A stretch of 21,152 nt of DNA from a virus. The position numbers were made by a program, and so were the translations under genes. The notes under the pieces are model-generated. The model searched no databases. It was given only the letters and a program-made list of their open reading frames with translations, and was not told the DNA's origin. The stretch covers positions 1 through 21,152 of IMG/VR virus record IMGVR_UViG_3300032242_000780; one strand, given 5' to 3'. Every line of letters starts with the position of its first letter. The stretch's first letter is position 1. Shown one piece after another: positions 1 to 21,152 of this stretch.

Positions 1-2008
1 CGTTGGTATTAATTGCAGCCAAAACCGCAGCATTAACAGCAAATCCAGTTGTTACTGTTGTAACAGAACCTAAAGTTGAAACTTGAGCCTGTGCAGTATT
101 TAAGCGCAAATAAGGGTCTGTTAATGTTGTCATGCCACGAACTGTATCGTATATGTACCAATCGCCTGTACTGTCTGTACGCTTAATAATTACAAGTCTT
201 GTGCCTCCAGCAAACCCACAATTAATAGTTTGAGTTGTTCCATTGCCTGTATAAGAACCTACTTTGGAGACACCAGCAAGAGTGGCAAATAGGTAAGCAA
301 CATAAGTATAGCCAGAATTATTTGTAGAACTTTGAGTTCCAACAGAAAAAACCGATGAAGTTGGCGTAGTACTGTTCCAGTATGTCGAATCAGCAGCAGA
401 AGCATCTGTTTTATTAAGTGACAAAAAGTTTGTTGCGGTTGTAGGCAAAGAATACACAGACCAATCAGCAACACCACCAGAACGTGATTTAACAATCATT
501 AACTCAGGCGCAACACCCAAGTTATGTGCCACAGTAGTAGCACTTCCTGTACCCGCATAGCAAACTTCATCAAAGAACCCTGGCGCACGTTTTAGATACC
601 AATTAATGTAAGGCTCGCCACTAACATTTATTAAACTTGTAAAAACTTCAGGCCCTACAACAACACCATCCATATTAGCAAAACTTACCAAACTATCCGC
701 AGCAGTAGTTTCTGTATTAGTATTGTTACTCCTTATGTAATAAGTAGCACCTCTTAATCTATCAAAATATGCTGCTGGGTAAGCAGTTTTGTCTTGACTT
801 ATTGACAAATCTACTGGAAACCCAACACCTGTAATTGTTGCGTCTGCGCCAGTACCTGTTCTAGCAATTGCGTTATAAACACTTGTTCCCGTTGTAGGCG
901 TTTTCATTGGCCCACGGCGTATTGCTATGTAGATAACATTAACACCCGACCCAAAAAAACCTGAACTAGCAGAAAAACCCGTTGCTGTTGGGGAAAAATA
1001 CGGTGTTGTATAGGCAACTTCAGGATAAGGATTATCAGGGCTTAATCTGTTATCTCCTGTATTGCTAAAACCGCGCATGTTATCAAATATCACCCAATTT
1101 GTTGATGCGGTTGAACCTTTCATCAGCAAAAATTGTGGTTCAAATCCTAGATTTATGTTTGTTGTACCGCTGGATGCTTCAGTATAACTTCCACAAGTAA
1201 TTACATTGTCTGTACCAGCAGCGCCAAATCCGCCAGCGTTGGAGGCGAATAGATAGGCAACCCAAGTATCACTAGAGCCCACATACGCACTTGGACTAAA
1301 AGTAGTAGCAGTAGGAGAAAGGGATACGCCTTGATCTGATTGAGCGTCAGCAGTATTTAAAAGGCAAGCATAGGTACCTGTAATGCCTCCAGTCAATCCT
1401 GTATGAGCAACAATCCAATTACCAGTAGTGCTAGTTCGTTTAAGAATAATACATCCCGGCAAAACACCAAGGTTATGACTAAAAGTTCCTTGTCCTGTAC
1501 CTGTCACAACATCAAAGAACTTTGGTTGCTTGCGGAATGTCCATGAGACATAAGTGCTACCAGTATTGTTAATGCTAAATGAATAGCTAGAGGCAATTCC
1601 ATAACCTGTTGAGTTAAACCCACTTATTCCGTAGGTATCATTTGGCGCTGTATCTTGAGCACCTGTAAGGTTGGGGTAAATAGAACTACGATTACCCCGA
1701 ACTGTATCTATAATTCCATGATTACTAGGATTTGTGGTTCTTGATTTACTCCAAACCATTCCGCCCTTACCCGCCAAGTCAATACCGTTGGTGATGGTCT
1801 GCGTAGAGCTGTTACCCGTATAAAGATATGTGCTAAACACATCCTCAATGTATGGCGGTGAATTTCCCGCAATGGGCCAGATTCCTTGCTGTTGGTACTG
1901 CAACTGTTGGTCGCGTGTCCATACCCCGGACGCTGCACCGGTTTGGTACGGCCCTGTTGGTGTGACTGGGGTCTTGGTGATTAGCCCGCCGGGGTATTTT
2001 TCGCTCAT
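1..2008 (-). CDS. Large host-contact/fibre protein with duplicated beta domain (DUF7483-like), C-terminus cut by window edge
   Basis: The frame is open for 669 codons from the ATG at 2008 to the left edge with no stop, so this is a partial gene. The ATG overlaps the stop of the upstream gene by four bases (ATGA). Residues 1-45 form a short conserved head (GGLIT, then AASGVWTRDQQ at 25-35 and GIWP at 42-45) that recurs in the glycine-rich protein at 2349-3281. Residues about 55-100 carry YLYTGN, NGIDLAGKGGMVW and DTVRG, which I recognise from a phage family I recall as DUF7483, a beta-rich domain in putative tail-fibre proteins. A unit beginning WTFRKQPKFFDVV (about residue 155) recurs as WYLKRAPGFFDEV (about residue 470), each followed by an HNLGV motif and a YLFA motif. 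Role inferred: receptor binding or a distal fibre. Family name moderate confidence; an open coding frame is certain. Confidence 0.85.
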   Translation of the reverse strand, partial: MSEKYPGGLITKTPVTPTGPYQTGAASGVWTRDQQLQYQQQGIWPIAGNSPPYIEDVFSTYLYTGNSSTQTITNGIDLAGKGGMVWSKSRTTNPSNHGIIDTVRGNRSSIYPNLTGAQDTAPNDTYGISGFNSTGYGIASSYSFSINNTGSTYVSWTFRKQPKFFDVVTGTGQGTFSHNLGVLPGCIILKRTSTTGNWIVAHTGLTGGITGTYACLLNTADAQSDQGVSLSPTATTFSPSAYVGSSDTWVAYLFASNAGGFGAAGTDNVITCGSYTEASSGTTNINLGFEPQFLLMKGSTASTNWVIFDNMRGFSNTGDNRLSPDNPYPEVAYTTPYFSPTATGFSASSGFFGSGVNVIYIAIRRGPMKTPTTGTSVYNAIARTGTGADATITGVGFPVDLSISQDKTAYPAAYFDRLRGATYYIRSNNTNTETTAADSLVSFANMDGVVVGPEVFTSLINVSGEPYINWYLKRAPGFFDEVCYAGTGSATTVAHNLGVAPELMIVKSRSGGVADWSVYSLPTTATNFLSLNKTDASAADSTYWNSTTPTSSVFSVGTQSSTNNSGYTYVAYLFATLAGVSKVGSYTGNGTTQTINCGFAGGTRLVIIKRTDSTGDWYIYDTVRGMTTLTDPYLRLNTAQAQVSTLGSVTTVTTGFAVNAAVLAAINTN

Positions 2009-2343
2009 GTCAATTCAATCCAAGTAAAGGTTGGCTCATCCCAGTAATACGGTTTGCCATCTGTTGGCATAGATGTAGGAGCATTCCACAAGCAAGTATC
2101 CTCGTTTAATGTCCAGCTTGCAAATGGTTGTGGTGGGATAAAGGCATCACGTTGTGCATCATAAGTGTAGCCAACACCAGCATAGTTTTTACGCAATGGA
2201 CGGTTTTCTGGGTGTTGACCTCCGCGAGTGTTGTAAGACGTTTGAACCCAGCCCGTACCAAATAAGCCAGAATCAATAACGTCCTGCTCGGCTACGATAA
2301 CTTGCGTAACAACGCCGTTTTCAACTTTTGCAAAATGGCTCAT
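2005..2343 (-). CDS. Small conserved phage protein, probably fibre-associated
   Basis: This 112-residue protein starts at an ATG five bases after the glycine-rich gene and overlaps the next gene by four bases. It opens with MSHFAKVENGVVTQVIVA and contains NYAGVGYTYDAQRDAFIPPQ at about 53-72, followed by PFASWTLNEDTCLW. I recognise this as a short protein common beside structural genes in T4-like cyanophages and in environmental phages, where it is usually annotated only as hypothetical or virion protein. It is rich in Trp and Tyr and has no signal peptide or membrane segment. Its place between two putative adhesin genes suggests a tail-fibre accessory or assembly role, but nothing in the sequence shows a catalytic function. 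The reading frame is secure and the function is inferred. Confidence 0.85.
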   Translation of the reverse strand: MSHFAKVENGVVTQVIVAEQDVIDSGLFGTGWVQTSYNTRGGQHPENRPLRKNYAGVGYTYDAQRDAFIPPQPFASWTLNEDTCLWNAPTSMPTDGKPYYWDEPTFTWIELT

Positions 2344-2348
2344 AGTGT

Positions 2349-3281
2349 TTAGAAAGTAATTGAACCGGACGATGTAAACGTGTAAATCGTATTGCCGCCA
2401 CTAGTAGTCACCGTAGGCGAGCCTGTAGTTGAAGCGGCTGCAATTGGTGCTGAAATAATAACTATTCCAGAACCGCCGGAACCTCCGTTATACACCGTGC
2501 CGTCATCTAAAGAATTTGCGCCGCCACCACCGCCGCCAGTGTTTGTTGTTCCATTAGAGCCATTACTATTTGATGGGCTGCTTCCGCCGCCGCCATTACC
2601 GCCGGGAACTGTTGGCGCAGAAAAAATGCCTCCGCCACCGCCGCCTCCAGCATAATAAACTGATGAACCGGTGATGGAAGAAGCAAGTCCTACACCCCCA
2701 GCACCTCCGCCCGAGCCCGTACCAGCGGTTCCAACTGCGCCAGCGCCGCCGCCGCCGCCCGCCCCATAGTAGGGGGTAGATCCGTTTGTTCCTGCACCGC
2801 CAGCATTACCTTGGCCTGATGTACCAGCGCCACCTTGGGTATATGCACCACCATAGCCGTGGCCCCCGCCACCCGAACCACCAGAACCACTTGCCGCACC
2901 TGTACCTGAACTTCCGCCACCTCCGCCACCAATAGTTGTAATGGAAGAAAAAACGGAATTAGAGCCGTTTGAACCATTAGTCCCAACAGATGTTGATCCG
3001 TTGCCTCCGCCACCTACCGTAACGGTATATGCGGTTCCAACGGAAATAGTGAGTGTACTAGTTAATAAACCCCCCGCCCCGCCGCCACCAGCACGGTACG
3101 AACCGCCGCCCCCGCCGCCAGCAACTACTAGATAGGTCAAAGATGGGGGAGGTTGCGCGGGCCAACCGCTACCCGCGATAGCTTGCATTTGTTGCTGGCG
3201 TGTCCATACCCCAGAAGCCGCGCTGGATGATGTTGTCGGCGCAGTAGCCGAGATGACCCCGCCTTTGTAGCGCATGGACAT
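2349..3281 (-). CDS. Glycine-rich tail adhesin (polyglycine-type receptor-binding protein)
   Basis: The 310-residue protein has three parts. Residues 1-41 are a conserved head (RYKGGVIS, then AASGVWTRQQQMQ at 21-33 and GWP at 39-41) shared with the downstream gene. Residues about 48-275 begin TYLVVAGGGGGG and consist of repeated glycine runs of four to seven residues separated by Ser, Thr, Asn and aromatic residues. Residues about 275-310 form a C-terminal strand region ending YTFTSSGSITF. Glycine runs of this kind fold as stacked polyglycine II helices in the gp38-type adhesins of T-even-like phages, where the variable loops bind receptors; this protein also fits the broader phage 'glycine-rich domain' family. 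Role inferred: host recognition at the tail tip. The glycine codons make 2500-3130 locally very GC-rich, with a matching proline-rich shadow on the other strand. The start has GGGAG upstream; a second ATG lies two codons in. Confidence 0.85.
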   Translation of the reverse strand: MSMRYKGGVISATAPTTSSSAASGVWTRQQQMQAIAGSGWPAQPPPSLTYLVVAGGGGGGSYRAGGGGAGGLLTSTLTISVGTAYTVTVGGGGNGSTSVGTNGSNGSNSVFSSITTIGGGGGGSSGTGAASGSGGSGGGGHGYGGAYTQGGAGTSGQGNAGGAGTNGSTPYYGAGGGGGAGAVGTAGTGSGGGAGGVGLASSITGSSVYYAGGGGGGGIFSAPTVPGGNGGGGSSPSNSNGSNGTTNTGGGGGGANSLDDGTVYNGGSGGSGIVIISAPIAAASTTGSPTVTTSGGNTIYTFTSSGSITF

Positions 3282-3297
3282 AGCTTAATCTCCCAAA

Positions 3298-3693
3298 CTA
3301 CGAGATGACCTCATAACTCACCGAGTAGGTAATACCGCTGGCTGTTCCGCTGGTAATGGAAATGCAAGTGCCTTCCATCAAATAGACGGGGGTTGTTTTG
3401 TCCACTACGATCAGCGAGGCATTAGCCGGTACTGACACTGTACTGACAATCGGGTAAGCCGTACCGCCGCTAGGAGCAGAGCCTTGGGCCACAGCGCCGT
3501 TGGTGTAAACAGATACCGTTGCGTTTACTGCATTGGAGCCGTTGATGTTAGCAGCGACGATCTGGTTAATTTTGTAGACCTGACCACTGGAAGCAGCATT
3601 GGTCACCAAAACAACCGCAGTCGTGCCGCCGGGAGTGTAGTAAGTCGTAGTGCCGGAAGCTGTTGTCGCGGCTAATAGGTTTGGGTTTGCCAT
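3298..3693 (-). CDS. Small beta-rich virion/tail protein, function unknown
   Basis: This 131-residue protein starts MANPNLLAATTASGTTTYYTPG and is preceded by a clear AAGGAG ribosome-binding site seven to eight bases from the ATG. It is rich in Thr, Ser, Val and Ala, has alternating hydrophobic patterns typical of beta-sandwich virion proteins, and has no signal peptide or transmembrane helix. It lies between a fibre-base protein and the glycine-rich adhesin, all in the same direction. I recognise the general type (small MANPNL-initial proteins in phage tail-fibre neighbourhoods) but cannot assign a named family. A tail or fibre decoration role is inferred from composition and position. Confidence 0.8.
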   Translation of the reverse strand: MANPNLLAATTASGTTTYYTPGGTTAVVLVTNAASSGQVYKINQIVAANINGSNAVNATVSVYTNGAVAQGSAPSGGTAYPIVSTVSVPANASLIVVDKTTPVYLMEGTCISITSGTASGITYSVSYEVIS

Positions 3694-3702
3694 AATTGCT
3701 CC

Positions 3703-4521
3703 TTAGAAGCCGAAGATGAAAGAGATCATAGTTGCCTTGGCTTGGGATACGCCAGAGGCTGCGGGTGCTTGGAATGTTGGGGCTGCGCCTGAGTTAGCAG
3801 TTAAAACATAACCTGCTGTTCCTGCTGCGGTAGTAGCCAGTGCGCCTGTTGTTGAGGCATAGGTTACGCCATACTGTGTAAACGCGCTACTTTGACCTGT
3901 ACCGCCGTAGTTATAAGCAAGCGGGGAAGTTGTTGTCAGCGTTGTAAACGCACCGGTTGATGGGGTTGTAGCGCCCACTGTGCCGTTTAAAGCGCCGCCA
4001 AACTTGGTTGCCGCTAGTGTGGTGCCATCCCAAGTCAGAGCAGAAGAAGCACCAAATGCGCCAGAGCTGTTGAACTGTACCTGTGTGTTAGAACCAGCAG
4101 CAGAGCCACCACCCACGTTCACAAAGTTTGTACCATCCCAAGCAACAATGGCCCGTGTGCCTGCCGCCAGAGTAACGCCCGTACCGGTAGCAGCCTTGAT
4201 TGTGATTGACTGGGTGCTTGTGGTGTTGTTGATGACAACGTAGGTTTTAGACTGCGCCGGAACCGTAATGGTGCGAGTAACTGTACCGCCAGCCGTCCAC
4301 AGAATGACTGCATACTGGGAGCTTGTAGAGGTTAGTCCGCTGCTTGAGTTGCTTCCTGTGGTAAGCGATAAAGTAACATCTGCATCCGTAGAAATTGTTT
4401 GAGTGCCAGCTACCGCTACATCCAAAACTTGGGAAAGAGCGTTGTTGATAAAGTCGCCCCACTGCCCGGACAAAGTTCCTTGCGTGGGTAGCGTTAAGCC
4501 AATAAGTGATGTATTTGCCAT
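3703..4521 (-). CDS. Tail-fibre base / fibre-like structural protein
   Basis: This 272-residue protein opens with GLTLPTQGTLSGQWGDFINN (residues 8-27), a signature I associate with short phage fibre proteins. A Thr/Ser-rich beta region follows (VAGTQTISTDADVTLSLTTG, then TITVPAQSKTYVVINNTT). The second half has the motif SNTQVQFNSSGAFGASSALT followed by WDGTTLAATKFGG, a segment common just upstream of trimeric fibre tips. It ends AKATMISFIFGF without the S74-type intramolecular chaperone domain that often follows this motif, so it may be a short fibre or an anchor for another tip. It has AGGAG upstream of its ATG. It belongs to the host-contact group at the end of this operon. Fibre-type identity is likely; its exact partner is unknown. 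Confidence 0.85.
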   Translation of the reverse strand: MANTSLIGLTLPTQGTLSGQWGDFINNALSQVLDVAVAGTQTISTDADVTLSLTTGSNSSSGLTSTSSQYAVILWTAGGTVTRTITVPAQSKTYVVINNTTSTQSITIKAATGTGVTLAAGTRAIVAWDGTNFVNVGGGSAAGSNTQVQFNSSGAFGASSALTWDGTTLAATKFGGALNGTVGATTPSTGAFTTLTTTSPLAYNYGGTGQSSAFTQYGVTYASTTGALATTAAGTAGYVLTANSGAAPTFQAPAASGVSQAKATMISFIFGF

Positions 4522-4530
4522 TCAAAGCTC

Positions 4531-5307
4531 CTAAGACGTAGGAATTGCTGCCCAATTGGGGTTTTCAGTATTATTAATTGCAGTCCAGCCCGGATTCTGC
4601 GTATCGGTGATATTTTGCCAGCTTGGAGTCTGGCTGTCATCTATTACTTCCCATAAATACCGTCCAGATTCAGTTGACGTAAGCGCCATTGTTTCGATAA
4701 TTCTGGGGCGGTAAGTAGTTATGGCTTGATTAGCGTCTGTTAATGACGCTGTTTCAGTAATACTTTGTATGTAATAGGTTCCAACCGTCGTGCTGTCCGT
4801 AAGCGCCATCGACTCCGTGATGGTCATTATCAGCGTAGCTACCGCTGTTTCCGCTATGGCTACCGATTCGGTGACGCTGGCTACAAAGTTGGCTAACGCT
4901 TCTTGCGTAGTTGTGATTGGGTTTGTCTCCGTCCGGGAGACTTGGTAAGTAGCGTTTGCTGCTTCGGTAGTAGACGTTGCTGCGGTCTCGGTTACCGTGG
5001 TCGTATACGCAGTTGTTGCTGTGTTGGAATCCGTCAGCGCCGCTGCTTCTGTTACTGATCGGGCAAACGTAGCTGCTACTGCTTCCGTTGTTGATGTCGC
5101 CGCAGTCTCTGTCCGGCTGACGTTCATTGTCAGCGCTACGGTTTGGGCATCCGCTATCGCCGCTGTCTCCGTGATGGAAACGCCAAGGGCCGCTGTTGCG
5201 GCCTCTGTGGATGTGATTGCTACTGTTTCGGTTACGCTATCTGCGTATACATCTCCACCGCCCCAGTAACCAGCACCCCAAGCGTTTACACCCCAGCCGG
5301 TTGCCAT
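4531..5307 (-). CDS. Tandem-repeat fibrous virion protein
   Basis: The 258-residue protein has a Trp/Gly-rich start (GWGVNAWGAGYWGGG, residues 4-18), a regular repeat region and a different repeat at the end. Ten units with the pattern S-[VIR]-T-E-[TSA] begin at residues 24, 44, 64, 84, 104, 124, 144, 162, 182 and 202, so the period is 20 residues except for one unit of 18. Residues 219-255 hold four Trp residues spaced 11 apart (W219, W230, W241, W252) in a WxxI...P pattern. There is no catalytic motif. Thr, Ala and Glu dominate the repeats, which suggests a repetitive beta structure or an extended trimeric shaft. The ATG lies one base after the upstream stop, so translation is likely coupled. 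A fibre or spike role is inferred; I know of no named family with certainty. Confidence 0.85.
   Translation of the reverse strand: MATGWGVNAWGAGYWGGGDVYADSVTETVAITSTEAATAALGVSITETAAIADAQTVALTMNVSRTETAATSTTEAVAATFARSVTEAAALTDSNTATTAYTTTVTETAATSTTEAANATYQVSRTETNPITTTQEALANFVASVTESVAIAETAVATLIMTITESMALTDSTTVGTYYIQSITETASLTDANQAITTYRPRIIETMALTSTESGRYLWEVIDDSQTPSWQNITDTQNPGWTAINNTENPNWAAIPTS
4543..4653 (-). repeat. Four coding repeats of 33 bases with Trp every 11 residues
   Basis: Residues 219-255 read as W-x-x-I-x-[DN]-[ST]-[QE]-[TN]-P-x repeated, with Trp at 219, 230, 241 and 252 and Pro at 228, 239 and 250. The first copy supplies only W-E-V-I at its start. This differs in period and composition from the 20-residue repeat just before it. 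Confidence 0.8.
4650..5238 (-). repeat. Ten coding tandem repeats of 60 bases (20 residues)
   Basis: The units encode the pattern [ST]-[VIR]-[TI]-E-[TSA]-x-[ASP]-[ILT]-[TSA], starting at residues 24 to 202 of the host protein. Spacing is exactly 20 codons except one 18-codon unit between residues 144 and 162. Units differ at many codons, so this is a diverged protein repeat and not a recent DNA expansion. Confidence 0.85.
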
Positions 5308-5308
5308 C

Positions 5309-5872
5309 TTAGGTCAGGGTAGCCGTATAGGTTACCGCGATGGTATCGCCGTTTACTACAGACTTAGAGCTGGAAAAATCACCTGCAGAAAACAAAACCC
5401 CAGTCGTGCTGTCTTTGGTAGCGCTACCGCCAATGTTGATAAAGCAACCTGCCACTGTGCCAGTCCCAGTCATGGAGAAAGAAACTGCGGATGATGTTGC
5501 CTTGCTACCGGCAGATGCTGAATTAAATGAGGGCGTAGGACGGTTTCCAGAGTAGGTGGGTGCATTTGCCAAACCAACTTCCAGCCAGCCCGAGTGGGAT
5601 GCTTGTGTATCCGTTACGGCGGCTGTACCTGTTCCTTTGAGGCCCATGACTACTGCGCCAGCAGCCGTATTACCGAGGATAGTGTCCAAGGTCGAGTTCT
5701 TGCCAACGGTCGTTACAAGGTTCTCAATGTCATCTTCCCACTTGATATTACCGGCGATATCATAGCAAATAGCATGGTATGTACCGTTGATAGATATCGT
5801 GTCTTCGGGCATTGTGTTGTACTTGGTGACTGCCTCTACTTTGTCAGTCGCGGTAATTTTATCGTGGGACAT
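5309..5872 (-). CDS. Beta-rich structural protein, function unknown
   Basis: This 187-residue protein starts at an ATG with a strong AAGGAG site six bases upstream. Residues about 25-65 (ISINGTYHAICYDIAGNIKW through NSTLDTILGN) and about 75-115 (MGLKGTGTAAVTDTQASHSG, then WLEVGLANAP) resemble tail or head surface proteins often found in environmental phages. The C-terminal half is Ser/Thr/Gly-rich (SSAVSFSMTGTGTVAGCFI and later GDTIAVTYTATLT), consistent with a beta sandwich. It has no membrane helix or signal peptide. It lies one base upstream of the tandem-repeat protein and follows a second beta-rich structural gene, so a tail or fibre-attachment role is plausible. No specific family name is claimed. 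Confidence 0.82.
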   Translation of the reverse strand: MSHDKITATDKVEAVTKYNTMPEDTISINGTYHAICYDIAGNIKWEDDIENLVTTVGKNSTLDTILGNTAAGAVVMGLKGTGTAAVTDTQASHSGWLEVGLANAPTYSGNRPTPSFNSASAGSKATSSAVSFSMTGTGTVAGCFINIGGSATKDSTTGVLFSAGDFSSSKSVVNGDTIAVTYTATLT

Positions 5873-5881
5873 AGGGACTCC

Positions 5882-6304
5882 TTATTGAGAACGAATTAGG
5901 GCAGTTGAGTAAGTATTACCGGGCATTGTTACGGTAAACGTATTTGTGCAAGATTTATCTGAGCCAAAGTCAATTACTGCGACTGAAGCATTTGACCGAC
6001 TTGAGTTATAAATTAAAGCGCAGCGAGTAGTAAAGTTGGCGGGGTTCCAAACTACGTTATTAAAGTTAACGTACACCACACTATTAGTAGCATCGTAGTT
6101 AAGAGTTACGCCGGTCAAAGCTTTGCCGCCTGCGGTGTATCCTGTACCAGACACCTCGTTTACACTGCTATAGGCTGTAGTTGATTGGTTTAAACTAGCA
6201 TTGCCCGTGTACAGCGCCATGTAAAACGTGTCGGTCGTGAAGTTCTGAGTACCTTGGAACAATTGGTACTTAAAACTTGTGGTTTGTCCTTGGACTATGC
6301 TCAT
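5882..6304 (-). CDS. Virion structural protein, small beta-rich type
   Basis: This 140-residue protein begins MSIVQGQTTSFKYQLFQG and contains DTFYMALYTGNASLNQSTTA (residues 25-44), then NEVSGTGYTAGGKALTG. I recognise this as a recurring phage virion protein type that follows head-tail adaptor genes. The central YVNFNNVVWNPANFTTRCAL segment and the Thr-rich end suggest a jelly-roll or beta-sandwich fold. Its ATG overlaps the stop of the adaptor gene by four bases (ATGA), so it is translationally coupled to it. A role as tail or neck component is inferred from coupling and family occurrence. It has no enzymatic motifs. Confidence 0.83.
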   Translation of the reverse strand: MSIVQGQTTSFKYQLFQGTQNFTTDTFYMALYTGNASLNQSTTAYSSVNEVSGTGYTAGGKALTGVTLNYDATNSVVYVNFNNVVWNPANFTTRCALIYNSSRSNASVAVIDFGSDKSCTNTFTVTMPGNTYSTALIRSQ

Positions 6305-7218
6305 GGTATTGGCACCCTAGTTTGTCCAGTGCGGTAAGCATCAGTACGCTCCATACCGTCGCCCAGACGTTTAGCCAAACCAAGTGCCTCTGTGTACCGT
6401 CCTTGATACAGTGAAAGCATATCTGCCTCACCTTTCATAAAGGTATAGGCTTCCATCAGTGTTCCGTACAGTAGTACAGAATCAAAGTTATCCCCAAGCC
6501 AAGAAGTTCCGTCGGGGTTGTTAACTGTAGTAACGGTTGCCGTGCAGGAAACTCCAGTGCCGCCAATGCTGGCAATTGGCACAGTCAAAGAATCGCCAAC
6601 TTTATAAAACGATCCGCCGTTAGCAATAGTTACCGAAGATACCGTATTGGATGCAACAACCACCGTAGCGGTCGCGCCTGTGCCAGAACCGCCCGTCAGG
6701 GCAACGTTGTAGTACGTACCATTGGTAAACGATCCAGACGCAGATACAGAGCCCAGCGCCGTGACAATACCCTGCACAATAGATGCAGGATAGAAGAAGT
6801 AGTGAAGCTCAAGGTTATAGTTGGTATCCGGTGTCGGGCCAACAATAAACGTTAGTTCATTGGGTAATGTTGTTTGCGGCCCAAAGATACCGTAATACTT
6901 TGGAGCGCCCTTAATTGACGGATCTGGATATGCTTCACGCATGAAGTTAACATCTTTATCCAGCAGGTAATTATAAATACCTGTTGTTTGATCAATTAAT
7001 GCAAATGAATAAACAGCTAAAAAATCACTAGGCGCAGAAATATACTTGTTGTTATATGAAGCCACGCCAGTCACATTCTTGCGAAGTGCTGGAAATTGGA
7101 TGGAATTGAATACGCGCTGCTCAGCCTGCTGGACAAACGTAGGAATGTCGGCAACGAACGTAGACTCAGTATTCTGAGTGTAGTCCTGTACAAGCTGAAC
7201 AAGCTGCGCGTAGTTCAT
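6301..7218 (-). CDS. Head-tail adaptor protein (SU10-type adaptor) with an inserted beta domain
   Basis: The 305-residue protein opens with MNYAQLVQLVQDYTQNTES, then IPTFVQQAEQRVFNSIQFPA (25-44), and ends with GTSWLGDNFDSVLLYGTLME (from 237) and ALGLAKRLGDGMERTDAYR. This is the pattern of the phage adaptor family that includes the phage SU10 adaptor, which binds the portal and connects it to the tail. The helical core is interrupted at about residues 150-236 by a Gly/Thr/Val-rich segment with NGTYYNVALTGGSGTGATA and GGSFYKVGDSLTV motifs, nucleotides about 6511-6771. In family members I recall, the flanks (YYPxSIV and GTSWLGDNFD) sit nearly adjacent, so this looks like a domain insertion. The stop overlaps the next start by four bases. 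Identification as an adaptor is strong; the insertion is inferred from remembered family members. Confidence 0.88.
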   Translation of the reverse strand: MNYAQLVQLVQDYTQNTESTFVADIPTFVQQAEQRVFNSIQFPALRKNVTGVASYNNKYISAPSDFLAVYSFALIDQTTGIYNYLLDKDVNFMREAYPDPSIKGAPKYYGIFGPQTTLPNELTFIVGPTPDTNYNLELHYFFYPASIVQGIVTALGSVSASGSFTNGTYYNVALTGGSGTGATATVVVASNTVSSVTIANGGSFYKVGDSLTVPIASIGGTGVSCTATVTTVNNPDGTSWLGDNFDSVLLYGTLMEAYTFMKGEADMLSLYQGRYTEALGLAKRLGDGMERTDAYRTGQTRVPIP

Positions 7219-7487
7219 GCCATCGGGCCTCGGGCCATAACGCCTTTAGTTGCACAACCAGTGCCACGGATTTTGATGCCAGTTGTTTCTACGTTATCGT
7301 TGATACCAATGCTCACGCCGTTTGGCACAGGGTCTTCCAAGCTAACTTGGTCAGCCACTTTCTTGGTCATATATTCCTTGCGTGGAATACTGCCGTCAAT
7401 AGCTTGGCCTTTGGAGTTGTGTGGCTGGGCATAAACGGACGCTGGCCCGTTTTCCTTGCCCATGCTTTTGGAGCTAAATTTAGCCAT
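7215..7487 (-). CDS. Small basic phage protein with RGTGxATKG/ARGPMA C-terminus
   Basis: The 90-residue protein starts MAKFSSKSMGKENGPASVYA and ends with IKIRGTGCATKGVMARGPMA. I recall similar C-terminal motifs in short proteins beside adaptor genes of environmental phages. It contains no membrane segment or known catalytic motif. Its ATG shares one base with the upstream stop (TAATG) and its own stop overlaps the adaptor start by four bases, so three genes are coupled. Its position between a KGG-motif protein and the adaptor suggests a virion-associated role. No function is known to me. Confidence 0.8.
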   Translation of the reverse strand: MAKFSSKSMGKENGPASVYAQPHNSKGQAIDGSIPRKEYMTKKVADQVSLEDPVPNGVSIGINDNVETTGIKIRGTGCATKGVMARGPMA

Positions 7488-7753
7488 TATTTACCCCTTG
7501 AAGAGCTGCGTTGATTCATTGCGCGAGCCATATTGCGGCCCATAGCTTTCATTGCCTGACCAGTTACGCCGCCCTTAGCCATGCGGTCAATGCCGCCTTT
7601 TTTAAGCACAATCTTTGTGCCTTTACCGCCTTTATGCTCTTGCATATCATGCTCTTTAAAGGCTTTTTTGATCATAGCAACATCTTGCTTTTTATCCATT
7701 GCCTCTTCGCGCTTTTGCTCAGATTTGGATTCACCCATTTCTTTTTTAGCCAT
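7487..7753 (-). CDS. Small Lys/Met/Gly-rich phage protein (KGG-motif family)
   Basis: This 88-residue highly basic protein has AGGAG upstream of its ATG. Key segments are EAMDKKQDVAMIKKAFKEHD (17-36), HKGGKGTKIVLKKGG (40-54), DRMAKGGVTGQAM and a C-terminal GRNMARAMNQRSSSRGK. The DKKQ...KKAFK-HD...HKGGKG pattern recurs in environmental phage genomes as an unnamed short protein. The DKKQ and KKGG/AKGG segments also resemble the 123-residue protein at 10062-10433, so the two may be distant paralogues. The charge suggests nucleic-acid or capsid-interior contact, which is inference only. It is coupled by a one-base overlap to the next gene. Confidence 0.82.
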   Translation of the reverse strand: MAKKEMGESKSEQKREEAMDKKQDVAMIKKAFKEHDMQEHKGGKGTKIVLKKGGIDRMAKGGVTGQAMKAMGRNMARAMNQRSSSRGK

Positions 7754-7762
7754 AATAAACTC

Positions 7763-8152
7763 CTATGTTACCGATACTGTGACTGTACCCACACTTGCAG
7801 TCGTTTGCAAATAATTTGGTGTTAGAGCAGCCGTAAAACTGCTGGCTCCTCCAATTGGATTCCAGCCCCATTGTAAATCCCGCGAACCGCCACCGGGGTA
7901 TCCCAAAGTATCCAGTCCAGAAGAATAATAACTACGATCTGGCCTTGGATTCCTTACGCCCTGCGGATCATCAACTGGGAACATACCAAGCTGCAATTGC
8001 GGCTGATCTGGATCCCAGCATTGTGGACACACAAGCAATTCATAGTTTTTGGTTTTAATAACTTCGCGCTTAAGCTCAGTTAACAAAAACCGAAAACCAC
8101 ATCTATCGCATTCCGCAATGGAATTCTTACCGGAAGAAAACCTATTGCCCAT
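7763..8152 (-). CDS. Zinc-ribbon-containing phage structural-operon protein
   Basis: The 129-residue protein carries two CxxC pairs, C15/C18 (ECDRCGF) and C42/C45 (LLVCPQCWD), separated by 23 residues. This is the spacing of a small zinc ribbon, inferred to bind one zinc ion. The segment after it, PQLQLGMFPVDDPQGVRNPRP (about 51-71), is conserved in a family I recall in phages next to head-completion genes. The C-terminal third is Gly/Ser/Thr-rich (GGASSFTAALTPNYLQT). The gene begins immediately after the stop of the head-completion protein (TAAATG), so it is probably translated together with it. A structural or assembly role is more likely than transcription control given its place, but this is inference. 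Confidence 0.83.
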   Translation of the reverse strand: MGNRFSSGKNSIAECDRCGFRFLLTELKREVIKTKNYELLVCPQCWDPDQPQLQLGMFPVDDPQGVRNPRPDRSYYSSGLDTLGYPGGGSRDLQWGWNPIGGASSFTAALTPNYLQTTASVGTVTVSVT

Positions 8153-9085
8153 TTAGTAACTCCGACCGATAAACTGCTGGCGCGGAACAAACCGCACAGC
8201 CGCTTTTTCTCTATCCTCATCTGATGCCATTTGCCAAGCTTCATCGTACTGGGCTTTTAGCACCTGTAAACGGTTGGTTCCATCGGGAACCTTTAATGCC
8301 AAATAATATGCAAGCCCAGCAATCATGGCTGGGTAAAACCGGAACGGGACATCTGCAACGTTTACACCACTACCGGCGTCTTGGTTGCGGCGAAGTCTCC
8401 AATACGCAAATGTGTACGTTTGACCGCCATCTGGAATAGGCCAAACTGTAACTGCGGGCAATCTTTGAACAATGACAGCCGCTCCCACGCTATGTGAGGC
8501 TGCTGTTGTATTGTTTTGTCCACGAGCCACTGTGTTTATTGTGTTGCCAGATATGTACTGATAGAAGACTGTTTCAGTATCTATTAGTAGAAACCCTGAT
8601 GCAGATAGGCCAACGGTCGAGCTTAGTGTGATGGTTGTATCAGTTGCAGATACAGCCGAAGCTATAGTTATTGTTGTTGGTGAGTTTTGAGCATCTTGGC
8701 GCTGCACCCAAACTTGAATTGGGCGAGACTGCTGGAGCTTATTGGGCAACGTCGCATAGGTAGAAACACTAATACGAGTGATGGTCAGGTCAGCTTGATT
8801 AGATGTGCTGTTAGCCTGCGTGCGAATTACGTGTTCCAAGAGATCTACCGTATCAGACGGTAGAGCATAAGTAGACTGTCCTTGAACAAGGGTAATTGTC
8901 CCTTGATCCATAGTCCACATATTTATGCCACGATTTGCCCAGTCTGCAAAAAGGATGTTTAAAGATCGGCGGGCGGTTCGTAAGTCATAACCAGTGCGTA
9001 GCTCACTTCCAACGCGCTCAAACGCCTCCTCCACAATCTCCGTGAGATCGGGATTAAACGCTGTGGAGCCGGAAGTGATAGCCAT
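8153..9085 (-). CDS. Head-completion / tail accessory protein (P22 gp4-like) with an inserted beta domain
   Basis: The 310-residue protein has a helical N-terminal domain: LTEIVEEAFERVGSELRTGY (14-33), then RRSLNILFADWANRGINMW (39-57), which resembles the tail accessory and head-completion proteins that bind the portal in P22-like and related phages. A strand region (TITLVQGQSTYALPSDTVDL) follows. Residues about 138-208 (nucleotides about 8462-8674) hold TTITLSSTVGLSASGFLLID, ISGNTINTVARGQNNTTAA and SVGAAVIV, a beta-hairpin module I have seen embedded in many unrelated phage proteins. The family core resumes with RLPAVTVWPIPDGGQTYTFA and YWRLRR, then a helical C-terminus. It sits three genes upstream of the adaptor, consistent with portal-vertex assembly. 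Function is inferred from family resemblance. Confidence 0.83.
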   Translation of the reverse strand: MAITSGSTAFNPDLTEIVEEAFERVGSELRTGYDLRTARRSLNILFADWANRGINMWTMDQGTITLVQGQSTYALPSDTVDLLEHVIRTQANSTSNQADLTITRISVSTYATLPNKLQQSRPIQVWVQRQDAQNSPTTITIASAVSATDTTITLSSTVGLSASGFLLIDTETVFYQYISGNTINTVARGQNNTTAASHSVGAAVIVQRLPAVTVWPIPDGGQTYTFAYWRLRRNQDAGSGVNVADVPFRFYPAMIAGLAYYLALKVPDGTNRLQVLKAQYDEAWQMASDEDREKAAVRFVPRQQFIGRSY

Positions 9086-9087
9086 GA

Positions 9088-9264
9088 TTATTTCCTCAAG
9101 CCTTTAAGCGTCATTGCAAGGCGTGCTTGCTTCCCGGTTGTTCCGGAAGATTTGGCTGCTTTTGCCAGCTTACCTGCGGGAATAGGCTCACCTTCCTTTG
9201 CGCCAAGCTTTTTGCGAAGCGCGCCGGGGTTTTTAATTGCCTTTTGAATCCATTTTTCAGCCAT
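9088..9264 (-). CDS. Very small basic phage protein, 58 residues
   Basis: Translation of the minus strand from the ATG at 9264 gives 58 residues starting MAEKWIQKAIKNPGALRKKL and ending QARLAMTLKGLRK, then TAA. The start shares one base with the upstream stop (TAATG), and the stop lies two bases before the next ATG, exactly filling what would otherwise be a 180-base gap. The protein is strongly basic with an amphipathic helical N-terminus. I recall KWIQKAI-PGALRK-type short proteins in environmental phages as unnamed conserved proteins, which supports it being real. Its function is unknown. It may belong with the neighbouring small basic virion-associated proteins. Confidence 0.8.
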   Translation of the reverse strand: MAEKWIQKAIKNPGALRKKLGAKEGEPIPAGKLAKAAKSSGTTGKQARLAMTLKGLRK

Positions 9265-9497
9265 TATCTAAATCCCGCCGTTTTCTTTGCAATGGTTTTA
9301 GGTTGTGCAACAAATTGTTTCCCAGCCGCTTTGCCTTCTCGCTTTGCTTTAGTGGTGGCTGCATATTCTGCTGGGCTAAGAGACTTTATTGCTTTCTCGG
9401 GCAAGTATCGCTCTCCCGTCTTGCTGGACGGTTTGCCAGATTTGGTGCGCCATTTCTGGTCACCCCAATCCTTGAGCGATTGCTGCGGCGCTTTCAT
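9264..9497 (-). CDS. Small basic conserved phage protein
   Basis: This 77-residue protein reads LKDWGDQKWRTKSGKPSS (8-25), then TGERYLPEKAIKSLSPAEYA (27-46) and a Lys-rich end with KKTAGFR. The W-x-KWRTKSGKPS...GERYLP...L-EYAAT-KAKR pattern is one I recognise in environmental phages and cyanophages and, in part, in proteins of some giant viruses, usually unnamed (possibly DUF5872-related, not certain). It has no membrane segment. It is coupled to its neighbours on both sides by ATGA and TAATG overlaps. A nucleic-acid-binding or virion-internal role is possible from its charge, but this is inference. Confidence 0.82.
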   Translation of the reverse strand: MKAPQQSLKDWGDQKWRTKSGKPSSKTGERYLPEKAIKSLSPAEYAATTKAKREGKAAGKQFVAQPKTIAKKTAGFR

Positions 9498-9625
9498 TCA
9501 AAATCTTCAGTGGTTAAATTCGCTTCTTCAAAGGCCAGCTCTTCAAGAACTTCTTCCGTTCCACAAGTGCATGGCCCATCTTCTATAACAGCGCAATCAC
9601 TCATATGTCCTGCGTATTCAATCAC
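9494..9625 (-). CDS. Tiny acidic Cys-containing protein, 43 residues, GTG start
   Basis: From the GTG at 9625 the frame encodes 43 residues, including DCAVIEDGPCTCGTEEVLEE, and stops at 9494 overlapping the next ATG by four bases. An AGGAGG sequence lies five to eight bases upstream of the GTG, better placed than for the alternative ATG at 9604 (36 residues). The GTG also overlaps the upstream stop by eight bases, a spacing seen repeatedly in this operon. Unlike its basic neighbours it is strongly acidic, with three cysteines including a CxC pair. It fills an otherwise empty 120-base gap. Function unknown; reality is supported by the exact overlaps and the ribosome-binding site. Confidence 0.7.
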   Translation of the reverse strand: MIEYAGHMSDCAVIEDGPCTCGTEEVLEELAFEEANLTTEDFE

Positions 9626-10058
9626 GATAGCCTCCTCCTGCTGCTTTGTACTTCTTAGCTACAAGCTGCGCTTTGCGTGCTGACCACTGACCTGCGCCGG
9701 TTCCTTGCGTTGCTGCTGCTTTTACTTGGGACACAATCTTCTTGCGAAGACTGGGTTTTGTGTAATTGCCAGCAGCATTAACGCCGCCACCCTGTTTCAT
9801 GTAACCCATCTTATTACGAACTTCTTGCGGAAGTTTTGAAAGCCCCGGATTGTCTTCTGGAACTTCTTTTAACTCTCCGCCAGTAGCCATCTTTTTGGGC
9901 TTTTTACCAGCTTCTTTCATGGCAATAGCTGTTGCCGCCTGTTGAGCTAATCCACCTTTTTTATATTCAGTGAAATCAGTGTCATCACGGCGAGCAGTCT
10001 TCTTGCCAGTGGGCATTTTGGAGGGGCTAACAGCCCCCATTCCACGGCTTGCCATCAT
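9618..10058 (-). CDS. Small basic phage protein with KGG and GQWSARK motifs
   Basis: The 146-residue protein has a Lys/Gly-rich N-terminal half with YKKGGLAQQAATAIAM and KKMATGGELKEVPEDN, then MGYMKQGGGVN, and a conserved C-terminal domain, about 98-146: YTKPSLRKKIVSQVKAAATQ, GAGQWSARKAQLVAKKYKAA, ending GGGYRD. The KP-LR-K...GQWSARKAQL...YK-GGGY pattern is one I associate with an uncharacterised domain found in phages and some giant viruses (possibly DUF5872). Two adjacent ATG codons begin it. Its stop is overlapped by the next gene. No catalytic residues are evident; a DNA-packaging or internal virion role is speculative. Confidence 0.83.
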   Translation of the reverse strand: MMASRGMGAVSPSKMPTGKKTARRDDTDFTEYKKGGLAQQAATAIAMKEAGKKPKKMATGGELKEVPEDNPGLSKLPQEVRNKMGYMKQGGGVNAAGNYTKPSLRKKIVSQVKAAATQGTGAGQWSARKAQLVAKKYKAAGGGYRD

Positions 10059-10061
10059 GAC

Positions 10062-10433
10062 TTAGCAAAATTTACCGACGGTTTTGCCGCGAGAAGCAAT
10101 ACCATCAGCACGTGATGATGCAGAGCCACCAGCAGCCATGCCGCCTTTTTTCATGCCCATCATTTGTTTTTTGTCCAAGGCCATGTCAGCTTTGGAGCCT
10201 TCTTTCATGCCGCGTTTTTCAACGTCTTTGCCAGACTTTTCAAAAGCAGCCATACTCATTCCGCCTTTAGCCATGCCGCCACGCTTCATGCCCGGGGCCA
10301 TGCCGGGAGGCATACCTTGTGGAGCCATGTCAGGAGGAGGGGCAACTGGTGCTGCGGGAGCTGCTGCGCGACGGCGAGGAGCCGACATACGCGCTGCAAG
10401 CATTGCTGCCATACGTGGATCTATTTGGGGCAT
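10062..10433 (-). CDS. Met/Gly/Lys-rich small protein with ASSRADGIA C-terminal tag
   Basis: This 123-residue protein has a Pro/Ala/Met-rich N-terminal half (MPQIDPRMAAMLAARMSAPR, then a run of PPDMAPQGMPPGMAPGMKRG) followed by repeated basic-Gly-Gly motifs: KRGG, AKGG, KKGG, AAGG. It ends with SASSRADGIASRGKTVG and a final KFC. That C-terminus is shared with the protein at 11235-11483. The DMALDKKQ segment resembles DKKQ in the protein at 7487-7753. It has low complexity and is probably disordered. AAGGAG precedes the ATG. No function is known to me; a virion-internal protein is a reasonable guess from position and composition. Confidence 0.82.
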   Translation of the reverse strand: MPQIDPRMAAMLAARMSAPRRRAAAPAAPVAPPPDMAPQGMPPGMAPGMKRGGMAKGGMSMAAFEKSGKDVEKRGMKEGSKADMALDKKQMMGMKKGGMAAGGSASSRADGIASRGKTVGKFC

Positions 10434-10442
10434 GATAGCTCC

Positions 10443-10637
10443 TTATTTACGGGACATACCGCCACCACACATTGCTTTAACGTGTTCGTGGTGAAGCTTG
10501 TGACCAGCGGCATGGGCCTTGAAATGCTCATGGTGCTGCTTGTGACCATCACCGCCATATGTTTTTTCCATATGCTCTTGGTGCATGGCGTGAGAAGGAG
10601 TTTCTTCCTTCATGTTTTGCATATCTTCGTGTTTCAT
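10443..10637 (-). CDS. Histidine-rich small protein
   Basis: The 64-residue protein contains 13 histidines and 7 methionines. A 14-residue unit occurs twice: HKQHHEHFKAH beginning at residue 32 and HKLHHEHVKAM beginning at residue 46. It ends MCGGGMSRK. A strong AAGGAG lies six to seven bases before the ATG. The clustered HxxHHxH pattern could bind divalent metals such as nickel, zinc or copper, and the Met and Cys residues fit copper too, but there is no direct evidence. It lies between two KGG-motif proteins, the upstream one also His-rich. The reading frame is supported by its site and spacing, and the composition is also what would be expected of a disordered virion protein. Confidence 0.78.
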   Translation of the reverse strand: MKHEDMQNMKEETPSHAMHQEHMEKTYGGDGHKQHHEHFKAHAAGHKLHHEHVKAMCGGGMSRK

Positions 10638-10646
10638 ATTAACTCC

Positions 10647-11057
10647 TTATTTAGTGCGACCGCCGCGCTTCATGCCAGTATCGCTACCAGACATCTTTGG
10701 CTCCATAGCACGGGTATGACCGCTCTTTTGGATGCCATGCTCACCGTAAGCTTTTTTGGTATTGGAACCTTTTTCAACATCTGAGCCCATGCTAGATGGC
10801 CCCATAGTCTCGCCGCCGCCAGCCATTTTCATGTGCTTTGCAGCTTCGCGCATATGGTGCGCAGCCAAATGATGATGGATAGTATCTCCACCTTGTGCCA
10901 TCTTTTTCATATCACCACCTTTTGAAAATGTGCGGCCTTTATCGGCTGCGGTAAAATCTTTGCCCACGGATTGTGGTACGCCTACTTTCTTGGCAAAAGC
11001 TGGATTATTAGCTATTGCTGCCATGAAATTATGTTGTTTTTTACTCGTCGATGGCAT
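10647..11057 (-). CDS. Small protein with MPSTSKKQHNFM head and KGG motifs (DUF3008-like)
   Basis: I place the start at the ATG at 11057, giving 136 residues that begin MPSTSKKQHNFMAAIANNPA; an in-frame start further upstream at 11105 would run deep into the holin-like gene. The SKKQHNFM...FAKKVGVPQSVGKDF segment (5-36) is recognisable from phage proteins often named DUF3008. The rest is low-complexity: FSKGGDMKKMAQGGD, a His-rich stretch (IHHHLAAHHMREAAKHM, about 61-77) and a C-terminal MKRGGRTK. It overlaps the upstream gene by 17 bases. The head motif may bind a partner and the tail is probably disordered, which is inference. Function is unknown. Confidence 0.8.
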   Translation of the reverse strand: MPSTSKKQHNFMAAIANNPAFAKKVGVPQSVGKDFTAADKGRTFSKGGDMKKMAQGGDTIHHHLAAHHMREAAKHMKMAGGGETMGPSSMGSDVEKGSNTKKAYGEHGIQKSGHTRAMEPKMSGSDTGMKRGGRTK

Positions 11058-11238
11058 CTTGACTGCTCTTAGCCTTACGATTAAAAATTGCTTGAACTGT
11101 ATCACTTTCGTATATACGGATACCTAGCCATATAATAGTAAAAAGCGATGCAATTGCCGGTAAAAACTCCATCATAGTACCTAACGTAGTAAATACGGCA
11201 AAACCATCTACAATATCTTTTGCGTTGTGATCGTTCAT
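11041..11238 (-). CDS. Putative holin-like membrane protein
   Basis: This 65-residue protein has one clear hydrophobic stretch at about residues 13-42 (FAVFTTLGTMMEFLPAIASL then FTIIWLGIRIYE), with charged ends and a basic, acidic C-terminal tail. Its size and the TLG...LP-I-SLFTIIW-GIRIYE pattern match small phage holins I recall, which make inner-membrane pores to release endolysin at the end of infection. Its ATG overlaps the preceding stop by four bases. No endolysin or spanin is visible in the window, and a lysis gene inside a structural cluster is not typical, so another membrane role cannot be excluded. Holin assignment is moderately confident. Confidence 0.72.
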   Translation of the reverse strand: MNDHNAKDIVDGFAVFTTLGTMMEFLPAIASLFTIIWLGIRIYESDTVQAIFNRKAKSSQDAIDE

Positions 11239-11483
11239 ACGTATGTACCCCTAGTTTTCCCGCGTTGGGCAATACCATCTGCACGGGATGATGCGCTAGA
11301 AACTTTACCGCCCTTAGCTTTATTAACCGTGGGCTCATCAACTGGCGTTGAGTCAGGATAAACGATGGGCTTAGGCATTGGCTTTGGCACGGGTTTAATA
11401 ACAATTTTTGCTTTAACCGGCGCTGGCATTGTGGATGTAGGCTCATCCACCGGTGTTGCGTTCTGGTATTTGTAGTCAGCCAT
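11235..11483 (-). CDS. Pro/Lys-rich small protein with ASSRADGIA C-terminal tag
   Basis: The 82-residue protein contains two PVDEPT segments (about 11-16 and 47-52), a Pro/Lys alternation (KAKIVIKPVPKPMPKPIVYP) and a C-terminal AKGGKVSSASSRADGIAQRG ending KTRGTYV. The last 20 or so residues match the end of the protein at 10062-10433. The KPxPKPxP stretch should be extended and flexible, in the manner of TonB-like linkers, but no membrane anchor is present. It is coupled to the holin-like gene by an ATGA overlap. Role unknown; the tag suggests a shared partner or destination with the other tagged protein. Confidence 0.8.
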   Translation of the reverse strand: MADYKYQNATPVDEPTSTMPAPVKAKIVIKPVPKPMPKPIVYPDSTPVDEPTVNKAKGGKVSSASSRADGIAQRGKTRGTYV

Positions 11484-11491
11484 ACATCACC

Positions 11492-11737
11492 TTAACAGTT
11501 CCAAGCCCGAAGGCTCTTGTTTATACGAGAATTCGGGTCTTTGGCGGTCTTCTCGCTGGTAAGTTTTTTCTTCATCCCAGTCATCCTTGCACAAAAAGAG
11601 TCGCGCCTGCTGCCGCCTTCCGGCTGGGGAGGTTTCAAATTCATGCCTTGCTTTTTGGCTGAGGCTCTCCCCTTGGCGTTTAAACCGCCATTGGGATTCT
11701 TGCCTTCCTTGCGAGTCCATGCTGGAGACTTAGCCAT
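11492..11737 (-). CDS. Small conserved basic phage protein (DUF6321-like)
   Basis: I choose the ATG at 11737, giving 81 residues; it overlaps the upstream stop by eight bases, while an earlier in-frame ATG at 11788 would add an unrelated hydrophobic stretch. The sequence KSPAWTRKEGKNPNGGLNAK (3-22), then GRASAKKQGMNLKPPQPEGG, RRDSFCARMTGMKKKLTSEK and DPNSRINKSLRAWNC is one I recognise from many phages as a short unnamed protein (I believe DUF6321). Two cysteines are present (one in SFCARM, one at the C-terminus). It is basic and probably globular. The overlapping ORF at 11487-11720 in another frame is a shadow. Function unknown. Confidence 0.86.
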   Translation of the reverse strand: MAKSPAWTRKEGKNPNGGLNAKGRASAKKQGMNLKPPQPEGGSRRDSFCARMTGMKKKLTSEKTAKDPNSRINKSLRAWNC

Positions 11738-12218
11738 AAAACACCGTAGCGGCAATGTTGGCAGGAACACCAACATAAATACCATCATTAGCTAGGATAC
11801 CTTCGCCGGGGATGGTTACACATACAGGTACGCTGTTTGTAATATCAATTTCCATCAGCGCTTGTGCGTAAACCGAAACATTACCAGTTCCTGATGAAGA
11901 CGGTACAGTTGCCGTAAATGTAGTCGGGCCTGTGACGGTGATTGTGTAAATGTTGTCTGTGCCATTGCCAGACGTGTAGTCCAAAAACACGCGAGCGCCG
12001 GTTGTAAGCCCATGTCCAGCAGCAACAGTAACAGTAACAGTCGTTGTTGAAATACTGTATGTGCCAGCTAAAACTACATTATTGGCAAAAAATACATTTG
12101 CAGGCGTGCCTGACGATGTATTAGAAACAACCGCACCTTTTAATCGGCAACGAGTGCTAATGCCTACGCTAGACGCGCTAGTCTGAACGTGAAACGACTT
12201 AACATCAGTTTGCATCAT
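11730..12218 (-). CDS. Beta-rich virion structural protein
   Basis: The 162-residue protein starts MMQTDVKSFHVQTSASSVGI and has AAGGAG nine bases before the first ATG. Residues about 50-110 hold GTYSISTTTVTVTVAAGHGL, TTGARVFLDYTSGNGTDNIY and TITVTGPTTFTATVP, a compact Ig-like or hairpin module met in many phage structural proteins. The C-terminus (ITNSVPVCVTIPGEGILAND) resembles small capsid-associated proteins. It lacks a signal peptide and membrane helices. It follows the 232-residue structural gene, separated by a hairpin. A head decoration or neck role is inferred from position. Confidence 0.82.
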   Translation of the reverse strand: MMQTDVKSFHVQTSASSVGISTRCRLKGAVVSNTSSGTPANVFFANNVVLAGTYSISTTTVTVTVAAGHGLTTGARVFLDYTSGNGTDNIYTITVTGPTTFTATVPSSSGTGNVSVYAQALMEIDITNSVPVCVTIPGEGILANDGIYVGVPANIAATVFYG

Positions 12219-12240
12219 AATTGATTACTCCTTAAAAGCT

Positions 12241-12256
12241 GGGGGCCGAAGTCCCC
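12241..12256 (-). other. Intercistronic hairpin with UUCG loop
   Basis: Read on the minus strand, GGGGAC-TTCG-GCCCCC folds with a C-G closing pair, one A-C mismatch and four G-C pairs. It sits between the stop at 12267 and the AAGGAG before 12218. Only a short CTTTT follows, so it is at best a weak terminator; an attenuator or an RNA-processing and stability element is equally possible. Confidence 0.45.
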
Positions 12257-12266
12257 AATAAATCAA

Positions 12267-12965
12267 TTAATCAAAGTTACCGTAGGGGTAAGTTGTCAAT
12301 GTACCAATGTTGTTATCTGGCTGGGTGTACTGCAACGTAAAGTTGAGTTTTCCAGTCAAAGATGTGCGGGTATCCAAAGCAGTACCAACAATAGCAACAG
12401 TAATAACTACTTGAGACAAATTGGGGGCAGTGCCACCTTGATAAATGTCGGTAGATGCTGCTGTTTGATTGGTAATTTGTGTTGCTGTAAACGTAGCAAG
12501 AGCTTGGCGACCAACAGCGCTAATAGCGCCAGTTGCAAAATATGCAGCAGTTCCAGCAGCGGCAGTGTAGTTATTGGAAACATACACAGTAACCGATGAC
12601 AGGGCGGCAGAACCGCCAGCAACAGCAACCACAGCGCCCAAGTCAACATAGATATTATCTAGGTCAGCACCTGCGGGCAAATACATAACTGCGCCACGAT
12701 ATACGTTGGTTGCAGTATCTGCGGGGATAGTTTGGGCGGTAGGAGTAGCTGTTGCCGAGGGAACAAATACCGTCGCTGCTACGTTAGGTACGCCGTTGGA
12801 GGCTACAAAAATACCAGAGCCACCGGAATATGTGGAACTACCAGCGGTAGTATTAGATAGATCTAGATCAACGTTTTGAACCAGTTGGGAATAACCTACG
12901 TTACGCAGGGGGCCAAAACGATTATCGCCCGACAGGATCGGGCCTTCAAATGTGGAACGTGCCAT
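12267..12965 (-). CDS. Virion structural protein, first gene after the internal promoter
   Basis: The 232-residue protein opens MARSTFEGPILSGDNRFGPL (1-20) followed by RNVGYSQLVQNVDLDLSNT, a conserved head I recall from phages where this protein is encoded next to the capsid gene. The rest is Ala/Thr/Val-rich with alternating hydrophobic residues (VYRGAVMYLPAGADLDNIYV, then GAISAVGRQALATFTA and LNFTLQYTQPDNNIGTLTTY), suggesting a beta-rich virion protein. AAGGA lies nine bases before the ATG. A promoter at 13056-13083 and a leader of about 85 bases precede it, so it may be more highly expressed than its position alone would allow. Head decoration is a reasonable guess but is not shown. Confidence 0.84.
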   Translation of the reverse strand: MARSTFEGPILSGDNRFGPLRNVGYSQLVQNVDLDLSNTTAGSSTYSGGSGIFVASNGVPNVAATVFVPSATATPTAQTIPADTATNVYRGAVMYLPAGADLDNIYVDLGAVVAVAGGSAALSSVTVYVSNNYTAAAGTAAYFATGAISAVGRQALATFTATQITNQTAASTDIYQGGTAPNLSQVVITVAIVGTALDTRTSLTGKLNFTLQYTQPDNNIGTLTTYPYGNFD

Positions 12966-12990
12966 GACAAAAAGTCCTTATGCAAAAGTC

Positions 12991-13035
12991 CCGTTACCAA
13001 TTGTTGCATCATCTGCTGGGGCAGTCCGGTAACGG
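12991..13035 (-). promoter_or_regulatory. 5' leader inverted repeat (RNA hairpin)
   Basis: The arms CCGTTACC (13028-13035, minus strand) and GGTAACGG (12991-12998) are perfect 8-base complements separated by 29 bases. In the predicted transcript the hairpin would end about 17 bases before the AAGGA ribosome-binding site. It could affect translation or mRNA stability. Two similar GGACTTTT blocks follow the 3' arm, one containing the ribosome-binding site. Confidence 0.5.
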
Positions 13036-13050
13036 TAATCACCCAGATGA

Positions 13051-13074
13051 GTTTAAATATACACCAATTTAAAC
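13051..13074. promoter_or_regulatory. Operator-like inverted repeat inside the promoter
   Basis: Perfect 8-base arms GTTTAAAT (13051-13058) and ATTTAAAC (13067-13074) are separated by 8 bases. The repeat covers the -10 element and most of the spacer of the promoter, where a bound repressor would block RNA polymerase. The arms are AT-rich, so a chance origin is possible. No regulator gene is shown to bind it. Confidence 0.4.
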
Positions 13075-13083
13075 GCTTGTCAA
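13056..13083 (-). promoter_or_regulatory. Sigma70-type promoter driving the leftward genes from 12965
   Basis: Minus strand TTGACA (13078-13083) is a perfect -35 box. TATATT (13056-13061) differs from the -10 consensus by one base, and the spacer is 16 bases. The expected transcription start is near 13049, about 85 bases before the ATG of the 232-residue gene. The -35 box begins two bases after the T-run of the capsid-gene terminator. Confidence 0.72.
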
Positions 13084-13084
13084 T

Positions 13085-13113
13085 AAAAAAGGCCCCCGAA
13101 GGAGCCTTTTTTT
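13085..13113 (-). terminator. Rho-independent terminator after the major capsid gene
   Basis: Minus strand reads A-run, GGCTCC-TTCG-GGGGCC, then six T. The six-base-pair stem has one G-U pair and a UUCG loop closed by C-G, and the flanking A and T runs can extend it. It starts seven bases after the capsid stop codon. The element is nearly symmetric and could also stop transcription from the other strand. Confidence 0.88.
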
Positions 13114-13119
13114 ACTCTT

Positions 13120-14022
13120 TTAGTAAGAGCCGTAGATTCCCAGCGGATCGCTCCAGCCGAAGCTGTAACGCTCGCGGGACTTATAACGGACGTTGCCGGT
13201 ATCAAAGTCACCATCCATGCTGTTCTGGAGGGGTACACGCTCAAAGTGCTTCAAGCCGTTTGGAACGTCAGTGGTCAGGAACCATGCGTTGGTAGCGGTC
13301 AAGAAGTGATTGACGGTGTAACCTTCTGGAATAGAACCATTGTTCTTCAGCGCGTTGATATCGTTGTTGTTAGTACCAACACGGAGTTCGGTATCCAACA
13401 AGCGAGTAGCAACGAACATCAGAGCAGGAGGAACAATCAGCTTGCGGGGCTTAGCTGCGATCAGCAGGCCGCGCTCGTCTGTCCAAGCTGCGATGGCGAT
13501 AACGGCGGCTTCTAAGGAAGTCTCATTAAGGTCAGCAGGAGTAACAGGCGTATTGCCGTTGGTTCCACCGTTCACCAGCGGGTGAGCAGAGTTGAACAAA
13601 GAGACGCCATCACCACCAACGTATTGCGCGCTGAAGCCATTGTTCAAAATGGCAGCGGCTTTAACTTGCTTGGTGTATGCCATAGCACGGGCCAAACCTT
13701 TGGTGTAGCGAGCAGACAGGCTGTCGTACAGGTTATCTTCAATTGCCTCTTCGGTAATCGAGAAACCCAAAGCGATGGTTTCGTGGTTATAGCGAGCAGT
13801 CCATGCCTCTTGTGCATTGTCATACTGAATGGCTTGGCCCTCATTCTTGACAGGTGCAGCAGAGAAGCCGGAAAGCTTCGTCTCTTCTTCAAAGCTACGC
13901 TCCGATGTCTCGGTTTCGTAGATTTCTTTATGCTCTTCGCCGTAGCGGGCATATTCCAGACCAAACAAAGCATTCAGTCCGGGGAGCAGCTCTTTAAGTA
14001 GCTGTGCGCGTGAAATAGCCAT
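13120..14022 (-). CDS. Major capsid protein (Mu gpT-like, HK97 fold)
   Basis: The 300-residue protein starts MAISRAQLLKELLPGLNALF and contains YEAR-like N-arm residues, EETKLSGFSAAPVKNEGQAI (46-65), a YNHETIALGFSITEEAIED segment (78-96), and SLFNSAHPLVNGG (141-153). The SAHPL motif and the overall layout match the major head subunit family of phage Mu gpT, an HK97-fold shell protein. The C-terminal half (IVPPALMFVATRLLDTELRV, then SDPLGIYGS at the end) fits that fold. AAGGAG precedes the ATG, and a strong terminator follows the stop, as is common for an abundant protein. It is preceded by a scaffold-like gene. Confidence is high that it is the shell protein. Confidence 0.9.
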   Translation of the reverse strand: MAISRAQLLKELLPGLNALFGLEYARYGEEHKEIYETETSERSFEEETKLSGFSAAPVKNEGQAIQYDNAQEAWTARYNHETIALGFSITEEAIEDNLYDSLSARYTKGLARAMAYTKQVKAAAILNNGFSAQYVGGDGVSLFNSAHPLVNGGTNGNTPVTPADLNETSLEAAVIAIAAWTDERGLLIAAKPRKLIVPPALMFVATRLLDTELRVGTNNNDINALKNNGSIPEGYTVNHFLTATNAWFLTTDVPNGLKHFERVPLQNSMDGDFDTGNVRYKSRERYSFGWSDPLGIYGSY

Positions 14023-14035
14023 TTTTAATTACTCC

Positions 14036-14896
14036 TTAGGCGTTAGCGGTAGCGTTGTAATACATATGCTGACCAAAGTTAATCTTCACCAGAATCTCAG
14101 GATAGTTGGTGAAAGAAACAGTGGAACCGCTCGGGATTGCCGTAATTGCTGTACCAGCATTCGGGATAGACGGAGTTGTGTTCAACGTAGCGGAAGTACC
14201 GCCAGAAGCAACTGCGCCAGTCGAGAATGTACCGGTAGGAACCAACAAGCCGTTAGTATTGGTGTAGCTAACTTCAGCGCCAGCCAAGACCGCTCCAGAT
14301 ACACCGGAAGTCAAGGTAACAGTCGTAGAAGAAGAGCTGCCAACGCCACTGTAGCTGTAGGCTGTATCGGGCACCATACCAATAACACGCAGGGGGAAGG
14401 TGTTAGTGGTAGCGGGGCTTGCGGTCAGACCCAAAGCTGCGATAGCGGAGTTACCGGTAGCGGTGCTGCCAGCGTTGTCAACCAATTGCAGGTTGTAGCC
14501 AATAACTGGAGTGCTTGCCGAGGCAATGGTTGTACCAGACGACACAACAGCAATCTTGAAGATTGTGTCGGGATCATCAGTAACAATTGCAACTGCGTCG
14601 CCAGCCAATGTACCAGCGGGCCAGTACTGAGCAAATGTTTTTTGCTTGGTAATGGGGTTGGTATAAGAGCAACCAAGGAATACGCCAACTGGGATTTTGC
14701 CGGAAGCAAACGAATTTGATGTCAAAGTCGTGCGACCAATATAACCACCGGTTTGATAAACCAGATCACCGTAGAAGATACTTGTGTTGTATCCAAATGC
14801 AATGGGAAGGTTACGGGTAGAACCCGCAAACACTTGCCCGCCGATCAAATTGACCGGCTTTAGCCCATAAGGGGCCGGAACCGTAGGATATGCCAT
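14036..14896 (-). CDS. Capsid-associated structural protein, probable head decoration
   Basis: The 286-residue protein opens AYPTVPAPYGLKPVNLIGGQ (2-21), then VFAGSTRNLPIAFGYNTSIF, and is rich in Ser, Thr, Gly and Val. PYGLKPV-type starts are familiar in phage virion proteins encoded directly upstream of major capsid genes. A Ser/Thr-rich module at about residues 185-215 (SGVGSSSSTTVTLTSGVSGA) looks like an inserted beta hairpin of the kind seen in other genes here. AGGAG lies before the ATG. It sits 13 bases from the capsid gene, so the two proteins are probably made together. A shell decoration or stabilising role is inferred. Confidence 0.82.
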   Translation of the reverse strand: MAYPTVPAPYGLKPVNLIGGQVFAGSTRNLPIAFGYNTSIFYGDLVYQTGGYIGRTTLTSNSFASGKIPVGVFLGCSYTNPITKQKTFAQYWPAGTLAGDAVAIVTDDPDTIFKIAVVSSGTTIASASTPVIGYNLQLVDNAGSTATGNSAIAALGLTASPATTNTFPLRVIGMVPDTAYSYSGVGSSSSTTVTLTSGVSGAVLAGAEVSYTNTNGLLVPTGTFSTGAVASGGTSATLNTTPSIPNAGTAITAIPSGSTVSFTNYPEILVKINFGQHMYYNATANA

Positions 14897-14910
14897 AAAA
14901 ACTCCTAAAT

Positions 14911-15360
14911 TTATTTAACACCAGCACCAAAGGATGTACCCCGAGTACTAGAAGATTTGCGTTCACTAAACTTTGACATACGTGGATCGCTGTCCCGCAT
15001 GAAATTGTTGTCCACTGATTCCATTTGAGCTTGGTTTTGTTTGGCGTAATAAGCATTCATGGCGTCTACTTTTTCCTTGGAGTTTTTGCATAGCATTAAT
15101 CCTCCCATTTCAACATTACCACTTGTGGTGCCTTCCAACATAAGCTCTGGGTGGTCAACTGCCTTTACCGGTTCCCATCCATCACGGCGTTTACGTGAAA
15201 CGTTCGTTGGATCGGACTGTCCAAGAATATGAGTCGCTATCCAGCGAAACTCTATTCCGGGTACAGGCGTCGGATCTGGCAATGTACTGGATGGCTTATA
15301 TTCGTAGCGCATCTCTTTATCGCGTGAAATCAAATCTCGTTGTGTGCGTGTATCAGCCAT
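14911..15360 (-). CDS. Conserved head-operon protein, function unknown
   Basis: The 149-residue protein reads MADTRTQRDLISRDKEMRYE (1-20), then PVPGIEFRWIATHILGQSDP and NVSRKRRDGWEPVKAVDHPE (53-72), and ends in a Ser/Lys/Gly-rich tail. The GIEFRW and KRRDGWEPVKA motifs recur in an unnamed family I recall next to scaffold and capsid genes in environmental phages. It overlaps the scaffold stop by eight bases, so its translation is probably coupled to it. The C-terminal 30 residues look disordered. An assembly or capsid role is inferred from the neighbourhood. Confidence 0.82.
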   Translation of the reverse strand: MADTRTQRDLISRDKEMRYEYKPSSTLPDPTPVPGIEFRWIATHILGQSDPTNVSRKRRDGWEPVKAVDHPELMLEGTTSGNVEMGGLMLCKNSKEKVDAMNAYYAKQNQAQMESVDNNFMRDSDPRMSKFSERKSSSTRGTSFGAGVK

Positions 15361-16255
15361 TACTATTCTCCATCTTTGCTACTTGTGCAGCATATTGCTG
15401 CGGGGTTAAACCAAACTTTTTAGCCAAAGCTAATTGCGTTGTTGTCATTTGGATCCGTTTGGTTCCAGATGACCGCGTTGCTGGTGCAACTACAGAAGCA
15501 GGTCGTCGATTAGTCTCGGTTTTACCGAACACTTCCGGGAACTTGTTTCTCACGCGAGCATCAATTTGCTCGTAATACTCGTCACTGCGCGGGTCAATAC
15601 CCGATTTCATTAATTTTTGATGCAGCCCTAATGAAAAGCTGGTAACTTCCTCAAAACCATCTGCCCCGAACCACTGGTTTTTTGCTTGCCAGCGCAAGGA
15701 TTTATCGTCGGGTTGTTCCGGTTTTTGAATGAATTGTTCGGGTTGTATCACATCGCTTGCAGTTTGTAAAGGCTGCGGGCGATAATTTCTGATACTCTCC
15801 ATTTTCCATTTAGCATCAGTTAATGCTTCTTGGGCAGATAGTATTGCATCAGCATCGTAAGCTTCTTGGGCGGCTTTATACTCCCGGCGGGCTTTTTCAT
15901 ACTCTGCTTGGGCGGCTCCCAAGGCGGTGGTGGCAATATTGCGGGTGCCCTCTTCCACATAACCTTTGAGCTGTTTGTTTTCTTGCAACAGTCGCTGGGT
16001 TAGTTGCTCCAACTCCTGCTTTTCGCGCATAGTTGCCTCTTTGGCTCGGCGCTCATCATGGCGGGAATGGGTTAATTCCTTAATACGCTTTTTGACGTTA
16101 TCGGAATATGACTCAATCTCCTCATCCGTAGGGTCGGTTATTTCTTTTTCCAAAGGTTTGCGACCTTGATCTTGCTCGGGAGTATCGTCCACGATATCAA
16201 TTTCAAACTCTTCACCCTTGGTTTCAACTTCATCGGGGAATTTAAATTCATCCAT
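15353..16255 (-). CDS. Probable capsid scaffolding protein
   Basis: The 300-residue protein has a strongly acidic N-terminal part (1-50), a long predicted coiled coil at about 55-145 (heavy in Glu, Lys, Arg, Gln and Ala), and a basic helical C-terminus with TTTQLALAKKFGLTPQQYAA at 271-290. This layout (acidic, helical, charged tail) is typical of phage scaffolding proteins, which guide shell assembly and leave before DNA entry. Its place between portal-linked genes and the capsid gene supports this. An AAAGGA site precedes the ATG by a few bases. No protease motif is present, so if the scaffold is cleaved, another protein does it. Confidence moderate to high. Confidence 0.82.
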   Translation of the reverse strand: MDEFKFPDEVETKGEEFEIDIVDDTPEQDQGRKPLEKEITDPTDEEIESYSDNVKKRIKELTHSRHDERRAKEATMREKQELEQLTQRLLQENKQLKGYVEEGTRNIATTALGAAQAEYEKARREYKAAQEAYDADAILSAQEALTDAKWKMESIRNYRPQPLQTASDVIQPEQFIQKPEQPDDKSLRWQAKNQWFGADGFEEVTSFSLGLHQKLMKSGIDPRSDEYYEQIDARVRNKFPEVFGKTETNRRPASVVAPATRSSGTKRIQMTTTQLALAKKFGLTPQQYAAQVAKMENSNG

Positions 16256-16266
16256 GATTTTTCCTT

Positions 16267-16701
16267 TTATGCGCGGGTAATACCACGGGGATCATCTACT
16301 GTCGCTTCCACTTGATCATCATTAATCACGCGAAACTCTTTTCCGTATATCTTTAAGCGCGTACCTGCGTATGCGCGGACAATAACGAAATCTCCTTCCT
16401 TGGCCCAAGCTCCGGTGGGAAACTTGACAGGATCTTTATATGCATCTGGGCCGAGCTTCATAACAAATAAAACAGTGGTGCTGTTTTCTTCATTACGTAC
16501 ATACTCGCTGGGCTTAACTAAGTCCAGTTCCGTGCCTACATATTTATTGGAAACATCCGGCACTAAACAAAGCAATTTAAACCCAGCTGGTTGCGGGAGC
16601 ATCGTCGCCTTTTCTTCAGACGTTGCCTCCGGTTCGGGAGTATCTTGTGACTGGATTTCTTTTGGGAGCGTGAGCCCCGGCGGAAGGATAAGGTTAGTCA
16701 T
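16267..16701 (-). CDS. GroES-like co-chaperonin
   Basis: I take the ATG at 16701 (144 residues, MTNLILPPGLTLPKE) as start; an earlier TTG at 16722 adds seven residues but extends the overlap with the upstream gene. Residues about 40-140 resemble the GroES (Cpn10) beta barrel: FKLLCLVPDV, a loop TELDLVKPSEYVRNEENSTT matching the mobile loop, VLFVMKLGPDAY, then KEGDFVIVRAYAGTRLKIYG and KEFRVINDDQVEATV, which parallels the conserved GD-V-...-YAGTE-K--G-EY-I---DIL of GroES. Co-chaperonins cap GroEL during folding. Phages such as T4 encode their own to fold capsid proteins, and this gene lies beside scaffold and capsid genes. The N-terminal 35 residues are an added acidic, Pro-rich region. Family match good; activity unproven. 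Confidence 0.78.
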   Translation of the reverse strand: MTNLILPPGLTLPKEIQSQDTPEPEATSEEKATMLPQPAGFKLLCLVPDVSNKYVGTELDLVKPSEYVRNEENSTTVLFVMKLGPDAYKDPVKFPTGAWAKEGDFVIVRAYAGTRLKIYGKEFRVINDDQVEATVDDPRGITRA

Positions 16702-16888
16702 CTTCGTGTTCAACTTTCTCAAGCAGGGCCAGTAAATAAGACTCTGCGGTAGCTAGGCCCTGAATAACACCGCAAAGTTTTTGATACTCCTCGTAACTTT
16801 TACAGGCTCCGCCAGCCATGTCATCTGCATAGTTGTTCATATCTATGCGGAGTTTTTCCCGTAGTACGCGAGCAAAATCTTGAATCAT
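16694..16888 (-). CDS. Small acidic helical protein coupled to portal
   Basis: This 64-residue protein (MIQDFARVLREKLRIDMNNY, then ADDMAGGACKSYEEYQKLCG and VIQGLATAESYLLALLEKVE) has two cysteines and appears entirely helical. Its ATG overlaps the portal stop by four bases (ATGA), and its end overlaps the GroES-like start. I recall similar tiny helical proteins after portal genes in environmental phages, without named function. Its location suggests a portal or packaging accessory role, but nothing in the sequence proves one. Confidence 0.76.
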   Translation of the reverse strand: MIQDFARVLREKLRIDMNNYADDMAGGACKSYEEYQKLCGVIQGLATAESYLLALLEKVEHEDD

Positions 16889-19485
16889 GTTTCATCCTTC
16901 TTATTGAGTAGGGTTTGTGCCATCTCATGCTGTTGTTGAGCTTTTTTGGCTGCAACGTCCAGTCCCATTTGCATACCGGCTTGCTCTTGTTCGGCCTTGT
17001 GCTTGGCAATCTGCATGGCGGTTTGGGCTTGGGTTTGTTGGCGTTGGAAATCGTGCCTTGAGCGGGACTCTTGGATCTTTGCACCCACTTTTGTGCCTTC
17101 CAATTGCATTTTTGCCCGCAATTCGGCGTTTTTGCGCTCGGTTTCTTTGGCCTTTTCTTGGATAGAAAGCGACAGTTTTTGTGTGTTTAAACGGTCATTT
17201 AGCTGTACTTTCTGGGCTTCAAGCTGCAATTTTTGCTGTTCCAGCTGGAATTCCTGCTGAATTTGCTGAGCTTTAAGCTGAAGTTCCTGTTGCTGCATTT
17301 GCAGCTGTTGTTGCTGCATCTGAACCATAGGATCTTGGGATTGCTGCTGGGCCATTTGCTGGGAATGCTGCTGCTGGTTGATTTGCAAAGCCTGTTGTGC
17401 GGCCTGAGCCAGCATTCCGGACAATGCATATTCAATTTGCGGGTCGAGCTTGTCATCTTGCGGGGGAAGAGACATACCAAGCTGGGCTTCAACTTGCTTG
17501 CGGTATTGATATCCGGCGTGCTGTGCAATATGGGCCATGATCGCGCCTTGGATTGCTTGAGCTTGCGGATTTTGACCAATCAATTGCTGAACAATTGGAT
17601 CTTTAAGCAAAGCCATATGCACAGCAATATGTGCTGAATGGTCTTGGTTTAGGAACGCTTTTAAAGGAACTCCTTTAAGCACGTTCATATTTTCCGTTAC
17701 GGGGTCGGTGATATTTTCATCATCAGGCAACGGAACCAATTTATCGGGGTTTTTGATACCCAGAATCTCCAGCATATTGCGGTGGAGCTGCGGCATATTG
17801 TAGATATTTGGGGCTGACTGGGCCATCTGCATCACAGCCTGATACTGGACAACACGCTGACTTAGAGTTGCTGCATTGGGATCTGATACTGGAATAATAT
17901 CTACGTGACGGTAGTCGCTCTTCTTTGCGCTGCGGTCAGCACTGCCCGGGTCATAGTCATAGTCCGCTGGAGAATCATCGCGGATGATCTCAGCCAGAAG
18001 GCGGAGTTCTTGTTTAAACGAATAATGCAGTCGGGCTTGGACTGCGGACATGACTTTGAGTTGTCGCTCAAGCAAAGCCAGCGTGGTTCCCACAGGAGCT
18101 TGGCTGGACATATCGCTGATCTGCATATCCGCCGTGGCAGCAAAGCGTCGGCCTTCTTCAACAATGTTGTTGAGCAAGGTGTACAAAACTTGGCTTGGCT
18201 CTTTGTAAGGTAGCGGTAAGATATTGTCCCGCAGGGCTCCAGATCCAATATCCACATCACGGAACTCGCCCGGTTGGATTGGGGTATCGTCACCCTTGAT
18301 ACGCAGTCCACGGGATTTCAGTCCGCCCGGAAGGTTACTTAAGGTTCCTGCATCTACCAATTGGCGCATGATGCTTGTTGCAGACTTAGCAAAACCACCA
18401 ATAAGATGGAACAAACCAAATCCATAGGCTCCAAAGCCGGGGATGTATTGGTAATGGACAAAATGCTGGCGCTTAAGTTTTAGCTTATCGTCCTTGAGCC
18501 AGTTGCGGCGAATAGACAAAACGGTATTACTGCCTTTGATCATTGTGACCACATAAGGCAAAGCAATGCCTGTCTCTCCTTCTTCGTCCTCATCCTCGTC
18601 GCCGGGGATTTCTAGGTCTGCGTGGCATTCATAAATGGTATAGCGGTCATCGTTTAAATCACGAAAGCCTGTTTCGCTGTCCTTGGCTTTCTGGATATTG
18701 GTGACTTCGTTTAAAGGGTCGGGCAGATCCACGTCCATGTAAAACCCGGCGCGCTGCAACTTAACAATCTCATTCTTTGTTTTGCGCATTACATGGGTAA
18801 CACGGTGGCAGGTATCCAGCTCGGTCGTTCCATAGGGAAGCAACATATCTTCCGCAGGAATAAACATGGATACTTGGCGTCCCAAGCTGGGATCAAAGTA
18901 AACCTTTTTAAACGCAGAGCCGGTAGCTGGCAAGCTCCAAAGCATCCGCTCCTGCTCCGGACGGAACTCGCGCATTACTTCCGTAAGCTCATAGTTCATG
19001 TCCTCTTCTACCCGTTGGGCGGCTTCTTTCTTCTCTGGGGTCTCTTGTCCAATGATTTTGGTACGCACCGGCCCAGCGGCGGGGAACATCTCGGTGATGG
19101 TTTCTGACTGGAACCTTACAACCGCTTCAGTAATCATGGGATGGAAAACACCGGAGGCACCATTCCAAGGCTCAGTTCTCTCCTCATACTGAAGGCCCAT
19201 TAGCTTTAAACCTTCGGTATAAGCCTTCTCCCAGTCTCTGCGACTGTTGCGGTCATTATCAATATCACCGGCAAGATCAAAAGCAAGCGTTTGTAAAGCA
19301 GAAGGGTCAATCTCTTCAGCTAGATTTTCATCAAACCCATCATCTATCTTGATATCAATATCAAGCGGGCCTGCATGGATTTGTACTTCATCATCGTCAA
19401 TAATCTCAACCTCAATAGGTTCACCCTCTTCTTGATCCATGCCCACGGGCGCTTGATACAAGCTCTTGTCCATATTGGTAGCCAT
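16885..19485 (-). CDS. Portal protein with long Gln-rich C-terminal helix
   Basis: The 866-residue protein is the dodecameric ring at the DNA entry vertex and binds terminase and adaptor. It opens with an acidic stretch (about 17-60). The portal core follows: DRNSRRDWEKAYTEGLKLMG, EPWNGASGVFHPMITEAVVRF, then YFDPSLGRQVSMFIPAEDML and LPYGTTELDTCHRVTHVMRK, features of P22-like portals. Residues about 689-866 are a 178-residue glutamine- and lysine-rich helical region that could form the long C-terminal barrel crown known in P22-like portals. It begins about eight bases after TerL with AAGGA upstream of the ATG. The length exceeds most portals (commonly 500-750). Identification is strong from motifs, size and neighbours. 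Confidence 0.9.
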   Translation of the reverse strand: MATNMDKSLYQAPVGMDQEEGEPIEVEIIDDDEVQIHAGPLDIDIKIDDGFDENLAEEIDPSALQTLAFDLAGDIDNDRNSRRDWEKAYTEGLKLMGLQYEERTEPWNGASGVFHPMITEAVVRFQSETITEMFPAAGPVRTKIIGQETPEKKEAAQRVEEDMNYELTEVMREFRPEQERMLWSLPATGSAFKKVYFDPSLGRQVSMFIPAEDMLLPYGTTELDTCHRVTHVMRKTKNEIVKLQRAGFYMDVDLPDPLNEVTNIQKAKDSETGFRDLNDDRYTIYECHADLEIPGDEDEDEEGETGIALPYVVTMIKGSNTVLSIRRNWLKDDKLKLKRQHFVHYQYIPGFGAYGFGLFHLIGGFAKSATSIMRQLVDAGTLSNLPGGLKSRGLRIKGDDTPIQPGEFRDVDIGSGALRDNILPLPYKEPSQVLYTLLNNIVEEGRRFAATADMQISDMSSQAPVGTTLALLERQLKVMSAVQARLHYSFKQELRLLAEIIRDDSPADYDYDPGSADRSAKKSDYRHVDIIPVSDPNAATLSQRVVQYQAVMQMAQSAPNIYNMPQLHRNMLEILGIKNPDKLVPLPDDENITDPVTENMNVLKGVPLKAFLNQDHSAHIAVHMALLKDPIVQQLIGQNPQAQAIQGAIMAHIAQHAGYQYRKQVEAQLGMSLPPQDDKLDPQIEYALSGMLAQAAQQALQINQQQHSQQMAQQQSQDPMVQMQQQQLQMQQQELQLKAQQIQQEFQLEQQKLQLEAQKVQLNDRLNTQKLSLSIQEKAKETERKNAELRAKMQLEGTKVGAKIQESRSRHDFQRQQTQAQTAMQIAKHKAEQEQAGMQMGLDVAAKKAQQQHEMAQTLLNKKDET

Positions 19486-19493
19486 AAATATCC

Positions 19494-20993
19494 TTAGTAA
19501 TATTCGTACTTACGTTTAATGTAAAAGGGTTCATCTTTTTCATCGGTTTCAATCCGGATAAACCCACCTTGACGAAACTTCATTAAAGCTTGGCTGCTTG
19601 AGTCAACCAAGTCGTCATGTTCGCCATTAGGAAATGACGCAAGCTCGTCCATAACTTCTTCAGCCCAGCGAGTCTCCGGGCACCAAACAACGCCGGAGGC
19701 AAACAGGTCTGCAATGGAATTTACACGGGCTACCTTGTCATTACCCTTTCCCGGGGTGTATTCTGACAAAGGAATGCCCATTTGTCTCATCTCATAGATC
19801 AACGGAGCCCCGGCAGCGCGCTTTTCCACAATCAACATATCAGGCTCATATTCTTTATAAAGATCCATAGCTTTAGCTTTTAGCTCTGGAAACTCCATCC
19901 TAGCTTTAAACGCATCAAGCAAAATGATATTGGTTTTGTCGTTACCTTGCTGATCGGGATGTTCAAAAACTCCCCACGTTGTACAAGCTGAGTAATCTGC
20001 ACGATTATTTTTTTCAAAAGCGGTATCCCATGACTGGATAATGTAGTCACACATTGGGGGTCTCTTCTCCTCCCATATGCGCCACTGATCCCTTTTGATG
20101 ATCGCGCCTTCATTTCCGGTGGGATTTTGTTGGTACTGAGCTTCCCATTTAGATACAGGAATCTCCGCTTTAATAGCTTCCAGTTCAGTCTTTGACCAAA
20201 ATGCGGGCCACAGCGGGGTTCCAGATGGAAGGATAGCTGGGAATTCAATAACCTCCCAGTTATCTACCCCATCATTTCCAGACTTCTTCAATATCTGCCC
20301 AGTTAAGTCTCGCTTAGCCCACCGGGTCATAACAATAATAATTGCCCCATTAGGCTGGAGACGCTGCCTTGGCCCAGATGTATACCACTCATACACTTGA
20401 TCAAACACCGCTGGATTGTTTTGTTTTGCTTCCTGCTCTGAATGTGGATCATCAATAATCAACAGGTCTGCACCTTTACCAGTCACAGCACCGCCTACAC
20501 CAATAGCAAAATAGTCTCCGCCCTTGTCGGTGTTCCATCGCCCCGCTGCTTTGGAGTCACTAGATAGCTTTAAGTTAAATATCTTTCCATAAGGCTCCGA
20601 AGCTACAAGGTTACGTACCTTACGCCCAAACCCCGTTGACAGCTCCGATGTGTGAGCTGTTTGGATAATCTTTTTATGAGGAAACTTTCCAAGGAACCAA
20701 GCTGGCAACAAATAAGAAGCAAACTCGCTCTTTGTGTGCCGGGGTGGCATATTAATAATCAACCTTTTAAGCTCACCCCTAGCTACCCGCTCAAAGGCAT
20801 CTGCCATGATTTGATGGTGTTTACCCGATATAAACACAGGCCACATCTGTTTTACAAAAGGCAAAAATGACTCTTTGCATCGCTCAACCCTATCCATCTC
20901 CAGCAAAGCCATGATCTTGGTTCTCTCGGACTCTGGCACCTTATCCACAATAGACATGTAGTCCATCACCTCTTGAGAAGTTAATAAAGTCAT
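19494..20993 (-). CDS. terL: Terminase large subunit (DNA-packaging motor ATPase and nuclease)
   Basis: The 499-residue protein powers DNA translocation into the head through the portal and cuts the concatemer. Its N-terminal ATPase shows a Walker A-like PPRHTKS (83-89), Walker B LLIIDDP (177-183), and a coupling-type MTRW (222-225). The C-terminal RNase H-like nuclease shows conserved acidic residues at D323 (SWDTA), E390 (IVEKR) and D460/D461 (GEHDDLVDSSSQA). The length is normal for the family. Its ATG overlaps the upstream stop by four bases, and the portal follows eight bases later. Intact motifs argue for an active enzyme. Assignment is secure. Confidence 0.95.
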   Translation of the reverse strand: MTLLTSQEVMDYMSIVDKVPESERTKIMALLEMDRVERCKESFLPFVKQMWPVFISGKHHQIMADAFERVARGELKRLIINMPPRHTKSEFASYLLPAWFLGKFPHKKIIQTAHTSELSTGFGRKVRNLVASEPYGKIFNLKLSSDSKAAGRWNTDKGGDYFAIGVGGAVTGKGADLLIIDDPHSEQEAKQNNPAVFDQVYEWYTSGPRQRLQPNGAIIIVMTRWAKRDLTGQILKKSGNDGVDNWEVIEFPAILPSGTPLWPAFWSKTELEAIKAEIPVSKWEAQYQQNPTGNEGAIIKRDQWRIWEEKRPPMCDYIIQSWDTAFEKNNRADYSACTTWGVFEHPDQQGNDKTNIILLDAFKARMEFPELKAKAMDLYKEYEPDMLIVEKRAAGAPLIYEMRQMGIPLSEYTPGKGNDKVARVNSIADLFASGVVWCPETRWAEEVMDELASFPNGEHDDLVDSSSQALMKFRQGGFIRIETDEKDEPFYIKRKYEYY

Positions 20994-21152
20994 AGCTTGG
21001 ATATTTCCTTCACGGACTGATCCACCAATTTGATGGAACGGAACTTATACGGCTTAAGCTCAATCAATCCATCTTGCTTTAAACGATGAACAATCCTGTG
21101 GATGTTGGACTTTGAAGACAAACCAATACTCTTGGCTATCACCTGATAACTA
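20990..21152 (-). CDS. Partial winged-helix DNA-binding protein upstream of terL (possible small terminase)
   Basis: The frame is open from the right edge (first full codon at 21151) and gives 53 residues of C-terminal sequence, stopping at 20990 in an ATGA overlap with terL. It reads YQVIAKSIGLSSKSNIHRIV, then HRLKQDGLIELKPYKFRSIK and LVDQSVKEIS. The helix-turn-helix with a following wing (IAKSIGL-SKSNIHRIVHRLK-DGLIE) resembles the LexA N-terminal domain type. Its position fits the small terminase, which recognises packaging DNA, but a transcription regulator is equally possible. The N-terminus is outside the window. Confidence 0.72.
   Translation of the reverse strand, partial: SYQVIAKSIGLSSKSNIHRIVHRLKQDGLIELKPYKFRSIKLVDQSVKEISKL

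Follow-up and report, generated by a model that had tools for sequence, protein, structure and literature searches.

Two-slot N-terminal heads on exchangeable host-contact bodies in aquatic phages: a candidate docking plug

Tandem genes with a common head

Two neighbouring genes for host-contact proteins in the window (the whole stretch of 21,152 nucleotides of viral DNA analysed here) begin alike and then part completely. What does the common beginning do, and how have such different proteins come to carry it? The original prediction saw in it a virion-docking module bearing exchangeable receptor-binding parts. The features on which the question turns are as follows.

1–1873, minus strand: body of the downstream host-contact gene (B gene), DUF7483 (PF24299, phrog_24898), running past the window edge
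1874–2008, minus strand: B-type head of 45 codons, the N-terminus of the B gene, placed by alignment and profile matches
1913–1927, minus strand: 15-base identity inside the B head, codons for GVWTR
2005–2343, minus strand: gene for 112 amino acids between the A and B genes (phrog_7759, unknown function)
2349–3158, minus strand: body of the upstream host-contact gene (A gene), glycine-rich domain Gly_rich_2 (PF21722, E = 1.4e-15), stop codon included
3159–3281, minus strand: A-type head of 41 codons, the N-terminus of the A gene
3198–3212, minus strand: 15-base identity inside the A head, codons for GVWTR
3298–3693, minus strand: predicted beta-sandwich protein of 131 amino acids, usually directly upstream of the A gene; candidate docking partner or adaptor
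3703–4521, minus strand: fibre-like protein of 272 amino acids with the C-terminus SGVSQAKATMISFIFGF; candidate fibre bearing the tip

The A gene (3281–2349, minus strand) encodes 310 amino acids. The B gene starts at 2008 on the same strand and is still open at the window edge, after 669 codons without a stop; the gene predicted at 1–2008 is thus a host-contact open reading frame (ORF) cut by the edge and not a complete one. The short gene predicted between the two, at 2005–2343, is the 112-amino-acid gene.

The two heads had 21 identical residues in 45 alignment columns, and BLASTP of the two proteins gave 23 identities in 54 positions (E = 1e-7). Their local alignment score was 92, against a maximum of 44 among 2000 shuffles. 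The bodies scored 55, below the shuffled mean of 76, and therefore have no detectable similarity. A common head with an unrelated remainder, as predicted, is what the proteins have; the predicted G-x-WP element is present in the B head (GIWP), while the A head reads S-G-W-P.

Each body belongs to a recognised family. The B body matched PF24299 (E = 1.2e-91; 307.7 bits, cut-off 27) and phrog_24898, a tail fiber protein, and the A body matched PF21722 with 58.3 bits (cut-off 24.3). The DUF7483 body was ordered and beta-rich in an AF2 model, for which comparison with PDB folds gave no convincing match; DUF7483 was not found by name in the literature searched. In the B model, confidence was low over a long stretch only in the head, which had pLDDT below 50 over residues 1–50 and one helix at 32–40. 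Although low AF2 confidence is not proof, the head appears disordered in the isolated chain, save for this short helix. A PHROG search with three head sequences found no match at E values up to 10, sequence comparison with solved PDB chains gave weak, implausible matches, none above noise, and no description of the A or B head was found in the literature searched.

As predicted, the 15-mer GCGTGTCCATACCCC occurs exactly in both heads; it is found nowhere else in the window (0.04 matches expected by chance, allowing up to two mismatches). In each gene it lies in frame, as the codons for GVWTR; therefore, much of its significance is that of a protein motif.

The window holds a second case of a short common terminus on otherwise different proteins. 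Two small lysine-rich proteins (10062–10433 and 11235–11483, minus strand) have a common C-terminal tag, [SA]SSRADGIAxRGKTxG.

Slots, bodies and recombination

Viral contigs were searched with each protein and with the head alignment, and an iterated profile was then run over the fetched loci. The profile gave 221 head matches, which were reduced to 167 heads (145 different) in 97 viral loci when duplicate contigs and partial matches were dropped; head frequencies in this set are biased because the loci were fetched using head or body queries. The original prediction had proposed a search for the same head on other C-terminal types, and the heads were found joined to at least eight unrelated bodies. 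These included DUF7483, Gly_rich_2 and other glycine-rich types, SBBP propeller, Lcl_C, fn3, Laminin_G_3, RCC1-like bodies and several unassigned repeat proteins (classes assigned partly by regular expression and, in a few cases, by hand). A short conserved N-terminal peptide with exchangeable C-terminal parts is therefore present, and the bodies presumably bind receptors.

A search of bacterial genomes gave a single head locus, L191, with a B-type head on an RCC1-like body (6609–7835). It lies on a contig in a Phycisphaerales MAG and may be a phage contig placed in that bin. A blastn search of a phage collection gave one match, of 78 bases. In L185 (6989–7126) and L150 (863–1096), ORFs stop at or shortly past the head, without an in-frame body; they may be left over from body exchange or result from frameshifts.

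The heads fall into two types, for which a sequence rule was drawn up after the loci had been viewed: A heads read ..RYKGGVISAT.. and B heads ..KYPGGxITKxP... Gene order plays no part in this rule. Exactly two usable heads were present in 68 loci, and in every one of these the A head was upstream and the B head downstream; L150, an additional locus, has three head-like ORFs. On a tree of the heads, which is poorly resolved as it draws on 41 columns only, the slot label required 2 changes (shuffled mean 55) and the body class 43. The nearest head in another locus had the same slot for 135 of 136 heads. The nearest body, by comparison, belonged to the other slot 47 times in 141, and the closest body was often in another phage. 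The same body class occupied both slots in 37 of 65 loci (12.3 expected).

Mean head identity was 0.69 among A heads and 0.62 among B heads. Between A and B heads it was 0.500 within one phage and 0.503 between phages, which indicates that the duplication is old and that the plugs of the two slots have stayed distinct. The original prediction had named a recent duplication unique to these two genes as the case that would count against it; the A/B split is older than the sampled phages and the two heads of a phage are no closer to each other than to those of other phages, so that this case is ruled out. By sequence, the heads are two slot-specific subtypes rather than one common anchor. The prediction of a shared N-terminal head with exchangeable C-terminal parts is thus supported, and is to be refined from one anchor to two.

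The two genes of a phage might also undergo repeated gene conversion through conserved DNA, which would keep their heads similar. The 15-base identity in the window and the 19 bases common to the A and B heads of L133 would suit this, as would codon sharing between a phage's own two heads, slightly higher than in shuffles (0.418 against 0.389, reached by 140 of 5000 shuffles). However, at least 15 bases were shared in only 2 of 68 phages, the A and B heads of one phage resembled each other no more than A and B heads from different phages do, and the tree separates the two types into two groups. We regard this explanation as largely refuted and highly improbable. The original suggestion that the conserved DNA serves recombination between the two genes was not supported, and GCGTGTCCATACCCC was rejected as a shared recombination element, since it encodes GVWTR and codon sharing within a phage is barely above chance.

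Recombination at the heads is a different matter. The original prediction had proposed a search for breakpoints near residue 45, and breaks were found at the head–body junction. L002 and L003 were 99.97% identical over 7444 bp and diverged from about codon 61–63 of the B gene. Between the window and L001, head A was 98–100% identical and the A body about 55%, the 112-amino-acid gene 92–100%, head B about 95% and the B body mostly 40–75%. L001 and L002 had 16 differences in 8477 bp, all in 6006–6219; 15 of these fell within or next to head A, at which L001 has the window-like allele. Near-clonal contigs thus either break where head meets body or have nearly all their differences in head A. This supports recombination at the heads, with the caveat that the breakpoint contigs are metagenome assemblies and chimeras could form at conserved heads. 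We also found 23 gene pairs whose heads were 85% or more identical in DNA and whose bodies belong to different classes. Four of them were rejected as swaps: they paired L167, called FN3, with fn3+DUF7483 proteins at 81–85% body identity, which is a difference in labelling. Nineteen pairs were left.

The 131-amino-acid gene and the fibre tip

The 131-amino-acid gene, which adjoins the A gene in the window, was present in 91 of the 93 loci with A/B heads for which 1.5 kb or more of upstream sequence was available, and in none of the 32 loci where DUF7483 bears another N-terminus. The AF2 model of its product is a beta-sandwich (pLDDT 89.7). The best structural match was the cement protein of phage KHP40 (Z 9.1); trimeric cement and turret proteins of phages, as well as nucleoplasmins, were similar to a middling degree, and the beta-sandwich is a common arrangement.

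The gene before the 131-amino-acid gene had an FGF/FGL/FGAI-type C-terminal end in 106 of 107 distinct genes as judged by eye (84 by regular expression). In the window, SGVSQAKATMISFIFGF is a member of this tip motif, which is paired with the A and B heads. Other heads went with other tips, again by eye: IIKTGSATFTVLASxTQFKA with MPLQxTSG heads (14 of 14), IVKTGNAAFTVFTSQTKFA with MPLxxTxG heads (4 of 4) and FFADGTNWYGVTVGQNY-like tips with MFxASKT heads (5 of 5). Head type thus co-occurs with the 131-amino-acid gene and the fibre tip, an association to which shared ancestry may contribute because the loci are related. DUF7483 bodies with the other N-termini MPLQATSGAASYDAFGGG, MFAASKT and MPLVQTRGAASAQGFGEF were seen in L034, L050, L055 and other loci, and in each case the fibre in front had a C-terminal motif of its own. 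In the window, a protein of 258 amino acids made of SVTETVAITDT-like repeats (4531–5307, minus strand) is flanked by the fibre-like gene on one side and the tail genes on the other; no family match was found for it.

The full head is not required beside the 131-amino-acid gene, because in 42 of 75 loci fetched by that gene the next gene had a shortened or different N-terminus. In several of these 42, no more than the first twelve or so residues were retained, a GGxI-like core among them. The head thus seems to be composed of two parts, of which only the first tends to accompany the 131-amino-acid gene in these loci. In eight loci (L208, L213, L217, L254, L256, L259, L262 and L263), RCC1-like propellers directly after the 131-amino-acid gene had short N-termini ending in KPGFNPL or KPGFDPL.

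Genome order and co-occurrence suggest that docking takes place on the fibre or its tip, via the 131-amino-acid protein, rather than on the virion base. We consider it probable that the head of 41–45 residues is a plug that joins exchangeable adhesin bodies, in two slots, to an assembly of the fibre tip and the 131-amino-acid protein; the physical docking, the identity of the socket and the position at the fibre tip are what we infer. On one side of the plug would be a host-contact body that varies (lectin-like, glycine-rich, propeller, fn3 or laminin-G), and on the other a conserved assembly formed by the C-terminal tip of the upstream fibre protein and the beta-sandwich protein. The two plugs are not identical, A being in the gene adjoining the 131-amino-acid gene and B in a following gene, and therefore each phage would display a pair of adhesins, one per slot. 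Recombination within the head or shortly behind it would retain the plug and substitute the body, changing host contact, and a body would be free to move between slots and between phages.

The head might instead have the tail base or the adaptor complex as its direct docking site, with the 131-amino-acid gene and the fibre being separate appendages that travel with it. N-terminal tail anchors are common in podoviruses (PMC6872550), and a Pfam scan found an SU10-adaptor-like gene upstream in the window. An adaptor homologue was recognised in only 47 of the 93 loci, far fewer than the 131-amino-acid gene, a count that faster evolution of the adaptor would likewise lower; adaptor homologues also occur alongside other heads, and it is the fibre C-terminus that matches the head type. 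We think direct docking on the base unlikely.

Less likely still is that the head is a signal for assembly or chaperone recognition, or a nucleus for trimerisation, rather than a permanent connector. A short, Q-rich head of low AF2 confidence with one predicted helix (32–40) would fit such a role, and the small 112-amino-acid gene could encode the chaperone. However, that gene, often missing outside the window, was found in only 29 of the 93 loci with A/B heads, and two subtypes in fixed order suit two sockets better than a common chaperone.

Known phages and docking systems

The order fibre, 131-amino-acid homologue, A-head gene, 112-amino-acid homologue and B-head gene in phage DSL-LC04, itself a lake metagenome assembly, is that of the window. 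The isolated Pelagibacter phage HTVC033P (L268, 4955–11370) has a parallel order and a protein similar to the 112-amino-acid one, but its tandem genes share a different, GGII-containing N-terminus. In cyanophage S-SKS1 (L269, 4917–8173), a 131-amino-acid homologue is followed by tandem genes sharing another GGxI-containing N-terminus. The tandem genes of HTVC033P and S-SKS1 are glycine-rich or laminin-G-like, with common NGGxIG N-termini. Cassette genes of DSL-LC04 and HTVC033P are annotated as hypothetical, lectin or tail fibre, and the parts of PMC10611076 and PMC9038755 consulted on these phages do not mention a shared head or slots.

The A/B head system is best read, by analogy, as working like gp38 of T-even phages or the docking peptides of K1-5 and KP32. 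In T2, PP01 and S16, gp38 is a separate adhesin gene whose product docks by its N-terminal part on the tip of the gp37 fibre; the variable part, with a frame of glycine-rich motifs, binds the receptor, and swapping the N-terminal part restores compatibility (PMC12892980). A separate adhesin gene and a putative N-terminal docking part are features in common. Unlike gp38, the head here has 41–45 residues and its sequence matches no solved chain above noise, there are two adhesins per phage, a 131-amino-acid beta-sandwich gene lies between the fibre-like gene and the A gene, and the bodies have many folds beyond the glycine-rich one, to which the A body belongs by sequence (Gly_rich_2).

K1-5/SP6-like phages and KP32/KP34 have two receptor-binding proteins with short conserved N-terminal peptides and exchangeable C-terminal domains; in these systems the second protein docks on the T4gp10-like domain of the first or on the adapter gp37 (PMC6872550). 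The two proteins, the short N-terminal peptides and the exchangeable C-terminal parts are alike here. In contrast to those systems, no depolymerase body was recognised; the window proteins scanned gave no Pfam match to a T4gp10-like domain, which could be missed if diverged.

More tentatively, a general code may hold in aquatic phages, in which the type of the fibre's C-terminal tip dictates the N-terminal plug of the next adhesin gene or genes. In one large group (window-like phages, HTVC033P and S-SKS1), a beta-sandwich of the 131-amino-acid type would stand between them, tandem adhesins would carry GGxI-type plugs, and bodies would circulate freely among phages with matching plugs. If this is true, the head, the 131-amino-acid gene and the fibre-tip motif would flag receptor-binding proteins in many uncultivated aquatic phages, among tail proteins now annotated merely as hypothetical or glycine-rich, and would also mark where bodies are exchanged. 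With the two-slot rule, it would be possible to predict from sequence how many adhesins a phage has and in what order.

Follow-up and report, generated by a model that had tools for sequence, protein, structure and literature searches.

The window analysed here, 21,152 nucleotides in length, corresponds to positions 1 to 21,152 of IMG/VR virus record IMGVR_UViG_3300032242_000780. On its minus strand, to which the window coordinates below refer, ORFs are tightly packed between 7215 and 11737. This island lies between two anchors, or just beyond the second of them: upstream is the gene for the major capsid protein (13120..14022; Pfam Phage_capsid_4, 59.7 bits; phrog_371) and downstream that for a head-tail adaptor, g11 (8153..9085; Pfam SU10_adaptor, 33 bits, above the cut-off). 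A synteny survey of related IMG/VR contigs revealed orthologues of nearly all members in the same order, and because both sequence and order are conserved we regard the ORFs as true genes and the block of small proteins as real. The original prediction counted thirteen basic proteins of 43-146 residues. The set contains 12, reaching 13 only if an interrupting zinc-ribbon gene is included, and most of its members are basic, the exceptions being g03, g05, g08 and g12; lysine, glycine and alanine each exceed 11% of its composition. The predicted overlaps of 8 (g162/g01, g07/g08), 4 (g02/g03, g08/g09, g14/adaptor2) and 1 base (g09/g10, g13/g14) were confirmed, and to these a 17-base overlap of g03 with g04 must be added. 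The promoter placed two genes upstream of the block was also recovered, as a sigma-70-like -35/-10 site with 11 of 12 matches, separating the capsid gene from the two genes that follow (13056..13083, reading from 13083 to 13056); this is a consensus match only, and promoter-like sites are no more numerous in this region than in shuffles. Searches for RNA families and tRNAs found none, and no close DNA relative was found among isolates.

The first gene of the block, g01 (11492..11737), encodes a basic protein of 81 residues (pI 10.9) that is a full-length member of DUF6321 (PF19846; 70 bits against a Pfam gathering cut-off of 28.5, E 2.6e-19, positions 1-72 of 72). The product of g02 (11235..11483; 82 residues) has a body that belongs to a cluster of 4 and a C-terminal tag, KAKGGKVSSASSRADGIAQRGKTRGTYV (11238..11321), recognised by a tag HMM (E 8e-18) and by BLASTP with the tag of g06. 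That of g03 (11041..11238; 65 residues) is acidic, contains a hydrophobic segment and is likely to be a membrane protein; its orthologues occupy the equivalent place in related loci. In g04 (10647..11057; 136 residues) an N-terminal module, 'MPSTSKKQHNFMAA..KKVGVPQSVGKDF', precedes a K/G/H-rich tail ending in KRGGRTK. The N-terminal part belongs by HMM match to phrog_16759 (E 1.5e-20), which is annotated without function, and the module also matches phrog_22033 and phrog_25121, both named 'virion structural protein'; a match to PHIKZ165.1 reaches 79% over 42 residues, and many g04 orthologues bear the tag or a variant of it. Next come g05 (10443..10637), specifying a His-rich protein of 64 residues (pI 7.3) with an orthologue in locus L009, and g06 (10062..10433; 123 residues; tag HMM E 4e-11), which has internal MKRGG, MAKGG and MKKGG and a C-terminal tag core, GSASSRADGIASRGKTVGKFC (10065..10127), that aligns with the g02 tag (BLASTP E 6e-08). 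The 146-residue product of g07 (9618..10058) carries a conserved C-terminal module, 'AGNYTKP..QWSARKAQLVAKKYKAAGGGYRD', belonging to phrog_17747 (E 3.3e-20), and g08 (9494..9625; GTG start) specifies an acidic protein of 43 residues (pI 4.1) with a 38-residue counterpart in L009. The basic g09 product (9264..9497; 77 residues) is 80% identical in HMO-2011 and belongs to phrog_14910 (E 3.4e-37); this family and phrog_17747 likewise have no annotated function. The basic, helical g10 product (9088..9264; 58 residues) matches phrog_20603 (E 5e-7) and HTVC027P gp44 (58%), and its AlphaFold2 model, of low confidence and made of helices only, gave no usable structural match. Beyond the adaptor lie the zinc-ribbon gene g12 (7763..8152; CxxC...CxxC), which has an orthologue at 67 of the 80 tag loci, and g13 (7487..7753; 88 residues), which contains KGG and is untagged here but has tag-like ends at the equivalent place in L133, L198 and L206. 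The last gene, g14 (7215..7487; 90 residues), has an invariant tail, RGTGxATKGVMARGPMA, that was considered as a divergent tag without reaching significance (best E 0.085; hhalign probability 2%). It was correctly predicted that no function has been described for these proteins, yet DUF6321 and three of the PHROGs families (phrog_14910, phrog_17747 and phrog_16759) have members here, so that the term undescribed suits the tag and not every gene.

A KGG pattern had been ascribed to at least six of these proteins. In the window [KRQ]GG occurs 12 times against 3.3 expected from shuffles (P=2e-4), a frequency above that due to composition; the number of proteins that contain it is 5, against 2.85 expected (P=0.11). 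The excess arises because the motif is repeated inside g02, g04, g06, g07 and g13 and is not spread over the set. Across 73 related islands M-[KA]-x-GG was found 240 times, against 11 expected from shuffles, with a z value that is inflated because these islands are kin. Internal alignments end at GG in 31% of cases, compared with 14% of random positions, and start there in 30%, compared with 20%. KGG stands ahead of the tag and is often found where shuffled modules meet. The same tripeptide occurs in the bacterial KGG stress-induced repeat family, but the Pfam 'KGG' model matched none of the window's small proteins at E<=0.1.

The original prediction also proposed a shared targeting element in unlike small proteins. 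Such an element is supported, but it is not KGG itself: g02 and g06 end in a common peptide that had escaped notice, [K]GG..SASSRADGIAxRGKTxGxx-COOH, with ...RADGIAxRGKTxG.. at its heart. The consensus, of about 25 residues, is K/M-x-x-GG-x-V-(S)A(S/K)R-A-D-G-(I/C/V)-A-x-(R/K)-G-K-T-(K/R)-G-xxx; the acidic Asp is invariant and the order DGxAx(R/K)GKT strict, a constancy that is partly built in by the construction of the search. The tag HMM recognised 232 ORFs in 91 related loci (iE<1e-3) and 0 on the opposite strand, usually with 2-3 tags per locus and two to five carriers per genome. The tag is C-terminal in nearly all carriers, most examples stopping at, or a few residues before, the stop codon. 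It is also confined to the island, since 175 of 176 tags fall between the capsid and adaptor genes, an interval that comprises 26% of the bases, and in 11 larger records searched whole the matches fall in this same region. Confinement extends to the phage group. Loci selected by their portal, blind to the tag, and spanning the island carried 1-3 tags in 7 of 7 cases; a second, divergent query gave 275 same-strand matches, and the contigs were of this head type in 78 of 78. In a collection of bacterial and archaeal genomes the tag occurred in one contig, itself this phage island. A tblastn search of isolate phages with the tag gave no match, probably as a result of low-complexity filtering, and direct reading revealed it in Planktothrix phage Pag-Yong1 (end of L006 24496-25422). 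No Pfam or PHROGs model covers the tag, and we found no paper on such a peptide.

The tag is modular and is conserved at the level of the protein. The bodies that carry it form 90 clusters, tagged pairs within one locus have unlike bodies in 199 of 203 cases, and in 77% of related pairs the tags are more alike than the bodies. Most tagged bodies look disordered and match no family, no adhesion domains were recognised, and several appear by eye to be acidic. One tagged family (L105, L147, L178) gave a visual impression of ADP-ribosyltransferase likeness, and Pfam and PHROGs yielded nothing for the members scanned. Some DUF6321 orthologues have the tag and others do not, the fusion being at the C-terminus of g01 relatives in L106, L156, L162, L174 and L178. 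At identical tag residues the same codon is used in 42% of cases within one genome and in 42% between genomes; because codon choice differs as much within as between genomes, the tags of one genome are not recent duplicates. Tag likeness is also equal within (0.708) and between genomes (0.711), and the genome-specific dialect that would be a sign of a co-evolving receptor is absent.

Of the known systems, the internal proteins of T4 offer the closest analogy that we considered, being a diverse set with only a capsid-targeting sequence in common to all (PMC3012670, PMC5694885). IPI-IPIII and Alt resemble the tagged set in being small, basic, diverse, quickly changing, phage-encoded, several to a genome and marked by one short terminal peptide. 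In both cases a short conserved terminal peptide is borne by otherwise unrelated phage proteins. The T4 signal, however, is N-terminal, has 10-20 residues and is removed by the prohead protease, whereas the tag is C-terminal, has about 25 residues and has no known protease; no sequence similarity between them is claimed. Pelagibacter phage HTVC027P (gp44-gp52) and phage DSL-LC04 share the window's portal family (42-44%) and have small K/G-rich genes, including DUF6321-like and g10-like members, adjoining the head genes. In their small-protein interval no C-terminal tag was found, and in HTVC027P the small genes lie between the portal and GroES-like genes and not between capsid and adaptor. HMO-2011-type phages conserve the g07 C-terminal module and g09 in 16-19 isolates but differ in portal/terminase arrangement, and no tag was seen in the region read.

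Evidence on location comes from DUF6321, which occurs in 526 phage records and on which we found no paper; its model is of moderate quality (pLDDT 71, helices) and matched nothing in the PDB. In the window's group the domain stands alone and can receive a C-terminal tag, whereas in cyanomyoviruses (S-SM2 SSM2_109, S-CREM2 gp137) it is the C-terminal domain of proteins of 165-708 residues encoded near the terminase genes. S-CREM2 gp137 is an untagged DUF6321 protein (40.8 bits, above the Pfam cut-off), and it was detected in CsCl-purified virions by 4 unique peptides with a coverage of 4.1% (PMC10665884). A virion-internal location of the block proteins, as originally proposed, is plausible, and this untagged relative from a distant myovirus is its one, indirect, support. 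The published virion list of S-SZBM1 includes neither that phage's DUF6321 protein nor its 707-residue DUF3008-like protein. In P-SCSP1m a stand-alone DUF6321 gene directly follows the capsid gene, and no cement protein is seen in the shell of P-SCSP1u, another cyanophage of this kind, which fits either an internal or a non-virion role. S-CREM2 gp160 and gp136, which are in virions, look by eye like island proteins (KGG, xVWPSAYAS, GKPC) but gave no significant match, and they were set aside as candidate relatives.

We tentatively favour, by analogy with T4 capsid targeting, the reading that the tag is a C-terminal address recruiting a variable set of cargo proteins to the assembling head. The capsid-adaptor interval would then be a cargo island with constant small proteins (g01 DUF6321, g03, g04, g07 and g09) and fast-changing others. 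Each carrier would be docked by its tag on one phage-encoded partner of the head, be it portal, scaffold or adaptor, and the different proteins would enter the head alongside or on the DNA, to be delivered when the phage infects. The KKGG/MxxGG stretches would serve as joints, both from module to module and directly ahead of the tag. Such a portable peptide, gained and lost on unrelated proteins, might deliver interchangeable cargo to a podovirus-type head with no known protease step. The match of the g04 N-terminal module to virion structural families supports an address; the S-SZBM1 list, the absence of a dialect and the N-terminal, cleaved nature of the T4 signal count against it. It is rather unlikely, on balance, that the island instead encodes late non-virion proteins, for takeover, lysis support or chaperone-like roles, with a tag that docks a cytoplasmic or membrane host factor. 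Small late genes are frequently non-structural, g03 looks membrane-spanning and the published S-SZBM1 virion list lacks both the DUF6321 and the DUF3008-like protein, but the strict capsid-adaptor placement, the detection of gp137 in S-CREM2 virions and the fact that the sole tagged contig of the cellular collection is itself this phage island argue otherwise.

A protamine-like role, in which the tag is a nucleic-acid-binding tail and the proteins coat or condense head DNA with no protein receptor, seems to us unlikely. The tag is Gly-rich and shares a basic, lysine-rich character with many of the bodies, lysines of T4 internal proteins contact DNA phosphates in heads (PMC3012670), and the lack of a dialect is expected of a universal target. 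Against this, the invariant Asp and ordered core are far tighter than a charge-driven tail requires, even if partly search-built, two independent scans each found the tag with a single head type only, and several tagged bodies appear by eye to be acidic. Docking to the head exterior or to the adaptor/tail vertex, as minor decoration or neck proteins and not internal cargo, would suit the position of the tagged genes directly upstream of g11 and downstream of decoration-type genes; given the disordered look of most bodies and their lack of family matches or recognisable adhesion domains, we consider it improbable. Double-glycine sites are cleaved in some other viruses, and GG is enriched at module joints, as it would be if a protease cut xxGG at head maturation to free the modules; flexible linkers give the identical pattern, the head module of the window contains no recognised protease, and this explanation is very unlikely. 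That KGG and the tag are a mere by-product of a composition rich in K, G and A is scarcely credible in the face of the M[KA]xGG excess over shuffles, the silent opposite strand and synonymous codons that are randomised while residues are kept; as regards the tag, it is already refuted.

The tag-bearing phages form an uncultured group of freshwater type. Should the tag prove to be an address, it would provide a sequence rule predicting which 'hypothetical' proteins of these abundant uncultured phages go into the virion or join one shared complex, it would bring to light a set of candidate effectors for injection or of candidate anti-defence proteins, and proteins could be loaded into heads of this type by means of a short genetic handle. 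The many tiny ORFs of aquatic phages that are rich in K and G are assembled from modules that have been shuffled, and they are not noise.

The window's small proteins g02 and g06 end in a common peptide, in which 15 of 21 C-terminal residues are shared (BLASTP E 6e-08, the sole alignment returned). An initial regular expression located 16 such ends in ten loci and 0 on the opposite strand. A scan of IMG/VR with an alignment of this tag, which spans about 25 residues with the core DGxAx(R/K)GKT, gave 447 confirmed among the matches listed, and 80 were kept. With an HMM run over six frames of all loci, 232 tagged ORFs were found in 91 loci (1-5 per locus), all on the late-gene strand, and the tag mostly ends at the stop codon or a few residues before it. 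When the tag is removed, the remaining bodies fall into 90 clusters, and 4 of 203 body pairs within a locus belong to the same cluster. Because the tag search itself favours tag-rich loci, portal-selected loci provide the fair count: seven of them extend from the capsid gene to the adaptor gene, and each has 1-3 tags. The tag is a common, conserved and portable C-terminal peptide, borne by several unrelated late proteins per genome in phages of one head type.

In the window, a 21,152-base virus record of IMG/VR, the late genes occupy the minus strand. Read in the direction of transcription, they are the terminase gene (20993-19494), the portal gene (19485-16885), a gene with weak GroES similarity (Cpn10, E 0.02), a gene at the scaffold position, the major capsid gene (14022-13120), two decoration-type genes, the small-protein block, the head-tail adaptor g11, the zinc-ribbon gene g12, g13, g14 and the gene of another adaptor-type protein. 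Both anchors, the capsid gene and g11, are present in 73 loci. The interval that they bound (the island) makes up 26% of the bases there and contains 175 of the 176 tags; the remaining tag takes the place of g13. The recurrent gene order is capsid, decoration, DUF6321 (PF19846, g01 in the window), TM, g04, g07, g09, g10, adaptor, zinc ribbon, g13, g14 and second adaptor, and the tagged genes are scattered among these. In longer records scanned end to end, the matches lay in the island. A second scan, with a divergent form of the tag, added 78 loci, all 78 with the window's head type, and gave 275 matches with 0 on the other strand; here the g13 position was also tagged. Among bacterial and archaeal genomes the tag occurred in one contig only, which is itself this phage island, assigned by binning to a genome from a lake metagenome. 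A near-perfect TTGACA-16-TATATT between the capsid and decoration genes (13056-13083, minus strand) is a candidate late internal promoter of the island.

Close relatives of the window are numerous in IMG/VR. The isolates closest by portal are phage DSL-LC04, Pelagibacter phages HTVC027P and HTVC023P and Planktothrix phage Pag-Yong1, with 42-44% identity in alignments that cover roughly three quarters of its length, and Pag-Yong1 has the tag at the corresponding place. OL906435.1 (Pag-Yong1), OQ594354.1 (Synechococcus phage MinM2) and PP438419.1 (Planktothrix phage Pra-JY27), whose stated hosts differ, are identical in length (65,014) and in portal match score and are probably one genome.

The original prediction described thirteen small basic proteins, at least six of them with a shared double-glycine motif. 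ORFs of 43-146 residues do exist, but they number 12 plus the zinc-ribbon protein, and most are basic, the exceptions being g03, g05, g08 and g12. Occurrences of [KRQ]GG exceed those in shuffled sequences (12 vs 3.3 expected, P=2e-4), but the excess does not extend to the number of proteins with the motif (5 vs 2.85, P=0.11). Across 73 related islands M[KA]xGG, carried by unlike proteins, was observed 240 times against 11 expected, an excess inflated by kinship among the islands. The C-terminus of g14 (7215-7487), RGTGxATKGVMARGPMA, is nearly invariant in dozens of relatives, and a relationship between it and the tag was not demonstrable. The 58-residue PHIKZ165.1 of phiKZ (L089 5001-5177) is 79% identical to the g04 N-terminus over 42 residues, which is unusually high for a jumbo myovirus compared with a podovirus-type phage.

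Tags are better conserved than bodies in 77% of related pairs. Residues that are identical in two tags of one genome use the same codon in 42% of cases, and the value between genomes is also 42%; the tags are therefore not recent DNA copies, and their sequence is held at the protein level. Same-locus DUF6321 orthologues either end in RAWNC or extend beyond it through (A/K)(E/D)GG into the tag, so that the tag has been both gained and lost. Modules, among them the g04 N-terminal part, DUF6321, g10 and a "FPDLTGDGKVTxADxLKGRGV" stretch, are combined variously through KKGG-like joints, and the tag, with 93 neighbour contexts, is far ahead of the others. GG lies near 31% of internal alignment ends vs 14% at random, and near 30% vs 20% of starts, in pairs that are not independent. 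The FPDLTGDGKVT stretch, which looks like an EF-hand or dockerin calcium loop, is KGG-joined to the N-terminus of g10 homologues (L112 3977-4246, L123 9625-9882, L164 5212-5466, L002 20502-20768); the L112 homologue had no match in Pfam. Modules that the window's group encodes as small genes of their own occur in other loci as parts of one fused protein (L090 5126-7252, L093 2502-4625, L160 1452-1838), and in the last of these KKGG links the g04 N-module to DUF6321. SSM2_109 of cyanophage S-SM2 combines DUF192 and DUF6321, and a 707-residue protein of cyanophage S-SZBM1 has a weak, below-cut-off DUF3008 N-terminus and an S-adenosylmethionine lyase domain (PF23780).

We infer that the tag would dock its carriers to a component of the head. 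The best precedent is provided by the internal proteins of T4, which are diverse and have in common a capsid-targeting sequence alone (PMC3012670, PMC5694885). Gp137 of cyanophage S-CREM2, which contains DUF6321 (40.8 bits; broad HMM E 1e-18), was detected in purified virions with 4 peptides, and the authors of that study warn that contaminants are possible among the detected proteins (PMC10665884). The S-SZBM1 virion list includes neither its DUF6321 protein nor the adjoining 707-residue protein (PMC9146016). These direct virion data concern relatives of g01 only. Small Lys-rich proteins are readily overlooked by tryptic methods. Since g01 relatives were detected in one phage and unlisted in the other, and since contaminants are possible, a virion location of the island proteins is plausible rather than established. 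We leave a minor but real chance that the tagged proteins perform a late non-virion function.

Comparison of tags within and between genomes revealed no genome-specific dialect, which fits a very conserved receptor surface or a nucleic-acid target, the latter as would be expected of a DNA-condensing tail. The invariant Asp and the strict residue order, the latter partly imposed by the core regular expression, speak against a tail driven purely by charge, and we regard this explanation as unlikely. It is very doubtful that the tag serves instead as an external or neck docking site.

Docking to the head would place the tag, as a putative member, among the terminal cargo-address peptides, and it is so rated here. 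Our search of the literature found no paper on it, and 69 scanned carriers yielded no model of the tag in Pfam or PHROGs. DUF6496 was matched by 2 of these 69 proteins (L145, L150 and similar; best E 8e-10). The proteins g01, g04, g07, g09 and g10 already belong to named families, which have no assigned function, and it is the tag that stands outside the existing Pfam and PHROGs models.
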